From Peptoniphilus ovalis (GTDB taxonomy: Bacteria; Bacillota; Clostridia; Tissierellales; Peptoniphilaceae): a stretch of 64,000 nucleotides of DNA. Shown here one piece after another: positions 1 to 64,000 of the stretch; position 1 is the first letter of the stretch; each line of letters begins with the position of its first letter. The stretch covers positions 1 to 64,000 of the forward strand of contig NZ_JAHLQO010000001.1 in the NCBI RefSeq assembly GCF_018919265.1. Direction: 5' to 3'. The translations under genes and the position numbers were made by a program. The notes under the pieces are model-generated. The model was not told where the DNA came from and ran no database searches. It saw only the letters and a program-made list of their open reading frames with translations.

Positions 1-118
1 ATCTGTCATGTAGTGTTTTTGTTATTGCTGCTGTAAGTGTTGTCTTACCGTGGTCAACGTGACCGATTGTTCCAATGTTAACATGTGGTTTATTTCTTTC
101 AAATTTTGATTTAGCCAT
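1..118 (-). CDS. tuf: Elongation factor Tu, N-terminal part (cut by window edge)
   Basis: The reverse strand reads from ATG at 118 into [20 protein letters not shown] and then [11 protein letters not shown]. This is the conserved EF-Tu start with the P-loop GHVDHGKT of the GTPase domain. EF-Tu delivers aminoacyl-tRNA to the ribosome in the cytoplasm. Only the first 39 codons lie in the window; the rest is to the left. A strong GGAGGA ribosome site sits just upstream, and a separate promoter lies in the gap behind it, so the gene need not depend on the MATE gene upstream. Identification is near certain because this stretch is almost invariant in bacteria. Confidence 0.97.
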
Positions 119-149
119 TTTATCCTCCTCGAGTTTTATAGATATTTTC

Positions 150-178
150 ATAATACATCAAATCTCACTTTTTTTCAA
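150..178 (-). promoter_or_regulatory. Sigma-A-type promoter of tuf
   Basis: On the reverse strand TTGAAA (173-178) and TATTAT (150-155) are 17 bp apart, followed by about 30 bases to the EF-Tu start. Read directly from the sequence; activity is inferred. Confidence 0.7.
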
Positions 179-196
179 GATTTTAGAGATTTTAAG

Positions 197-1540
197 TTAA
201 ATAAGGTCTAGTTTTTTCTTGACAAAAGTCCTCATAAAATAAATAACAAATAATACCGATGCAAACTCTGCAATAGTGTATCCCCACCATACTTCATTGA
301 TTGAGAAATATTTCACTGCGATATAAGCAACTGGAAGTAAGATTACAATTTGTCTTAGTATGGAATCGATTAAAGATAGTATGCCATTTCCAAAGGCTTG
401 GAATATACTTGTGCCGACAATTGAAATTCCTGCAAAGATATAGGACGTTGCACAAATCCTAAGCATTGGAACACCTATTTTAATCATCTCATCAGTTGCA
501 GAGAATATCGATAAGATTTCCCTTGGGAATATCATAATAATCGAAGAAACTACAATCATCATCACAGTTACTGCAGCAAAGGCAAGTTTAATTGTCTTTA
601 AAATTCGATCTTTGTTTTTAGCTCCATAATTATATGCAATTATTGGAACGACACCGTTGTTTATACCAAAGGTTGGCATAAATACAAAGGACTGAACTTT
701 AAAATATGCTCCAACAGCTGCAATGGCAGATGTGGAAATGCCTGATAATAATCTATTTAATACATAAATTGTAAATGATTGAATTGTAACAGTTATAGTA
801 GAGGGAATTCCAACTGCATAAATTCCCTTTATAATTTCTAAATCAAAGCTTGGCTTTTTAATTTTAAGCTCCGGATTTAATTTGTATTCAAAAATTGCTC
901 CGCAAATTGCTCCAATTATTTGACCAGTTACAGTTGCAATTGCAGCTCCCCTTACTCCCATTGCAGGTAGTCCAAAGTATCCAAATATAAAAATTGGATC
1001 TAGAATTATGTTAATCACTGCACCAATAAGTTGAGTTAGCATTGTCAAAACTGCACGACCTGTAGACTGCAAGACTCTTTCAAGAAATATCTGCATAAAT
1101 ACTCCCATTGAAAGACCCATTACAACTTGAAGATAGTCTACAGTATATCCTATGATTTCAGCATCATCGACTTGTGCTGATGCATAAGGAAGTGGAATAA
1201 TTCTCGATAATAAAAATAATATAATTCCGTAGCAAAGTCCTAAGAAAAGTCCAACTTCTGCAACTTTATTTGATTTTTCAAAATCTTTCTCCCCTAAATG
1301 TCTAGAGAGCAGTGAGTTCATACCAACGCCTGTACCAACTGCAACTCCTACCATTATGTTTTGGACAGGAAAAGCAATTGAAATCGCACTAAAGGCAGCT
1401 TCACTAATTTTTCCAACATAATATGAATCCACAAGATTATACATGGATTGTATAAACATAGAGATGACAATTGGAAAGGAAACTTGAAATAGCAACTTAG
1501 GAATGGGCATAGTTCCCAATTTATTTTCTTTATTCTCCAT
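197..1540 (-). CDS. MATE-family multidrug/cation antiporter
   Basis: The 447-residue protein is hydrophobic throughout, with about 12 predicted membrane helices in two similar halves, the usual MATE (MatE) layout and length. Recognisable family stretches include an early PIVISMFIQSMYNLVDSYYV and a second-half counterpart around VGIPSTITVTIQSF. Such proteins export drugs or metabolites across the cytoplasmic membrane using Na+ or H+ gradients; the substrate cannot be told from sequence. The ATG start has AAGGGTGAA a few bases upstream. It is monocistronic: tuf follows with its own promoter, and a divergent dehydrogenase gene lies on the other side. Family assignment is firm, substrate unknown. 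Confidence 0.92.
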   Translation of the reverse strand: MENKENKLGTMPIPKLLFQVSFPIVISMFIQSMYNLVDSYYVGKISEAAFSAISIAFPVQNIMVGVAVGTGVGMNSLLSRHLGEKDFEKSNKVAEVGLFLGLCYGIILFLLSRIIPLPYASAQVDDAEIIGYTVDYLQVVMGLSMGVFMQIFLERVLQSTGRAVLTMLTQLIGAVINIILDPIFIFGYFGLPAMGVRGAAIATVTGQIIGAICGAIFEYKLNPELKIKKPSFDLEIIKGIYAVGIPSTITVTIQSFTIYVLNRLLSGISTSAIAAVGAYFKVQSFVFMPTFGINNGVVPIIAYNYGAKNKDRILKTIKLAFAAVTVMMIVVSSIIMIFPREILSIFSATDEMIKIGVPMLRICATSYIFAGISIVGTSIFQAFGNGILSLIDSILRQIVILLPVAYIAVKYFSINEVWWGYTIAEFASVLFVIYFMRTFVKKKLDLI

Positions 1541-1715
1541 CTTTTCACCCTTTCAACCATTTTATTATATATGAATATATATCTTTTTAAAAGAGCTTGA
1601 AATAATATAAAGAACTCTAAAATTCTTTAATAATTTATCAATAAGAAATAATTAAAATTTTTATTTATTTTTATCGATAAATTAATATATGATACAATGT
1701 ATTCGAGGTGATTAA

Positions 1716-2669
1716 ATGAAATTATTAATTACAAGCGAAATACCAGAAAATATATACAAAGAGCTTGAGGAAAATTTTGAAATAACTTACCACGATTCAA
1801 ATATTCCTCTAAGTCATGATGAAATTAAGGAAAAGATTAAGGGTCATGATGCACTTCTTTGTCCACTATCAGATAAAATCGACAAAGATATTATCGACTC
1901 ATCTGAAAATCTTAAAATAATTGCAAATTATGGTGCTGGATTTGACAATATAGATATAAATTATGCAAGAGAAAAGGGTATAGTTGTAACAAATGCACCT
2001 GCTCCTGCTTCTGCAGTGTCTACTGCTGAACTTACTTTTGGACTAATGCTTGCAGCTGCAAGGAAAATTGTATCAGGAGATAAGGTTACTAGAGCAGGAG
2101 AATTTTATGGTTGGAGACCTACATTTTATTTAGGATCTCAACTTGAAGGCAAGACTCTTGGCATTATAGGTCTTGGAAATATTGGAAAAAATCTTGCAAA
2201 AAGGGCTTGTGCCTTTGGCATGAAAGTTTTATACTATTCACGAAATAGGAAAGAAGATTTTGAAAAAGAGTTTCCCGTTATTTACAAGGATAAAGATTAT
2301 GTAATTGCAAACTCAGACTTTTTAAGTCTTCACACAGCATATGTAGATGAGGTTCACCACATGATTTCAACTAAGGAACTGGAAATGATGAAGGATTCTG
2401 CGATTTTAATAAATGCTTCAAGAGGACCTGTCGTAGATGAAGAAGCTCTTGCTGATGCATTAATTAATAAGACAATTGCAGGTGCTGCTCTTGATGTTTA
2501 CGAATTTGAACCAAAGGTAAATGAAAAACTTTTAGATTTAGATAATGTAATTCTTGCACCTCATCTTGGCAATGCAACTTTTGAAGCAAGACTTGAAATG
2601 GGAGAAAATGCAAAGGACAATCTAATCCAATTTAAAAATGGAGAAACTCCTAAGAATAAAGTTAATTAA
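1716..2669 (+). CDS. D-2-hydroxyacid dehydrogenase, NAD-dependent
   Basis: This 317-residue protein has the full D-isomer 2-hydroxyacid dehydrogenase plan: a split catalytic domain around an NAD-binding Rossmann fold with GLGNIG at residues 152-157. The catalytic triad is visible as R236 (NASRGP), E265 (EFEP) and H283 (APHLG). The family reduces 2-keto acids such as glyoxylate, hydroxypyruvate or branched-chain keto acids with NADH. The sequence is closest in feel to glyoxylate/hydroxypyruvate reductases, but the exact substrate is open. The ATG has GAGGTG upstream. hutG starts 12 bases after its stop, so the two are probably co-transcribed. This may link it to amino-acid fermentation, where keto acids act as electron sinks (inference). 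Confidence 0.9.
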   Translation: MKLLITSEIPENIYKELEENFEITYHDSNIPLSHDEIKEKIKGHDALLCPLSDKIDKDIIDSSENLKIIANYGAGFDNIDINYAREKGIVVTNAPAPASAVSTAELTFGLMLAAARKIVSGDKVTRAGEFYGWRPTFYLGSQLEGKTLGIIGLGNIGKNLAKRACAFGMKVLYYSRNRKEDFEKEFPVIYKDKDYVIANSDFLSLHTAYVDEVHHMISTKELEMMKDSAILINASRGPVVDEEALADALINKTIAGAALDVYEFEPKVNEKLLDLDNVILAPHLGNATFEARLEMGENAKDNLIQFKNGETPKNKVN

Positions 2670-2681
2670 TAGAGGTGTTAA

Positions 2682-3734
2682 ATGATTAATTATTATAGTC
2701 CACAAGATATGTCAGTTTGGTCTGGCCGTGTTGATGATGAAAACGACTACTATTCTTATAGATGGCATCAATGGGTTGAACCAATTGATTTAAATAGTGA
2801 AGACAACGAACCCTTCACTGGTAAGCTTGGCTTTGGAATTTTAGGATTTGAATCTGACCAAGGTATTGAGCTTAACAAGGGAAGATTTGGTGCAGCAGCT
2901 GGACCTGAAGCAATTAGAAAGGAACTTGCAAAACTTCCTTGCCAATTTTCTCAAGAAGTTAAAATCTACGACTGCGGAAATGTTTCAAGTAAATTTACAA
3001 CACTTGATGCAAGTCAAAAAGAACTTGGAAGAGCAGTTGAAGAAATTTTAAACCTTGGACTATTCCCATTAGTTCTAGGTGGCGGACACGAAACTGCTTA
3101 TGGTCACTATCAAGGCCTAAGCAATTACCTTGATGATAAAGATGACAAAAAACTTGGAATAATAAACTTTGATGCTCACTTTGACCTAAGACCTTATGAA
3201 AAAGGCAAGGGTACAAGTGGTACAATGTTTAGACAAATTGCAGATTACACTAAAGAAAAGGGAACTGACTACGGTTACTATGTGTTAGGAATTCAAAGAC
3301 ATTCCAACACTCTTTCACTTTTTGAAACTGCAGAAGAATTAGGTGCAAAATATGTACTTGCAAAGGATATAATCAATGGAGATTTCTTCCACATTGTACA
3401 TCAACTAGATAGATATATTGCAAAGCAAGATCATCTATACGTTACAATTTGTATGGACTGCTTTACTTCTTCCTTTGCGCCAGGAGTATCTGCTCCACAA
3501 CCACTTGGTCTCGACCCAGAAAAGGTAATACTTTTCTTAAAACACATTTTCACTTCTAATAAGCCAATTAGTTTTGATATTTGTGAAGTATCGCCAAGAT
3601 TTGACCACGACTCTGTAACAGCAAACTTAGCTTCTATTTTAGTTTATACAGTAGTTACAGCATCCGCTCAGTTTATCCTTGGAGAAGACAACGATAAGTT
3701 CATTCACACAAGTAAACCAAGTAGAATAGATTAA
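2682..3734 (+). CDS. hutG: Formimidoylglutamase (arginase/ureohydrolase family)
   Basis: The 350-residue protein belongs to the ureohydrolase fold and resembles the HutG branch that makes glutamate and formamide from N-formimidoylglutamate, the last step of one histidine degradation route. Manganese ligand motifs are visible: GGGHE (His136), NFDAHFD (Asp164, His166, Asp168) and CMDCFTSSFAPG, which has the HutG-style form instead of the DxDxxDP of arginase and agmatinase. VSAPQPLGL follows, as in proteobacterial-type HutG. It sits 12 bases behind a hydroxyacid dehydrogenase gene; no hutH, hutU or hutI is nearby, so other histidine genes must lie elsewhere or be absent. A clear terminator follows. 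Substrate assignment is by family resemblance. Confidence 0.87.
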   Translation: MINYYSPQDMSVWSGRVDDENDYYSYRWHQWVEPIDLNSEDNEPFTGKLGFGILGFESDQGIELNKGRFGAAAGPEAIRKELAKLPCQFSQEVKIYDCGNVSSKFTTLDASQKELGRAVEEILNLGLFPLVLGGGHETAYGHYQGLSNYLDDKDDKKLGIINFDAHFDLRPYEKGKGTSGTMFRQIADYTKEKGTDYGYYVLGIQRHSNTLSLFETAEELGAKYVLAKDIINGDFFHIVHQLDRYIAKQDHLYVTICMDCFTSSFAPGVSAPQPLGLDPEKVILFLKHIFTSNKPISFDICEVSPRFDHDSVTANLASILVYTVVTASAQFILGEDNDKFIHTSKPSRID

Positions 3735-3751
3735 AAAAATCTATTATTTAT

Positions 3752-3791
3752 ATACCCTCTTTGCTTAACAAAATAGTAAGGAGGGTATTTT
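3752..3791 (+). terminator. Terminator after hutG
   Basis: ATACCCTC (3752-3759) pairs with GAGGGTAT (3781-3788) and is followed by a T run. It lies 20 bases after the hutG stop. Confidence 0.7.
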
Positions 3792-3812
3792 TATGGAAAT
3801 ACTTAAAAATAA

Positions 3813-3841
3813 TTGACAACAACTTTTGAAAGCATTATAGT
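3813..3841 (+). promoter_or_regulatory. Sigma-A-type promoter of the small lipoprotein gene
   Basis: TTGACA (3813-3818) and TATAGT (3836-3841) are exactly 17 bp apart, about 40 bases before the start at 3884. Confidence 0.75.
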
Positions 3842-3883
3842 TTAATTAAATAAATCGGTAAATTTTTATTAAAGGATTATTCT

Positions 3884-4324
3884 ATGATTAAAAAAGTTCT
3901 TATTTTGACTTTTATTTTAATTTTTACAACATCTTGCTCAAAAGCTAATTTATATTCTTTAAAAACTGACTTAAGCCACAAGGAAAAGGTCGAAAAATTA
4001 ATAAATCAATTGGATTGGGAGAACAAAGACCCCTACAAAATAGAAATAAAAGATAAAACAATTACCATTATTTTTGACAATGATGAAGATTATTATAAAA
4101 TGAATTTAAAACCCTATTTTGTGAATTCATTTTACCTATTAATATTAACAGATGCAAGGGAAATAAATTATAAAAATAATGTTGGAACTATATTTTCCTT
4201 TGATGATTACTTAGCAAATGAATTTTTATCTTACCAAACTAAAAAGAGCATAGATGATTATAAAAATAGCGAAGAAGAATTCCACAAATTAGAAAAGTTT
4301 ATGAAAAATTTAAAAGTCAATTAA
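3884..4324 (+). CDS. Small lipoprotein of unknown function
   Basis: The 146-residue product starts with a lipoprotein signal: MIKK, a hydrophobic stretch, then FTTSC with the lipidated Cys at about residue 18. It should therefore be anchored on the outer face of the membrane. The mature part is charged, with many Lys, Asp and Tyr residues and no motif I recognise. AAAGGA lies 8 bases before the ATG, and a good promoter precedes it, so it is probably a real single-gene unit. Convergent genes and a shared hairpin follow. I cannot assign a function; it may be a lineage-restricted surface protein. Confidence 0.75.
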   Translation: MIKKVLILTFILIFTTSCSKANLYSLKTDLSHKEKVEKLINQLDWENKDPYKIEIKDKTITIIFDNDEDYYKMNLKPYFVNSFYLLILTDAREINYKNNVGTIFSFDDYLANEFLSYQTKKSIDDYKNSEEEFHKLEKFMKNLKVN

Positions 4325-4408
4325 TAATTCTATATTCTAGAAAGCTTAAAATTTTTTGAGTTTCTGCTCAAATGTATAGTAAAAAGAAAATAATTTTTGA
4401 ATTAATAA

Positions 4409-4449
4409 GAAAACCTCTCTTCCATATAAAATGGTTGAGAGGTTTTTTA
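4409..4449. terminator. Bidirectional terminator between convergent genes
   Basis: AAAACCTCTC and GAGAGGTTTTTT form a stem that gives a T run in both directions. It can end both the lipoprotein gene (+) and the ABC operon (-). Confidence 0.75.
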
Positions 4450-4452
4450 AGA

Positions 4453-5232
4453 TTAGAGAGAGTTTCCTGACTCAATACTTATTTCATAAAATTTATCAAG
4501 TATATCATCTAGATTTGTATTTTTCTTTTCTTCGCCAGATTTATCCATAACTGCGTGGCCCTTGTGCATCATTAACATTCTGTCGCCATATTTTAGAGAG
4601 TATTTAAGATTGTGTGTTACCATAAGTGCTGTCAGATTTTTTTCTCTGACAATTTTATTTGTCATTTCCATTACTATATCTGCAGTCTTTGGATCAAGAG
4701 CCGCTGTGTGCTCATCTAGGATTAAGAATTCTATAGGCACAAGTGTCGCCATAAGAAGTGCAACAGCTTGTCTTTGTCCACCTGAAAGGGAACCAACTTT
4801 ATCTTCAAGTTTATCTTCAAGTCCAAGACCTATTGGTCTTAACATTTCCTTGTACTCGTCGATTTTCTTTTTGTTGATTCCTCTAGTCAAATTCCAAGGT
4901 TTTCCTTTGTTATCAGCCATTGACATATTTTCAAGAAGTGTCATTGAGGGTGATGTTCCAATTTTAGGATCTTGAAAGACTCTACCCATTAATTTATATC
5001 TTCTGTGTTCTGGAATTTTATTTAGATTTTTGCCATCCACATAAATTTCGCCAGCATCAGGTAGAAGAGATCCACAAATTAAATTAAGCATCGTACTCTT
5101 GCCTGATCCATTGGATCCAATTATGCTTACAAATTCTCCCTCGCCGATTTTTAAATTAAAATCATTGAAAAGAGTCGTCTCATTAACTGTTCCTATATTA
5201 AATGTTTTATCAATAGATTTTAGTTCAAGCAT
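4453..5232 (-). CDS. trpZ: ABC transporter ATPase, TrpXYZ-type (TrpZ-like)
   Basis: The ATPase has Walker A GSNGSGKST, signature LSGGQRQA and Walker B LILDEHTAALDP, plus the switch His in VTHNL. I place the start at the ATG at 5232 (protein starting MLELKS, 259 residues) because AGAAGG lies 6 bases upstream; an in-frame TTG at 5262 would add ten residues containing that ribosome site. It overlaps the permease stop by 8 bases, so the genes are translationally coupled. With the permease and binding protein it forms an importer of the COG2984/COG4120/COG1101 type. The T-box upstream points to tryptophan or a precursor as substrate. It is membrane-associated on the cytoplasmic side. Confidence 0.88.
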   Translation of the reverse strand: MLELKSIDKTFNIGTVNETTLFNDFNLKIGEGEFVSIIGSNGSGKSTMLNLICGSLLPDAGEIYVDGKNLNKIPEHRRYKLMGRVFQDPKIGTSPSMTLLENMSMADNKGKPWNLTRGINKKKIDEYKEMLRPIGLGLEDKLEDKVGSLSGGQRQAVALLMATLVPIEFLILDEHTAALDPKTADIVMEMTNKIVREKNLTALMVTHNLKYSLKYGDRMLMMHKGHAVMDKSGEEKKNTNLDDILDKFYEISIESGNSL

Positions 5233-6103
5233 TTTTTGCCTTCTTTCTATTCTTTCTTCCAATTACAAGAATTATTAAAAATATCATTGCAGTTATGAGC
5301 TTCATTGAATTTGTTGAGAAACCTATTGCTATTGCAATTGCAATTGATGCCTTGTAAAGAATTGATCCAATTAAAACCTTTGTAGTGTCTTTCATTACAT
5401 AAAGATTTTGTAAAAGCTTCATTCCAAGTACTACTGCAGCAAGTCCCATTACCATTGAGCCTGTACCCATTGAGATTTCAAAAAATCTCTGCTCTTGTGC
5501 TACAAGTGCTCCACTAAAGGCAACAAGTCCATTGGAAAGTGCTAGTCCCAAAATTTTAACAACTCCCGGGTCGACTGCCATTGTTCTTACAAGTGTTTCG
5601 TTATCTCCACAAGCTTTAAGTATAAAACCTGCCTTTGTCTTTAAAAATTCATCAAGCAAAATTTTTACAATTATTACTATTGGAATCATAGTAATTAAAA
5701 CTGTGTACTTGTTTAAATTCGCTGGAATTAAATTTGCAAGCCCTGTTGTGAAAATTGTTTCTTTGTTAAAAATTGGTACATTGGCTTTTCCTGCCACAGT
5801 AAGGTTTATTGTCCAAAGTGCAGTTTGCATTATAAGTCCTGCAAGTAGGTCTTGTACTTTTAATTTTATGTGAATTACTCCTGTAAGCATTCCTGCAACG
5901 GCGCCTCCCAAGAAAGAAAGCACAAGTGCAAGTGCTGGTGGGATTCCAGCTAGGACTGCAAAAACTGTAATTGCAGCTCCCAGTGGAAATGATCCATCTA
6001 CTGTTAAATCTGGAAAATCTAAAATGCTATAAGCTATATAAAGTCCCAGTGCTAGAAATGAGTAAGTGAGCCCCTGCTCTATCACTCCTAAAATTATATC
6101 CAT
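5225..6103 (-). CDS. trpY: ABC transporter permease, TrpXYZ-type (TrpY-like)
   Basis: The 292-residue integral membrane protein has about 8-9 hydrophobic segments and resembles the branched-chain/LIV-like permease family used by COG2984-type importers. The start MDIILGVIEQGLTYSFLALG is typical of that family. AGAGGGAAG precedes the ATG. It lies between the lipoprotein binding-protein gene (31 bases upstream) and the ATPase gene (8-base overlap), giving a binding protein-permease-ATPase order. The C-terminus ends in a basic tail, probably cytoplasmic. Substrate is inferred from the operon's T-box rather than from this protein. Confidence 0.87.
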   Translation of the reverse strand: MDIILGVIEQGLTYSFLALGLYIAYSILDFPDLTVDGSFPLGAAITVFAVLAGIPPALALVLSFLGGAVAGMLTGVIHIKLKVQDLLAGLIMQTALWTINLTVAGKANVPIFNKETIFTTGLANLIPANLNKYTVLITMIPIVIIVKILLDEFLKTKAGFILKACGDNETLVRTMAVDPGVVKILGLALSNGLVAFSGALVAQEQRFFEISMGTGSMVMGLAAVVLGMKLLQNLYVMKDTTKVLIGSILYKASIAIAIAIGFSTNSMKLITAMIFLIILVIGRKNRKKAKNA

Positions 6104-6134
6104 TATTCTTCCCTCTAATCTCTAGTTTTTAAAA

Positions 6135-7181
6135 TTATTTTGCTTCAGGCGCAGAAATTTCTTCAAATAATTCTGTTGCTCTACCTGTAAGTGCATCTGA
6201 TAAAGTTACTCCAAGATTATCTGCAACTTTTTTATTTAAATAAAGGTTTGGCTCAAGTATTGTTTCAAATGGCATTTCACTAGCTTTTGCTTCGCCCTTT
6301 AAAACTTTTGCAGCCATTTTACCAGTTTGATTTCCAAGAGAAATATATTCAATACCTTCAGATCCGATACATCCTATTCTAACTTGTTCAATTTCAGATC
6401 CATAAATTGGAATCTTTTTAGCATTAGCTTTGTCTAAAATTTGTGGAAGTGAATTAACAACTGTGTTGTCTAGTAAGTTTGTCATAACATCAACTTTTGT
6501 AAGAATGTTGTCAGTTGCTAGAGGAATATCAGAAGTTGTATTAATTGCTTCATCAACTATTTCAAAATTGTATTTAGGTGCAATTTCTTTATAAGTTGCA
6601 AGCATTGAATCTGAGTTTGCTTCACTTGAAGTGTGAAGTATTCCAACATTTTTAGCATCTGGTAGCATTTCTCTTATAAGTTTTAATTGAGCATCAACTG
6701 GAAGTACATCACTTGTACCTGTAATATTTCCAACAGATTTTCCATCTTCAGTTGCAAGCTGTGCTTCAACTGGATCAGTAACTGCAGTGTAAATTACTGG
6801 AATGTCAGTGTTCATTGCAGCATTATAAGCAGCCATTGCTGATGGAGTTGCAATAGAAATAATCATATCGTATTTATTTGATACGAAAGAATCAGCAATT
6901 TGAGAGTTGATTCCCATATCAGCTTGAGCATTTTGGTAATCAATTTCTAAGTTCTTGCCTTCTTCAAATCCAGCTTCTTTCAATCCTTCGATAACTCCAG
7001 TTCTACAGTTGTCAAGAGAACCGTGTTGAGCAAATTGAAGTATACCTACCTTATAAACCTTATCATCAGTAGCTGTAGTAGCCTCAGCCTTATTTGTTTC
7101 TTCTACCTTAGCATCATTTCCCTTAGGTGATGAGCATCCAACTAACATAAGCATTGCGATAATTAACATAATTTTTTTCAT
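6135..7181 (-). CDS. trpX: ABC transporter substrate-binding lipoprotein (TrpX-like)
   Basis: The 348-residue protein begins with a lipoprotein signal peptide ending LVGC (Cys about residue 16), followed by a low-complexity Lys/Glu/Ala/Thr linker and then a periplasmic-binding-like fold of the COG2984 family (VGILQFAQHGSLDNCRTG is a typical opening). It should be anchored outside the membrane and feed the permease encoded next. Related proteins in streptococci are called TrpX and are controlled by Trp T-boxes; here too a T-box with a probable TGG specifier precedes the gene. AAAGGAGAAAG lies just before the ATG. Family is firm; tryptophan as substrate is a good inference. Confidence 0.87.
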   Translation of the reverse strand: MKKIMLIIAMLMLVGCSSPKGNDAKVEETNKAEATTATDDKVYKVGILQFAQHGSLDNCRTGVIEGLKEAGFEEGKNLEIDYQNAQADMGINSQIADSFVSNKYDMIISIATPSAMAAYNAAMNTDIPVIYTAVTDPVEAQLATEDGKSVGNITGTSDVLPVDAQLKLIREMLPDAKNVGILHTSSEANSDSMLATYKEIAPKYNFEIVDEAINTTSDIPLATDNILTKVDVMTNLLDNTVVNSLPQILDKANAKKIPIYGSEIEQVRIGCIGSEGIEYISLGNQTGKMAAKVLKGEAKASEMPFETILEPNLYLNKKVADNLGVTLSDALTGRATELFEEISAPEAK

Positions 7182-7214
7182 TTTTCTTTCTCCTTTTCTT
7201 TTTGTGTGAGAAGG

Positions 7215-7496
7215 ATGGAATAAAAAAAGACTTCCATCCTATAATTAGGACAAAAGTCATAACTTCTGCGGTACCACCTAAATTTGCTTAAAGCACACCT
7301 CACATCAATACTATCATATTGGTCTTATTTTAACGGCTAAGTCCCGTCGGGTATTACTTTAAACTAAGTTTATTTCTTCCCGCCCTCAGAAGTCCATTCA
7401 TTTAAAAAGCCTGTATACGATTCTCACAGCAAATGAATCGCTCTCTTAATACCTCTTTAAAAACTACTACTCTTCGTTATCGGTTTCGCTATTTGA
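7215..7496 (-). ncRNA. T-box leader, probable tryptophan specificity
   Basis: The reverse strand between promoter and TrpX gene carries a full T-box. The conserved antiterminator core AGGTGGTACCGCAG is at 7266-7279. A long Stem I lies at about 7370-7490, and TGG (7394-7396) sits in the expected 3' side of the specifier loop, in the context GAATGGACTTC. A terminator with T7 follows. Uncharged tRNA-Trp would bind and favour read-through. Specifier choice is by eye and fits the transporter it controls. Confidence 0.9.
7222..7258 (-). terminator. T-box regulated terminator of trpXYZ
   Basis: GACTTTTGTCCT pairs with AGGATGGAAGTC (12 bp with G-T pairs), with a six-base loop and seven Ts. Its left arm begins just after the T-box motif, as expected for mutually exclusive folding. 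Confidence 0.85.
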
Positions 7497-7501
7497 AAAA
7501 T

Positions 7502-7530
7502 ATAATACTATCTTTTAAAAACTTTGTCAA
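7502..7530 (-). promoter_or_regulatory. Sigma-A-type promoter of the T-box/trpXYZ operon
   Basis: TTGACA (7525-7530) and TATTAT (7502-7507) are 17 bp apart on the reverse strand, directly before the T-box. Confidence 0.85.
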
Positions 7531-7650
7531 TACTTTTTGTTTTAATTTTTTATTTATTTTATCAGAACATTTAAAAAATGAATAAACTAAAAAACTGGTG
7601 TTATAAATAGCATAATAATTTTTATAAAAGCTTTCGTATTACAACGTCTT

Positions 7651-8244
7651 CTAAAAATCATCAATATAACCAATTTCCTTTGCCCTATTAATTGCCTGAA
7701 CAGTATTACTTACATCAATTTTTTCGTAAATATTTGCAATGTGATTGTAAAGAGTTCTTTCACTAATAAATAAATCGCTTGCTGTTTCTTTTTTAGTTTT
7801 TCCTTTGGAAAGCTCTTTTAAAACTTCAATTTCTCTATCTGTAAGTCTATCAACTAACTCTTCTTCTTCAAAAATATTTTCTCCCTTGTAAACTTTATGA
7901 ATTTCTGCGACAAGATTATCCACATCTACGGATTTATTTATAAAAGCATTTGCTCCATATTTATGTGCCAATTCTTTGTAATTCATCAAATCATAGGAAG
8001 TTAAAATAATTATTTTCAATTCTTCATTTAATAATTTTACATCTTTAATTAAATCAAGCCCTGTCTTTTTATCTTTTAAGTTTATATCAATAATAGCAAT
8101 TTCATAGGTCGAATTTTTTAATTTACTTAAAAATAAATCGATATCGGAAACATAATCAATTATAAAATTTTCTTCCCGTTCTTCTAAAAGCATTTTTAGG
8201 CTCTCTCCGAAAATCTTATGATCATCTATAAAAATTATTTTCAT
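7651..8244 (-). CDS. Response regulator, NarL/LuxR type
   Basis: The 197-residue protein has an N-terminal receiver domain with acidic pair D7-D8, phosphoacceptor D53 (IIDINL), T82 and K104 (all receiver landmarks present), then a LuxR-type helix-turn-helix at about residues 133-190 (LTDREIEVLKELSKGKT and SERTLYNHI). It should be phosphorylated by the histidine kinase encoded upstream, whose reading frame overlaps this one by 23 bases, and then bind DNA. It is the last gene of an operon that starts with an ABC ATPase, so it probably controls that transporter or its own operon. The signal is unknown. Confidence 0.93.
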   Translation of the reverse strand: MKIIFIDDHKIFGESLKMLLEEREENFIIDYVSDIDLFLSKLKNSTYEIAIIDINLKDKKTGLDLIKDVKLLNEELKIIILTSYDLMNYKELAHKYGANAFINKSVDVDNLVAEIHKVYKGENIFEEEELVDRLTDREIEVLKELSKGKTKKETASDLFISERTLYNHIANIYEKIDVSNTVQAINRAKEIGYIDDF

Positions 8245-9376
8245 TATTAATCCCTATCCTAACTTCAGTTGTAAGAATGTCTTTGTCCAATTTATATTTT
8301 ATATCCCCTTTATTTTCAAGAAGAAGCTCAATAAGTAGAACTACTCTTTTTGAATTTTTAATCTTATCCAAATCTTTTTTATCATTGCCATTACTTTCAG
8401 TGTAAATATTTATATCATCTTCTATTGAAATCTTGTAGATTAAATAGTTCCCATTGGAATGTTTGTAAATATTGTTAATCAACTCTTTTGTAACAGTATT
8501 AACTATTTTCTTTAAATCCTTATTTTTAATGTTTTTAATTTCATCTGAAATAATTATTTCTATTTTAAAACTCTTATCTGGATATAAAATTTTAAGATTT
8601 TCAAAAATACTTACAATATTTTCTTTCAAGTCTAAATTTTCAAATAAGTAGTTTTGATAAAATTTCATAATATTTCTGGATTTTTCTTCTAAATTACTTA
8701 ATATTTCCTTGGAATAATTAATGTCTGGATTTTTAAGAGATAGGTAATTTCTCGTCGCATAAATATCCTGTATAATATCATCGTGAATAATTCTTGCAAA
8801 TTCATTTCTCTCCTCAGCCATATAATCAGAAAGATAATAAAGTTTTAAGTTTTTCTCGTAATTATTTTCTTTTTCAATTAAGAACAAATTAAAACATAAT
8901 TCGAAAATTAAAAATATAATTTGATAAAAAATATTCATAATAAAAGAGTCTAAATTCAAAAAATAAATCAAAAGAAAACTAAATAAAACTAATGCAATAA
9001 CAAAAAATTTAGTCATATTCTTAGAAATTGGAAGAATATTAAAATTATTTATAACTTTAAGGTCAATAAATTTTTTTGAATATATTGCGGTTAAAATTAT
9101 GCTAATAAAAATTAAAATAAAATTAATTTTTATTAATTTTAAAACACTAATTGTAACAAGTAATAAAGATAGCAAAATCAATAAGTTTGAAAATTTAAAA
9201 CTTTCTTTTTTTGAAATTTCTGCACCATAAAAAAAATATATAGAAAAAAATAGAGTTATCGAAGCTAAGTTTAAAACTCCTTCATTTTCAGTTATTATAC
9301 CTAACTTAAATAAAAAACTCCAAAACAAAATTATGAATATGTGGATAATTGTAATTTTAAATAATCTATTTTTCAT
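8222..9376 (-). CDS. Membrane histidine kinase, HisKA_3 type
   Basis: The 384-residue protein has about 6 membrane segments in residues 1-165, then a HisKA_3 dimerisation helix with FARIIHDDIIQDIYA, phosphoacceptor His198. The HATPase part keeps a clear N box (KELINNIYKHSN). The G1 motif, normally DNGxG, reads TESNGNDKK, and the usual G2 glycines are not evident. ATP binding may therefore be weak or unusual. There is no large external loop, so the sensor is of the intramembrane kind often paired with ABC exporters. It overlaps its response regulator downstream by 23 bases and meets the membrane gene upstream at its first base. Confidence 0.88.
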   Translation of the reverse strand: MKNRLFKITIIHIFIILFWSFLFKLGIITENEGVLNLASITLFFSIYFFYGAEISKKESFKFSNLLILLSLLLVTISVLKLIKINFILIFISIILTAIYSKKFIDLKVINNFNILPISKNMTKFFVIALVLFSFLLIYFLNLDSFIMNIFYQIIFLIFELCFNLFLIEKENNYEKNLKLYYLSDYMAEERNEFARIIHDDIIQDIYATRNYLSLKNPDINYSKEILSNLEEKSRNIMKFYQNYLFENLDLKENIVSIFENLKILYPDKSFKIEIIISDEIKNIKNKDLKKIVNTVTKELINNIYKHSNGNYLIYKISIEDDINIYTESNGNDKKDLDKIKNSKRVVLLIELLLENKGDIKYKLDKDILTTEVRIGINNENNFYR

Positions 9377-9993
9377 TAATAAAAACTCACTATAATCCTT
9401 TCGATGTCAGTTCTCTTTACATAAAACCTTAAAATTAAAAACAAAATTAAATACTTACTAATCATATATAATTCTATTATATAAGTTGATGTATAAATTA
9501 TCACTGAAATCATCAAAATTATTATATACATAAGTAAAAAACGAGTTTGCAAGGAATTTATTTTATTCATATCTATCGTTGATAATATTTTAAAAATTAA
9601 AATAAATACATAAATAGCTGTTACAAATATAAAATTTAAAGAAAAAGCTAACCCTAAATTTAAGCTAAATAAACATAATGAAGGAAGTAAAATTATAAAT
9701 AAAGTAGTAAAAATTACTACAAAATATGACCTTACTATTTCATTTTTTGAAACTCCGTTTGCAAGGACGAATTCTAATCTCTTACTTATTTTATCTTTAA
9801 CAACTGTACTTTTTGCAAGCTCAATAGAAAATATTACAGCTAAAAAAGTAAAACCTTCAAATTTCATTAATTTATCAAAACTTGTAACTGTCTTTGAAGT
9901 ATTTATCGCATATAAAATAGACAAAAAAGCAATAATTCCCATAAAAATAGCGTTTTTATCAAACAGCTTTCTATACAATTTAAGATCTATCAT
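9376..9993 (-). CDS. ABC-2-like transporter membrane protein (second subunit)
   Basis: The predicted protein of about 205 residues has 6 hydrophobic segments with short polar loops, including a cytoplasmic stretch with KDKISKRLEFVLANGVSKNEI. The same motif type (KDKLKNRIEFILSSGI) occurs in the neighbouring membrane protein, so the two look like paralogous half-permeases. I prefer the ATG at 9993: its ATGA overlaps the stop of the upstream gene and AAGGGG is 7 bases upstream, whereas the ATG at 9999 lies too close to that site. It probably pairs with the neighbour and the ATPase. I do not recognise a named family or substrate. Confidence 0.8.
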   Translation of the reverse strand: MIDLKLYRKLFDKNAIFMGIIAFLSILYAINTSKTVTSFDKLMKFEGFTFLAVIFSIELAKSTVVKDKISKRLEFVLANGVSKNEIVRSYFVVIFTTLFIILLPSLCLFSLNLGLAFSLNFIFVTAIYVFILIFKILSTIDMNKINSLQTRFLLMYIIILMISVIIYTSTYIIELYMISKYLILFLILRFYVKRTDIERIIVSFY

Positions 9994-10700
9994 GTCCATT
10001 CCCCTTTTGTACTAATAATTTTCTCATTATTTAACTTCTTCAAATTATAAAAACTTAATAATGCAAAGATAAGTAAAAATAAAATATTAAAAGCATTTAT
10101 AAAATGAATCAAATCTATGTCATAAACATTGAGAAAATTAAGTATATTTTCAGAAAATGTCCCAACTGCATAAATTGAAATTGATGTCGCGAAGAATAAA
10201 ATATTTTTAAAGAATTTAAAATTTTTTTGATTTAGAGAAATTATATTAAAAAATAAAATTTCAAAATATAGCATTGCTGCAGCTGATATATAATTTAATA
10301 TAACTCCACTAGGTCTTGTGAAATCATAGATAAAATATGTAAATAAAAACAAATAGTAAGTTGATACAGATGAAATTCTCCACATTTCAAATGTGTAAGT
10401 CTTAATTAAGTCCTTAACATCTATCCCTGAAGATAATATAAATTCAATTCTATTCTTTAGTTTGTCTTTTACAGTTAAATCAATAATCATTGAATTTGAA
10501 ATAATTAATGTAAATCCAATAATTAATGTCCATAAGATTAAAGTTATAGATTTTTCGCCTCTATTATTTAAAAATCCTTTATAAATTATGTATTCAAACC
10601 CTAAAATCATAATTCCAAATAAAATAATTACTGAAATTACATCCTTACTCCTGCAAATATAAAATCTAGTAGCTTTTCCAATATTTTTCTTTTTCATCAT
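9990..10700 (-). CDS. ABC-2-like transporter membrane protein (first subunit)
   Basis: The 236-residue protein has about 6 membrane helices and the cytoplasmic motif KDKLKNRIEFILSSGIDVKDLIKTY, shared in altered form with the next gene product. Its start overlaps the stop of the ATPase gene (ATGATGA), and its own stop overlaps the next start, so translation of the three genes is coupled. Together with the ATPase it should form an exporter or permease complex in the membrane. Such transporter plus kinase/regulator sets often handle antimicrobial peptides or lipids, but nothing here names the substrate. Family placement is by topology and context. Confidence 0.8.
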   Translation of the reverse strand: MMKKKNIGKATRFYICRSKDVISVIILFGIMILGFEYIIYKGFLNNRGEKSITLILWTLIIGFTLIISNSMIIDLTVKDKLKNRIEFILSSGIDVKDLIKTYTFEMWRISSVSTYYLFLFTYFIYDFTRPSGVILNYISAAAMLYFEILFFNIISLNQKNFKFFKNILFFATSISIYAVGTFSENILNFLNVYDIDLIHFINAFNILFLLIFALLSFYNLKKLNNEKIISTKGEWT

Positions 10701-11359
10701 TTTAATCCCTCTTCAATAAATAATTCTTCTAAACTTTCCCCATTAATGTCTAAAATACCTTTTGTAAATAAAAGCTTTCCATCTTTAATCATTGAAACAT
10801 AGTCTGCGACTTTCTCAATTTCTGCTAAGTCATGAGAAGTGATAACAACCGTCTTTTTGCTCTCTTTTAAAATTGAAATAATCTTTCTTATTTGGACTCT
10901 TGAAATTGGATCTACACCACTGGTAGCTTCGTCTAAAAAAATAATATCTCTGTCCATCAAAATAATTATTAGAAGTGACAACTTTCTTTTCATTCCCTTA
11001 GAGTATGTAGAAACCTTTCTATCTAAATCTTCATTAAGACCTAGTAAATCAGAAAAATTTTTGTATTTATCCAAATTATATCCAAAATAAAACCCATAAA
11101 GTTTGAGATTTTCAAATCCAGTTTTATCTTCATACAAATAATCATTTTCTAAAAGCATAGAGTGAGTTCCTTCTACTACAACTTCTCCACTGTCCTTTTT
11201 ATAAAGTCCTGTTAAAATTCTAAGAAGACTTGTTTTTCCAGAACCATTTGGTCCTACAATTGCATGAACTGTATTTTTCTCAATTTCTATTGAAAAATCC
11301 TCAAATATTACCTTATCATTAAAAGATTTACTCATGTTTCTTACAATTACTGATTTCAT
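10697..11359 (-). CDS. ABC transporter ATPase of the two-component-linked operon
   Basis: The ATPase has Walker A GPNGSGKTS, signature YSKGMKRKL (the ABC-2/CcmA-like LSxGMxRR form), Walker B IIFLDEATSGVDP and the switch His in ITSHDL. I choose ATG at 11359 (220 residues). A GTG at 11368 is in frame, but it lies inside the AGAGGTGG ribosome site, so it is unlikely to be used. First gene of a five-gene operon with two membrane proteins, a histidine kinase and a response regulator, all overlapping. Probably powers export; substrate unknown. Confidence 0.88.
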   Translation of the reverse strand: MKSVIVRNMSKSFNDKVIFEDFSIEIEKNTVHAIVGPNGSGKTSLLRILTGLYKKDSGEVVVEGTHSMLLENDYLYEDKTGFENLKLYGFYFGYNLDKYKNFSDLLGLNEDLDRKVSTYSKGMKRKLSLLIIILMDRDIIFLDEATSGVDPISRVQIRKIISILKESKKTVVITSHDLAEIEKVADYVSMIKDGKLLFTKGILDINGESLEELFIEEGLK

Positions 11360-11393
11360 TAATACCACCTCTTTATTTAAATTTAATCTAAAA

Positions 11394-11410
11394 TCATGAA
11401 TAAATCATGA
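11394..11410 (-). promoter_or_regulatory. Paired TCATGA palindromes upstream of the ABC/two-component operon
   Basis: Two TCATGA hexamers (11394-11399 and 11405-11410) are 11 bp apart, one helical turn, about 35 bases before the operon start. Possible regulator site; inference only. Confidence 0.3.
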
Positions 11411-11494
11411 GTAAAATCTGCAATTTTTGCAAAATAATAAACTAAATTTAGTATTTAAATATTATAAAAATCCTATTTTTAGACGAATAAAACG

Positions 11495-11523
11495 TTGACA
11501 ACCTTTAATAAAAGTAATATTCT
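11495..11523 (+). promoter_or_regulatory. Sigma-A-type promoter of fucO
   Basis: TTGACA (11495-11500) and TATTCT (11518-11523), 17 bp apart, about 70 bases before the fucO start. Confidence 0.75.
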
Positions 11524-11595
11524 AATAATATAAGTTTGTATTTAAGTTTTTCATTCTTATATACGGATATTGTGCATTATTTTAGGAGGTTATTT

Positions 11596-12744
11596 ATGAC
11601 AAAAAGAATTATTTTAAATGGTACTTCATATCACGGAAATGGTGCTATTAAAGAAATAGTCCCAGAAATAAAAAAAAGAGGATTTAAAAAAGCCTTTGTT
11701 GCTTCTGACCCTGACCTTGTTAAGTTTAATGTTACTTCAAAGGTTACAGATTTACTTGATGCTGAAAATTTTCCTTACGAATTATATTCTGACATTAAAC
11801 CAAACCCAACAATCGAAAATGTCCAAAATGGTGTCAAAGCTTTTAAAAATTCAGGAGCTGATTTTATTATTGCAATAGGTGGAGGTTCTTCTATGGACAC
11901 TTCGAAAGCTATTGGAATTATTATTACTAACCCAGAATTCGAAGATGTGCGTTCACTTGAAGGTCTTTCTCCAACTAAAAAACCTTGTATTCCAATAGTA
12001 GCAGTTCCAACAACAGCTGGAACTGCAGCAGAAGTTACAATTAATTATGTAATTACAGATGTTGAAAAAGAAAGAAAATTTGTATGTGTTGACCCACATG
12101 ATATGCCTATAATTGCTGTTGTAGATTCAGAAATGATGTCCTCCATGCCTAAAGGCTTAACTGCTGCAACTGGAATGGATGCTCTTACTCACGCAATTGA
12201 AGGATATATTACTAAAGACGCTTGGGAAATGACTGATATGTTCCATATAGAAGCAATTCGTTTAATTGGAAAACACTTAAGAGGTGCTGTTGAAAATACT
12301 AAAGAAGGTAGAGAAGGAATGGCTCTTGCTCAATACATTGCTGGTATGGGCTTTTCAAATGTAGGACTTGGAATTGATCATTCAATGGCACATACTCTTT
12401 CAGCTCATTATGATACACCTCATGGAGTTGCATGCGCAATGTTTTTACCAATTGTTATGGAATTTAACAAGGACTATTCCGGAGAAAGATATAGAGAAAT
12501 TGCAAGAGCATTAGGAATAGATGGAGTCGACAAAATGACTCAAGAAGAATATAGAAATGCAGCAATTAATGCTGTTTCAAAACTTTCAGAAGATGTTGGT
12601 ATTCCAAAGACGCTTGATAAAATTAAGGAAGAAGATCTTGATCAACTTGCAACTGATGCTCTTAATGATGCTTGCTATCCAGGAAATCCTAGAGAAGCAA
12701 CAAAAGAACAAGTAATTGAAATGTTTAGAAAATTAATGGTATAG
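11596..12744 (+). CDS. fucO: Lactaldehyde reductase / iron-containing alcohol dehydrogenase
   Basis: The 382-residue protein matches E. coli FucO in length and in stretches I recall, such as NPEFxDVRSLEGLSPT, TTAGTAAEVTINYVITD and GMGFSNVGLG. The metal ligands D195, H199, H262 and H276 fall one residue from the FucO positions. NAD-binding GGGSSMD is at 96-101. FucO interconverts lactaldehyde and 1,2-propanediol. ATG at 11596 is chosen because AGGAGG lies just before it; an upstream in-frame TTG at 11536 would add 20 unrelated residues. It converges on an IclR gene next to a sugar-acid operon, which fits disposal of lactaldehyde or a similar aldehyde made by that operon's aldolase. Confidence 0.9.
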   Translation: MTKRIILNGTSYHGNGAIKEIVPEIKKRGFKKAFVASDPDLVKFNVTSKVTDLLDAENFPYELYSDIKPNPTIENVQNGVKAFKNSGADFIIAIGGGSSMDTSKAIGIIITNPEFEDVRSLEGLSPTKKPCIPIVAVPTTAGTAAEVTINYVITDVEKERKFVCVDPHDMPIIAVVDSEMMSSMPKGLTAATGMDALTHAIEGYITKDAWEMTDMFHIEAIRLIGKHLRGAVENTKEGREGMALAQYIAGMGFSNVGLGIDHSMAHTLSAHYDTPHGVACAMFLPIVMEFNKDYSGERYREIARALGIDGVDKMTQEEYRNAAINAVSKLSEDVGIPKTLDKIKEEDLDQLATDALNDACYPGNPREATKEQVIEMFRKLMV

Positions 12745-12751
12745 ATAAATA

Positions 12752-12796
12752 TAAAAACCTCTCCTATTATTTAAAATAATTTGGAGAGGTTTTCTT
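12752..12796. terminator. Bidirectional terminator between fucO and the IclR gene
   Basis: AAAACCTCTCC pairs with GGAGAGGTTTT, with T-rich tails on both strands, between convergent genes. Confidence 0.8.
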
Positions 12797-13559
12797 AAAT
12801 TAAGTCTTCATCTTTGAATTTTGTATACTCAAGGGCATCTTCAATTATATTTTTATGCTTATTTAAAATTTTTAAAATTTCATCAAATTTTTCTTTATCA
12901 CTTCTATAAGCGGGTACAGAAACGCTCATGGCACTAATTACCTTATTATCTTTTACAATAGGAACAGCTACACACATTGAGTCTAAACTAGTTTCTTTTA
13001 AATCATAGGCATATCCATTAACTCTAACTTTATCTATTTCCTCTAAAAACATATCCATATCTGTAATTGTATTTTCTGTAAGTGGTGTCATTTCATTTCC
13101 AATAAGTTTTCTAATTTCATCATTAGTCATATTTACAATTAAAACTTTTCCCAGTGCTGTTGAATATAGTGGTAAAAACTTCCCTACATAACTCACTAGC
13201 TGAATAGACTGTTTAGGTTCTTTCTTGGCTATATAAAAAACTTTGTCTTGTTGAATAATACCTAATTGACAGATTTCATTGCATTCTTTTACAATTTCAT
13301 TCATATTTGATTTAATCATCTCAAGAATAGAAGTGCTTTCTATATAGGTTTCTCCTACTACAAAAGTATTAATTCCTGTTTTATATTTCTGGTCATCTTT
13401 TTTACTTAAAAATTTCATTTCAACCATTGTAGAAAGAATTGGCGAAATTGTGCTTTTTGGGATATTAGTTTTCTCAGAAATTTCTGTTAATGTTAATTTT
13501 TCTTTTTCGGATGCTAAAGTTAAAAGTATTTTAAGAACTCTTTCAGTTGGTTTGTGCAT
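12795..13559 (-). CDS. IclR-family transcriptional regulator (KdgR-like)
   Basis: The 254-residue protein has an N-terminal winged helix-turn-helix (LTLTEISEKTNIPKSTISPI, about residues 22-41) and a C-terminal IclR effector domain of about 170 residues. Family members such as KdgR bind sugar-acid intermediates and control their catabolic genes. The sugar-acid operon lies directly upstream on the same strand but has its own terminator, and this gene has its own promoter. The palindrome-like sequence near this promoter resembles one at the operon's transcription start, so it probably represses both. ATG has AAGGGGAG upstream. Effector unknown. Confidence 0.9.
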   Translation of the reverse strand: MHKPTERVLKILLTLASEKEKLTLTEISEKTNIPKSTISPILSTMVEMKFLSKKDDQKYKTGINTFVVGETYIESTSILEMIKSNMNEIVKECNEICQLGIIQQDKVFYIAKKEPKQSIQLVSYVGKFLPLYSTALGKVLIVNMTNDEIRKLIGNEMTPLTENTITDMDMFLEEIDKVRVNGYAYDLKETSLDSMCVAVPIVKDNKVISAMSVSVPAYRSDKEKFDEILKILNKHKNIIEDALEYTKFKDEDLI

Positions 13560-13589
13560 AATTCTCCCCTTAATTTTTATTTAATTATT

Positions 13590-13617
13590 ATTATAAACAA
13601 TTTAAAGTTTAAGTCAA
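13590..13617 (-). promoter_or_regulatory. Promoter of the IclR gene
   Basis: TTGACT (13612-13617) and TATAAT (13590-13595), 16 bp apart on the reverse strand. TCAATAAATGC (13614-13624), also found at the KdgT promoter, overlaps the -35 box. Confidence 0.7.
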
Positions 13618-13641
13618 TAAATGCGATTTTATAAATTAATT

Positions 13642-13664
13642 AAAAAAGAGCCCTAAGGCTCTTT
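13642..13664 (-). terminator. Terminator of the sugar-acid operon
   Basis: AAAGAGCC and GGCTCTTT form a stem with a short loop and a T6 tail on the reverse strand, just after the dehydratase large-subunit stop. Confidence 0.85.
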
Positions 13665-13671
13665 AAATATT

Positions 13672-14844
13672 TTATACAAAGTTAGCTGCTCTAGCTATAG
13701 CTGTCTCAGTATATCCAAAAACTTCTGACTTTGTAAGCTTTCCATTTGCTACTTCAATTAGTTCAGAAAAAAGCTCCTCTCCTTGTTGTTTCATTGTCTT
13801 TTCGCCATAAATCACAGGACTTGCATTGTAATCTAAATTATCTTTCATTATTTCCCATGTTTCCCTATTTCCAGTAATCTTTACAACTGGTGCTAATGGA
13901 TGTCCTGTAGGTGTGCCTCTACCTGTTGAGAAAAATACAACTTGAGCTCCTCCAGCAATCATTCCTGCTACAGAAGAAGGATCATTGCCTGGAGTATCCA
14001 TTATAACAAGCCCTTCCCCTTTATTCATCATTTTTCCATAGTCGTAAATATTATTTACAGTAGTAGTTCCACCCTTGTGGATACATCCTAGTGATTTTTC
14101 TTCTAGTGTTGTAAGTCCACCCTCTTTATTTCCTGGAGATGGATTGCCTTCTCTTACTGATAATCCTGTATTTCTATCAATATGATCTTCATATCTATAA
14201 ATAATCTCATATAATCTATCATGAACTTCTTTGTTTTTAGCACGTCTTGCTAATATATGTTCTGCTCCAATAAATTCTGTAGTTTCAGAAAGTACAGCTG
14301 TTCCACCTTCTGCAACTACCAAATCACTTAATTCTCCAATACTTGGATTAGCTGCAAGTCCTGATGTCGGATCTGAACCTCCACACTCAGTAGCCACTAT
14401 AAGTTCTGATACTGGGAATTCTTCTCTTCTCAATTGTACAGCTTCTTGAACCATTTCTCTTGCTATATTTGTAGCTTTTGCAATAGTATTTAATGTCCCG
14501 CCCTCTTCTTGAATTATTAAAACTTTTAAAGGTTTATTTGTCTTCTTCTTTATTTCTTTTTCAACTAATCTAGCTTGATGATTTTCACAACCTAATCCTA
14601 CGATTATAGTTCCATATACATTTGGATTAGCAGCATATCCTGAAACAACATTCATAGTCCATTCAAAATCTTCTCCTAATTGTGAACATCCCAATTGATG
14701 ATTGAATGAAACTGCTCCCTCAACTTGATTAGCTATTATTCTAGTAGTATCTGATGCACAAACACTTGCTGGCAAAATTAAAACATGATTTCTAATTCCA
14801 ACTCTGCCATCTGATCTTTTGTATCCCCAAAAAGTCCTTGTCAT
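13672..14844 (-). CDS. UxaA-family dehydratase/lyase, large subunit
   Basis: The 390-residue protein is the C-terminal catalytic part of the altronate/galactarate dehydratase family. Family motifs seen are GRVGIRNHVLILP near residue 15, GCSQLGEDF, GLGCENHQ, CGGSDPTSGLAANP and GRGTPTGHP. In E. coli UxaA this is fused to an N-terminal SAF domain; here that domain is a separate gene 4 bases upstream. The split form is shared by sulfolactate lyase (SuyAB) and several uncharacterised sugar-acid dehydratases. The neighbouring KdgT-like permease and pyruvate-type aldolase favour a sugar-acid substrate. Probably needs a divalent metal. The exact substrate cannot be read from the sequence. Confidence 0.87.
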   Translation of the reverse strand: MTRTFWGYKRSDGRVGIRNHVLILPASVCASDTTRIIANQVEGAVSFNHQLGCSQLGEDFEWTMNVVSGYAANPNVYGTIIVGLGCENHQARLVEKEIKKKTNKPLKVLIIQEEGGTLNTIAKATNIAREMVQEAVQLRREEFPVSELIVATECGGSDPTSGLAANPSIGELSDLVVAEGGTAVLSETTEFIGAEHILARRAKNKEVHDRLYEIIYRYEDHIDRNTGLSVREGNPSPGNKEGGLTTLEEKSLGCIHKGGTTTVNNIYDYGKMMNKGEGLVIMDTPGNDPSSVAGMIAGGAQVVFFSTGRGTPTGHPLAPVVKITGNRETWEIMKDNLDYNASPVIYGEKTMKQQGEELFSELIEVANGKLTKSEVFGYTETAIARAANFV

Positions 14845-14848
14845 ATCT

Positions 14849-15142
14849 TCACTCCTTATCTTTTAAATCTTCTCTTCTACCTTCTGTATTCGATGTATGC
14901 ACATGATCGCCTTTTTTTATATCTTCAAGAGCTACTCCTATATGTTCGCCATATTTAATAATATTTTCTCCCTTTTTTATATCTCTATCTGCAATTTTAT
15001 GATAAATCTTAGTATCATCATTTGCTTCAAATTTCTTTTCTGTTCCATCCAAATCTCTGTAGTTTATAATTTCTCCTTTTGTAATATTTTCTATTACAAC
15101 CACTACATTATCTTTCTCACTAATCTTCAAAGCATTGATCAT
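14849..15142 (-). CDS. UxaA-family dehydratase, small SAF-domain subunit
   Basis: This 97-residue protein is a stand-alone SAF domain. It shows HKIADRDIKKGENIIKYGE and DIKKGDHVHTSN, the typical motif of UxaA and SuyA N-terminal domains. It should bind the large subunit encoded 4 bases downstream to make the active enzyme. GGGAGG precedes the ATG. The last residues (GRREDLKDKE) form a charged tail. Family is clear, substrate not. Confidence 0.87.
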   Translation of the reverse strand: MINALKISEKDNVVVVIENITKGEIINYRDLDGTEKKFEANDDTKIYHKIADRDIKKGENIIKYGEHIGVALEDIKKGDHVHTSNTEGRREDLKDKE

Positions 15143-15168
15143 ATTAACCTCCCAAAACTCTAATTAAT

Positions 15169-16065
15169 TTATTTTAATAATCCTAGATTGTTTAAAATTG
15201 ACATACCATGCTTATATTTATCTTCATCAATGTTTTCAAAAGGGAAGAATGTATAAGTGCTACACTTGAATTCTTTTTCATTTATAATCTTCTTAAATAA
15301 AAGAGAAAAATTACTATCTACTGAATACAATTTCATCAAGCTATCAATTTCTCTCATCTTTTTAGTTACATCATCAAATTTCTTATTATTTACAGCACTT
15401 ACAAGCTTAGCCCAATAACTTGGTATTATATTTGATATAGCTGATATACAACCAGATCCACCAGATATTGCATTTATTAAAAAATGATTGTCAAATCCTG
15501 AATAAACTTCAAAATCTTTATTTATCATGTGAGATTTATATATAACCTCTTTAGTATGTTCTGCATCTGAAGTTGAATCTTTTAAACCTTTAATATTTTT
15601 ATGTTTTTTAATGAGTTTTACCACATTATCCGCACTTATATTAAATCCTGATCTCGCTTCAAAGTTATATATATAAATGTTAGCTTTTGTATTTTTTGCT
15701 AATTCATCATAATAATGAAATCCTTCTTCTTGACTCATAGCAAAATAGTAAGGTGGAATCACTAAAACTCCATCAACCCCTAAATCATAAGCAAAGTTTG
15801 AAAGTTCTATAGTTTCTTCAAAATCCATAGAGCTTGTTCCTGCTATGAGTTTTATTCTCTTGTTATTTTCTTTTACATATAAGTCTATTAATTTTTTCTT
15901 TTCTTCAAAACTTATAAAAGGAAATTCTCCTGAACTTCCAAGTGGAGCTAATCCATCCACTCCATTATCTATTAAATAATTAATAAGCTTTTTATTATCT
16001 TCAATATTTATAGTTTTGTCTTCATTTAAAAATGTCACTGTTGGCGTAATTATATTACTTCTCAT
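15169..16065 (-). CDS. DapA-family pyruvate aldolase/lyase
   Basis: The 298-residue protein is a class I aldolase of the DapA/NanA fold. The Schiff-base lysine is K162 (KGLKDS), the catalytic tyrosine Y133 with N134 (YIYNFEARSG, where R138 usually binds the substrate carboxylate), and GSSGE (43-47) binds the pyruvate part. In this setting a 2-keto-3-deoxy sugar acid is the likely substrate, giving pyruvate and an aldehyde, rather than lysine synthesis. It sits between the KdgT-like permease and the dehydratase subunits. The nearby FucO suggests the aldehyde could be lactaldehyde (inference). Confidence 0.87.
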   Translation of the reverse strand: MRSNIITPTVTFLNEDKTINIEDNKKLINYLIDNGVDGLAPLGSSGEFPFISFEEKKKLIDLYVKENNKRIKLIAGTSSMDFEETIELSNFAYDLGVDGVLVIPPYYFAMSQEEGFHYYDELAKNTKANIYIYNFEARSGFNISADNVVKLIKKHKNIKGLKDSTSDAEHTKEVIYKSHMINKDFEVYSGFDNHFLINAISGGSGCISAISNIIPSYWAKLVSAVNNKKFDDVTKKMREIDSLMKLYSVDSNFSLLFKKIINEKEFKCSTYTFFPFENIDEDKYKHGMSILNNLGLLK

Positions 16066-16082
16066 TATTCCTCCCTATAATT

Positions 16083-17048
16083 TTACTTAAAACTCTGTCC
16101 TTCTAAAGGCGCCTTAGGTGCCCCATGTTTCTTTACCCACCAAGCTGTTAAGATTGGAACTAATATAGCTGATAGTACTGCTGAAGCCGCTACTTGAGTA
16201 GTTGCTACTTCTACTATAGGCATAAGTGTTGGGTCTGCTGCTCCTACCATCGCAGGAACTGCTATAGCATTTCCCGCTGTACTAGCAACTGCCCATCCTG
16301 CATAACCAGGTCTTTTATTTATTTTTCTATCACATAAAACTATAAAAGCTCCACCAATAAATACAGTTACTAGACCTAGTATTAGACCAGACGCTCCACC
16401 TCCTAAAATGTTTTTTATATTCATTCCTGCTCCAAGTGTTATTCCAACAAACGGTAAAAGTAGTCCAACACCTGGTTCTAAAAATTCTTGCATTTTTTTA
16501 TCTATATTACCTATCAACATTCCAAATAAAATTGGTACAATTACTGCAACTAATGCCATAATTGGAATGTTTGCCAATCCTGAAAGCCCTAATGCTAATA
16601 ATGTAAAGAATGGTCCATCATTTATTGCCAATAAACTCATAGATGTTTGATCTACTTCATCTCCATACTCTGTCATAAGAGCTAAGTACATACTTCCATT
16701 TGAATTAGTAACCGCACAAATTATAGCCATGCTTGAAAGACCAAAAATACCAAGTGGTCCAAATATGTATCCAACGCCTATACCTAATATCGCCCCTATA
16801 AAAAACTTTGATAACAAAAGAACTCCGCCTCTTTTTAAAACTTTAAATAATTCATCTACTCTAAGTTGTGCTCCCATACATATAAGTTGCACTCCTAATA
16901 TTGCTGCCATTCCTTGAGATGTAAAAACAGCTGTAGTAAAAGAACCTATCTGCAATATTTCTGGGAAAAATGTGTTTATAATTGCAGATATAAACATTGG
17001 AACTATCATCATTCCAGCAGGAACTTTTTTTAAAAAATTAATTATCAT
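16083..17048 (-). CDS. 2-keto-3-deoxygluconate permease-like transporter
   Basis: The 321-residue membrane protein has about 10 helices and resembles KdgT from end to end: KKVPAGMMIVPMFISAIINT at the start, then GSFTTAVFTSQG, LICMGAQL and AVASTAGNAIAVPAMVGAAD. KdgT imports keto-deoxy sugar acids with protons. It is the first gene of the operon, with a perfect promoter and an operator-like palindrome at the transcription start. GGAGGG lies before the ATG. Substrate may be a keto-deoxy acid other than KDG, as no KDG kinase gene is present. Confidence 0.88.
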   Translation of the reverse strand: MIINFLKKVPAGMMIVPMFISAIINTFFPEILQIGSFTTAVFTSQGMAAILGVQLICMGAQLRVDELFKVLKRGGVLLLSKFFIGAILGIGVGYIFGPLGIFGLSSMAIICAVTNSNGSMYLALMTEYGDEVDQTSMSLLAINDGPFFTLLALGLSGLANIPIMALVAVIVPILFGMLIGNIDKKMQEFLEPGVGLLLPFVGITLGAGMNIKNILGGGASGLILGLVTVFIGGAFIVLCDRKINKRPGYAGWAVASTAGNAIAVPAMVGAADPTLMPIVEVATTQVAASAVLSAILVPILTAWWVKKHGAPKAPLEGQSFK

Positions 17049-17156
17049 ATGATTACCCTCCTTAATAATTCTTCTTTTTTAATTTTACTACCAATAGAAA
17101 ATCTTCACATTATTATAAAAGATTTTTCACTTCCATTGTTTGTATTTACGTTCAAT

Positions 17157-17168
17157 AAATGCATTTAC
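17157..17168. promoter_or_regulatory. Operator-like palindrome at the KdgT operon start
   Basis: TAAATGCATTTA is a perfect 12-bp palindrome lying about +7 to +18 from the predicted transcription start, where a repressor would block the polymerase. TCAATAAATGC (17153-17163) recurs at the IclR promoter. Inference: site of the IclR-family regulator. Confidence 0.55.
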
Positions 17169-17181
17169 GAATTTAATTAGA

Positions 17182-17210
17182 TTATATACATCCACTTATT
17201 TTCTGTCAAT
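17182..17210 (-). promoter_or_regulatory. Consensus sigma-A promoter of the KdgT operon
   Basis: TTGACA (17205-17210), 17 bp, TATAAT (17182-17187) on the reverse strand: a full consensus match. Confidence 0.88.
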
Positions 17211-17274
17211 ATATTTTTTTAATTTTAATATGTTATCTTTGTATTTATATGTTTTACTAAAATATTTCAATTTA

Positions 17275-17308
17275 AAAAAGATCCCATCTACTATCTAGAT
17301 AAGATCTT
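17275..17308 (-). terminator. Terminator of the ferritin-like gene
   Basis: On the reverse strand AAGATC ... GATCTT form a stem (with an inner ATCTA/TAGAT pairing) followed by six Ts, just after the stop at 17322. Confidence 0.75.
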
Positions 17309-17321
17309 AAATAACTCTATT

Positions 17322-17918
17322 TTATTTATTTTTGTAAAAATTATATTGTTCTTCTAATTCATCTAATTGATGATTTTCCCAATACACTAATTCGTCATAT
17401 AATTTCTTTGCATATGGATATTCTGATTTTTGTGAGGCTTTTATATAAAATGCAATCATTGTTCTCTTGATTTCCATTCCAATTGCAAATACATTTAGTG
17501 CTGCTGTAAGTTTATAGTCTTCTATTTCTCCCCAGTTGTATCTGTCGTCATCCTTATTTTTCTTTTTATCAACGAAGTCTTTTATTTTATCTATAAATGA
17601 TTTGTCTTCGTATCCTTCAAGGGTTTTCTTAATTCCACTGAGATATGATACATGTTCATCTGATTGATGTGAAAGTGATTTGAAAACTTCTTCTGCATTG
17701 CCAAAAAGCATTTCTGCTGCTTTATCATAAAATTTTATGCACTCTTCTTCTATTGCAAGTGCTTCTTCAACAATTGACATATCGTCTTCGAAAATTCTAT
17801 CATCTTCTGAATCTTTATATCTTTTCAATTCTTGCAAATATGCTATATCTTTTTTATCTTCTTCAGATAATTCCACATTTTCTGATATTAAAATTTCGTA
17901 CTTACTATCTTTTGCCAT
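17322..17918 (-). CDS. Ferritin/rubrerythrin-like four-helix protein
   Basis: The 198-residue soluble protein shows the helical pattern of the ferritin-like diiron family, with EEECIKFYDKAAE, HQSDEHVSYL, EIKRTMIAFYIKAS and ENHQLDELEEQYN as likely E...ExxH helices. Rubrerythrin relatives reduce peroxide or store iron in anaerobes. No C-terminal rubredoxin CxxC motif is present, so it would need an external electron donor if it is a peroxidase. A charged segment (about 115-128) splits the bundle. Strong GGAGGT before the ATG. It diverges from htpG, and both could belong to the stress response. Family assignment is moderate. Confidence 0.7.
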   Translation of the reverse strand: MAKDSKYEILISENVELSEEDKKDIAYLQELKRYKDSEDDRIFEDDMSIVEEALAIEEECIKFYDKAAEMLFGNAEEVFKSLSHQSDEHVSYLSGIKKTLEGYEDKSFIDKIKDFVDKKKNKDDDRYNWGEIEDYKLTAALNVFAIGMEIKRTMIAFYIKASQKSEYPYAKKLYDELVYWENHQLDELEEQYNFYKNK

Positions 17919-17966
17919 AATGACCTCCTACTATTATTTTTCTTATACCCAATCTCTTGTTAAAAT

Positions 17967-17995
17967 TTGACTATTTTACAAAAAAGTTGTATATT
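17967..17995 (+). promoter_or_regulatory. Promoter of htpG
   Basis: TTGACT (17967-17972), 17 bp, TATATT (17990-17995), directly followed by the CIRCE-like repeat. Confidence 0.8.
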
Positions 17996-17996
17996 A

Positions 17997-18023
17997 TTAG
18001 CAGATACTTTAATTGAGTGCTAA
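17997..18023 (+). promoter_or_regulatory. CIRCE-like HrcA operator of htpG
   Basis: TTAGCAGAT, nine bases, GAGTGCTAA. The right arm is a perfect CIRCE half-site and the 9-base spacer is standard; the left arm differs at its last three positions. It covers the transcription start, where HrcA would repress. Confidence 0.8.
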
Positions 18024-18039
18024 TTAGAAAGGTGATCAA

Positions 18040-19890
18040 ATGAAAAAGAAATACAATGCACAAACTGAAAGATTAATGGATCTAATGATTCATTCTATAT
18101 ACACAAATAAAGAAATATTCTTGAGAGAATTAATATCTAACGCATCTGATGCAATGGATAAGATGTACTACATTGCATTAAATGACAAGGATGTTAAATT
18201 CGATCACGATGATTATTACATTAGAATTGAAGCTGACAAAGATAACAGAACTATTACTATTTCTGATAATGGTATTGGTATGACTGAAGATGAGCTTGTT
18301 GAAAACTTGGGTACTATTGCAAAGTCAGGCTCTCTTGATTTTAAAAATGAAAATGAAAAATCTGAAGACCACGAAATAATTGGTCAATTTGGTGTTGGTT
18401 TTTATTCTGCCTTTATGGTTGCAGATGAAATTGAAGTTTTAACTAAGTCATACAAAGAAGATGAGGCACATATTTGGAAATCAAAGGGTGCTGATGGCTA
18501 CACAATTGAAGATGCTAAAAAAGATGATCATGGTACAAGTATTAAACTTCATCTAAGAGAAAACACTGAAGATGAAAACTATGACGAATTCCTAGATGAA
18601 TACAGAATTCGCGAGCTTGTAAGTCACTATTCAAACTACATCTCATATCCAATTAAGATGAAGGTCAACAAGAAAAGACCTGCAGCCGATTCAACTGATG
18701 ACGACCCTAAGTTTGAAGATTATACAGAAGATGATGTGCTTAACTCATCTGTGCCAATGTGGAGAAAAAATAAAAATGAATTAAAAGAAGAAGACTACAA
18801 CAATTTCTTTAAGCAAAGACATTTTGGATTTGAAGATCCTCTTGCCCACATTCACATTAGCGTTGAAGGAGTTATTTCCTTTAAGGCAATTTTGTACATT
18901 CCTTCAAGAAGACCTTTTGACTTCTACAATCCTGACAAGAAATCAGGACTTGAACTATATTCAAATGGCGTGCTAATAATGAATAAATGCGAAGATTTAC
19001 TCCCAGATTATCTTTCATTTATAAAGGGTGTTGTTGATTCTGAAGATATTTCATTAAATATATCTCGTGAAATGCTACAAAAAACTCGTGAGCTTGAAAT
19101 TATTAAGAAAAATCTTGAAAAGAAAGTTCTTGCTGAACTTGAAAAGATTCTTAAAAATGACAGAGAAAAATACGAAGAATTCTTTAAAAACTTTGGAGTT
19201 GTATTAAAATCTGGAGCTTATGAAAACTACGGTGCCGATGCAGATAAATTAAAAGATTTATTTATCTATCCATCTACAAAAAGAGATTCAGTTACATTTG
19301 CAGAATATAGAAAAGATATGAAGCCAGATCAAGATTTAATCTATTACGCAAATGGCGATTCAGCTGATGAAATTAAAAAACTTCCTCAAATTAAATCATT
19401 TATAGATAAAGACATTGAAGTTCTTATTTTAAAAGATGCAATTGATGAATTTGTAATTAAGATGATTGACGCATATGATGAAAAAAAATTTAAATCAATT
19501 TCTGAAACTTCAGCAGATGAAAAGGATGATAAAGAAGAATCACCTGAATATATTAAAAATATGAAAGAACTTTTAAAAGATGAAGTTGTAGAAATCAAGG
19601 AAAATAAAAATCTAACAGATGATGCAGCTTACCTCTCAAGCAAGGGCGAAGTTTCCATCGATATGGAAAAAACTTTTAAAAATATGCCAGGAAACCAAGG
19701 ATTCAAGGCACAAAAAGTACTTGAACTAAATCCAAATCACCCAGCAGTAATGAAACTAAAAGAACTTTCAAAAGATGATGAAAAATTTAAATCTTATACA
19801 AATTTACTTTACAACGGCGCAAGACTTCTCGCAGGGTTATCAGTTGAAAATAAAATAGATTTTGTTAAGGAAATTTCAAAATTAATGTAA
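18040..19890 (+). CDS. htpG: Chaperone HtpG (bacterial Hsp90)
   Basis: The 616-residue protein has the complete Hsp90 plan: an N-terminal GHKL ATPase with ELISNASDAMDK, DNGIGMTEDEL and GQFGVGFYSAF, a middle domain with LYSNGVLIMNKCEDLLPDYL and SREMLQ, and a C-terminal dimerisation domain. The acidic insert around residues 490-505 (ADEKDDKEESPEY) is somewhat charged but within family variation. It helps fold and reactivate proteins in the cytosol. The CIRCE-like site before it puts it under HrcA, which differs from B. subtilis, where htpG is outside the HrcA regulon. A strong terminator follows. Monocistronic. Confidence 0.96.
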   Translation: MKKKYNAQTERLMDLMIHSIYTNKEIFLRELISNASDAMDKMYYIALNDKDVKFDHDDYYIRIEADKDNRTITISDNGIGMTEDELVENLGTIAKSGSLDFKNENEKSEDHEIIGQFGVGFYSAFMVADEIEVLTKSYKEDEAHIWKSKGADGYTIEDAKKDDHGTSIKLHLRENTEDENYDEFLDEYRIRELVSHYSNYISYPIKMKVNKKRPAADSTDDDPKFEDYTEDDVLNSSVPMWRKNKNELKEEDYNNFFKQRHFGFEDPLAHIHISVEGVISFKAILYIPSRRPFDFYNPDKKSGLELYSNGVLIMNKCEDLLPDYLSFIKGVVDSEDISLNISREMLQKTRELEIIKKNLEKKVLAELEKILKNDREKYEEFFKNFGVVLKSGAYENYGADADKLKDLFIYPSTKRDSVTFAEYRKDMKPDQDLIYYANGDSADEIKKLPQIKSFIDKDIEVLILKDAIDEFVIKMIDAYDEKKFKSISETSADEKDDKEESPEYIKNMKELLKDEVVEIKENKNLTDDAAYLSSKGEVSIDMEKTFKNMPGNQGFKAQKVLELNPNHPAVMKLKELSKDDEKFKSYTNLLYNGARLLAGLSVENKIDFVKEISKLM

Positions 19891-19903
19891 GAATATAAAA
19901 ATT

Positions 19904-19931
19904 AAGACCACTTCAACGAGTGGTCTTTTTT
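19904..19931 (+). terminator. Terminator after htpG
   Basis: AAGACCACT and AGTGGTCTT form a 9-bp stem with a six-base loop and a T tail. Confidence 0.88.
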
Positions 19932-19943
19932 GATGGATAAATG

Positions 19944-20377
19944 TAAGTACATCTGCTTTAAAAATTCTAAAGTTTTATAAACTTCTCAATGCCTAGAGGA
20001 CAGCCCCTTTTTATCAATTTAATTTTTAATTAATTAAATTTTCTAAAGATTACATTTTTCTATTATTAACAAGGGACAGCCCTCTACATCTAAGTACTTC
20101 TAATTTAAAAATTCATTAGCTTTTCAGACTTCTCGATGCCTAGAGGACAGCCCCTTTTTATCAATTTAATTTTTAATTAATTAAATTTTCTAAAGATTAC
20201 TTTTTCTATTATTAACAAGGGACAGCCCTCTACATCTAAGTACTTCCAATTTAAAAATTCAAAAGTTTTTCACACTTCTCAATACCTAGATAACAGCCCC
20301 TTTTTATCAATTTAATTTTTAATTAATTAAATTTTCTAAAGATTACATTTTTCTATTATTAACAAGGGACAGCCCTC
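19944..20377. repeat. Three tandem copies of a 146-147 bp unit
   Basis: Copies start at 19944, 20091 and 20237, each opening with TAAGTAC, and they are nearly identical. Each unit holds TAGAGGACAGCCCCTT and AAGGGACAGCCCTCTA about 75 bases apart, which can pair as a long hairpin with mismatched ACAG centres. The AT-rich middle contains a further AATTTAATT/AATTAAATT inversion. Nothing in the unit codes for protein. The third copy ends against a fragment of the TTGGAGGGGCA element. Confidence 0.9.
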
Positions 20378-20384
20378 TTTTTTT

Positions 20385-20453
20385 GCCCCTCCAAGCCTCC
20401 TCAAAACATCTTGACGCCGCTGAAAGTACAAAAATAAAACCCTTGCTAAATTT
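20385..20453. repeat. Partial, diverged copy of the TTGGAGGGGCA dispersed element
   Basis: On the reverse strand AAATTTAGCAAGGG ... ACTTTCAG ... GCGTCAAGATGTTTTGAGG ... CTTGGAGGGGC aligns with the elements at 46.5 and 53.1 kb. One side and the second inverted repeat are missing. Confidence 0.75.
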
Positions 20454-20901
20454 ATAATTCTTCAATTGCCTCTAATATATTGCCATCGGGATCGTAGAAG
20501 TATATTGCTTTACTCTTTCCAAAGCCATCTCCTGTCATATCAAATTCTTGTGGTTCAGAGATTACTTCAATTTTATTTTCTACTAATCTTTCATAGAACT
20601 TTTCTATATCATCTACTCCAAAACAAATTTCAGAAATTGATGTTTTAAATAGGGATGGTTTATCTTTTTCTACTTCTAAGCTTTCATATTTTATAAGTTC
20701 CAATGTTGGTCCATTTGAATCTTTGGGTTTTAAATATGCAAGGCTTACATATAAGTCTTTTGCATCAAATAATTTATCTGTGCTTTCGCCTTCCATATGT
20801 GTTCTTCCAATAAATTCAAGTTCTAATACATCTCTATAAAATTCAATTGATTTTTCTAAATCTGTTACAGTTACTCCAATGTGTGCAAAATTTTTAATCA
20901 T
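20452..20901 (-). CDS. VOC/glyoxalase-like domain protein
   Basis: The 149-residue protein is a vicinal-oxygen-chelate fold with the two beta-alpha-beta-beta-beta modules: FAHIGVTVTDLEKSIEFYRDVL at the start and ICFGVDDIEKFYERL in the second half, ending FYDPDGNILEAIE. H8 and the Glu in the last motif (LEAIE) fit metal-ligand positions of glyoxalase I-like enzymes. Members include lactoylglutathione lyases, isomerases and resistance proteins, so the reaction cannot be fixed. The gene stands alone on this strand with GGAGGT before the ATG, and its stop touches a repeat fragment. Confidence 0.85.
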   Translation of the reverse strand: MIKNFAHIGVTVTDLEKSIEFYRDVLELEFIGRTHMEGESTDKLFDAKDLYVSLAYLKPKDSNGPTLELIKYESLEVEKDKPSLFKTSISEICFGVDDIEKFYERLVENKIEVISEPQEFDMTGDGFGKSKAIYFYDPDGNILEAIEEL

Positions 20902-20944
20902 TTGTACCTCCTATTAATTACATACCCCATTAAAAAATAATAAT

Positions 20945-21139
20945 TTATGATTTAAATTTTTTGCTAAAATAAGCCCCTAAAACAATGCTTATCCAGTAAG
21001 CAAATTCACCAATTATAGTTATAATAATTAAATTTATGTAATTTTCTTTATTTTCTTTAAAATTTAAGAGCGCCAAGGTTATCCAAAAAAGTAAAAAAAT
21101 AATATTTAAATAAATTCCTCGTTTAATGATATATTTCAT
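20945..21139 (-). CDS. Small two-helix membrane protein, unknown
   Basis: The 64-residue product has two membrane segments (about residues 9-27 and 34-56) and a basic C-terminus (SKKFKS). I choose the ATG at 21139 because TTTGGAG lies 5 bases upstream; a longer in-frame start at 21178 has no such site. No family recognised. It sits alone between a peptidase operon and the VOC gene; coding status is moderately supported by its ribosome site and membrane pattern. Confidence 0.55.
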   Translation of the reverse strand: MKYIIKRGIYLNIIFLLFWITLALLNFKENKENYINLIIITIIGEFAYWISIVLGAYFSKKFKS

Positions 21140-21251
21140 ATTTACTCCAAATAATTCATAAATAATAATTCTTATCATATATTTTATTACATCTTCACTG
21201 ATAAATCAAAATCTGCAATTAAAAAGAGCTGTCATGGAACAGCTCATATTT

Positions 21252-22358
21252 TTAAACTTCTAGATAATCTATTAATGCCATTGTTGTTTTAAATAAATCA
21301 TCTAATACTATATATTCTTCTTTTGTGTGGACTTTTTCCATTCCCACTCCAACTATAAGTGAGTTAAATCCTTCCTCTGCAAAGAAGTTTGCATCAGATC
21401 CTCCACCTATTACAACTTCTTTTGCATCTACGCCAACATTTTTATATGAGTTTAAGATTTCTTTTGAGAAGCTCATATCTGTTGGCCTAAGTGCTGGATA
21501 GTCAAGCGTCTTTTCAAATTCATAATTTTCTGTAAGATTTTTTACAATATTTTCGTATTCATCGAGAATTTCAAATACATGGTCTTCATCATGACCTCTA
21601 ATTTCTCCAGAAAACTCTACATAATCTGGCACAACATTGCTAGGGAAGTCAGATGAAATTTTTGAAATATTTGATGTTGTAAATTCATCTATTCTCAAAG
21701 TCCTAAACTGAGATAGAGCCTTAGCTGCAAGTATTATTGCACTAATTCCCTTTTCAGGTTCTATCCCTGCGTGAGCAGATTTTCCTCTTATTTTAAATGT
21801 AAAGGAATATGATGTCGGTGCCTTGTATGCAACTTTGTCACAAGATCCAGCATTATCTACTACTATCATATTTTTTGCAGGATTCATATTTTTATAAACT
21901 TCATCCCAATTAATATTTCTTGCTCCAAGCATTCCAACTTCTTCGCCCGGTGTAAATATTGCATAAATATCTCTGTGTTTAATATTATTTGTAATTATAT
22001 GATAAATTGCATATAGAATAGCTGCAACTCCACCCTTGTCATCTCCGCCAAGAGTAGTATTTCCATCAGTCTTCCAAATTTTATCATCTTTAATAATTTT
22101 TAAATCTTTATTAGGTTCGATTACATCCATATGACTTGAAAATGTAACTCCCTCGCCTTCGCCCTTAAAGTGAGTAAAAATTGTAGGTGCATTTCCGCCG
22201 TATTTATCATAAGATTTGTCTAAATAAATTTCTCCGCCAAGCTCTTTTACAAAGTCGATAATGTATTTTGCTACATTTTCCTCTTTATATGAAGGTGAGT
22301 GAATCATTAATAATTCTTCAAAAATTTCTAAGAGCTTTTCTTTGTTAAAGTTTTTCAT
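21252..22358 (-). CDS. M20-family peptidase (PepT-like)
   Basis: The 368-residue protein is a zinc aminopeptidase/carboxypeptidase-clan enzyme. Metal and catalytic motifs are visible: SSHMDVI (His ligand and Asp), GGDDKGG (bridging Asp), GEEVGMLGA (general-base Glu and Glu ligand) and VVDNAG (Asp ligand). A lid/dimerisation domain follows (FTFKIRGKSAHAGIEPEKG). It resembles tripeptidase T-like proteins and should trim peptides in the cytosol. Two membrane-protein genes lie upstream, 8 and 10 bases apart, suggesting an uptake-and-hydrolysis unit. Substrate range is unknown. Confidence 0.88.
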   Translation of the reverse strand: MKNFNKEKLLEIFEELLMIHSPSYKEENVAKYIIDFVKELGGEIYLDKSYDKYGGNAPTIFTHFKGEGEGVTFSSHMDVIEPNKDLKIIKDDKIWKTDGNTTLGGDDKGGVAAILYAIYHIITNNIKHRDIYAIFTPGEEVGMLGARNINWDEVYKNMNPAKNMIVVDNAGSCDKVAYKAPTSYSFTFKIRGKSAHAGIEPEKGISAIILAAKALSQFRTLRIDEFTTSNISKISSDFPSNVVPDYVEFSGEIRGHDEDHVFEILDEYENIVKNLTENYEFEKTLDYPALRPTDMSFSKEILNSYKNVGVDAKEVVIGGGSDANFFAEEGFNSLIVGVGMEKVHTKEEYIVLDDLFKTTMALIDYLEV

Positions 22359-22366
22359 AATTCCCC

Positions 22367-23035
22367 CTATGAATTCTTGTTAATTGTTTCAAGTTGAGTT
22401 CTTGCAAAAAATATTGATGAGAAAACTGTCACAAGTGTAATTAAGAATGTTGCATTAAATGGTATAAGTGCAACTATCTTTGACATTACAAAAGCAATGA
22501 CAAGTGCAAAAATTCCTGTTTTAAATGATTTTACAGAAAATTGTGCAAAGATTCCTCCATAAAGTGCAGGAATAATTAGTGTTAAAACTTCTTTGATATT
22601 TTCTGGAAGATTAACTATTACAGTTTGTGCAAAAATTGTAGAAACAATTACAAAAAATGTCGCAACATAAATTGAAACTGCAATTCCCATTGTTCCCATC
22701 ATTGATCCTTCGTCTGTTCCTTGTTTATATCCTGATCCTGCAATTGCAGATACTGCTGCAGGTATTTTTAAGTTTACACTGTTTCCAGAAAGAATTGACA
22801 TATAAAGTCCTGCGGCTCCAACTATTGGATAGTTAGCAATTGGTTCTGAAAAATAAAATGCTCCTGAAACTGAAATTTGTGAAATTGCCCCAGTTATAAT
22901 TGCTGTAATTCCTGGATTAAATCCGAAGTAAAATGTCATTAGCATTGGTGGAAGAAGTACAGCTATCATACCTAGTACCATAGATAGTCTTCCAAAATTG
23001 TGAATTGATTTAGAAAATTTTTCGTAAGCTGTCAT
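22367..23035 (-). CDS. Hydrophobic membrane protein, partner of the DUF5058-like protein
   Basis: The 222-residue protein has about 6-7 membrane segments, Gly/Ala-rich helices and the loop GSGYKQGTDEGSMMGTMGIAV. I do not recognise a named family. It lies between the DUF5058-like gene (10 bases upstream) and the peptidase gene (8 bases downstream), so the three form one operon. The pairing suggests a two-subunit membrane transporter, perhaps for a peptide or amino acid, but this rests only on topology and context. Confidence 0.75.
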   Translation of the reverse strand: MTAYEKFSKSIHNFGRLSMVLGMIAVLLPPMLMTFYFGFNPGITAIITGAISQISVSGAFYFSEPIANYPIVGAAGLYMSILSGNSVNLKIPAAVSAIAGSGYKQGTDEGSMMGTMGIAVSIYVATFFVIVSTIFAQTVIVNLPENIKEVLTLIIPALYGGIFAQFSVKSFKTGIFALVIAFVMSKIVALIPFNATFLITLVTVFSSIFFARTQLETINKNS

Positions 23036-23045
23036 TTCATACCTC

Positions 23046-23747
23046 CTAAAATATTAATTGAGACGCAATTGCACCGATAAACATTGCAAATGTAAGTCCC
23101 CAGTCTCTAAGCCATGTGTATTTCTTACCAAGTTTTTGGCAGATAAACATAATTATAAAACCAAAAACAGTTGCAAAAGTAACTTTTGGATTTGTGCTAA
23201 CTTTTGAAATATTATCTACGCAAAAGTATGCGAAAGCTCCTAGCATTGCTCCAACAGAAACTGCTGGAAGAAGTGCTTTTCTTCCTCCTGTAAGCACATG
23301 GTTAACTGATTCCATTTTATGACCAAATAAAACCATAAATATTAGCCAACCCATTACTCCAAGTGCTGGAGTCCAAAGGGCATTTGTAAACACTATAGGA
23401 TCCATTGTTGTAGCAAGTTCTGCTCCCATTGCCTTTGCACCAAAGTTTGCAGCCATTGTTTCATAATTTGTTCCACCGATAACTGACATTCTAAGTGCAG
23501 TTACTGGTGCTCCTAATGTAACTATAAGTGCTAGTATTGAGCCACAAATTCCAAGTGCTGGTCCAATTGATGCTACAAGTGCTGTTGTAACACCTTTTCT
23601 AATTCTCTTTTTGTCCATTCCCATCTCTTCAGATGCCTTAAGTGCCTTTCTTAGTAAGTATGTTCCTTGGAACAACACTAAGATAATTCCCACTGAACAT
23701 GCGATATACATCAGTGGATGATTTGCATAAAACCATTGATCTTTCAT
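23046..23747 (-). CDS. DUF5058-like integral membrane protein
   Basis: The 233-residue protein has about 6 membrane helices and resembles the DUF5058 family, from memory: YANHPLMYIACSVGIILVLFQG at the start, a cytoplasmic KASEEMGMDKKRIRKG, and GPALGICGSILALIV. It is the first gene of an operon with a second membrane protein and an M20 peptidase. Function is unknown; a role in moving peptides or amino acids would fit. A perfect 26-bp palindrome lies just upstream, so regulation by a dimeric repressor is likely. Confidence 0.75.
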   Translation of the reverse strand: MKDQWFYANHPLMYIACSVGIILVLFQGTYLLRKALKASEEMGMDKKRIRKGVTTALVASIGPALGICGSILALIVTLGAPVTALRMSVIGGTNYETMAANFGAKAMGAELATTMDPIVFTNALWTPALGVMGWLIFMVLFGHKMESVNHVLTGGRKALLPAVSVGAMLGAFAYFCVDNISKVSTNPKVTFATVFGFIIMFICQKLGKKYTWLRDWGLTFAMFIGAIASQLIF

Positions 23748-23783
23748 TTTCCATCCCTTTCTTTTTTTGAAATTTATATTTAG

Positions 23784-23809
23784 TTTAACACAATAATTAT
23801 TGTGTTAAA
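23784..23809. promoter_or_regulatory. Perfect 26-bp palindrome before the DUF5058/peptidase operon
   Basis: TTTAACACAATAA is followed at once by its exact reverse complement. It ends about 37 bases before the start of the first gene. There is no T tail or loop as in a terminator, so it is probably an operator; the AT-rich promoter around it is not clear enough to call. Confidence 0.7.
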
Positions 23810-23860
23810 AATAAATAACATGTTAATATATTTAAAATTTGTTTAATTCTGGATACAAAA

Positions 23861-23886
23861 AAAGATGCTGCAAATGCAACATCTTT
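23861..23886 (-). terminator. Terminator of the amino-acid ABC operon or hairpin before the palindrome
   Basis: AAAGATGCTGC and GCAACATCTTT form a stem; on the reverse strand seven Ts follow. It lies downstream of the ABC ATPase stop at 23952. Confidence 0.85.
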
Positions 23887-23951
23887 AAAATATTTTCTAT
23901 ATATGGACATTCCCATATAAATCTCAAGACTAATCTTTCGATTTACTACCA

Positions 23952-24674
23952 TTATAAAACTTTTGCCAAGAAACTTTTTGTTCTCTCGTTTTGTGGATTT
24001 CCAAATACTTCTTCTGGTCGGCCTTCTTCTACAATATATCCGCCGTCCATAAATAGTATTCTGTCTCCAACTTCTCTAGCAAATCCCATTTCATGAGTTA
24101 CAACTACCATAGTCATACCATCATGAGCAAGGTCTTTCATTATATCAAGAACTTCTCCTACCATTTCAGGGTCAAGTGCAGAAGTTGGCTCGTCAAAAAG
24201 CATTACCTTTGGATTCATTGCAAGGGCTCTTGCTATTGCAATTCTTTGCTTTTGTCCGCCTGATAGCGAATTTGGATAAGAATCTCTCTTATCAGGTAGT
24301 CCAACTCTATTTAAAAGTTCCATTGCCTTTTTTTCTGCTTCTTCTTTAGATTGTTTCTTAACAAGTGTTGGCGCAAGTGTGATGTTGTCAATTATATTTA
24401 AATTGTTAAATAGGTTAAAGTTTTGGAATACCATTCCCATATCTTCTCTAACCTTGTTGATGTCAATGTCCTTTGTTGTTATTTCTTTATCGTCTACATA
24501 GATGTGGCCCGATGTTGGCTCTTCAAGTAAGTTAAGACATCTTAAAAATGTGGACTTACCCGAACCCGAAGGTCCAATGACTACAACTACTTCGCCATCT
24601 TTAATTTCTTCATCAATTCCCTTTAAGACTTCTAGAGAGCCAAAGGATTTTTTTAATTTTTCAACTTTAATCAT
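23952..24674 (-). CDS. Amino-acid ABC transporter ATPase (GlnQ-like)
   Basis: The 240-residue ATPase carries Walker [18 protein letters not shown], Walker [14 protein letters not shown] and [10 protein letters not shown], the signature of the polar amino-acid (PAAT) class. It powers uptake of a polar amino acid. It overlaps the permease gene by 8 bases. Length and motifs are normal. Specificity is set by the binding protein of the same operon and cannot be read here. Confidence 0.92.
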
Positions 24675-25344
24675 TTGCTAGTCTCCTTTCTAAAAGTCCA
24701 AGAGCCTTTGATAAACTAAATACCATTATAAAGTATACAACGGCTGTAAATACAAATGGTCTTACGAGTTCATAAGATCCTGATGATATACTTTTACCTG
24801 CATACATTAATTCTCCAACACCTACAGTGTATGTTATTGATGATTCCTTTATAAGTGTTATAAATTCATTTACTAGAGCTGGTAAAATATTTTTAATTGC
24901 TTGTGGAAGTATAATATTTTTCATCGCTTGATTTTTGTTAAGTCCAAGTGAACGAGCTGCTTCCATTTGTCCCTTATCAATTGAATTAATTCCCGCTCTT
25001 ATTATTTCTGCAATATATGCTGCAGAGTTAAGTGATATTGAAAGAGAACACAAGAACATTGGTGCTGTAAGTAGTGTGAAACTTTCAGGAATTATTTTCT
25101 TTAGTCCAAAGTATACAATCATAATTTGAACTAGCATAGGGGTTCCTCTAACAACTTCTATATAAATGCTTGAAAGTATATTTAATATCTTTACTTTTGA
25201 AGTTTTCATAAGAGCTAGACATACACCAAATGTAAATCCCAGGATTACACCTATAAAAGAAAGCTGAACTGTCGTTATTGCTCCATTTAAATAGGCTGGA
25301 AAATATCTCTCTATGAAACTAATTTGATTTGCTATAAATTCCAT
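24667..25344 (-). CDS. Amino-acid ABC transporter permease (HisM/GlnP family)
   Basis: The 225-residue protein has about 5 membrane helices and the PAAT permease motif [22 protein letters not shown], which contacts the ATPase. It starts [21 protein letters not shown], typical of the family. A single permease gene implies a homodimeric channel. It lies between the binding-protein and ATPase genes in the usual order. Confidence 0.92.
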
Positions 25345-25402
25345 AATTACCTCAATTCCTAAAATAAAAAATTCCCCACATGATGTAGGGAATATTTAGT
25401 TA

Positions 25403-26257
25403 CTATTTTGCAGCTTCCTTGTTAGATAGTTCAATATACTCATCAATCCATTTGTCGATTTGGTTTGAATCTTTTAATCCTTTAACTACTTCTGAAATAG
25501 CTTGAGTTAAGTCATCATTTCCTTTTTTAACAGCTACTGCATTTCCATCTTCTTTTGGAAGACCAATATCTCCAACTATTGCAAGACCATCTGCAATGTT
25601 TACAAATTGCTTTGCTGGAAGTTCAGAAAGTAGTGCAGCATCTATGGACTTGTTTTTAAGTTGCTCGATAATAACATTGTTAAGATCGAATCCCTTGCAA
25701 TTGTCTCCAAATTTTTCTAATCCATATTTTTGTTGGATTGTTCCAAGTTGAGTTCCAACGATTTTTCCATTTAGGTCATCAACTGTTTTATATTTGTCTT
25801 TATTTTCTTCTAAAGTTACAATTACTTGATCCCCACTGAAATATGGTTCTGAAAAATCAACTTGCTCTTTTCTGTCAGCATCAGCTTGCATTCCTGCAAT
25901 TACCATGTCAACATCTCCAGCCTTAAGAGAACCAATAAGTCCTTCAAAAGCCATGTTTTTAACTTCAAGTTCAACTCCTAGAGAATCAGCAATAGCCTTT
26001 CCTAGTGCAATATCAACTCCGACAAATTCTTCCTTGCCATTTTGGAAAGAAATCCATTCCATTGGAGGGAAGTCAGCTGAAGTACCCATTACAATTTTAC
26101 CCTTTTCTTTAATGGCATCAATTGTAGGTCCCGTTGCTGTTACTTCAACTTTAACCGCTTCTTTAGCTTCTTCTGCAGGTGCTTCTTCTTTTTTGCCACA
26201 ACCAAATAATAGAGTAGCAGCCATAAGTATAATTGCAATGTTAAATATCTTCTTCAT
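25403..26257 (-). CDS. Amino-acid ABC transporter substrate-binding lipoprotein
   Basis: The 284-residue protein has a lipoprotein signal ending LLFGC, an Ala/Glu-rich linker and an SBP_bac_3 domain (GKIVMGTSADFPPMEW, VDIALGKAIADSLGVELEVKNM, GDVDMVIAGMQADADRKEQVDFSEPYF). The last motif, with its DR and FSxPYF, is typical of polar amino-acid binders. I choose ATG at 26257, with AAGGAGG 7 bases upstream, over a longer frame from 26305 that would place 16 odd residues before the signal peptide. Specificity unknown; arginine, cystine or glutamine are all possible. Confidence 0.9.
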   Translation of the reverse strand: MKKIFNIAIILMAATLLFGCGKKEEAPAEEAKEAVKVEVTATGPTIDAIKEKGKIVMGTSADFPPMEWISFQNGKEEFVGVDIALGKAIADSLGVELEVKNMAFEGLIGSLKAGDVDMVIAGMQADADRKEQVDFSEPYFSGDQVIVTLEENKDKYKTVDDLNGKIVGTQLGTIQQKYGLEKFGDNCKGFDLNNVIIEQLKNKSIDAALLSELPAKQFVNIADGLAIVGDIGLPKEDGNAVAVKKGNDDLTQAISEVVKGLKDSNQIDKWIDEYIELSNKEAAK

Positions 26258-26278
26258 AATAATCCTCCTTTTAAGTAC

Positions 26279-26306
26279 AATGTCTTGGATTTTTGCCCAA
26301 GACATT
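26279..26306 (-). promoter_or_regulatory. Stable hairpin in the leader of the amino-acid ABC operon
   Basis: AATGTCTTGG (26279-26288) and CCAAGACATT (26297-26306) form a perfect 10-bp stem with an 8-base loop, 22 bases before the start. No T run follows. It may protect mRNA or regulate; role unknown. Confidence 0.6.
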
Positions 26307-26340
26307 TAAAATAATATTTTATAAAGATAAATTACAGTAT

Positions 26341-26369
26341 ATTATAAAGGAAAAAATATCCTAATGCAA
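26341..26369 (-). promoter_or_regulatory. Sigma-A-type promoter of the amino-acid ABC operon
   Basis: TTGCAT (26364-26369), 17 bp, TATAAT (26341-26346) on the reverse strand; leader of about 77 bases with the hairpin above. Confidence 0.8.
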
Positions 26370-26400
26370 TGATTTTTTTATTCTTTTTCACTTTATATGA

Positions 26401-27201
26401 TTAAAACTCTAATAATTCTCCTGCATTTACTTTTTCAATTTGCATCATAGGATCTTCGACAGATTTTTCTACTGGTTTTTCAACTGGCTTTGGTGCAGGC
26501 TTTTCTTTCATAATTCTTGAGTATTGATAAAGTCCCCAAGATTCTAATTCATTATCTGTTCCAAGCCAAACTGGTGCTCCAACAGGAACTATTGGGAATA
26601 CATAATTTTCTATGTCGTAATTAAACATTCTAATGCATCCATTGGAATAATACCCTCCAATTTGATGAGGTTTAATATTTCCATGAATTCCGTATCCATT
26701 TTGTCCAGGAATTCTAAGACCCATCCATCTCTCTCCAAGTGGATTATTTGGATCATCTGCAGCAACTGGAGTGTATTTACCTCCCATGCCGCCCCATGCA
26801 GGGTTTTTGTGTTTGTTTTGCATTTTCGCCTTTGCACTAGGTGTTGGTGTTGCATTTGTCCCAAGTGTTACTGGGTACTTGCCTTGTGATTTTGAACCCT
26901 TGTATAATGTTAAAGTTCTTCTAGATTTATTAATTGCAATCCAATATCCCTTAGAAGGCGGATTTTTTATTTCATCATATGCTTCGTAATTTTCCGTGTA
27001 AAGAGCAGTCTTTGTCTTTTCATCAAGAGTTCCAGTGACAGGCAAATTCATAAGCGCCTGCCATCTCTTTAACTCATCTCTTCTCTCAACACCTGATTTA
27101 TCCATAAAATTATTTTGTCTTACAAATCCCTTTGCAAAGGCAAAGTTTGATATGCAAGCTAAAAATACTGTTAAAAATATAATTTTTCTAATATTTTTCA
27201 A
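26401..27201 (-). CDS. Secreted L,D-transpeptidase (YkuD) with peptidoglycan-binding segment
   Basis: The 266-residue protein has an N-terminal signal peptide (to about residue 23, cut near FAFA), a short peptidoglycan-binding-like segment (WQALMNLPVTGTLDEKTKTALY, about 48-69), a YkuD catalytic domain with GYGIHGN and the active-site SNGCIR, and a Pro/Lys-rich tail (PAPKPVEKPVEKSVEDP). Such enzymes make 3-3 crosslinks or attach proteins to peptidoglycan outside the membrane. The start is TTG at 27201 with GGAGG 6 bases upstream, inside the end of uvrA. Family and active site are clear. Confidence 0.9.
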   Translation of the reverse strand: MKNIRKIIFLTVFLACISNFAFAKGFVRQNNFMDKSGVERRDELKRWQALMNLPVTGTLDEKTKTALYTENYEAYDEIKNPPSKGYWIAINKSRRTLTLYKGSKSQGKYPVTLGTNATPTPSAKAKMQNKHKNPAWGGMGGKYTPVAADDPNNPLGERWMGLRIPGQNGYGIHGNIKPHQIGGYYSNGCIRMFNYDIENYVFPIVPVGAPVWLGTDNELESWGLYQYSRIMKEKPAPKPVEKPVEKSVEDPMMQIEKVNAGELLEF

Positions 27202-27202
27202 A

Positions 27203-30019
27203 TTAATCCTCCAATTTTGGCTTTAAAAACTTTCCAGTAAAGGAGTCTTCACAATTTACTATTTCTTCTGGAGTTCCAGTAAATACAATTGTTCCGCCGC
27301 CATCTCCACCATCCGGTCCTAAATCAATTATATGATCAGCACATTTAATTACATCTAAGTTGTGCTCAATTGTAATTACAGTGTTTCCCCTTTCAACTAA
27401 TTCATCTAGCACTTTTATAAGTTTGTTAATATCTTCAGCGTGAAGTCCAGTTGTAGGCTCGTCTAAGATATAAATAGTTTTACCAGTTGGTCTTTTTGAA
27501 AGCTCTGTTGCAAGTTTAACTCTTTGTGCTTCTCCACCTGATAATGAAGTTGATGATTGACCAAGTTTAATATAAGAAAGTCCAACATCTCTTAGCGTTT
27601 CAAGTTTTCTTAGGACTCTCTCATGATTTGCAAAATAGTCAATTGCTTCATCCACTGTCATTTCTAAAACATCAGAAATATTTTTGCCCTTGTATTTAAC
27701 TTCAAGAGTTTCTCTATTGTATCTCTTGCCCTTACAAACTTCACAAGGCACGTAAACATCTGGCAAGAAGTGCATTTCGACCTTTAGGATTCCATCTCCC
27801 TTACAAGCTTCACATCTTCCGCCCTTCACATTGAAGGAAAATCTTCCCTTTTGATAGCCCTTCATCTTTGCTTCATTAGTATTTGCAAAAATATCTCTTA
27901 TCATGTCAAAGGCACCAGTGTAAGTTGCTGGGTTTGAACGAGGAGTTCTACCAATTGGAGATTGGTCAATATCTACAACTTTATCTACATTTTCAAGTCC
28001 TTCAATGCTTTTATACTTTCCAGGTTTTATTCTAGATTTATTTATTTTTTGTGCAAGACTTTTGTATAAAATTTCATTGACAAGAGATGACTTACCTGAG
28101 CCTGAAACCCCTGTGACAACTACAAATTTTCCAAGTGGAAATTCAACATCCACATTTTTTAAATTATTTTCAGCTGCTCCAATTATTTTAATTGACTTGC
28201 CGTTTCCCTCACGTCTTTTCTTTGGAACTTCAATTTTCTTTCTGCCACTTAGATAAGCTCCCGTAATCGATTCAGAAACTTTCATTATCTCTTCCGCAGT
28301 TCCTTGGGCGACTATTTTTCCTCCATTAACTCCAGCAAGTGGTCCAATGTCTACGATTTGGTCAGCTGCAAACATTGTGTCTTCATCATGCTCTACAACA
28401 ATTAAAGTGTTGCCAATATCAGTCAAATCTCTAAGAGATTCTAAAAGTTTTGAGTTGTCTCTTTGGTGAAGTCCAATGCTTGGCTCGTCAAGTACATAGA
28501 TTACGCCAACAAGTTGGGAGCCAATTTGTGTTGCAAGTCTAATTCTTTGTGCTTCTCCACCTGAAAGTGTGCCTGCCATACGTGAAAGTGAAAGGTATTC
28601 AAGTCCAACATTTAATAAAAATTCAAGTCTTGATTTAATTTCTTTTAAAAGTTCCTCTGCAATTATTGATTCGCTCTTTGAAAGTTCAAGCTCATCAAAG
28701 AATTTAAGGGATTTGTCTATTGATAGCTCTGTTAGTTCATGAATGTTTAGTCCTCCAACTTTTATTGCAAGTGAGGAGCTTTTAAGTCTTGTGCCATGAC
28801 ATTTAGGACATGGTACTTCTTCCATAAATTCATCGATTCTATCGAGCATTCTATCGGAACTTGATTCAGTATATCTTCTCTTTAAATTTTTTAAAATTCC
28901 TTCAAAGCCACCGGAATACTTTTTATTTCCAGAGAAATAAGAATTAAAAGTAAAGGAAAGTTTACCGTCATATCCGTGTAAAATTGCATCCATAAATTCT
29001 TTTGGTGCATTTTTTATCGGCTCTTTAGTGCTAAAATCAAACTTTTTAGCAATATGAGCAATTATTTCATAATAATAAGTTCCTTTAGAATTTGAGTAAC
29101 ATGCAACTGCACCTTCATCTATTGAAAGTTCTTTGTTTGGAATTACTAAATCTTCTGAAACTTCTTTGGAAAATCCAAGTCCCTTACATTCATCACAAGC
29201 TCCAAGCGGAGAGTTAAATGAGAAGGATCTTGGAGTAACTTCTTCTATAATAATATTGCAGTGAGGGCAAGCAAGTTTTGTGGAAAAAATCATATCTTCC
29301 CCATCAATTACATTTACCTTTGCAATCCCTTCGCTCATATTTGTTGCAAGTTCTAAAGAATCTGCAAGTCTTGACTGGATTCCTTCTTTTACAATAATTC
29401 TATCTACGACAATATCTATATCGTGATTTTTATTTTTATCAAGTTCGATTTCATCAGAAATATCCATCATTTCGCCATCGACTATAACTCTTAAAAAGCC
29501 TTCTTTTTTTATTTTTTCAAAAACTTTTTTATGTTGGCCCTTTCTGTGTCTTACAATTGGAGAAAGAATTTGAATTCTAGTTCTTTCTTCAAGTTTTAAA
29601 ATATCATCTACCATTTGGTCAATTGTATAGGATGAAATTTCTTCTCCACATTCAGGACAAAAGGCATGACCAACTCTTGCATACAAAAGTCTCAAATAGT
29701 CATAAATTTCTGTAACAGTACCCACAGTGGAACGTGGATTTTTTGATGTAGTCTTTTGGTCAATTGATATAGACGGACTCATTCCCTCTATATAATCAAC
29801 TTCAGGCTTATCCATTTGTCCAAGGAATTGTCTAGCATAGGAAGACAAGCTTTCTACATATCTCCTCTGTCCCTCTGCATAAATTGTATCAAAGGCAAGA
29901 GATGACTTCCCGGAACCTGATAAACCTGTGAAAACTACAAATTTATTTCTAGGAATTCTAAGGTCAACATTTTTAAGATTGTTGACCCTAGCACCCTTTA
30001 CTATAATATCGTCTTTCAA
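27203..30019 (-). CDS. uvrA: Excinuclease ABC subunit A
   Basis: The 938-residue protein is a standard UvrA with two ABC cassettes: Walker A at 32-39 (GLSGSGKS) and again near residue 640 (GVSGSGKS), two LSGGEAQR signatures, and zinc-binding Cys motifs ([26 protein letters not shown]). It finds DNA lesions and loads UvrB. Start is TTG at 30019 behind AGAGGTG. uvrB lies 14 bases upstream, so they are co-transcribed, and the L,D-transpeptidase gene follows directly. Confidence 0.97.
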
Positions 30020-30033
30020 TTAAACACCTCTAT

Positions 30034-32013
30034 CTAAATTAGAGCTTCTTTTTTCTTCTCTTTTAATTCGTTGATTTTATCTCTAATTTCTGCAGCCTTT
30101 TCGAAATCAAGTTCTTCTGCTGCCTTGTACATTTCAGGTTTTAGAGCTTCAATCATTTCATTTAATTCATCTTTTGTAAATTCAGCATCATTTGCTTCAA
30201 AGTCTAGTTCTTCTTCAGCGGCAATTGTTGTGTAGATTACATCTCTTACACTCTTTTCAATTGTCTTTGGAGTTATATTGTGCTCTTCGTTGTACTTTTG
30301 TTGAATTTTTCTTCTTCTTGCAGTTTCATCAATTGTTATTTGCATTGAGTTTGTAATTTCATCTGCATACATTATAACTTTTCCGCCCACATTTCTAGCA
30401 GCACGACCTGCTGTTTGAATAAGTGATGTAACTGAACGAAGAAAACCTTCCTTGTCTGCATCAAGTATTAAAACTCTTGAAACTTCTGGCAAGTCAAGAC
30501 CTTCTCTTAAAAGGTTTATACCTACTAGCACGTCAACTTTTCCAAGTCTTAAATCTCTTATTATCTCCATTCTTTCAAGAGTGTCAACATCTGAGTGCAT
30601 GTAAGTTACTTTGTACCCAATTTCTTTTAAATGCCTTGACAAGTCCTCTGACATTTTCTTTGTAAGAGTAGTTACAAGGACTCTTTCTTTTCTCTCAAGT
30701 GCTCCATTTATCTCATTAATTATATCATCAATTTGATTTTTAATTGGTCTAACTTCTATAATTGGGTCGAGAAGTCCTGTTGGCCTAATGATTTGTTCAA
30801 CTTGCTGCTCAGTGTGTTCAAGTTCATAAGGACCAGGAGTTGCAGACACGTAAACGCATTGATTCATCATTGATTCAAATTCAGTAAATCTAAGCGGTCT
30901 GTTATCCAATGCTGAAGGTAGTCTAAATCCATAGTCAACTAGAGTTTGCTTTCTCGATCTATCTCCATTAAACATCCCTCTAATTTGTGGAATTGTCTGA
31001 TGGGACTCGTCAATTATTGTCATAAAATCCTTAGGAAAATAGTCAATTAATGTATATGGTCTTGAATTAGGAGCTCTTCCTGATAAATGTCTTGAATAAT
31101 TTTCTATCCCAGAGCAAAATCCCATTTCATCAAGCATTTCTAAATCGTATCTCGTCCTCTGTTCAAGTCTTTGCGCTTCTAGAAGTTTTTCTTGATCTTT
31201 AAGTTCTTTAAGTCTTTCTTCAAGCTCTTCTTCAATTGTAACAATGGCTCTTTTTACTTTTTCTTCTGAAGTTGCGAAGTGAGATGCCGGAGTGATAAAG
31301 GCGTGATTTAAGTATCCAATCACTTGCCCTGTAAGTGCATTAACTTCAGTTATTCTATCTATTTCATCTCCGAAAAATTCTACTCTTATGGAATTTTCAG
31401 AAGATGCAGCTGGAAAGATTTCTAAAATATCTCCCCTAACTCTAAAAGTTCCACGGGTAAAATCATAATCATTTCTAACATATTGAATGTTTACAAGCTT
31501 AGTCATTATTTCGTTTCTGTCTCTAATCATTCTAGGTCTTAGAGAGATTGCCAAATTTTCGTAATCAATAGGGTCTCCCAAACCGTAGATACATGAAACA
31601 GAGGCTACAATTATTACATCTTTTCTCTCAAATAAAGCCATTGTGGCAGAGTGGCGAAGCTTATCTATTTCATCATTAATTGATGAATCCTTTTCTATAA
31701 AGGTATCAGTCCCAGGCACATAAGCTTCTGGTTGGTAATAATCGTAGTATGAAACGAAGTACTCAACTGCATTTTCAGGAAAAAATTCCTTAAGTTCTGA
31801 GCAAAGCTGATAGGCAAGAGTTTTATTATGTGCAATTACAAGTGTTGGCTTTTGAACTCTTTCAATAACATTTGCCATTGTAAAAGTTTTACCAGAACCT
31901 GTAACTCCAAGTAAATTTTGATGCTTATATCCCTTATTTATTCCATCTACTAATTTATCTATTGCCTGAGGTTGATCCCCAGTTGGTTTGTAATCTGAAT
32001 GCAATTTAAACAT
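30034..32013 (-). CDS. uvrB: Excinuclease ABC subunit B
   Basis: The 659-residue protein has helicase motif I GVTGSGKT (36-43), the beta-hairpin region [12 protein letters not shown] used to clamp damaged DNA, motif II DESHQT, motif [11 protein letters not shown], and the C-terminal UVR motif that binds UvrC. It verifies lesions for nucleotide excision repair. ATG start with AAAAGGTGA upstream. uvrA follows in the same operon. No clear LexA/DinR box was found upstream. Confidence 0.97.
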
Positions 32014-32034
32014 TAAATCACCTTTTTTCTATTA

Positions 32035-33657
32035 TTAATAAGCAAAAATATTTGAATCCGTTCTTTTTTCTGTGGCACCCATGTAAACATCGCCATTTTT
32101 TAGAATTATTTGACCTCTTCCCATATTTTTAAAATCATCTATTACATTGACATCGTGGCCAAAACTTTTTAGCTCTTCTATAAAATCCTTTGAAAAGTCA
32201 CACTCAACATCTACGCTATTATCTTTGTTCCACATAACTCTTGGTGCATCAAGTGCAGCTTGTGGATTTAAATTAAAGTCAATCATATTCATCAACACTT
32301 GCACATGTGCTTGTGGCTGCATAAAAGCTCCCATAATTCCAAAAGCTCCAAGGGCTTCTCCATTTTTTGTCAAAAATCCAGGAATTATTGTGTGATAAGG
32401 AAGCTTTCCTCCGCAAAGTGAATTTGCAAGTCCCTTTTCAAAGTAGAAATTTGCAATTCTATTATTAAGTGCAATTCCAGTGTTCGGAACAACTACTCCT
32501 GACCCAAAACCTGAGTAGTTTGACTGAATCATGGAGACCATATTACCATATTTATCTGCCGTTGCAAAATAAACTGTGTCAGATGATTTGATGAGAGGAC
32601 TTTTTGGAATTTGTGCAAAATCTGTAATGTCTTTTCTTCTCTTTTCTGCGTATTCATCTGATAAAAGTTCTTCCACTGTGATTTGCATATCATTAGGATC
32701 AGATACATATGCCTTTGCATCAGTAAGAGCGAGCTTAATTGCTTCTATTATCTTGTGATAAGTTTTGGCATCTCTATTTTTAAATTCATAATTTTCTAAA
32801 ATATTTAAAGCCATTAAAACAGAAATTCCGTGTCCATTAGGTGGGATTTCCCACACATCTATTCCTCTGTAATTTGTTGTAATTGGCTCAACAAAACATG
32901 GCGAATAGTTCTTTAAATCATCTGTATTTAAAAATCCGCCTAAACTTTCTACATTCTTTGAAATTTTTTCTGCCAATTCTCCTATATAAAAGGACTCGCC
33001 TTTTGTGTCTCTAATTTCTCTTAAAGTGTTTGCAAAATCTTGGCATTTAAAAACTTCTCCAGCTTTTGGTGCATTGCCATCAATTGTAAAAGTTTTTAAA
33101 AGCTCATCATAGTCCTTTTCATTGCAGGCATTTTTGGCATCTCTATATTTTTTTATTTCTTCTCCCCAAAGATATGCAATTTGTGGTGTAACTGCAAATC
33201 CTTCTTCTGCGTATTTGATAGCAAGTTCAAAGATTTCATCAAGAGGTTTTGTTGCAAACTTCTCATGAAGCTTCATAAATCCACCGATTAGCCCTGGAGT
33301 GTTAATTACATTTGCTCCAAGATGAGGCATCTCTTTGCAGCCGCGATTAATTAATTCATCTATTGAAATATTTTTTGGACTTCTTCCCGATGCATTTATT
33401 CCATACATTTTCCCTTGATACCAAATAATTGCAAACATATCGGAACCAAGTCCATTTCCCGTTGGTTCTACAACTGGTAGAGTAATCGAAGCAGCAAGAG
33501 CAGCGTCAATTGCATTGCCACCATTTAAAAGCACCTTCGCTGCAGCTGATGTTGCATAAGGCGATGAAGTGGCAGCCATTCCCTCTCTTCCAAAGATTAC
33601 TCTTCTCGTTGAAGGGTAAGGATATTTATTAAAATCAAAATTCATTTCTTCACTCAT
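32035..33657 (-). CDS. Gamma-glutamyltransferase family protein (YwrD-like)
   Basis: The protein belongs to the Ntn-hydrolase gamma-glutamyltransferase family. It has the early motif GMAATSSPYATSAAAKVLLNG, then GGNAIDAALAAS-like residues, ENGLGSDMFAI-like text, and DTVYFATADKYGN, where the Thr is the likely processing/nucleophile residue. No signal peptide is seen, so it is probably cytoplasmic, as in YwrD relatives. The start is unclear: ATG at 33657 is chosen, ATG at 33645 is also possible, and an upstream TTG frame at 33708 has no ribosome site. It may process gamma-glutamyl peptides. It lies 21 bases before uvrB. Confidence 0.8.
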   Translation of the reverse strand: MSEEMNFDFNKYPYPSTRRVIFGREGMAATSSPYATSAAAKVLLNGGNAIDAALAASITLPVVEPTGNGLGSDMFAIIWYQGKMYGINASGRSPKNISIDELINRGCKEMPHLGANVINTPGLIGGFMKLHEKFATKPLDEIFELAIKYAEEGFAVTPQIAYLWGEEIKKYRDAKNACNEKDYDELLKTFTIDGNAPKAGEVFKCQDFANTLREIRDTKGESFYIGELAEKISKNVESLGGFLNTDDLKNYSPCFVEPITTNYRGIDVWEIPPNGHGISVLMALNILENYEFKNRDAKTYHKIIEAIKLALTDAKAYVSDPNDMQITVEELLSDEYAEKRRKDITDFAQIPKSPLIKSSDTVYFATADKYGNMVSMIQSNYSGFGSGVVVPNTGIALNNRIANFYFEKGLANSLCGGKLPYHTIIPGFLTKNGEALGAFGIMGAFMQPQAHVQVLMNMIDFNLNPQAALDAPRVMWNKDNSVDVECDFSKDFIEELKSFGHDVNVIDDFKNMGRGQIILKNGDVYMGATEKRTDSNIFAY

Positions 33658-33904
33658 TTCATAAAAATTCACTAATTTAATTTTATAATTAAATGGTAAT
33701 AAATTCAAACTTTAAAGGTCTTAGATACTTATTATACCCATTAAATATATTATTAAATATTTGTTCAATACAATCTCAGATTTTAATCCCCTTTATTTTT
33801 TATTAAATTGAGTTATAATTTATATATAAGATTTGATAAAAGTTATCAATAATCTTTATCAAAATTTTCTAAATCAAACATTTAAAAATAAAAAGGAGAA
33901 TACT

Positions 33905-35371
33905 ATGTGTACAACTATTCTTGTAGGAAAAAATGCTAGCTATGACGGTTCAACAATAGCAGCTCGTATAGAAGATTCTTCTGCTACAATGTTTAAAGCA
34001 AAAAAATTCATTGTAGTAAACCCAGAAGACCAACCAATAAATTATAAATCTGTGAGAACAGATTGCGAAATTAAATTACCCGACAATCCACTTAGATACA
34101 CTTGCCTACCAAATGTAAATAAATGGCGTGGTGTATGGGGATGTTGTGGAGTAAACGAAAAAAATGTATCAGTTTCTGCAACAGAAACTTCAACAACTAA
34201 TGAAAGAGTACTTGGAGCTGACCCTCTTATTGAATTTAAAGAAGGCGAAATCAAAAAAGGTGGCATTGGTGAAGAAGATATTGTAGCAATTGTCCTTCCA
34301 TATATTAATACTGCAAAAGAAGGAGTAATTCGTCTTGGCAATTTACTTGAAGAGTACGGAACTTACGAAAGCAATGGAGTAATATTTCAAGATGTAGATG
34401 AAATTTGGTACCTAGAATCCATTGGTGGCCATCACTGGCTTGCAAGAAAAGTTCCTGATGATGCTTATGTAGTAAATCCTAATCAATTTGGCATTGACAG
34501 ATTTGATTTTGAAGACGCACTAGGAGAACAAAAAGAATATATGTGCTCACCTGATCTTAAAGAATTTGCTGAAAAACATCATTTAGATTTAAGTTTAACT
34601 GATGAATTTGATCCAAGATCTGCTTTTGGATCTGACACTGCAAATGACCATGTTTATAACACTCCAAGAGCATGGGTTATGCACAGATATTTTAACAAAA
34701 ATAATTTTGAATTTGATGGAGAATATGCTGACTACAGACCAGACAGCAATGACCTTCCATGGGCAATGGTTCCCGAAAAGAAAATTACCATTGCTGATGT
34801 AAAGACAATTATGTCAAACCACTACGAAGAAACTCCATATGATCCTTATATAAAACATGGAGACAAATCTCAAGCTGGAAAATTTAGACCAATTGGAATC
34901 AACAGAGATGATGTGCTTGCAATTGTTCAAATTAGACCATATATGCCTGAAGAAATAAGATCAGTTAAATGGCTTGCCTTTGGTTGCAATGTGTTTAATG
35001 CAATTGTTCCATTTTACTCAAATGTAAAGGACACTCCAGCTTATTTAAAAGATACAACTCTTACTCCAACAACAGAAAACTTCTATTGGATAAATAGACT
35101 AATTGCTTCAATGTCTGATTCACATTTTTCAGAAACAGGCGCTGCAAGAGATGCTTATCAACTAGAAGTTCACTCAAAGGGTTGTGAAATTTTAAATAAA
35201 TACGATGAAGAATTCTTGAAAAATAAACCTGAAAATGTAGAAGGACTTTTAGAAAAAGCTAATGAAGAAATGACTGAATATTTAAAGACTAGAACTACTG
35301 AATATTTAGACGAAGTCCTATTTACTTCAAGTATGCTTATGAAGAATGCTTTTTCTAGATCTGATGCTTAA
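33905..35371 (+). CDS. C69-family dipeptidase
   Basis: The 488-residue protein starts MCTTILVGKNASYDGSTI. C69 (PepD) dipeptidases are Ntn hydrolases whose nucleophile is the Cys exposed after the first Met is removed, so I place the start at ATG 33905, right behind AAAAGGAGAA; a frame from 33833 would bury that Cys. The motif RIEDSS and a later VWGCCGVNEKN region fit the family. It should cut dipeptides in the cytosol and adds to the peptide catabolism theme. A terminator follows. Confidence 0.92.
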   Translation: MCTTILVGKNASYDGSTIAARIEDSSATMFKAKKFIVVNPEDQPINYKSVRTDCEIKLPDNPLRYTCLPNVNKWRGVWGCCGVNEKNVSVSATETSTTNERVLGADPLIEFKEGEIKKGGIGEEDIVAIVLPYINTAKEGVIRLGNLLEEYGTYESNGVIFQDVDEIWYLESIGGHHWLARKVPDDAYVVNPNQFGIDRFDFEDALGEQKEYMCSPDLKEFAEKHHLDLSLTDEFDPRSAFGSDTANDHVYNTPRAWVMHRYFNKNNFEFDGEYADYRPDSNDLPWAMVPEKKITIADVKTIMSNHYEETPYDPYIKHGDKSQAGKFRPIGINRDDVLAIVQIRPYMPEEIRSVKWLAFGCNVFNAIVPFYSNVKDTPAYLKDTTLTPTTENFYWINRLIASMSDSHFSETGAARDAYQLEVHSKGCEILNKYDEEFLKNKPENVEGLLEKANEEMTEYLKTRTTEYLDEVLFTSSMLMKNAFSRSDA

Positions 35372-35384
35372 ATTTATGAATTGA

Positions 35385-35412
35385 GGCGCTAGTTTTTGCT
35401 AGCACCTTTTTT
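35385..35412 (+). terminator. Terminator after the C69 dipeptidase gene
   Basis: GGCGCTAG and CTAGCACC form a stem with one mismatch, then seven Ts. Confidence 0.75.
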
Positions 35413-35710
35413 TATTTTTGAAGTTTTAGGGCAGTCCCAAATTTTATTTATTTTTTATTTTTATTGCTTTTATTTTACTTAAAAATTTATTTTTTAAAAA
35501 AGTTTGGGACAGTCCCCATGCTGTTGCTCACTTCTTTGTGAGGTTTTGGGACAGTCCCCATGCTGTCGCTTACTTTTTTATTTTTGAAATTTTGGGGCAG
35601 TCCCAAATTTATTTATATTTTTATTTTTATACTTTTTATTTTAATGAAAATTTATTTTTTAAAACAGTTTGGGACAGTCCCCATGCTGTTGCTCACTTTT
35701 TTATTTTTCT
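35411..35710. repeat. Tandem 165-bp repeat with GGGACAGTCCC palindromes
   Basis: TTTATTTTTGAAGTTTTAGGGCAG at about 35411 recurs nearly unchanged at 35576, and TTTGGGACAGTCCCCATGC recurs at 35504 and 35669, a period of 165. Five GGGACAGTCCC-type sites lie at 35429, 35506, 35548, 35594 and 35671. In each unit the left GGGGCAGTCCCAAA can pair with the right TTTGGGACAGTCCCC. No protein coding is supported. Confidence 0.85.
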
Positions 35711-35787
35711 TTTCATTATCTTTTTACTTTATTTTTTAGATTCAATAGATAGCTTTCTAAATCCTTCTATTCCACGGCATTAAAAAA

Positions 35788-35809
35788 GAGAGCTTATGCA
35801 AAGCTCTCC
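35788..35809 (-). terminator. Probable terminator of the leu operon
   Basis: On the reverse strand GGAGAGCTT and AAGCTCTC form a stem with a T6 tail, 124 bases after the leuB stop. Confidence 0.65.
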
Positions 35810-35908
35810 TTCTAACATTTTAAATCTTTTTTTAATAGGTTTCGTCCTATATTAAATTTTTAACATTTTAAATCTTAGGTATTCGTCCTAATTATTTATT
35901 TTTTTAAT

Positions 35909-35919
35909 GGGACAGTCCC
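35909..35919. repeat. Isolated GGGACAGTCCC palindrome
   Basis: A single GGGAC-A-GTCCC copy lies just after leuB, matching the tandem block 200 bases away. Confidence 0.6.
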
Positions 35920-35932
35920 AAAATTAAATCCA

Positions 35933-37012
35933 TTATTTTCTTATAATCTCTATAATCGCCTCCGTTATTTCACTACATTTTACAAAGTCTTTCCCGCTGG
36001 AAATGTCTTTTGTTCTCAAATTATTATCTAAAACTTTTTCAACTGCATTTCTAATTGTTTCTGCTTCCTTTTTCATATCAAAGGAATATTCAAGCATCAT
36101 TGCAGCTGATAGTATTGTACCTATTGGGTTTGCCAAATCCTTGCCTGCTATATCTGGAGCAGATCCGTGAATTGGCTCATACATATTTACTCTGCTTACT
36201 CCAATAGAAGCTGATGGCTGCATGCCAAGTGAGCCCGTAATCATTGAAGTTTCATCAGATAATATGTCTCCAAAAATATTATTAGTTAATATTACATCAA
36301 ATTGACTTGGATTTGCTATAAGTTGCATACTACAATTATCTACATACATGTAGTTAACTTCCACTTCAGCAAAGTATTTTGCAATTTCTCCAATTACTTT
36401 TCTCCATAGTTTTGATGAATCTAGAACATTTGCCTTGTCTACAAGAGTTAATTTTTTTCTTCTCCTCATTGCAGTTTTAAAGGCGTATTTTGCAATTCTT
36501 TTTATTTCATTTTCATTGTATTTTTCAATATCGTAAGCAGTTCTTATTCCGTCTTCTTCATAAGTTTTTCTTTCGCCGAAATAAATTCCGCCCACAAGTT
36601 CTCTTACTATTATTAAGTCAATTCCCTTTTCAACAATTCTATCTTTAAGAGGCGAATCATCTTTAAGTGCCGCATAGATTGTTGCCGGTCTTAGATTTGC
36701 GTATAAATCCAATTCTTTTCTCAATTTCAAAAGTCCTTGCTCAGGTCTTTTCTTTGGATCGACTTCATCAGAATCCCACTTAGGACCTCCGACTGCTCCA
36801 AGAATTATTGCATCAGAATTTTTACAAACTTCAAGAGTTTCATCACTTATAGGTGCTCCCTCGTTGTCGTAAGCAATTCCTCCCACAAGTCTTTCTATAA
36901 AATTAAACTCTTGTCCGAATTTCTTTGCAATTTCTTCGAGAACTTTCACTGCAGAGTCTACAATTTCTGGTCCAATTCCATCGCCCTTTAAAAGGACAAT
37001 ATTCTTACTCAT
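35933..37012 (-). CDS. leuB: 3-isopropylmalate dehydrogenase
   Basis: The 359-residue protein is a beta-decarboxylating dehydrogenase making 2-ketoisocaproate from 3-isopropylmalate. [11 protein letters not shown] opens it; [26 protein letters not shown] and [19 protein letters not shown] are LeuB motifs (the REL..YFG pattern and the NAD loop). Last gene of leuACDB; it overlaps leuD by 8 bases. Length normal. Confidence 0.96.
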
Positions 37013-37490
37013 GATTGTTCTCCTTTACGAAGTTAACAAGTCCACCTTTTTTAAGAATTTCATCCATAAATTCTGGAATTATTTGAGCCACATACTCTTC
37101 ATTTTTTGTTTTGTTTTTTATAATTCCTTTTTTGTAATCTATTTCTATTTCATCGCCAGCTTCGATTTTTTCAGATGCTTCTTTTGATTCTAAAATTGGA
37201 AGTCCAATGTTAAAGGCATTTCTGTAAAAAATTCTCGCAAAGCTTTCTGCTATTACACATTCAATTCCAGAAGTTTTAATTACAAGTGGAGCATGCTCTC
37301 TTGATGAGCCTGAGCCAAAGTTTTTGCCAGCAACTATAAAGTCGCCCTTTTCTACTTTATTTACAAATTCTCTGTCAATGTCATACATTGTGTACTTTGC
37401 AAGTTCCTCTGCATCAGAAGTGTTAAGATATCTTGCAGGAATAATTACATCTGTATCAACATTGTCGCCATATTTAAAAACTTTTCCCAT
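37005..37490 (-). CDS. leuD: 3-isopropylmalate dehydratase small subunit
   Basis: The 161-residue swivel subunit has [15 protein letters not shown] and the loop [11 protein letters not shown] that closes the active site of the aconitase-like enzyme. It pairs with LeuC to isomerise 2- to 3-isopropylmalate. The short length and small/large split match the LeuC2/LeuD2 type common in anaerobes and archaea. It overlaps leuB by 8 bases and meets the leuC stop at one base. Confidence 0.95.
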
Positions 37491-38770
37491 TATTTTTCTC
37501 CCCCTATTTCTTCTGGACTTACTAATTTACCTGCAACTGCAGATGCTGCTGCAACATATGGACTAGCCAAGTATATTTTTGAATCTTGGTGACCCATTCT
37601 TCCAACGAAGTTTCTATTAGTAGTTGAAACGCAAACTTCTCCTTCTGCAAGGATTCCCATGTGACCGCCTAGACAAGGTCCACAAGTTGGCGTTGAGAAC
37701 ACGCATCCTGCATCGATGAAAATATCTGCAATTCCTTCAGCCATACACTCTTTAAAAATCTTTTGAGTTGCTGGAATTATAATACATCTAACGTCGTCTG
37801 CAATCTTTCTTCCCTTTAAGATTTCTGCTGCTTCTCTCATGTCCTTCATTCTTCCATTAGTACATGATCCAATAACTACTTGGTCGATTTTAATTTCTTC
37901 TTTGACTTCATCAACTGTCTTTGTGTTTTCAGGAAGATGTGGGAAAGACACTGTAAGCTTTAACTCACTTAAATTAATTTCAATAACTTCTGTGTATTCT
38001 GCATCAGCATCAGCTTCAAACTCTTTCCAAGAATTTTCAGCCACTCCGTGATTTATCATATATTCTCTAGTTTTATCATCAACTGGAAAGATTCCGTTTT
38101 TTGCACCAGCTTCAATTGCCATGTTACAAATTGCAAGTCTGTCGTCCATTTCAATTGAGTGAACACCTTCTCCAGTAAACTCAATAGATTTGTATCTCGC
38201 TCCATCTACTCCAATTTTTCCAATTAGATGAAGGATTAAGTCCTTTCCTGACACGTACTTTGGAAATTCGCCAGTTAAATTAACTTTAATTGCACTTGGT
38301 ACTTTAAACCAAGCTTTTCCAGTTGCCATGCCTGCTGCCATATCAGTTGAGCCTATTCCTGTTGAGAAAGCTCCAAGAGCTCCGTATGTGCAAGTGTGTG
38401 AGTCGGCACCAATTATTACATCTCCAGCTTTTACAATTCCCTTTTCTGGAAGAAGAGCGTGTTCTACACCTGACCTTCCAACTTCATAGAAGTGAGTGAT
38501 GTCTTGCTCCTTTGCAAAGTCTTTACAAGCTTTAACTTGCTCAGCTGATTTAATATCTTTTGCCGGTACAAAGTGGTCCATTACAACAACAACCTTGTCC
38601 TTGTCAAAGATTTTTTCTTTTTCCATTTTTCTAAATTCATTTATTGCAACTGGTGTTGTAATATCATTTCCAAGCACTATGTCAAGATTTGCCATGATAA
38701 AGTCATCTGCTTTTACAGAATCTCTTCCTGCTGCTTGTGCCAAGATTTTTTGAGTCATTGTCATTCCCAT
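37490..38770 (-). CDS. leuC: 3-isopropylmalate dehydratase large subunit
   Basis: The 426-residue protein has aconitase-fold iron-sulfur ligands visible as GSCTN and CGPCLGG, plus [23 protein letters not shown]. Its length is that of the shorter LeuC class. The track of starts includes a TTG at 38785, but that TTG lies in the GGGAGGA ribosome site, so ATG at 38770 is chosen. Needs a 4Fe-4S cluster, consistent with anaerobic life. Confidence 0.95.
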
Positions 38771-38791
38771 AATTTTTCCTCCCAAATAGAT

Positions 38792-40312
38792 TTATATTAT
38801 TTCTTTTCTTCTCTCGCTAAAATATTCCATGTGATTGACTGCATTTATATATGCATCAATACTTGATTTAATTATGTCATTGGAAAGTCCCTTGCCTGAG
38901 TATTTTGAACCATCCTTTGAAATAATAATTTTTGTTTCGCCAAGTGCATCTCTTCCCTTAGTAACAGAATTGATTTTGAAATCTTCTAGTGTAATTGATC
39001 CTCCGAATAATTTTCCTAAACTGTCGAAAGCTGCATCAATTGGTCCTCTTCCTGATCCAACAACTTCAGTTTCTTCATCATCTTTTGAAACTTTGATAAT
39101 TGTCTTTGAATCTTTTCCTTCACTTGTAGTTGTTTGATAATCAAGAAGTTTGTATCCGCCCTCAACTTTTGCCATTTCACCAATCATTAATGCTTCAATA
39201 TCTTCATCAAAGATTTCTTTCTTTTCATCTGCAAGATTTTTAAATTTATCGAAAATGATGTTTAATTCTTCATCACTTATTGTATAGCCAAGTTCTTCGA
39301 TTTTATCTCTAAGTGCATGCTTGCCTGAGTGTTTGCCAAGTACAAGATTTGTCTTTGTAAATCCTACTGACTCTGGTGTCATAATTTCGTAAGTTTGTTG
39401 ATTTGCAAGCATTCCATGTTGATGTATTCCCGATTCGTGAGCGAAGGCATTTGCACCAACTATTGCCTTGTGAGGTTGAACTTTAACACCTGTAATAGTT
39501 TGAACAAGGCTTGATGCCCTTGCAATTTCTGTAGTCTTTATATTTGTCTTGTCTTTGTATACGTCGTATCTAGTTTCAAGAGCCATAACCACTTCTTCCA
39601 TTGCTGTGTTTCCAGCTCTTTCCCCAATTCCATTAATTGTACATTCGATTTGATTTGCCCCTGCCATTACACCTGCAAGTGAATTTGCAGTTGCCATTCC
39701 AAGGTCGTTGTGGCAATGAACTGCAAGAGTTATGTCATCAATTCCCTTTACATTGTCCTTTAAAGCTTTAATCATCTTGTAGTATTCAAAAGGTTCAGTG
39801 TATCCAACTGTGTCAGGGATATTTACATTAGTTGCTCCAGCTTCTATTGCTGCTTCAACCATTTCAATTAAGAAGTCGATATCTGTTCTTGTTGCATCTT
39901 CACAAGAGAATTCAACTTGATCGCAATAGCTTTTAGCATGTTTAATTGCTTCGATTGCCATATTTTTACATTCTTCTCTTGTAATTTTTAATTTGTATTC
40001 CAAATGAATGTCAGAAGTTGCTATAAAAGTGTGAATCATTGGATGTTTTGCATGCTTAACTGCATCCCATGCAATGTCGATATCTTTTTTAGTCGCTCTT
40101 GAAAGTGAAGCGACTGTTGCATTTTCTACGACTTCGGCAACTTTAGAAACCGATTCAAAGTCTCCCTTACTTGAACAAGCAAATCCAGCTTCGATAATGT
40201 CAACACCCATCTTGTCCAGTTGTCTTGCAATTTGTAATTTTTCCTCTAAATTCATTGAACATCCTGGAGATTGTTCGCCATCTCTAAGTGTCGTATCAAA
40301 TATTTTTATCAT
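38792..40312 (-). CDS. leuA: 2-isopropylmalate synthase
   Basis: The 506-residue protein has the DRE-TIM barrel DTTLRDGEQSPG at the start, HCHNDLGMA (metal ligand His residues), and the C-terminal LeuA allosteric domain (from about residue 370) that senses leucine. It joins acetyl-CoA and 2-ketoisovalerate. ATG at 40312 is chosen; the in-frame ATG at 40330 overlaps the GGGAGGA site. First gene of leuACDB, under a T-box. Confidence 0.95.
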   Translation of the reverse strand: MIKIFDTTLRDGEQSPGCSMNLEEKLQIARQLDKMGVDIIEAGFACSSKGDFESVSKVAEVVENATVASLSRATKKDIDIAWDAVKHAKHPMIHTFIATSDIHLEYKLKITREECKNMAIEAIKHAKSYCDQVEFSCEDATRTDIDFLIEMVEAAIEAGATNVNIPDTVGYTEPFEYYKMIKALKDNVKGIDDITLAVHCHNDLGMATANSLAGVMAGANQIECTINGIGERAGNTAMEEVVMALETRYDVYKDKTNIKTTEIARASSLVQTITGVKVQPHKAIVGANAFAHESGIHQHGMLANQQTYEIMTPESVGFTKTNLVLGKHSGKHALRDKIEELGYTISDEELNIIFDKFKNLADEKKEIFDEDIEALMIGEMAKVEGGYKLLDYQTTTSEGKDSKTIIKVSKDDEETEVVGSGRGPIDAAFDSLGKLFGGSITLEDFKINSVTKGRDALGETKIIISKDGSKYSGKGLSNDIIKSSIDAYINAVNHMEYFSERRKEII

Positions 40313-40343
40313 TTTCTTCCTCCCAAACATTTAAAATTAAGTA

Positions 40344-40374
40344 TAAAAAAACGTCTCTGCAAAATACAGAGACG
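40344..40374 (-). terminator. T-box regulated terminator of leuACDB
   Basis: CGTCTCTG and CAGAGACG form an 8-bp stem with a 7-base loop and eight Ts, immediately after the T-box motif. Confidence 0.88.
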
Positions 40375-40565
40375 AAAGTTCGCGTTACCACACTGTTTCC
40401 CATAATAAATTATGAGCACTCAAATCTTTAAGGCAGATATACCTCACTTCTTACTGATTTCAGAAATGAACTGTAATAGGCGAGAAATTATTTTTCCAGA
40501 CTGCTGACTTTCACCAACCGTTAGCTCTCTAAAAGTCGAAACAAATAATGCTCCTATTAATTAGT
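40344..40565 (-). ncRNA. T-box leader of leuACDB, probable leucine specificity
   Basis: The reverse strand shows the T-box core AGTGTGGTAACGCG (40381-40394) before the terminator and a Stem I with GAGAGCTAACGGTTGGTGAAA further up. The specifier appears to be CTC (40482-40484; context ATTTCTCGCC), a leucine codon, which matches the leu genes. Uncharged tRNA-Leu would allow read-through. A candidate -10 TATAAT lies at 40573-40578, without a clear -35. Confidence 0.88.
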
Positions 40566-40859
40566 TTAATTAATTATAAATTGTATTAGTAAATAAATTA
40601 CTGATACTTTGTAAAATTATTGTATAATTTTCATACAATCCTTTTTTTGATGTTAGAAAGTATTTTAACACAGAGAAAAATAAATGCAAGCACTTTTTTA
40701 AAATTTTTTATTTTTTTTAATTTAAATAATTTAGAATATAAAAATTAAAAGCTTAGCATATTTAAGGACTGCTGTGTATCCTGTGGGTATCTCTGACAAG
40801 AAAAATTGGGACTGAACCCTATGAAAACACAAGGTACAGTCCCATAACATCATAAATAT
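40566..40859. other. Noncoding gap between leu T-box and CPBP gene
   Basis: AT-rich, with a candidate -10 TATAAT at 40573-40578 (reverse strand). A degenerate pair GGGACTG (40808) and TACAGTCCC (40835) of the GGGACAGTCCC family lies near the right end. Nothing else is supported. Confidence 0.6.
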
Positions 40860-41549
40860 TTAAACCATATCTGCCACAGCAAGATAAAGTAAAATAATTG
40901 ACCAATCATATAAAATATGCACCACATAAGTCACAGTTAAATTTTTCGACAAAATATAACTCATAGAAACTGCAACTCTCACAAGAGAAATCACAACAAG
41001 TGACTGTGCAATATTAAAATTATAAGTGGAAAGATGCATTGCTCCAAAAATTACAGAAGAAAAAATTAGTGCAACTACAACTTTTAAAAATTCATTTTCA
41101 GTCTTCATTTTATTTATCACAAATAAAAATGGAACGATAAATAAAATTTCTTCAGCAATAAATTGAATGCAAGATGCAATAAAAAACTCCATTAAGTTTT
41201 CATCATTAAGCATATCAAAAATTGGATTTGCTGAGGTTTCTATATTCCACTGACTCATTAAAATTGAGAGAAGCATTATCCCAAATATTGAAATTAAAAA
41301 TCCAACTATTGTGATAATTATATCCTTACCCTTTGGCAACAAAAATACTTTCTTTGCAAAGTTTTTATCTATGATTCTTAGCGACAATAGACAAAGTATT
41401 GATAAAATAGCTGCAATAATTATTTGATTTTTGATTTTAAAAATTACTGCAATTAAACCAGTTACAAAAATTATTGCAAAATATGAAATCATTGCGAGAA
41501 TCCAGCGCCAAGTTTTAGCTTCTATTCTTGGAAATTCACGTTTCTCCAT
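40860..41549 (-). CDS. CPBP-family membrane protein (possible protease)
   Basis: The 229-residue protein has about 7-8 membrane helices and CPBP-family motifs: AEEILF (motif 1, here without the usual Arg), FGAMH (motif 2) and HILYDW (motif 3). CPBP enzymes cleave in the membrane, often in bacteriocin immunity or processing. The missing Arg in motif 1 leaves the active state uncertain. It follows the 5-formyl-THF cyclo-ligase gene, overlapping by one base. Confidence 0.8.
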   Translation of the reverse strand: MEKREFPRIEAKTWRWILAMISYFAIIFVTGLIAVIFKIKNQIIIAAILSILCLLSLRIIDKNFAKKVFLLPKGKDIIITIVGFLISIFGIMLLSILMSQWNIETSANPIFDMLNDENLMEFFIASCIQFIAEEILFIVPFLFVINKMKTENEFLKVVVALIFSSVIFGAMHLSTYNFNIAQSLVVISLVRVAVSMSYILSKNLTVTYVVHILYDWSIILLYLAVADMV

Positions 41550-42085
41550 TAAAAGTTCACAAGTCCTTCATCTGTTATGAGATAATCAAGTTTTTTGTCA
41601 TACTCTTCATGTGGCACTTCTTCAACTTTTTGATCTGAATAACCAATTCCCATTTTAATTGTTTTCACTTTTTCAAAAAACTTATCGTAATAACCTCCAC
41701 CGTATCCAAGTCTGTATCCGTCCTTATCGAAGGCAAGTCCTGGAGCAAGTGTAAGGTCAATATTAGTTTCAGGCTCTCCATCTTCTGGCTCTAATATTCC
41801 CATTTTATTTGGCTTTAGGTTCTCAAGTGATTTTATCTCTACAGCAATCATTTCATCTCCCTTTACAATGGGAACATAAACTTTTTTGCCATCTTTTAAA
41901 ATCATATTTATAATTTCTTTTGTGTTCACTTCAGTTCTGTAAGAAACAAAAATAAAAATTGATTTGGAATTTTTATAAATTTCTAAATTTTTTAAATTTT
42001 CTAAAATCTTTTTTTCTTTTTCTTCTCTATTTTCAATATTTTTTCTAACTTCAGTGTATTTTTTTCTAAGCTCCTTCTTGCTCAT
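41549..42085 (-). CDS. 5-formyltetrahydrofolate cyclo-ligase
   Basis: The 178-residue protein has the family mark GYGGGYYDKF near its C-terminus and a basic N-terminus starting KKELRKKYTEVR. It makes 5,10-methenyl-THF from 5-formyl-THF with ATP. GGAGGA precedes the ATG, inside the end of the AddB-like gene. Length normal. Confidence 0.92.
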   Translation of the reverse strand: MSKKELRKKYTEVRKNIENREEKEKKILENLKNLEIYKNSKSIFIFVSYRTEVNTKEIINMILKDGKKVYVPIVKGDEMIAVEIKSLENLKPNKMGILEPEDGEPETNIDLTLAPGLAFDKDGYRLGYGGGYYDKFFEKVKTIKMGIGYSDQKVEEVPHEEYDKKLDYLITDEGLVNF

Positions 42086-44678
42086 TTCTTCCTCCTTTTA
42101 AATTTTTACATATATCTGTGTAATTGCAGTATTTGCAGTCACTTTCTGATTCGAAGTTTCCACTTTCAACTTCACTAACTAGTCTATTTATTTCAACTGT
42201 AAATTCTCTTAAAAGATTTTTTATTTCCCCATCACTCATATAAGATTTTTTCTGATCATTCTTAGCCAAAATATCTTGATTTTTTATAACTGTTGAAATT
42301 TCTCCTCGCTTTATACTTCCATAGCTTGCCTTTGCAAATTTTTTACCTTTAGCAACTCTTGATATTGCATAAATTGGCATTTGAAAAGATTTTAAATCTG
42401 TAATTTCTTTTTTTGTTTTAACAGAACTTCTCTTGTAATCAACAAGGCCTTCTCCCTGTTGATTTGAGTCAATTCTATCGATTCTTCCTACAATCTTTAC
42501 TCCATTTAAATCCATTTTAAAACCTTCTTCAAAAGCACTAGGATATAAATTATCTTTTTTCTGCTCTTCTAAATCAGCTTGAATATAATCTTTTAAAATC
42601 TCATAAGTGTTTTGGCAGTCAATCTTTTCAAAAAAATCCAGTTCAGAATAATTTCTACCCTCTCCAATTTCTTTTAAGATTAAATTTTTTAAAGTCTTTT
42701 CAGAAAATTCTTTCTCCAGCTTAAAATATTTTTCTAAAATATTGTGGTACCTATCTCCCATTTTCAAATAAAACTTCTCGTCGTATTCCTTTGCAAGCTC
42801 CTCAAGTTTGTACACTCTTTCGAAAATAAATCTCCTTGGACAGTCCTTTAAAATGTCAAAATCTGTGACAGAATAATATCTATCTTTTATTTTTTCTCTG
42901 ATATTTTCGTAATTATTTCCTCTAAGGTTGTAATTATTTTCATCTCTATTAAAATCAATATCCAAATCAGAAGTATTGTATTCTTTTATAAATTCGCAAG
43001 CTTTAAAATTCAATTTATTTATCAAAGTGTTTAAAACTTTGGAATAACCCTTTTCTTCGTCCTCCGTTAAAATCAGAGTATTTTCTGAATTCAAAATCGC
43101 ATAGACAAGAGTTATGTAGTCAATTTCAAATTCATCTTTAATAATACCAATTTCTGTCATAAATTCTTCAGTGTCTCTGTTGTAGATAAAATTATTTTTT
43201 GAAGATTTTTCAAAATTATTGTCAAGACCAATTAAAATTAGATTTTTAAATCTTCTGTAGTAATTTGCCTTTAAATCTGAAAGCTCTATTGCCTCAAGAT
43301 TTGTCACCCTTTGAGTGCTTGACTCCTCAATGTATTTTCTAAGAAGTAGGATATATTCTGAAAGTGAAATTTCCTTGTAAAAAGGCTTTAAACTTTTCAT
43401 GTTATCTAAAATTTGAATGAGTTTATCCTTGTAAATAAAGTCTCTTAAAAAAGTTGAATCTGGATTTAATTTTACTTCAGATTCAATTTTTTCTGATGCA
43501 AATTCAATATAATTTATAAAAAAGTTTGAATAATAATCAATGCTTTCACTTTCCTTTAATTTTTCAGACTGCATAAAGTTTACTGCATCATAAAAATTAT
43601 CAAAATCTGTTTTTTCGCCATCAGCTTCAGTCATTTTCGAAAAATCAATTTCATCTAAATGCAAAAAATCTGTTGCAAGCATAGTTTTTTCTGCACTTAA
43701 AATATTAGTATTCACTGAAAAATATTTAAGCCTTAATCTTGCAATTGAATTTTTCTTGTTTTTATTTTCAAAGTAATCGAGAAGCTTTAAAAATTCTCCT
43801 CGAAGCATTGCATTTTCTTTTTCCTTAAAATTAAATTCCAGTCCTTCAAAATCTTCACGAACTTTAATACTCTTTGCAAGTTTTTTTGATGAATACAGAA
43901 TTTTTAAATCGCTGTAATTATTTTTCTCCAAAATCTTTTTAACTTTTGTGAAAAACAAATTATAAAAATTATCTTTGGAATAGAGGACTTTTAAATTTTT
44001 TACACTTTCTTTGTAATCAATAAATTCATCTCTAATTATTTCAAAATTTAAATCTTCTAAATTTCTTAGAGTTTCATCAAGTAAATCTGATTTTATAAAA
44101 TTAAAGGGCATGTGAATATAGATATTTTTATCTTCCATTAGCTTTTCAATTAATTTGTATTCAGATCTTCTAAAGGCAGCAAATCCTGAAATAATAATTG
44201 TGTCAAAATTTATCTCACTTGGAACTATGCTCTCTATCCCAGGAGAAAGTCTCTGATTTTTACTTTTAAAATAGTTATTGTAGTCTGTAAAAGATTTTTC
44301 TAATACAGATACAATTTTTGAATCAAATTTAGAAATTTCTTCACTTCCCAAATAATTGTCAATCATTGAATCGAAAAAATCCAGCACAATATCAACAGTT
44401 TCTGGAAAAATTTTTATATTGGAAAGATTATTTTTTAAAATTCTACTGAGCACGATAAACTTTGTCACAGAATCGGGAGAACTTAGTTTTCTGTACTTTT
44501 TTATAATTTTATCAAAAGTTTCAAACTCTGTATTTCTAATGTCTATTTCATTTTCTAAAAAATCTCTAATAGTAAAATTAATTGCAGACTCTTGAGGTAG
44601 AATGACAAGAGTCTTTTCTCCCTTAAATTCTTCAAAATTAAATTTGTCTTTCGAATTATTAAAAAATACTTTTTTCAT
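42066..44678 (-). CDS. AddB-like PD-(D/E)XK nuclease with iron-sulfur staple
   Basis: The 870-residue protein ends in a RecB-type nuclease domain: SVTDFDILKDCPRRFIFERV, GDRYHNILEKYF, VDYKRSS (catalytic D and K), FQMPIYAIS and then CKYCNYTDIC. One Cys in DCPRRF plus three in the last motif form the AddB iron-sulfur staple. The N-terminal 600 residues are a diverged helicase-like region without a clear Walker A. It is shorter than typical AddB (about 1100). No AddA gene is beside it. It overlaps the pseudouridine synthase by 20 bases. Likely recombination/end processing. Confidence 0.78.
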   Translation of the reverse strand: MKKVFFNNSKDKFNFEEFKGEKTLVILPQESAINFTIRDFLENEIDIRNTEFETFDKIIKKYRKLSSPDSVTKFIVLSRILKNNLSNIKIFPETVDIVLDFFDSMIDNYLGSEEISKFDSKIVSVLEKSFTDYNNYFKSKNQRLSPGIESIVPSEINFDTIIISGFAAFRRSEYKLIEKLMEDKNIYIHMPFNFIKSDLLDETLRNLEDLNFEIIRDEFIDYKESVKNLKVLYSKDNFYNLFFTKVKKILEKNNYSDLKILYSSKKLAKSIKVREDFEGLEFNFKEKENAMLRGEFLKLLDYFENKNKKNSIARLRLKYFSVNTNILSAEKTMLATDFLHLDEIDFSKMTEADGEKTDFDNFYDAVNFMQSEKLKESESIDYYSNFFINYIEFASEKIESEVKLNPDSTFLRDFIYKDKLIQILDNMKSLKPFYKEISLSEYILLLRKYIEESSTQRVTNLEAIELSDLKANYYRRFKNLILIGLDNNFEKSSKNNFIYNRDTEEFMTEIGIIKDEFEIDYITLVYAILNSENTLILTEDEEKGYSKVLNTLINKLNFKACEFIKEYNTSDLDIDFNRDENNYNLRGNNYENIREKIKDRYYSVTDFDILKDCPRRFIFERVYKLEELAKEYDEKFYLKMGDRYHNILEKYFKLEKEFSEKTLKNLILKEIGEGRNYSELDFFEKIDCQNTYEILKDYIQADLEEQKKDNLYPSAFEEGFKMDLNGVKIVGRIDRIDSNQQGEGLVDYKRSSVKTKKEITDLKSFQMPIYAISRVAKGKKFAKASYGSIKRGEISTVIKNQDILAKNDQKKSYMSDGEIKNLLREFTVEINRLVSEVESGNFESESDCKYCNYTDICKNLKGGRNEQEGA

Positions 44679-45642
44679 TTAAGATTTCTCCCAAGTCAAC
44701 ATCAAAAATTTCCTCTGCAATTGAAGTCATCTTTTCATTTGGAAGGAAAATAAAATTCTTTCCCTTTAAATTTTTAAGCTCATCAATATTAAACTTAACT
44801 TCGTAGTTGTGAAGATACTGCGAATCAAGTCCCATATTTCTAAATTTATTATTTTCCGCTGCACTTCCATATTTTCTGTCGCCAATTATACTAAGACCCT
44901 TCTCTTTAAGAGAAGCTCTAATTTGATGAGTTCTTCCAGTGATTAGATTAACTGCAATTAAAGTGTAGCCCTTTCTTCTTGCAAGCACTTTAAATTCAGT
45001 AATTGATTTTTTGCCGTCACTTGATTTAACCATTACATTATTTCCAGTTTTCTTTAGATTAATTTCAACATCAAAATCATCTTTCACTTCTCCTGAAACA
45101 ATTGTGATGTAGTGCTTTTCGACTTCGTGATTTTTTATCCCCTTATTCAAAACTTGCAGCGTGTTTAAATTTTTCGCACCAATTAAAATCCCCGAAGTAT
45201 TTCTGTCTAGTCTATTGACAAAGGCAGGTCTAAAGGATTTTTCCATCCTTGGATTGTACTCACCATTTGCAATTAGATAATCCACCATTCTATCAAGGGC
45301 ATTGTCCTTATAAGCACCGCTGTCGTTATGAGTCAGCATGTTTATAGGTTTTTTTACGAGTATCACATTTTCATCTTCGTATAGCACATCAGGTCTTTTA
45401 GAATTTTTTGATACCTTGACTGATTTTTTAAATTTATCAATTGTATCATCTGCAATGTATAGCTTAATAACATCTCCAGTTTTTAAAATATCTTCTGGAG
45501 ATGCTTTTTTGTCGTTTAATTTTATATTTTTCTTTCGCAAATTTTTATAAATAAAAGACAGTGGCGCCTTTTCGAAATAAATTTTTAAAAATCTATCAAT
45601 TCTTCTTCCACTGTCGTTTTCATTTATCTTAATTTCTCTCAT
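44659..45642 (-). CDS. RluC/RluD-family 23S rRNA pseudouridine synthase
   Basis: The 327-residue protein has an N-terminal S4 domain (SGRRIDRFLKIYF, about 8-20) and the synthase motif VNRLDRNTSG, whose Asp is the catalytic residue, then ITGRTHQIRA. Target site on rRNA cannot be fixed. ATG at 45642 (MREIKINEND) is chosen because related proteins start so; an in-frame GTG at 45654 is possible. First gene of a four-gene operon with the AddB-like nuclease. Confidence 0.92.
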   Translation of the reverse strand: MREIKINENDSGRRIDRFLKIYFEKAPLSFIYKNLRKKNIKLNDKKASPEDILKTGDVIKLYIADDTIDKFKKSVKVSKNSKRPDVLYEDENVILVKKPINMLTHNDSGAYKDNALDRMVDYLIANGEYNPRMEKSFRPAFVNRLDRNTSGILIGAKNLNTLQVLNKGIKNHEVEKHYITIVSGEVKDDFDVEINLKKTGNNVMVKSSDGKKSITEFKVLARRKGYTLIAVNLITGRTHQIRASLKEKGLSIIGDRKYGSAAENNKFRNMGLDSQYLHNYEVKFNIDELKNLKGKNFIFLPNEKMTSIAEEIFDVDLGEILNEKSIF

Positions 45643-45714
45643 CTTATCGCCCACTTTTATTTCTTTAGCATTCTTGATATAATTATATCAAATAGATTAG
45701 AAAAGAGGTTTATT

Positions 45715-46389
45715 TTGAATAATTTTAACAAGAGATCTATTATATTAAATAAAATCTTTCGTCTACTTTTATTGCTAATATTTTTCTTAGCACTAGTCTT
45801 CATTATTAAATGGAGAATTGACAATATGTACTTAAAATCTATGGGTAAAGAAAAAACTTCAATTAGTGCAGTAGAAGAATTTAGAAATATAAAAGATGAA
45901 ATAATGATTGCCACAGGAATGAAAGAAGAAAAAGTGAACACTCCTGTTGCAGTAGATGAAGAGGATATAAAAAGTAAAGAAAATATTCTGACAATTCCAG
46001 AAGGAACTGATGGAGATGCACTTGGCACTATCTTAATGGAAAAGGGACTTATAACTGATATAAATGCTTATAACTTTTTGCTAGATGATATGCAAATAAG
46101 AGATAAAATAGTTCCTGGAAATTATGAAATACCTGAAGGCATAAAGGCAAAAGAAGTCCTTGCACTTGTAACAAATACAGAACTTAAAACGTACTCTTTT
46201 ACCATTCAGGAAGGTGCAAGCATTGAAGATGTAGGTAGAATGTTTAAAGACCTTGGAATAATTGAATCACCTCCAGATTTTGTAATAGCTTGTAATAATC
46301 TTGGAGTAACACAATTTAAACTTGGCGAACATACAATTGTTAAACCTACAAGAGTTAATACGATTATTAATGAGTTAAAAGCAAATTAA
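45715..46389 (+). CDS. MltG-like membrane protein without catalytic domain
   Basis: The 224-residue protein has one N-terminal membrane helix (about 15-33) and two LysM-like/YceG-type modules: LTIPEGTDGDALGTILMEKGLI ... VPGNYEIPEG and TFTIQEGASIEDVGRMFKDLGII. These resemble the regions before the lytic domain of MltG, but the catalytic Glu region is absent. Start is TTG at 45715 behind AGAGG. It may bind peptidoglycan or be a remnant. It diverges from the pseudouridine synthase operon and ends in a hairpin. Confidence 0.75.
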   Translation: MNNFNKRSIILNKIFRLLLLLIFFLALVFIIKWRIDNMYLKSMGKEKTSISAVEEFRNIKDEIMIATGMKEEKVNTPVAVDEEDIKSKENILTIPEGTDGDALGTILMEKGLITDINAYNFLLDDMQIRDKIVPGNYEIPEGIKAKEVLALVTNTELKTYSFTIQEGASIEDVGRMFKDLGIIESPPDFVIACNNLGVTQFKLGEHTIVKPTRVNTIINELKAN

Positions 46390-46400
46390 GAAAAATTAAA

Positions 46401-46427
46401 CCACTGGAATCCAGTGGCTTTTCTTTT
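46401..46427 (+). terminator. Terminator after the MltG-like gene
   Basis: CCACTGG and CCAGTGG form a 7-bp stem with a T-rich tail. Confidence 0.75.
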
Positions 46428-46489
46428 TATTTTTATTAAATCTAAAAAATATATTTTAAATAACTATCTTTAATTAAAATTATGAGGTC

Positions 46490-46683
46490 TGCAACTTTGT
46501 ATAAAATAAGCAAAAAAATTGCCCTTGCGTAAAAAATTTTCAACTTGTTTGAGCGAGCGAAGCGAGTAAGTTTTGAAAATTTAGCAAGGGTGATTTTTTT
46601 GGACTTTCAGTGCGTCGTGGGGTGTTTTGGGGTGGCTTGGAGGGGCAAAGGGGCATTACAAGACGCCCCTAATGCCCCTCCAA
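46490..46683. repeat. Short copy of the TTGGAGGGGCA dispersed element
   Basis: It shares with the copy at 53.1 kb (opposite strand) the sequence around AAGCAAAAAAATTG, TTCAACTTGTTT, GCGAGCG, TTTTGAAAATTTAGCA, TTTTTTTGGACTT and GTTTTGGGGTGGCTTGGAGGGGC. TTGGAGGGGCA (46637-46647) is an exact inverted repeat of TGCCCCTCCAA (46673-46683). It lies between convergent genes. The middle of about 80 bases in the longer copy is missing here. Confidence 0.85.
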
Positions 46684-46746
46684 TAAAAATAAAAGTTTTC
46701 CAATTTAATAATAATTCATTAATATATTATTTATTAAATAATAAAA

Positions 46747-48474
46747 TTATCTCCTAACAGAACCATCTGATTCCATTGTTATTATATCCCCAGTTTTTAT
46801 TTTATCTGTTATTCCATCTACTCCAACAATGGCTGCTTTTTCTAATGATATTGCAGTGATTGCGCCATGTGATGTAAATCCTGCTTCTTCTGTTATAAAT
46901 CCTGAAGATTTTTCCATAAAGCTAATCATGCTTGCATCTGTAAATCTCGTTACAATTATATCTCCATCAAAGAAGTTTTCTAAATCTTTTTCTTCTCTTA
47001 TTACAATAGCTCTTGCTTTCTTTTTCTTCTTTCCAATTGCAGTTCCGCGTCCAAGTATTTCCGATACATTTTCTATTTTTAAAAGGTTAGTTGAACCCGC
47101 AATTCCTGCTGGTACTCCGGCAGTTAATACAATTAAATCTCCTGATTTTAAATAACCTTTACTCACTGCTACATCAATTGATGCGTCAATTAAATTGTCA
47201 GTATCTTTAAAACTTGGCACCTTCACAGGATTTACGCCCCAAACAATGCTAAGTTGATTTTTAATTTTTTCAAATGGTGTTGAAGCAATTATTTCTGTCT
47301 TAGGTCTAAATTTTGCAATTGCCTTTGATGTATTACCTGAAGTTGTGGCAGTTATAATCGCCTTTGCATCAAGATCCTTTGCAACTTGACAAGCTGATTT
47401 GCCAATGGAATTAGTCATTGAAGTTTCCACATCTTTCATTCTATTTTTAAGAATTTCATCGTGGTCAATAGTCCTTTCAGTGTATTCCAAAATCTTTCTC
47501 ATAGTTCTCACTGATTCAACTGGATATTTCCCACTTGCAGTTTCACCTGAAAGCATAACTGCACTTGTTCCATCTAGCACCGCATTTGCAACATCATTTG
47601 TCTCAGCTCTAGTTGGTCTTGGGTTTCTCATCATTGAGTCAAGCATTTGTGTCGCCGTTATTACAAATTTTCCTGCAATATTACATTTTCTAATGATTTC
47701 TTTTTGAATAATTGGCACAGCTTCTGTTTCGATTTCAACTCCAAGATCGCCTCTTGCAACCATTATTCCATCGGAAACATCAATTATTTCATCAATTAGT
47801 TCAACTGCTTTTTTTGATTCAATTTTGGAAATAATTTTAGTAGTGTAGTCTTTTGATTCTTCTAAAACTTTTCTAATTTCTATTACATCTTCCTTGCTTC
47901 TAACAAAGGAAGCTGCAATAAAATCCACATCTTCCTCCACGCCAAACTTCAAATCAGAAACGTCTTTTTCTGTAAGTATTGGAAGATTTAAGTCAGCTCC
48001 AGGCACATTAACTCCCTTGTGAGAAGAAATAAGTCCTGAGTTTTGAACTTCTGTGACAATGTCTTCGCCTTTAATTGCAGTAACTTTAAGCTCAACAAGT
48101 CCATCGTCAATTAAAATTCTATCTCCGGTTTTTATGTCTTTGTAAAGTTCCTTGTAGGAAATGCTTCCAATATTTTCATCGCCCATTATATCTCTTGGAG
48201 TTAATGTAAATTCCTTTTCAGGTTTTAAAAGTATTTCTCCTTCAAAGTCTCCAAGTCTAATCTCTGGTCCCTTTGTGTCAAGCATTATTCCCATTGGAAT
48301 GTCTAATTCTTTTCTAAGCTTCTTTATAAGAAGAATCTTTTTTCTGTGTTCTTCATGAGTTCCGTGAGAGAAATTAAGTCTACAAACATTAATTCCCTCG
48401 TCTATTAATTTTCTAAGAACCTCTTCATTTTCACTTGCAGGCCCAATTGTCGCAACAATTTTTGTCTTTTTCAT
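46747..48474 (-). CDS. pyk: Pyruvate kinase with C-terminal PEP-utiliser domain
   Basis: The 575-residue protein has the barrel KTKIVATIGPAS, the active-site region SKIESKKAV and MVARGDLGVE, and a C-terminal phosphohistidine-type domain ending EEAGFTSHGAITAISLEKAA, as in Bacillus-type pyruvate kinase. It makes pyruvate and ATP. I choose ATG at 48474, next to AGAGGTGAG; a GTG one codon earlier overlaps that site. It follows pfkA in an operon with dnaE. Confidence 0.96.
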   Translation of the reverse strand: MKKTKIVATIGPASENEEVLRKLIDEGINVCRLNFSHGTHEEHRKKILLIKKLRKELDIPMGIMLDTKGPEIRLGDFEGEILLKPEKEFTLTPRDIMGDENIGSISYKELYKDIKTGDRILIDDGLVELKVTAIKGEDIVTEVQNSGLISSHKGVNVPGADLNLPILTEKDVSDLKFGVEEDVDFIAASFVRSKEDVIEIRKVLEESKDYTTKIISKIESKKAVELIDEIIDVSDGIMVARGDLGVEIETEAVPIIQKEIIRKCNIAGKFVITATQMLDSMMRNPRPTRAETNDVANAVLDGTSAVMLSGETASGKYPVESVRTMRKILEYTERTIDHDEILKNRMKDVETSMTNSIGKSACQVAKDLDAKAIITATTSGNTSKAIAKFRPKTEIIASTPFEKIKNQLSIVWGVNPVKVPSFKDTDNLIDASIDVAVSKGYLKSGDLIVLTAGVPAGIAGSTNLLKIENVSEILGRGTAIGKKKKKARAIVIREEKDLENFFDGDIIVTRFTDASMISFMEKSSGFITEEAGFTSHGAITAISLEKAAIVGVDGITDKIKTGDIITMESDGSVRR

Positions 48475-48483
48475 CACTCACCT

Positions 48484-49437
48484 CTATATTGAAACAGTCT
48501 TTAGAATTTCAAGTAAATCTTGTCTAAATTTTTTCTTTATATTAAATACATCTTCAAAGCTTTCCATAATAATTTTGCCCTTTACACTTCCAAGTGCTCC
48601 AGACTTTTTATCCTTTGCAAAATAAACTGCGTGATATCCAAATTCCGATGCCAAAATCCTATCAAAAATACTTGGAGCTCCACCTCTTTGAATGTAGCCA
48701 AGAACTGTAACTCTCGTGTCAATTCCAGTTAGCTTTTCAAATTCTTTTGCAAATTCAAAGGCCGAACCGCAGCCCTCTGCCATAATTATTATGTGATGTC
48801 TCTTGCCTCTATTTTTTCCAACAAGTGCCTTTTCTGCAATTTCATTTATATTCATTGGAAATTCTGGAACGATAATTGATTCTGCTCCAGATGAAACTCC
48901 TGAGAAAAGTGCAATGTCTCCGCACTCTCTTCCCATAACTTCAACTACATTTGCCCTGCCGTGAGCTTCTGTAGTATCTCTTATATTTGAAATAGCTTCT
49001 GTTACGGTTCTAACTGCAGTCATAAATCCAATTGTGTAATCAGTATAACCCATGTCATTATCTATGGAGCATGGAATTCCTACAACATTTATTCCTGCTT
49101 CGCAAAGTTTTTTAGCACCCCTTAAACTTCCATCGCCACCAAGGACAATTAAAGCATCAATTTCAAAAATCTTTAAAGAATTCAATGCCTTTTCAAAGCC
49201 CTCATCTGTTTGAAATCTCTCTGAACGAGTTGTAGAAAGTATTGTGCCGCCTCTTTGGATGATGTCAGCGACAGATGCTTCAATTAGCTTTTCAAATTTT
49301 GCATCGATTAGTCCTTCGTAGCCGCCCATTATTCCATAAACTTCAATACCTTCAAAGATACAAGTTCTGACAACAGCTCTAATTGTAGCATTCATGCCTG
49401 GTGCGTCGCCACCACTTGTTAAAATTGCAATTCTCAT
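48484..49437 (-). CDS. pfkA: 6-phosphofructokinase
   Basis: The 317-residue protein has TSGGDAPGMNA (ATP site), GGDGSLRG and PCSIDNDMGYTDYTIGF (catalytic Asp), a standard bacterial PfkA. It phosphorylates fructose 6-phosphate. ATG at 49437 is chosen because the in-frame GTG at 49443 is part of the AGGTG ribosome site. It lies between dnaE and pyk; glycolysis is present even if amino acids are the main fuel. Confidence 0.95.
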   Translation of the reverse strand: MRIAILTSGGDAPGMNATIRAVVRTCIFEGIEVYGIMGGYEGLIDAKFEKLIEASVADIIQRGGTILSTTRSERFQTDEGFEKALNSLKIFEIDALIVLGGDGSLRGAKKLCEAGINVVGIPCSIDNDMGYTDYTIGFMTAVRTVTEAISNIRDTTEAHGRANVVEVMGRECGDIALFSGVSSGAESIIVPEFPMNINEIAEKALVGKNRGKRHHIIIMAEGCGSAFEFAKEFEKLTGIDTRVTVLGYIQRGGAPSIFDRILASEFGYHAVYFAKDKKSGALGSVKGKIIMESFEDVFNIKKKFRQDLLEILKTVSI

Positions 49438-49443
49438 AAACAC

Positions 49444-52400
49444 CTACTTTAAAATTATTTTATCCATATTGTTTTCAGTAAAGTTAACTAATTTATATTT
49501 GAGCTCATCGAGAGATTTTTCATCAATCCACAAATCTGAATCTGTTCCAAATCCTTTTCTGCTCCTTTCGTCAAAAAGAACTACGGGCGTGTTTCCGCTG
49601 TATTCTTTTAAAATATTTTTCACATTAAATAAATTTTTATCTTCCATTGAAGAAAGTGAAATGTATAATTTCTTGTCGCTTGGAACTTTCACTCTGCTTA
49701 AGGAATCTACTAAAATCTTCGGATCTTCAACTTCTGACTCTGAGAAATGTCCTTCAACTAAAAGCACAATTTCTTCCTGAATTAAGTCTCTATATTTTGA
49801 AAAAACATTTGGAAAAATTACAAGTTCAATAACTCCATATAAATCTTCTAAAACTCCAAAGGCCATCATTTTATTATTTTTCGTAATCATTGACCTCTTA
49901 GATTTTAAAATTCCGACAATTTTTACCTTGCTATTTCCAAGTAAATTTTCTCTGTATTTTTCAAAAATTTCATTTGTGTTTGTCGTATTTAGCTTTTCTA
50001 TAATTTCTCTGTAAGGATCAAGTGGATGACCAGATATATACATTCCTATGACTTCTTGCTCCATGTCGAGCTTGTCCTTTTGAGAGAAGTCTTTTAGTTC
50101 TGGCAAATCTTCATTCATCTTAACATCTTCAAAAATTGAAAATTGTCCCGTTACATTATTTTTTGCCGTTGATGATGAAGAAGATAGAACTTTTTCATAA
50201 ATTGCAAGATATTGTGCTCTATTTCCTTTAAAGTCATCCATTGCACCGCATCTAATTAGGGATTCAACTGCTCTTTTGTTAAGAGCTTGCTTGTCATAAG
50301 CATTAATTCTGTCGACAAAATCTTTAAGTGAAGTGAATTTTCCATTTTCACGAACTTTTTCAATTGTTCTAATTAAATTATTGCCCACATTTTTTACAGC
50401 TTTAAGCCCGAATCTTATTTTACCATCTTCAACTGTGAAGTTTTTATAGGAATAATTAATATTTGGCGGCAAAATTTCAATATTTAATCTCTTAATCTCT
50501 TCAATATAAAGACTAACCTGCTTTATATCTTGAGTGTAAGTTGAAATTTGCGCTGCCATAAATTCCTTTGGATAATAATATTTTAGCCAAGCAGTTCTGT
50601 AAGCAACAACTGAATATGCAACAGAGTGGGATTTGTTAAAGGCATAATCTGCAAAGTCTATGATTAAATCGTAAATTTCATTTGCAGTCTTTTCATCTAC
50701 TCCATTTGCAATGGCACCGCACACTCCTTCAGCAGCATTTCCATAGATGAAGTTTTGTCTTTCCTCTTCCATTACCTTCATCTTTTTCTTAGAAATTGCA
50801 CGTCTTACAATGTCGGCTCTGCCAAGGGAGTAACCACCAATTTGTTGCACGATTTGCATAACTTGTTCTTGGTAAACAATACAGCCATAAGTTGATTTAA
50901 GTATTGGCTCAAGCATTGGGTGTAGGTATGAAATCTTAGATTTGTCGTGCTTTGATGCTACAAATTTAGGAATTTGCTTCATTGGTCCTGGTCTGAAAAG
51001 AGCATTGGCAGCAACTAAGTCAGAAAATTCATCAGGTTTTAGTTCTTTTAAGAATGCTCTCATTCCACTAGATTCAAATTGAAAAACTCCAAGAGTATTT
51101 GCACGTGCAAACATATCAAGTACTTTTGCATCATTGTAATCGAAGTTGTCAAAAGAAATTCTCTTGCCATAATTTTTTTCGATTAAATTTAGTGCATCTC
51201 TAATTACAGTAAGAGTTCTAAGCCCTAAGAAGTCCATTTTAAGTAGCCCTAACTCTTCAAGTTCAATCATATTAAATTGAGTGGCAATTATCTTGTCATT
51301 TCTCGTAAGTGGAACATATTCAGTTAGCTCATCTTTAGAAATTACAACACCTGCTGCATGAGTTGAAGTGTGTCTAGGAAGTCCCTCAAGCTTTAACGCC
51401 ATGTCAATTAATTCTCTTGAATCCTCTTCTTCGTCGTAAATTTTCTTAAAGGATTCAGAAATTTCCAGAGCCTTTTCTAAAGTCATGTTGAGAGCATGAG
51501 GGACTTGCTTTGCAATAAAATCAACCTTTGCATAGCTCATATCCATGGCACGACCCACATCTCTTATTGCATTTCTTGCAGCCATTGTTCCAAAAGTTAC
51601 AATTTGTGCAACATGGCTCTCGCCGTATTTTCTATTTACATAATCAATAACTTCTTCACGTCTTTCGTAGCAGAAGTCGATATCAATATCAGGCATTGAA
51701 ACTCTTTCAGGATTTAAAAATCTTTCAAAAAGCAAATCAAACTTTAGTGGATCCACATCAGTTATACCAAGGCAAAATGAAATCATACTTCCAGCAGCTG
51801 ATCCTCTTCCTGGCCCAACTTCGATTTGGTGCTTCTTTGCATATCTTATAAAGTCCCAAACTATTAAGAAATAATCCACATAGCCCATATTTTTAATTGT
51901 GTTAAATTCAAATTCAAAACGCTCTTTTATCTCATCAGTAATATTGTCGTAGCGCTCATTCATTCCATCTATTGCAAGCTTTCTTAGATACTCTTCATGA
52001 GTGTAGCCTTCAGGCACAGTAAATTCTGGAAGGTGCAAATCGTGAAATGCAATCTCTACATTACATCTATTTGCAATTTTCACTGTGTTTTCTAATGCTT
52101 CAGGATGCTCTGGAAAAAGAGCCGCCATTTCATCGGGTGATTTTAAATAAAACTCATCTGATGGAAACTTCATTCTGTGATCGTCATTTAAAGTTTTGCC
52201 TGTTTGAATGCACAAAAGCACATCGTGACTTTTTGCATCGTCTTTATTTAAGTAGTGGACATCATTTGTAGCAATTAGAGGAATATTTAATTCTTGAGAT
52301 AATTTTGAAAGCTCTCTATTAACTCTTGCTTGTTCAGGAATCCCGTGATCTTGAAGCTCTAAAAAGAAATTATCTTCTCCAAAAATATCTCTGTATTCAA

Positions 52401-52872
52401 GAGCGGCAGCCCTTGCTTCTTCCATATTTCTGCTTGAAATTTTTCTCTGAACTTCTCCACCAAGGCAAGCTGAAGTTGATATAATTCCCTTAGAATATTT
52501 TCTAAGAACATTTTTATCAACTCGAGGCTTATAATAATATCCATCAACAAAGCCAACAGATACGATTTTCATAATATTTTTAAAGCCTTCGTTGTTTTCA
52601 GCCAAGAGAATTAAGTGATATCTCTTATTTGATTTATCTTTAAAGGTCATGTCCTTTTCAGAAACATATATCTCACAACCAATAATTGGCTTTACATCTT
52701 GTTTTAAACATTCTTTGTAAAAGGCAATCATTCCATACATATTGCCATGATCAGTTAAGGCAACAGAGTCCATATTCAGTTCTTTAACTCTCTTTGCAAG
52801 CTCTGATATTCTCGTTGATCCATCTAAAAGAGAATACTCGCTGTGCAAATGAAGGTGCACAAAATTATTCAT
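49444..52872 (-). CDS. dnaE: DNA polymerase III alpha subunit (DnaE)
   Basis: The 1142-residue protein starts with the PHP domain (HLHSEYSLLDGSTR), then the polymerase core with PDIDIDF (catalytic Asp triad) and an HhH/OB-fold C-terminal half (VKIVGILKSKRSM). Length is as in DnaE1/DnaE3 types. It is a replicative or accessory polymerase; PolC would be expected elsewhere. A hairpin lies upstream. pfkA and pyk follow at once. Confidence 0.96.
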   Translation of the reverse strand: MNNFVHLHLHSEYSLLDGSTRISELAKRVKELNMDSVALTDHGNMYGMIAFYKECLKQDVKPIIGCEIYVSEKDMTFKDKSNKRYHLILLAENNEGFKNIMKIVSVGFVDGYYYKPRVDKNVLRKYSKGIISTSACLGGEVQRKISSRNMEEARAAALEYRDIFGEDNFFLELQDHGIPEQARVNRELSKLSQELNIPLIATNDVHYLNKDDAKSHDVLLCIQTGKTLNDDHRMKFPSDEFYLKSPDEMAALFPEHPEALENTVKIANRCNVEIAFHDLHLPEFTVPEGYTHEEYLRKLAIDGMNERYDNITDEIKERFEFEFNTIKNMGYVDYFLIVWDFIRYAKKHQIEVGPGRGSAAGSMISFCLGITDVDPLKFDLLFERFLNPERVSMPDIDIDFCYERREEVIDYVNRKYGESHVAQIVTFGTMAARNAIRDVGRAMDMSYAKVDFIAKQVPHALNMTLEKALEISESFKKIYDEEEDSRELIDMALKLEGLPRHTSTHAAGVVISKDELTEYVPLTRNDKIIATQFNMIELEELGLLKMDFLGLRTLTVIRDALNLIEKNYGKRISFDNFDYNDAKVLDMFARANTLGVFQFESSGMRAFLKELKPDEFSDLVAANALFRPGPMKQIPKFVASKHDKSKISYLHPMLEPILKSTYGCIVYQEQVMQIVQQIGGYSLGRADIVRRAISKKKMKVMEEERQNFIYGNAAEGVCGAIANGVDEKTANEIYDLIIDFADYAFNKSHSVAYSVVAYRTAWLKYYYPKEFMAAQISTYTQDIKQVSLYIEEIKRLNIEILPPNINYSYKNFTVEDGKIRFGLKAVKNVGNNLIRTIEKVRENGKFTSLKDFVDRINAYDKQALNKRAVESLIRCGAMDDFKGNRAQYLAIYEKVLSSSSSTAKNNVTGQFSIFEDVKMNEDLPELKDFSQKDKLDMEQEVIGMYISGHPLDPYREIIEKLNTTNTNEIFEKYRENLLGNSKVKIVGILKSKRSMITKNNKMMAFGVLEDLYGVIELVIFPNVFSKYRDLIQEEIVLLVEGHFSESEVEDPKILVDSLSRVKVPSDKKLYISLSSMEDKNLFNVKNILKEYSGNTPVVLFDERSRKGFGTDSDLWIDEKSLDELKYKLVNFTENNMDKIILK

Positions 52873-52926
52873 ATTATCATCCTCTATCTTTCTTAACTAT
52901 ATTTTATCAAAGGCTTCAGACAAATA

Positions 52927-52961
52927 AAAGGACATGAAAAAAGAGTTTTTCAAAGTCCTTT
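52927..52961. terminator. Candidate hairpin upstream of dnaE
   Basis: AAAGGACATGAAAAA and TTTTTCAAAGTCCTTT pair with a short loop; T runs are partial on both strands. It could end transcription coming from HPr. Confidence 0.45.
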
Positions 52962-53011
52962 ATAAAGATTTTTTTATTTAATTTTATTAAAGATTATATT
53001 TTTGTTTTTAT

Positions 53012-53285
53012 TTGGAGGGGCATTAGGACGTTGCGATGAAGCCCTAGCCAAAATCTTTGATTTTGATGCAGGTCTCATGCCACTATTTGTCCAAATCTAT
53101 GATTTGGTTACAAATATCGGCTCGTCCTTTGCCCCTCCAAGCCACCCCAAAACACCTTGACGCTCTGGAAGTCCAAAAAAATAGGTCATGCTAAATTTTC
53201 AAAACTCACTCGCTCCGCTCGCTAAAACAAGTTGAAAATTTTTAACGCATAACCAATTTTTTTGCTTATTATATACAAATTTGCT
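53012..53285. repeat. Long copy of the TTGGAGGGGCA dispersed element
   Basis: Reverse-strand counterpart of the 46.5 kb element. TTGGAGGGGCA (53012-53022) and TGCCCCTCCAA (53130-53140) are inverted. Between them lie two small palindromes, CAAAATC-TTT-GATTTTG (53049-53065) and CCAAATC-TAT-GATTTGG (53091-53107), absent from the short copy. The right part ends TTTTTTTGCTTATTATATACAAAT, also shared. Confidence 0.88.
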
Positions 53286-53382
53286 TCCCTTACAATTTAT
53301 TTATGCAAGGGTAATTTAAATATTTAAATTTAAAGTATTATTTTAAAAAATTATAAGATACTATGTACGTGGCAAGACCACA

Positions 53383-53649
53383 TCAAATATTAACAAAATC
53401 TTTTTCTATAATATGAGTAAGTCTTGCAACGGCTTCTTCTTCATCTGGACCTTCTGCATATATTACTACTTCTTCGCCATTAAATGCACCTAATGACATA
53501 ATTCCAATAATACTTTTCCCGTTAACTTTATCACCATGAGCCTCTAAGTTTATATCGCAAGAAAATCTATTAGCCTCTCTTACGAAAAGCGCCGCGGCTC
53601 TTGCATGAAGTCCATCTTCATTGTTAAGAACAACTTTATTACTTTGCAT
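53383..53649 (-). CDS. ptsH: Phosphocarrier protein HPr
   Basis: The 88-residue protein has GLHARAA with phosphoacceptor His15 and NGKSIIGIMSLGA with regulatory Ser46, so it can serve both PTS and HPr kinase, unlike Crh (which has Gln15). ATG at 53649 is chosen; GTG at 53658 overlaps the AAGGGGTG ribosome site. It overlaps the end of whiA. In B. subtilis the gene next to whiA is crh. Confidence 0.93.
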   Translation of the reverse strand: MQSNKVVLNNEDGLHARAAALFVREANRFSCDINLEAHGDKVNGKSIIGIMSLGAFNGEEVVIYAEGPDEEEAVARLTHIIEKDFVNI

Positions 53650-54586
53650 CTTGAACACCCCTTAACTTATTTGCAATTCTTTTTAACTTCTTAAATCTGT
53701 AGTTTATTGTCGACTTAGATACCTTTGGCTCTAAAGAATTTGCAATATCACTAAGACTCATAGATCTATTATTCATCCTTATATCTGCCAACAATTTTAA
53801 TTCATCATCGAGATTTTCTAGTCCAATCTCTCTATCTATTAACTTAATATCCTCTACTTGATCCAAGGAAGACTTAACTGTCTTATTTAAATTTGCTGTC
53901 TCACAATTTACAATTCTATTTACATTATTTCTCATCTCTTTTAAAACTCTAATATTTTCAAATTTTAAAAGAGAATTAAAAGCTCCAATCACCGAAAGGA
54001 AATCAGAAATTTGTTCAGCTTCCTTGATATAGACAATATATTTATCTTTTCTAGTTGTGACCTTAGAATTAAGTCCAAAATCATTAATCTTTTCTCTTAA
54101 GAAGTCCGCATTTTCTTCGTCACTACACACAAATTCCAAATGATAAGATTTTTCTGGATTTGTTATAGAACCTGCTCCCAAAAAAGCTCCTCTAATATAT
54201 GCTTTTTTCTCTCTAATACTTTTTGTAATCTCCACAGGTCTGTAGTTTTTTATAAATACGTTTTCATCCCTAATATATTTTAACTCATCTAAAAGCAACC
54301 TGCAAGATTCATCTTCATCAACATTTATAATGTATAAATTTTTCTTAAGCTGCTTCGACTTTGCATTTCTTACTTCAACATCAAAACCAAAGGACTTTCT
54401 TAGAAATGTAAAAATTCTCCTTGCAACAGGAGCATTTTCCGTCACATATTCCATTGAAAGGTTGAAATTCTTGTATTTCAAGACTCCACACATTGGAGTG
54501 ATGCCTGCTAGTTCGGAAATAATAATATTATAATCTTCAACGCGAATTTTTGCAACTTCATTTTTTACATCAGATGAAAAACTCAT
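53639..54586 (-). CDS. whiA: WhiA-family DNA-binding protein
   Basis: The 315-residue protein has an N-terminal LAGLIDADG-like half (RGAFLGAGSITNPEKSYHLEF) and a C-terminal helix-turn-helix (MSLSDIANSLEPKVSKSTINYR). WhiA affects cell division and chromosome segregation in Firmicutes. ATG at 54586 with AGAGGTGA upstream is preferred over GTG at 54610. HPr follows, overlapping. Confidence 0.93.
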   Translation of the reverse strand: MSFSSDVKNEVAKIRVEDYNIIISELAGITPMCGVLKYKNFNLSMEYVTENAPVARRIFTFLRKSFGFDVEVRNAKSKQLKKNLYIINVDEDESCRLLLDELKYIRDENVFIKNYRPVEITKSIREKKAYIRGAFLGAGSITNPEKSYHLEFVCSDEENADFLREKINDFGLNSKVTTRKDKYIVYIKEAEQISDFLSVIGAFNSLLKFENIRVLKEMRNNVNRIVNCETANLNKTVKSSLDQVEDIKLIDREIGLENLDDELKLLADIRMNNRSMSLSDIANSLEPKVSKSTINYRFKKLKRIANKLRGVQDAK

Positions 54587-54719
54587 AGAGTCACCTCTTT
54601 CATCTATCACACACTAATCTAGTTTTTATTATAACAGATAATGAAATAAAATGATAAGCTTTTCTCTCAATTTATTTAAAACTTTTTTATATTCTTTACA
54701 AAAAAATTTTTTAAAAAAA

Positions 54720-54737
54720 GAAGACCCGAAGGCCTTC
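54720..54737 (-). terminator. Terminator after prsA
   Basis: On the reverse strand GAAGGCC-TTCG-GGTCTTC forms a stem with a UUCG tetraloop and a T7 tail. Confidence 0.88.
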
Positions 54738-54743
54738 TTGATT

Positions 54744-55835
54744 TTATTTTGCTTTTTCTGCAGTTTCTTTTACTTCTTCAGTTGCTTTGTTTGCAGCTTT
54801 ATTTGTTTGTTGCTCAGCTTCTTTGACTGCTGTATTTGATTCTTTTTGAGCTTCTTGTTGTTTTGATTTGCCATAGTTTTTGTATTCTTCTGGAACTTCA
54901 AAGTCCTTAGAAGGATCTACATAGTTTTTAGTCTTTGATTTTTTTGTTAAGTCTTCCATGTATTTTTGGAATTTTTCTTGTTGTAAAGTTGCTTTAATTT
55001 GATCTTTAACTGCATCAAATTCTGCTGGTTTCTTTTCTTCAAGTTTAATTACATGGTATCCAAATTGTGATTGGATTGGTTCAGAAATTTCTCCAACCTT
55101 CATTTTTTGAATTGCTTCGTCAAATTGTGGCACCATTTGTCCGTTTTTAAATTCTCCAAGTGATCCACCATTTTGAGCTGAACCTGTATCTTTTGATTTT
55201 TCTTTAGCAATTTCAGCGAAGTCTCCACCTTTTTGGATTTCTTTTCTGATTACATTAGCCTCTTTTAAGTTATCTACTAAAATATGAGATGCCTTAGCAG
55301 TATAGAATTTGTCTTTGTTGTCTTCGTAGTATTTTTTAACTTCATCTTCAGTTGGTTCAAGTTCTTTTTGCTTAGTTTCTACATATTTTGAAAGTAGCAT
55401 TTGGTTTTTAAGATTATTAACTACAAATTCTTCTTCTAAACCATTGTCTTTTAAGAATGCGTTAAAGGCTTCTTGTCCGCCAAGTTGAGCTTTAATTGCT
55501 TCAAGTTGTTTGTTTACTTCTTCATCTGAAACAGTGATTTTAGATTTTTCTGCATCTTGTTTTACCATTTCGATTTGTGTAAGGTCTCTTAAAGCATTTT
55601 CTCCTAAAAGTTGTTTATAAGTCTTTTGTGTTGTAGGTTCCTTTTCTGCAAGGTAATCTTCTCCATATTGTGCTACTAATTGGTTAGCACTTGCAGAGTA
55701 AGATTTGTAGAATGATTCTATTGGAATTTCTACTCCATTAACTTCTGCAGCAACTCCTTCTTTTTTGCCACATCCTGCAAGTGAACTTATTAATACAGCT
55801 GATAAAGCTATTGTGCCTAATTTTTTAAAAAACAT
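54744..55835 (-). CDS. prsA: PrsA-like foldase lipoprotein
   Basis: The 363-residue protein has a lipoprotein signal ending SLAGC (about residue 22), an N-terminal SurA-like helical region, a parvulin PPIC domain (KASHILV ... NGGSLGEFKNGQMVPQFDEAIQ ... FGYHVIKL), and a long Ala/Glu/Lys-rich tail (about 320-363). It folds secreted proteins outside the membrane. The tail is longer than in most PrsA and may reach the cell wall. Last gene of the glmU-prs-pth-mfd run. Confidence 0.9.
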   Translation of the reverse strand: MFFKKLGTIALSAVLISSLAGCGKKEGVAAEVNGVEIPIESFYKSYSASANQLVAQYGEDYLAEKEPTTQKTYKQLLGENALRDLTQIEMVKQDAEKSKITVSDEEVNKQLEAIKAQLGGQEAFNAFLKDNGLEEEFVVNNLKNQMLLSKYVETKQKELEPTEDEVKKYYEDNKDKFYTAKASHILVDNLKEANVIRKEIQKGGDFAEIAKEKSKDTGSAQNGGSLGEFKNGQMVPQFDEAIQKMKVGEISEPIQSQFGYHVIKLEEKKPAEFDAVKDQIKATLQQEKFQKYMEDLTKKSKTKNYVDPSKDFEVPEEYKNYGKSKQQEAQKESNTAVKEAEQQTNKAANKATEEVKETAEKAK

Positions 55836-55870
55836 AATTCTCTCCTTTTCTTACTTTGTTTTATTATACA

Positions 55871-58800
55871 CTAGTTTTCCGTTGTTTTTGTGTCCATTTT
55901 GTGTAAAATTAAAATACTTATAAGTTTTTTTAACTCTTCTAGAGGATATTTTAATTTTGTAAGAACTATTTCATTTTCTTCTCCAAGTGAATAAGAAATA
56001 TTTTCAAATTCATTATTTAATTCAAGTACTGTCTCGACAGAAATTTCTCCATCTAGTTTAATTCTAAACTCGCCATTTCTCTCTGTAATTGATTTAACAT
56101 TCGCTCTTTGAGCTCTATTTTTTAGAAAAGCTATATCCATAAGGTTTGAAACTTCTTCTGGCAAGTCTGAAAATCTATCTATTAATTCATCTACTAAATC
56201 AGAGTATTCTTCATCACTTGATATAACGGAAATCTTTTTATAAATTTCAAGTCTAATTCTGTCATCTTCTATATATTCTTTAGGAATGAAAGAGTTGATT
56301 TTAATATCAATTGATGTTTCAACTTCTTCTTCAACTTCAATTCCCTTTAATTTAGAAATTGCATCTTTTAAATATTTCATATATAGGTCATAACCAATTT
56401 GGTCGATGTGACCTGATTGTCTTGATCCTAGTATTGAACCCGATCCTCTAATCTCCAAGTCTCTTTGTGCAATTTTATGGCCAGATCCAAATTCTGTAAA
56501 TTCTTTTATTGCCGAAAGTCTTTTTTGTGCAACTTCTGAAATTGATGAACTCTTGTCATAGGTAAAATACGCATAGGCAATTCTTGATGACCTGCCAATT
56601 CTACCTCTTAATTGATAAAGTTGTGAAAGTCCAAGTCTATTGGAGTCGGTAATAATCATAGTATTTGCATTTTTTACATCCATTCCCGTTTCTATAATTG
56701 TAGAACAAACTAATACATCAATTTCTCCATTTATAAAATCAATCATGGTATCTTCCAAAACTTTTTCGCTCATTTGACCATTTGCCATGGCAAAAGTTGC
56801 CTCTGGCACAAGTCTTCTAAGTTCCAAAAGTTTATTTTCCATATTTTGTACTCTATTATACAAGAAGTAAACTTGTCCATCTCTGTCGATTTCTTTTAAA
56901 ATCGCTTCACGAATCATAAGATCATTGTACTCTAAGACATAAGTTTCAACTGGAAATCTCTCTTCAGGTGGATCTTCAATAACAGACATATCTCTTATAC
57001 CAATCATAGACATTTGTAAAGTCCTTGGAATTGGAGTTGCAGTAAGAGTTAAAGTGTCCACATTTTCTTTTAACATTCTAAGTTTTTCTTTATGGCGCAC
57101 TCCGAATCTTTGCTCCTCATCAATTATTAAAAGCCCCAAATCTTTAAATTTAACATCTTTTGATAAAAGTCTGTGAGTTCCAACGATGATGTCGATGTTT
57201 CCATTTTTTAGGCCTTCTAAGTCTTCTTTAATTTCTTTCTTACTTCTGAATCTTGAAAGAAGGCCAACTCCCACTGGGAAATTTTTAAATCTATCAATAA
57301 TTGTGTTGTAATGTTGCTGAGCAAGTATTGTAGTTGGCACTAAAAATGCAACTTGCTTGCCATCAAGTATTGCCTTAAAAGCAGCTCTAAGTGCAACTTC
57401 AGTCTTTCCGTATCCAACATCTGCACAAAGAAGTCTATCCATTGGAACTGGTCTTTGCATGTCCCTTTTTATTTCTTCTGATGAAACTAACTGACCATTT
57501 GTCTCTTCGTAGATAAAGGCATCTTCAAATTCTCTTTGATACTGACTGTCTTCGCTAAATTGATAGCCTTCTGTGTTTTCACGAACTGCGTAAAGTTTAA
57601 TGAGTTCATCTGCCATGTCGTCAATGGATTTTTTCGCCCTTTGCTTTTTCTTGGACCATTCAAGAGAATTTAGTTTGTTGACCTTTGGCTTTGAATTTCC
57701 ATCATGCACATATTTGTAAATTAAATCTAAGGATTCAATTGGAAGGAATAATTTATCCTCACCGCCATATTCAATGACTATATAGTCTCTAGAAATCCCT
57801 GAAACTTCAAGCCTTTCTGTGCCAACATATTTCCCTACACCATGGGTTTCGTGAACTACATAATCTCCAATTTCTAAGTCCTCGAAGTTTAGTTGTTTTT
57901 TCTTTTTTACCTTAGGCTTTTTCTTTTTGGAAATTGAGCCATAAATTTCAGAGTAATTTATAAAGACAATTTTAGAGCTTGTAAACTCAACTCCAGAATT
58001 TATTGAGCCAGTTGTGACAACTAAGTCCGAAGATTTTTTTGTATCGTCATAAGTTTTTGCAAAGTCAGGGGAATATCCAAGCTCTACAATGTGCTCAAAA
58101 AGTCTCTTGGCTCTTTTTTCTGTGGCACCAAGTAAAATCACCTTGTAATTATTTTTTCTATAATAATCTAAGTCTTCTTTGAAAAGTTTAATCTTAGACA
58201 TGTAATTAGTTACATTTTTTACTGTAATATTTACAATGTCTTTTGGCTTAAACATCTTAGGTGGTTTTAAAAGTGCATTAAAAGTCGCTATCTTTTCTTC
58301 ATTTAGTCTTTCGACAATATCAAGATAATTTATAACTGCATCTTCGTGAGACTTTGTGACTTCTCCACTTTCACAAAGTGCTGCAATTTTTTCATTGTTG
58401 TTTACAAAGATTTCTTCTTCTCTTTCAATAATTCTAGTTGGCTCATCTATAAAAAATATAAAATCATCTAAGTAATCTAAAAATGATGAGTATTCGCCTA
58501 CATAGGGAAGTATTAAATCCTTATTTAGTACATTTTCTCCGTTTTCAAGCTTGTCAATATATTTTAGAAACTTCTCTGAAAGTCTATCTCTTTCTTTTCC
58601 TTCAAGTTTAGATGAGTCTAAATCATTTCGTATTCTCTTAGAAATTTCTAATTTTTCCTTGGAATCTAATATTAAATCATCAATAGGAAAAATATTTATC
58701 TCATCAAGTTTTTCAATTGACCTTTGACTTTCAATTTCAAAGGTTCTTATTGAATCAACTTCGTCATCAAAAAGTTCTATACGGTAACTCGTGTCATGAG

Positions 58801-59344
58801 TTGCAATATCAATAATTGAACCTCTTATCGAAAATTGCCCTGCACCTTCAACAAGAGGATATCTTTCATAACCCATATCTACAAGTTTTTCTCTAATTTC
58901 TTCAATATCAATTACAGAATCAAGAGATATTTCTATTTTATTTTGTCTAAACTTATCAGGCGTTGAAATCTTTGAAGTCAGTGCATCAAGTGTTGTAATA
59001 ACAACCTTCGCATCACCAGTAACAGTCTTCTCCATAGCATGAAGTCTAAGCTTTGTGTTTTCCTTAGACTTTGAATCTCTGTCGTAGAAAAATAAGTCCT
59101 TCTCAGGATAATAAACTGTGACTTCATCTATTAGATTAGAAATATCTTCATAAGTTTTTCTTGCAGAAATTCTATTTTGACTGATTACGCAAATCTTTTT
59201 TCCTTCATCTGAAAAAGCAGAAGAAAGAAGTGATATAACAGATTCTTCTGAACCAAAGACACCAGTATTAGAAGAGCTTTTTAGAGAATTATAAAGATCT
59301 TTAAAAGCCTTTGTAGATTTTACAGTTTCTATTAAAAAACTCAA
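55871..59344 (-). CDS. mfd: Transcription-repair coupling factor
   Basis: The 1157-residue protein has a UvrB-like N-terminal part (YPLVEGAGQFSIRGSIIDI), an RNA polymerase interaction domain, and RecG-like helicase motifs (DVGYGKTEVA, DEEQRFG, TATPIPRTL), ending in a TRCF C-terminal domain. It removes stalled RNA polymerase and recruits UvrA. Start is TTG at 59344 with AGAGGTGA upstream. It follows pth in a conserved Firmicute order. Confidence 0.96.
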   Translation of the reverse strand: MSFLIETVKSTKAFKDLYNSLKSSSNTGVFGSEESVISLLSSAFSDEGKKICVISQNRISARKTYEDISNLIDEVTVYYPEKDLFFYDRDSKSKENTKLRLHAMEKTVTGDAKVVITTLDALTSKISTPDKFRQNKIEISLDSVIDIEEIREKLVDMGYERYPLVEGAGQFSIRGSIIDIATHDTSYRIELFDDEVDSIRTFEIESQRSIEKLDEINIFPIDDLILDSKEKLEISKRIRNDLDSSKLEGKERDRLSEKFLKYIDKLENGENVLNKDLILPYVGEYSSFLDYLDDFIFFIDEPTRIIEREEEIFVNNNEKIAALCESGEVTKSHEDAVINYLDIVERLNEEKIATFNALLKPPKMFKPKDIVNITVKNVTNYMSKIKLFKEDLDYYRKNNYKVILLGATEKRAKRLFEHIVELGYSPDFAKTYDDTKKSSDLVVTTGSINSGVEFTSSKIVFINYSEIYGSISKKKKPKVKKKKQLNFEDLEIGDYVVHETHGVGKYVGTERLEVSGISRDYIVIEYGGEDKLFLPIESLDLIYKYVHDGNSKPKVNKLNSLEWSKKKQRAKKSIDDMADELIKLYAVRENTEGYQFSEDSQYQREFEDAFIYEETNGQLVSSEEIKRDMQRPVPMDRLLCADVGYGKTEVALRAAFKAILDGKQVAFLVPTTILAQQHYNTIIDRFKNFPVGVGLLSRFRSKKEIKEDLEGLKNGNIDIIVGTHRLLSKDVKFKDLGLLIIDEEQRFGVRHKEKLRMLKENVDTLTLTATPIPRTLQMSMIGIRDMSVIEDPPEERFPVETYVLEYNDLMIREAILKEIDRDGQVYFLYNRVQNMENKLLELRRLVPEATFAMANGQMSEKVLEDTMIDFINGEIDVLVCSTIIETGMDVKNANTMIITDSNRLGLSQLYQLRGRIGRSSRIAYAYFTYDKSSSISEVAQKRLSAIKEFTEFGSGHKIAQRDLEIRGSGSILGSRQSGHIDQIGYDLYMKYLKDAISKLKGIEVEEEVETSIDIKINSFIPKEYIEDDRIRLEIYKKISVISSDEEYSDLVDELIDRFSDLPEEVSNLMDIAFLKNRAQRANVKSITERNGEFRIKLDGEISVETVLELNNEFENISYSLGEENEIVLTKLKYPLEELKKLISILILHKMDTKTTEN

Positions 59345-59354
59345 AAAATCACCT

Positions 59355-59924
59355 CTAATATATATTATTGTTATAATTATTCATTGCAACATCCACTCCA
59401 TCTCTAGCTGCAAGAATTATTGCATCTGCACATGCATCTACTGCATCTTCAATATGCTTTTTGTCCTTTGACGGAAAAGTGGACAGCACAAAATTTGCCA
59501 AATCTTCATTGGGGTGTTTTTTTCCAACACCAATTTTAAACCTGGCAAAGTCTTTACTACCTGTTAAATTTACTATTGATTTAAGTCCATTGTGAGTGCC
59601 TGCCGACCCATTTTTCTTAATCTTAATCTGAGCAAACTCAATGTCTATATCATCAACTACTACTATTAAATCTTCTGGTTTTAATTTATAGAAATTTAAA
59701 ATTTCAACTATTGACTCTCCGGAATTATTCATAAAAGTATGGGGCTTTAGAAGAATTACCTTATCTCCAGCAATTCTTCCTTCACCTACAAGCCCCTTAA
59801 ATTTAATCTTATTAACTTTTATGTTTAATTTGTCCGCAAGCACATCTATAGTCTTAAAACCTACATTATGTCTGGTATCCTCGTATTTTTTACCAGGATT
59901 ACCAAGGCCTGCTATTATATACAA
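59355..59924 (-). CDS. pth: Peptidyl-tRNA hydrolase
   Basis: The 189-residue protein has GLGNPGKKYEDTRHNVG (N9 and catalytic H19), HTFMNNSG and HNGLKSI, the classical Pth motifs. It recycles peptidyl-tRNA. Start is TTG at 59924 behind AGGAG. It lies between prs and mfd. Confidence 0.95.
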   Translation of the reverse strand: MYIIAGLGNPGKKYEDTRHNVGFKTIDVLADKLNIKVNKIKFKGLVGEGRIAGDKVILLKPHTFMNNSGESIVEILNFYKLKPEDLIVVVDDIDIEFAQIKIKKNGSAGTHNGLKSIVNLTGSKDFARFKIGVGKKHPNEDLANFVLSTFPSKDKKHIEDAVDACADAIILAARDGVDVAMNNYNNNIY

Positions 59925-59940
59925 TTATTTCTCCTATCTA

Positions 59941-60891
59941 TTATTCAAACATTTCACTTACTGATGTAGAAGTGTTAATTCTCTTAATTGCTGATGCAAA
60001 AATTGGAGCAACTGAGACAATATCTATATTGTCAATTTTCTTTTCTTCAGGAAGCTCAATTGTATCAGTAATTACAAATTTTTCAAGAGAAGAATTTTTA
60101 ATTCTCTCAATTGCAGGACCAGATAGCACTCCATGAGTTGCTGCTGCATATACATAAGTTGCACCATTTGCCTTTAGAGCATCAGCTGCCTTTGTAATAG
60201 TTCCTGCAGTATCTGCAATATCATCAACTAAAATTACAGATTTACCATCAACATCACCTATAATGTTCATAACTTCACTTACATTTGCCTTTGGTCTTCT
60301 CTTTTCTATAATTGCAATTGGAAGATTTAATTCATTGGCAAATCTTCTAGTTCTTGTAACTCCACCTAGGTCAGGCGAAACTACAACGAAATCGTCTTTT
60401 TTAACAATATCTTTAAAATATCTTGCAAGATATGGAATTGCTGTTAAGTGATCAACTGGGATGTCAAAATATCCTTGGATTTGTCCAGCGTGAAGATCCA
60501 TTGCAACAACTCTATCAGCTCCAGCCTTAGTTAAAAGGTCTGCTACAAGTTTAGATGTGATTGGTTCTCTTGCCTTTGTCTTTCTATCTTGTCTTGCATA
60601 TCCGTAATATGGAATAACTGCGTTGATTCTACCTGCAGAAGCTCTCTTTAATGCATCGATTAAAATAAGAAGCTCCATTAAATTATCATTGACAGGTGAA
60701 GAAGTTGATTGAATAATATATGCGTCCTTACCTCTTACAGAAATTCCAATGTCAATGGAAATTTCTCCATCTGAAAATGTAGAAACGCTACATGCGCTCT
60801 TTTCAATTCCAATATGTTCGCAAATTTTGTCTACCAGACTAATATTAGAATTTCCAGTAAATACTACAATATCACCATTAATTGTGCTCAT
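59941..60891 (-). CDS. prs: Ribose-phosphate pyrophosphokinase
   Basis: The 316-residue protein has the PRPP motifs [11 protein letters not shown] and [13 protein letters not shown] and the ATP region SPDLGG. It makes PRPP for nucleotides, histidine and tryptophan. AGGAGG before the ATG. It follows glmU by 9 bases. Confidence 0.96.
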
Positions 60892-60900
60892 TATGTCCTC

Positions 60901-62280
60901 CTATTTGACAAATCCTTTTTTCTCTACCCAGCCATCTATATTTTTTTGAGGGGCTCTCTCCACTGAAAGTTGTCCCTTAAAAACTTTTTTAGTAATTGTA
61001 GAACCAGCTGCAACATAACCATTTTCTTCAACTTCAACTGGTGCAACTAAATTTGAATTAGAACCAATAAAGGCATTGTCGCCTACAGTAGTTCTAAACT
61101 TATCACGTCCATTGTAATTTACAAAAACAACTCCGCATCCAATATTTACTCCACTTCCAATGTCAGCATCGCCAACATAGGCAAGATGACTCATCTTAGA
61201 TCCATCTCCAACATTTGAGTTTTTCACTTCAACAAAGTTTCCAATTTTACAATTTTCTCCAATGTTTGAATTAGGACGAAGATGTGCATATGGCCCAATA
61301 GTTGTTTTTTTGCCAACCTTTGAATCTTCAATTTCAGAAGAGCGAATAAGAACATCTTCAGAAATAGTGGAATTTTTAATAGTCGAATTTTTAATTACAG
61401 CACCCTTTTTAATCACAGAAAATCTATCCACATAAGAATTAGGATAAATCATAACATCTCTATCTATTTCTGCACCGTATTCAATATAAGTGCTCTTAGG
61501 GTCGATTATGCCAACTCCATCAAGCATATAAGTTTTATTTATATTTTCTCTTAAAATCTCTGCAGCATTTGCAAGCTCAAATCTTGAATTGACACCAAGA
61601 ATTTCTCTAGTATCTCTTAAAATAAAAGAGCCTACTTTTTTGTTTTCATCAACTAAAATCTTTAAAGCATCTGTAACATACATTTCGCCTGCAGCATTAT
61701 TAGTATCTATTTTTGAAATTGCATACTTTAAGGCATCTCCCTTAAAGGCAAAAATTCCAGAATTAATTTCTCTAATTAGCTTTTGCTTTTCAGTTGCATC
61801 TTTTTCTTCAACAATGGCAACTACATTTGCATTTTCATTTCTCACGATTCTTCCATAATTAGTAGGGTCTTTCATATCTGCAGTTAAAACAGTTAAATCA
61901 TTGCCCTTTTCCTCGTGAAACTTTAAAAAGCAACTTATAGTGTATTCAGAAATAAGTGGAGTATCTCCATTTAAAATAATTACAGTATCGTCGTCATTTA
62001 TAGGTCCAAGAGCATTCTTCACAGCAAAACCTGTGCCATAGGGATATTCATCTCCAATAGGTTGCTCAATAAAATCAATATCTTTATCTGCTTCAAAGGC
62101 GCCACGCACCTTTTCCTTATTGTGTCCAACAACAACAAGATTTTTTTCAATCTCTGCATTTTTACAAGAATTTAAAACGTAAAAAAGCATTGGTCTTCCC
62201 AAAATTTCGTGAAGCACCTTAGGAGTGTCAGACTTCATTCTCGTTCCCTCTCCCGCAGCCAGGATAATTGAAACTCTCAT
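60901..62280 (-). CDS. glmU: GlmU, bifunctional UDP-GlcNAc synthesis enzyme
   Basis: The 459-residue protein has a pyrophosphorylase domain (LAAGEGTRMKSD at the start, GNGDTP-like text) and a left-handed beta-helix acetyltransferase half with hexapeptide repeats and VEVKNSNVGDGSKMSHLAYVGD. It makes UDP-GlcNAc for the cell wall. AGAGGTG before the ATG and a promoter upstream; first gene of the glmU-prs-pth-mfd-prsA run. Confidence 0.96.
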   Translation of the reverse strand: MRVSIILAAGEGTRMKSDTPKVLHEILGRPMLFYVLNSCKNAEIEKNLVVVGHNKEKVRGAFEADKDIDFIEQPIGDEYPYGTGFAVKNALGPINDDDTVIILNGDTPLISEYTISCFLKFHEEKGNDLTVLTADMKDPTNYGRIVRNENANVVAIVEEKDATEKQKLIREINSGIFAFKGDALKYAISKIDTNNAAGEMYVTDALKILVDENKKVGSFILRDTREILGVNSRFELANAAEILRENINKTYMLDGVGIIDPKSTYIEYGAEIDRDVMIYPNSYVDRFSVIKKGAVIKNSTIKNSTISEDVLIRSSEIEDSKVGKKTTIGPYAHLRPNSNIGENCKIGNFVEVKNSNVGDGSKMSHLAYVGDADIGSGVNIGCGVVFVNYNGRDKFRTTVGDNAFIGSNSNLVAPVEVEENGYVAAGSTITKKVFKGQLSVERAPQKNIDGWVEKKGFVK

Positions 62281-62308
62281 ACAACACCTCTTTTAATTTA
62301 CTTATTAC

Positions 62309-62338
62309 ATTATAACTAAGAATACGTGTCATATTCAA
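62309..62338 (-). promoter_or_regulatory. Sigma-A-type promoter of the glmU operon
   Basis: TTGAAT (62333-62338) and TATAAT (62309-62314), 18 bp apart on the reverse strand. Confidence 0.75.
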
Positions 62339-62399
62339 GAAATAATTAAATTCTTTTGATTTTTGCTAAAATTCTTAGTAATTTATTAAATATTTTTGT

Positions 62400-62427
62400 T
62401 TGAAATTTTTTCAATTGGGAATATAAT
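62400..62427 (+). promoter_or_regulatory. Promoter of the cysteine leader/cysKE operon
   Basis: TTGAAA (62400-62405), 16 bp, TATAAT (62422-62427); predicted start about 62434, with the leader ribosome site AAAGGAG at 62441-62447. Confidence 0.75.
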
Positions 62428-62455
62428 AAATATAAAGATTAAAGGAGCGATTAAT

Positions 62456-62524
62456 ATGTTTTATTCAAATTATAAAAATTTAACAGCTCAAGCATTCTGT
62501 TGTTGTTCTATAAAAATTTTATAG
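62456..62524 (+). CDS. Cysteine-rich leader peptide, 22 residues
   Basis: ATG at 62456 is 8 bases after AAAGGAG. The frame reads MFYSNYKNLTAQAF, then CCC from three consecutive TGT codons (62498-62506), then SIKIL and TAG. It is too short for a normal gene but has promoter, ribosome site, clustered Cys codons and a downstream terminator, followed by cysK. Ribosome stalling at the Cys codons when Cys-tRNA is low would set the fold of the RNA behind it. Reading as a regulatory leader is inference, but strongly supported by the pairing pattern. Confidence 0.88.
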   Translation: MFYSNYKNLTAQAFCCCSIKIL

Positions 62525-62598
62525 GACTTATTTGAATGTCTAATCAATATTTGTAAATGAATTTAAAGAGTATGTGATTATTCATGTACTCTTTTTTT
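62462..62598 (+). promoter_or_regulatory. Cysteine-responsive attenuator (1:2, 2:3, 3:4 pairings)
   Basis: Segment 1, ATTCAAAT (62463-62470), pairs exactly with segment 2, ATTTGAAT (62530-62537). Segment 2 in the form ACTTATTTGAAT (62526-62537) can instead pair with segment 3, ATTTAAAGAGT (62561-62571), with one bulged A and two G-T pairs. Segment 3, AAAGAGTATGTG (62565-62576), pairs with segment 4 (62583-62594) to make the terminator. A ribosome at the leader stop would cover segment 2 and allow termination; one stalled at the Cys codons would leave it free. Confidence 0.8.
62565..62598 (+). terminator. Attenuator terminator before cysK
   Basis: AAAGAGTATGTG pairs with CATGTACTCTTT (12 bp with two G-T pairs), with a six-base loop and a T tail, 43 bases before cysK. 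Confidence 0.88.
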
Positions 62599-62640
62599 AT
62601 TGTAGTTAAAAAGTAAAAAGAAAAAGGAGAAGAAGAAATC

Positions 62641-63531
62641 ATGAAAAATATTTTAGAAACAATTGGCAATACAAAATTAGTTAAACTTAAAAACATTGGT
62701 AACGGAAACATTTATGTAAAGGTTGAAAAAACAAACCCAGCTGCATCCGTTAAAGACAGACCTGCATATTATATGATTAAGGGAGCAATTGAAGATGGCT
62801 CACTCAAACCTGGAATGAAAATTGTCGAACCTACAAGTGGTAATACTGGAATTGCCATAGCATTAATTGGTAAAGCTTTAGGATACGAAGTTAATATTGT
62901 AATGCCAGAAGGAATGAGTGTTGAAAGACGTGCTCTTATTAAATCTTTCGGAGCAAAATTAATATTAACTGGCGAAGGTGGAATGCAAGCAGCAGTTGAC
63001 AAGGCGAAAGAACTTGTTGCAACTGGAGAATACTTTATGCCAAATCAATTTGAAAACAAGTACAATGCAAAGGCTCACGAAGAAACAACAGGTCCTGAAA
63101 TTTATGATGATTTAAAGGACATCACAGGATTTGTCGCAGGTATTGGTACAGGCGGAACTGTAACTGGTGTTGGAAGATTTTTAAAATCAAAAATTAAAGA
63201 TGTAAAAATTTGGGGCCTTGAACCAGCTGAATCTCCACTTCTTACAGAAGGTCATGCAGGTTCTCATAAGATTCAAGGAATTGGTGCAAACTTCGTGCCA
63301 GGAGTTTTGGATAAAACTGTACTTGATGATATAATTACTGTAAAATCAGAAGAAGCAATAGAAATGGCAAAAAGACTTTCTCGTGAAGAAGGACTTTCAG
63401 TTGGCATTTCAGCTGGTGCCAATGTAGTTGGCGCATTAAAAATGCAAGAAAAATTAGGAGGAAATATTGTGACAGTTGCACCTGACACTGCAGAAAGGTA
63501 TATGTCAACAGATTTATTTAAAGATGAGTAA
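62641..63531 (+). CDS. cysK: Cysteine synthase (O-acetylserine sulfhydrylase)
   Basis: The 296-residue PLP enzyme has NPAASVKDR with the PLP lysine K38, PTSGNTGIA, and [10 protein letters not shown] (phosphate loop). It makes cysteine from O-acetylserine and sulfide. AAAAGGAG precedes the ATG. cysE overlaps its stop by 8 bases, so the two steps of cysteine synthesis are coupled under one attenuator. Length is normal; CysK rather than CysM is assumed. Confidence 0.93.
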
Positions 63532-64000
63532 TTTTTTTAAAGAGTTAAAATCCTATGGCGAGTTTATCTTAACAAAGGACCCTGCCTGTAAAAATTTATT
63601 TGAAGCAATTTTTATGTATCCAATTGTATCTTGTATGATAAGATACAGAATTGCTCATTACTTTTACGAAAGGGGCAACACAACTTTTGCAAGGTGGATT
63701 TCTCAAAGAGCGCGAAAGAAAACTGGAATTGAAATTCATCCCGGTGCAAAAATTGGCAAAAATTTATTTATAGATCATGGAATGGCCGTCGTAATTGGAG
63801 AAACGGCTGAAATTGGCGACAACTGCCACATGTATCACAATATAACTCTTGGAGGAACTGGAAACGAAAAAGAAAAAAAGAGACACCCCACTGTTGGAAA
63901 CAATGTAATAATTGGAACTGGTGCCACTGTCCTTGGTCCAGTTGTCATTGGAGATGGTGCAAAGATTGGAGCAGGCGCATTAGTCTTAACTGACATTCCT
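63524..64000 (+). CDS. cysE: Serine O-acetyltransferase (cut by window edge)
   Basis: The frame starts at ATG 63524, overlapping the cysK stop, and runs open to the window end (159 codons). It reads [20 protein letters not shown], then [35 protein letters not shown] and YHNITLGG. The hexapeptide-repeat left-handed helix and the DHG and HNITLGG motifs are those of CysE. It makes O-acetylserine for CysK. The C-terminus, including the tail that binds CysK, lies outside. Confidence 0.94.

Follow-up and report, generated by a model that had tools for sequence, protein, structure and literature searches.

The cysK-cysE locus and its leader

The window analysed here, a stretch of 64,000 nucleotides from Peptoniphilus ovalis, ends within a cysK-cysE gene pair. 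The genes and the features in front of them are as follows, with the strand in brackets.

62400-62427 (+), promoter-like site TTGAAA-N16-TATAAT, sigma-70-like, 11 of 12 consensus bases
62444-62447 (+), GGAG, ribosome site of the leader ORF, clear in the window sequence
62456-62524 (+), leader ORF MFYSNYKNLTAQAFCCCSIKIL and stop, 22 codons, ATG at 62456 and TAG at 62522-62524
62492-62497 (+), segment 1, GCATTC, directly 5' of the Cys codons, pairs with GAATGT at 62534-62539
62498-62506 (+), TGT TGT TGT, three tandem Cys codons of the leader ORF
62505-62527 (+), inner hairpin of the 1:2 structure, 62505-62514 with 62518-62527
62534-62557 (+), segment 2, the 3' arm of the outer stem plus the predicted antiterminator strand, 62541-62552 pairing with 62568-62580
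62565-62598 (+), intrinsic terminator (segments 3 and 4) with T tail, stem 62565-62594
62641-63531 (+), cysK, cysteine synthase A (TIGR01139, 379.4 bits, cut-off 350.95, NCBIfam)
63524-64000 (+), cysE, serine O-acetyltransferase, continuing beyond the window end (TIGR01172 and NF041874 over cut-off)

The cysE start codon at 63524 overlaps the cysK stop, and on the contig the cysE product is 183 amino acids long. The promoter, ribosome site, 22-codon frame with three TGT codons, and terminator that the initial annotation had placed before cysK were all located. The promoter-like site is weak on its own because two such sites were found in 62300-62700 compared with 3.7 in shuffled sequences; one terminator was found compared with a mean of 0.0 in shuffles. 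The leader RNA of the window folds at -40 kcal/mol compared with -23.3 kcal/mol for shuffled versions (z -4.63, 0/200).

Searched with covariance models, the leader has no match to the T-box model RF00230, and no S-box or other Rfam riboswitch was found in it, the best weak match being unrelated (E 1.4). The genome contains 18 T-box matches, 15 of them over the cut-off, and none was seen before a cysteine gene when the longest downstream ORFs were read; with control by CymR in view, Rrf2-family genes were counted in the same genome, and two are over the cut-off. Both of the T-boxes previously reported in the window were confirmed. By reading, the T-box at 40365-40570 (-) lies before a 2-isopropylmalate synthase-like gene and that at 7243-7489 (-) before an ABC substrate-binding lipoprotein-like gene.

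Conservation and distribution of the leader

CysK homologues are present in 107 of the 130 genomes of the family, and the best 30 places were taken with their flanks; two of the entries (L001 and L002) are both the window and were counted once. In 17 of these best 30 places a short ORF with a Cys run, together with a terminator, lies 5' of cysK, the run being CCC in 15 leaders and CC in two, and a rescan of all 13 other places found no Cys-run leader up to the cysK start. The short ORF at L017 has no terminator and was rejected as a chance ORF. The arrangement before cysK-cysE occurs throughout the window's GTDB genus, Peptoniphilus (14 of 14 genomes), and in three other genomes of the family, or 17 of the 130 searched, and cysE directly follows cysK at each of the 17 loci. 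Most of the 17 leaders are close relatives of each other.

A covariance model built from the 17 leaders gave one strong match per genome in the 14 genus genomes and in G070, G085, and G129, and all 17 matches sit upstream of cysK. Re-finding these leaders was expected because the model was built from them; the new information is that each genome has one copy and no others. Two weak matches in G014 and G040 (E 0.003 and 0.009) were rejected on reading: one has no Cys run or adjoining cys gene and the other overlaps the end of a protein-coding gene. Scans of the order (17 of 249 genomes) and of genomes drawn from the class (5 of 391) gave matches exclusively within the family, with filters that lose weak matches and that leaders of different sequence would escape. 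Among named genomes, a pattern scan picked out 14 contigs, from ten named Peptoniphilus species (including P. harei, P. vaginalis, P. gorbachii, and P. grossensis), a Peptoniphilus MAG, Mediannikoviicoccus vaginalis, Ndiopella massiliensis, and a Tissierellia MAG. On a tree of 42 CysK proteins the distribution of the leader requires two changes, such as a single gain plus a loss in G054/G106/G108; support for the fork joining these 20 rows (the leader carriers and the three genomes named) is only 87/86.

An in-frame ATG is found 36, 39, 42, or 45 nucleotides before the first Cys codon in all 17 leaders, five of which have an additional in-frame ATG. By eye, a sequence resembling a Shine-Dalgarno site is present in most of the relatives' leaders and is weak in L018, L020, and L021. 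One leader has a synonymous change in the Cys run (TGT TGC TGT). The end of the peptide, CCCSIKNFIGLI, is identical in 8 of the 17 leaders and differs by one residue in three more, and the leader is 22 codons long in the window compared with at least 27 in most of the genus.

Hairpin structure and covariation

The leaders have in common the core GCATTC-TGTTGTTG-TTCTATA...TATAGRA-CTTATTT-GAATG, which is a plain stem with an A-T loop. The outer stem directly encloses the Cys codons, and the 5' arm of the inner hairpin starts within the third of them. In an alignment of the 17 rows fitted to the model structure, 98.8% of the cells in the outer, inner, and terminator helices are paired, and seven pairs have changes on both sides compared with 1.6 in shuffles (0/500 as high). 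A second test, on a plain MAFFT alignment, gave 96.6% of cells paired and six pairs with two-sided changes. Taken separately, the outer helix of five pairs has 96.5% of cells paired and one pair with a two-sided change, the inner hairpin 98.8% and two such pairs, and the terminator helix 100% and four. In L018, for example, CATTC:GAATG is replaced by CATTG:CAATG, and pairs in the terminator switch from A-U to G-C. The parts of the leader, its reading frame, and its place in the genome are conserved along with the 1:2 and 3:4 pairings.

The pairing of segments 3 and 4 into the terminator, as initially annotated, agrees with the stem at 62565-62594, while segment 1 had to be moved. An exact complement of 62530-62537 had been noted at 62463-62470; it exists, but in this leader alone (1 of 17), and the minimum-energy fold skips it. 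The conserved segment 1 is GCATTC at 62492-62497.

The position of the stop codon divides the leaders. In six (the window, L009, and L018-L021) an early TAG lies in the 3' arm of the inner hairpin, 18-27 nucleotides past the first Cys base, and in the other 11 a late TGA overlaps segment 2, 36 nucleotides past the first Cys base and 12 nucleotides farther from the Cys codons than the stop of the window. L018-L021, all of them with early stops, are the most divergent of the leaders.

The predicted antiterminator

Folding predicts that the stretch 3' of the outer stem pairs with the 5' arm and loop of the terminator, forming a long, imperfect antiterminator. In the states with a ribosome stalled at the Cys codons, the expected number of 2:3 pairs is 11.9-15.1 in 15 of the 17 leaders, 6.1-14.5 in L010, and 6.2-7.8 in L019. 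Shuffled versions of segment 2 pair as well in at most 30 of 500 cases in 16 of the 17 leaders; the window, with 30 of 500 pairing at least as well, is the weakest of these 16, and L019 fails the test with 224 of 500. When segments were exchanged among seven chosen representatives, 9 of 5040 permutations were as good as the true matching, and segment 2 of the window fitted its own segment 3 best among the seven; with the terminator's 3' arm shortened by its first four bases, the result dropped to 720/5040.

For 2:3 and its competition with the terminator, which are known from computation, the column-wise support is mixed. The proportion of paired cells (85.7%) was reached by 3 of 500 shuffles and the covariation score by 2 of 500, but the four two-sided pairs were reached by 75 of 500 and the further pair types by 382 of 500, and two of six slides of the register (by -3 and +2 columns) gave more two-sided pairs than the true one. 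The mutual exclusion of 1:2 and 2:3 would be only partial because their overlap is limited to the GAATG arm. Folding with an arbitrary transcript end, and with pairing across the ribosome allowed, predicted more 2:3 in the Cys-stalled than in the free state in most leaders, but no such rise in the window, L005, or L010, and hardly any in L019. Of the pairing with 62561-62571 that the initial annotation had given for segment 2, a short A-U/G-U match can be recognized by eye, while the antiterminator of 62541-62552 with 62568-62580 is better supported. Conservation in relatives, which had been suggested as the check on the whole arrangement, holds for the Cys codons, the frame, and the compensatory changes in the redrawn 1:2 and in 3:4, and is mixed for the columns of 2:3.

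Ribosome position and terminator preference

Terminator preference was calculated as the cost of forbidding the terminator, both in free RNA and in the RNA left beyond a ribosome placed on the Cys codons or the stop. The ribosome edge was assumed to lie 13 nucleotides from the first base of the A-site codon, and the values are equilibrium estimates, while attenuation is kinetic. For the window the values are 7.8 kcal/mol (free RNA), 7.9 kcal/mol (second Cys codon occupied), and 5.7 kcal/mol (stop occupied), so this copy shows no switch in the expected direction; nor did two other folding calculations find one.

Across the 17 leaders, a ribosome at the stop rather than at the second Cys codon favors the terminator by at least 0.5 kcal/mol in 12 (0.8-7.5), including all 11 with late stops; the comparison is flat in three and opposite by at least 0.5 kcal/mol in two (the window and L009). 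With the ribosome at the second Cys codon rather than absent, read-through is favored by at least 0.5 kcal/mol in eight leaders and opposed in six. A terminating ribosome covering segment 2, as first proposed, is consistent with the 11 later-stop leaders and not with the TAG of the window ending at 62524, where the RNA would be free from 62535 on and the main antiterminator strand starts at 62541. In all six early-stop leaders the stop-bound ribosome does not, or hardly, reach that strand. In five of these six, the terminator is more strongly preferred, by 0.6-4.6 kcal/mol, in the free state (1:2 formed) than in the stalled one; the sixth is the window (7.8 free compared with 7.9 stalled). By a generous count made after the fact, one route or the other supports attenuation in 16 of the 17 leaders, and neither does in the window.

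Proposed mechanism and alternative readings

The cysK-cysE leader is very probably a cysteine-specific, ribosome-mediated transcription attenuator, as the initial annotation had suggested. On sequence evidence this is the best reading of the conserved ORF, the Cys run, the terminator, the compensatory pairs, and the position before cysK-cysE. Two further points favor it: the tandem codons specify the amino acid that the controlled genes produce, and in four relatives a T-box stands before cysK instead. The leader RNA would form a hairpin enclosing the Cys codons (1:2, consisting of the outer GCATTC:GAATGT and the inner stem), followed by the terminator (3:4). With enough Cys-tRNA, the ribosome would pass the Cys run and the terminator would form: in the 11 of 17 leaders with late stops because a ribosome at the later TGA would sit on segment 2, and in the early-stop leaders, including the window, through re-formation of 1:2 after the ribosome is released. 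When Cys-tRNA is short, the ribosome would wait at the Cys codons, covering segment 1 and the 5' arm of the inner stem; segment 2 would then be free to pair with the 5' arm and loop of the terminator (2:3), and cysK-cysE would be transcribed. Stalling, read-through, and a response of the leader to cysteine are what we infer from this arrangement.

The neutrality of the window in ribosome-position folding raises the question of whether its copy has decayed, the device being functional in relatives. A loop shorter by one A would have moved the stop out of segment 2, and the terminator would therefore act here as a nearly constant brake. This is unlikely: the short leader (22 codons compared with at least 27 in most of the genus) and the sequence CTAATCA in segment 2, where most leaders have GAATCA, are consistent with decay, but early stops inside the hairpin occur in 6 of the 17 leaders, including the most divergent, L018-L021, and in five of those six the free state favors the terminator over the second-Cys state (by 0.6-4.6 kcal/mol). 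Segment 2 of the window also pairs best with its own segment 3 among the seven representatives. Because the parts are conserved and because of this fit, the window copy is likely to be a functional attenuator.

Two further readings concern all of the leaders. Around the Cys run, the sequence of the hairpin is conserved beyond the needs of the peptide alone, as might be expected of a structured RNA that senses a metabolite or protein, such as a new riboswitch, with the Cys codons incidental or merely structural. The core is just a plain stem with an A-T loop and matches no Rfam family, however, and the in-frame start is kept in 17 of 17 leaders despite its varying distance from the Cys codons (36, 39, 42, or 45 nucleotides); the change to TGT TGC TGT is synonymous, and cysteine is the product of the controlled genes, all of which make such a sensor very improbable. 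Less probable still is that the ORF makes a small protein with an independent role, or acts by simple upstream-ORF coupling, with the terminator as a constitutive reducer of expression. The peptide end that is identical in 8 of 17 leaders and one residue different in three more could be read in that way, but the C-terminus, length, and stop vary by lineage while the pairings persist.

Comparison with known systems

The trp and his attenuators of Escherichia coli combine tandem codons for the end product, segments pairing as 1:2, 2:3, and 3:4, an intrinsic terminator, and a biosynthetic operon. The cysK leader resembles them in its tandem product codons, three segment pairings (2:3 as predicted), terminator, and biosynthetic operon; it differs in having Cys codons, in its Firmicutes host, and in the placement of the Cys codons inside the 1:2 hairpin, and its predicted 2:3 pairing, long and rich in A-U, excludes 1:2 only in part.

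In Firmicutes, His leader peptides have been described in Bacilli, with the statement that regular leader peptides replace T-boxes in the phylum (PMC2965389), and His leaders in three lineages (PMC9413887). As with the cysK leader, these have a leader peptide where others have T-boxes, and a terminator with an antiterminator; they differ in controlling histidine genes and in occurring in Bacilli or the B. cereus group, Peptostreptococcaceae with Lutispora, and Erysipelotrichales (PMC2965389, PMC9413887). No Cys case occurs in the passages of these two papers considered here. The uORFC-8-2 motif is a Cys attenuator before cysS in Rhodobacterales (PMC8632094) which also has tandem Cys codons in the first of two stems and a U run consistent with a terminator stem, while its host is alphaproteobacterial, its Cys codons are two in number and mostly UGC, and its gene encodes cysteinyl-tRNA synthetase. 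The cysK leader is set apart from uORFC-8-2 by its place (cysK-cysE) and host (Peptoniphilus and its kin). In Actinobacteria, Cys leader peptides likewise precede cys genes and carry their Cys runs close to the stop codon of the leader ORF, but they have no conserved terminator hairpin, and the authors suggest Rho (PMC1262725); the cysK leader has such a hairpin. Clostridium perfringens has a Cys T-box before cysK-cysE (PMC2940859), so that operon, signal (tRNA-Cys charging), and premature termination are the same, but the T-box senses the tRNA directly, without a leader peptide, and there is no T-box at the Peptoniphilus leader.

The initial annotation had proposed that the device may be undescribed. 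This is fair for cysteine in Firmicutes, where no Cys leader-peptide attenuator was found among the papers listed (mostly open full texts, judged by title, opening of the abstract, or selected passages), while His leaders in Firmicutes and the Cys leader of Rhodobacterales are already published. One listed paper, on attenuation in M. tuberculosis, contains the terms cysteine-responsive and uORF (PMC13236596). The type of attenuator is therefore known, and within that literature its Cys case at cysK-cysE in this bacterial group was not found.

Other cysK regions and a second cysteine leader

An Rfam scan of 57 further cysK upstream regions found an RF00230 T-box on the cysK strand in four (L116, L118, L120, and L121, from two genera). 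In L118 and L121 the position that we take to be the specifier, assigned by analogy, reads UGC (Cys). Short ORFs with CC or C.C occur in 9 of the 57 regions, and by eye only that of L123 (genome G060) is leader-like: the ORF, MCCCCC..., is unrelated, lies upstream of cysK, and is accompanied by a ribosome site and a terminator-like hairpin. On the CysK tree the L123 protein groups with the four T-box CysK proteins (98/97).

In all eight genomes of another genus of the family (g2; L186-L193), a polar amino-acid ABC permease gene is preceded by a Cys-rich leader ORF (e.g., MVKQIQTICKCACTCTCCCTGYLPAQMFWEEP) and a GC-rich terminator, with a second permease alongside each time; in L186, for example, the leader is at 1322-1420 and the permease gene starts at 1501. 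The one g2 genome read further (G008) also has an ATPase and a binding-protein-like ORF there. With PRK15100, a model for cystine permeases (cut-off 300), the first permease reaches 126.8 bits, less than with two ectoine models, while PRK15100 is the best model for the second (116.5, far below the cut-off); because the scores fall so far short, the substrate is inferred mainly from the leader. Within the LPAQ codons, GCCTGC pairs with the terminator sequence GCGGGC (-11.7 to -15.2). Free RNA prefers the terminator by 2.7-9.2 kcal/mol; when a ribosome occupies the last Cys codons, the preference is 0-0.2 kcal/mol in seven of the eight leaders and 2.6 in L190. By these calculations, with a computed switch in 7 of 8, the g2 transporter leader would be the clearest Cys attenuator of this analysis. 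No likeness between it and the cysK leader was noticed on reading.

There is about an even chance that Cys leader attenuators arose more than once in the T-box-rich Peptoniphilaceae, standing where relatives have T-boxes: before cysK-cysE in Peptoniphilus and its kin, perhaps before the one cysK with a CCCCC leader, and before the predicted cystine-type ABC transporter operon of g2. The late-stop cysK leaders (segment 2 covered) and the early-stop ones (1:2 re-formed) would then be two natural versions of the off state. If the cysK leader acts as proposed, the leader peptides of Firmicutes would sense cysteine as well as the amino acids already known, and the same operon, under ribosome stalling in one genus and a T-box in relatives, offers a natural comparison. 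The stop-codon variants would provide a handle on what the terminating ribosome contributes to attenuation, and the leader is also a conserved RNA motif without a match in Rfam.

A pattern search of the family for Cys-run ORFs gave some match in 69 of 130 genomes, which by eye are mostly chance or coding. Matches to the pattern MKINNECCCGC were rejected as leaders, as they are the start of a full-length Cys-rich protein beside a transposase-like ORF. This protein, MKINNECCCGCKTEK..., is found in that setting in L156, L163, L171, and similar places (three were read) and looks mobile; the same 40 bases occur at its start in 19 of the 130 family genomes.
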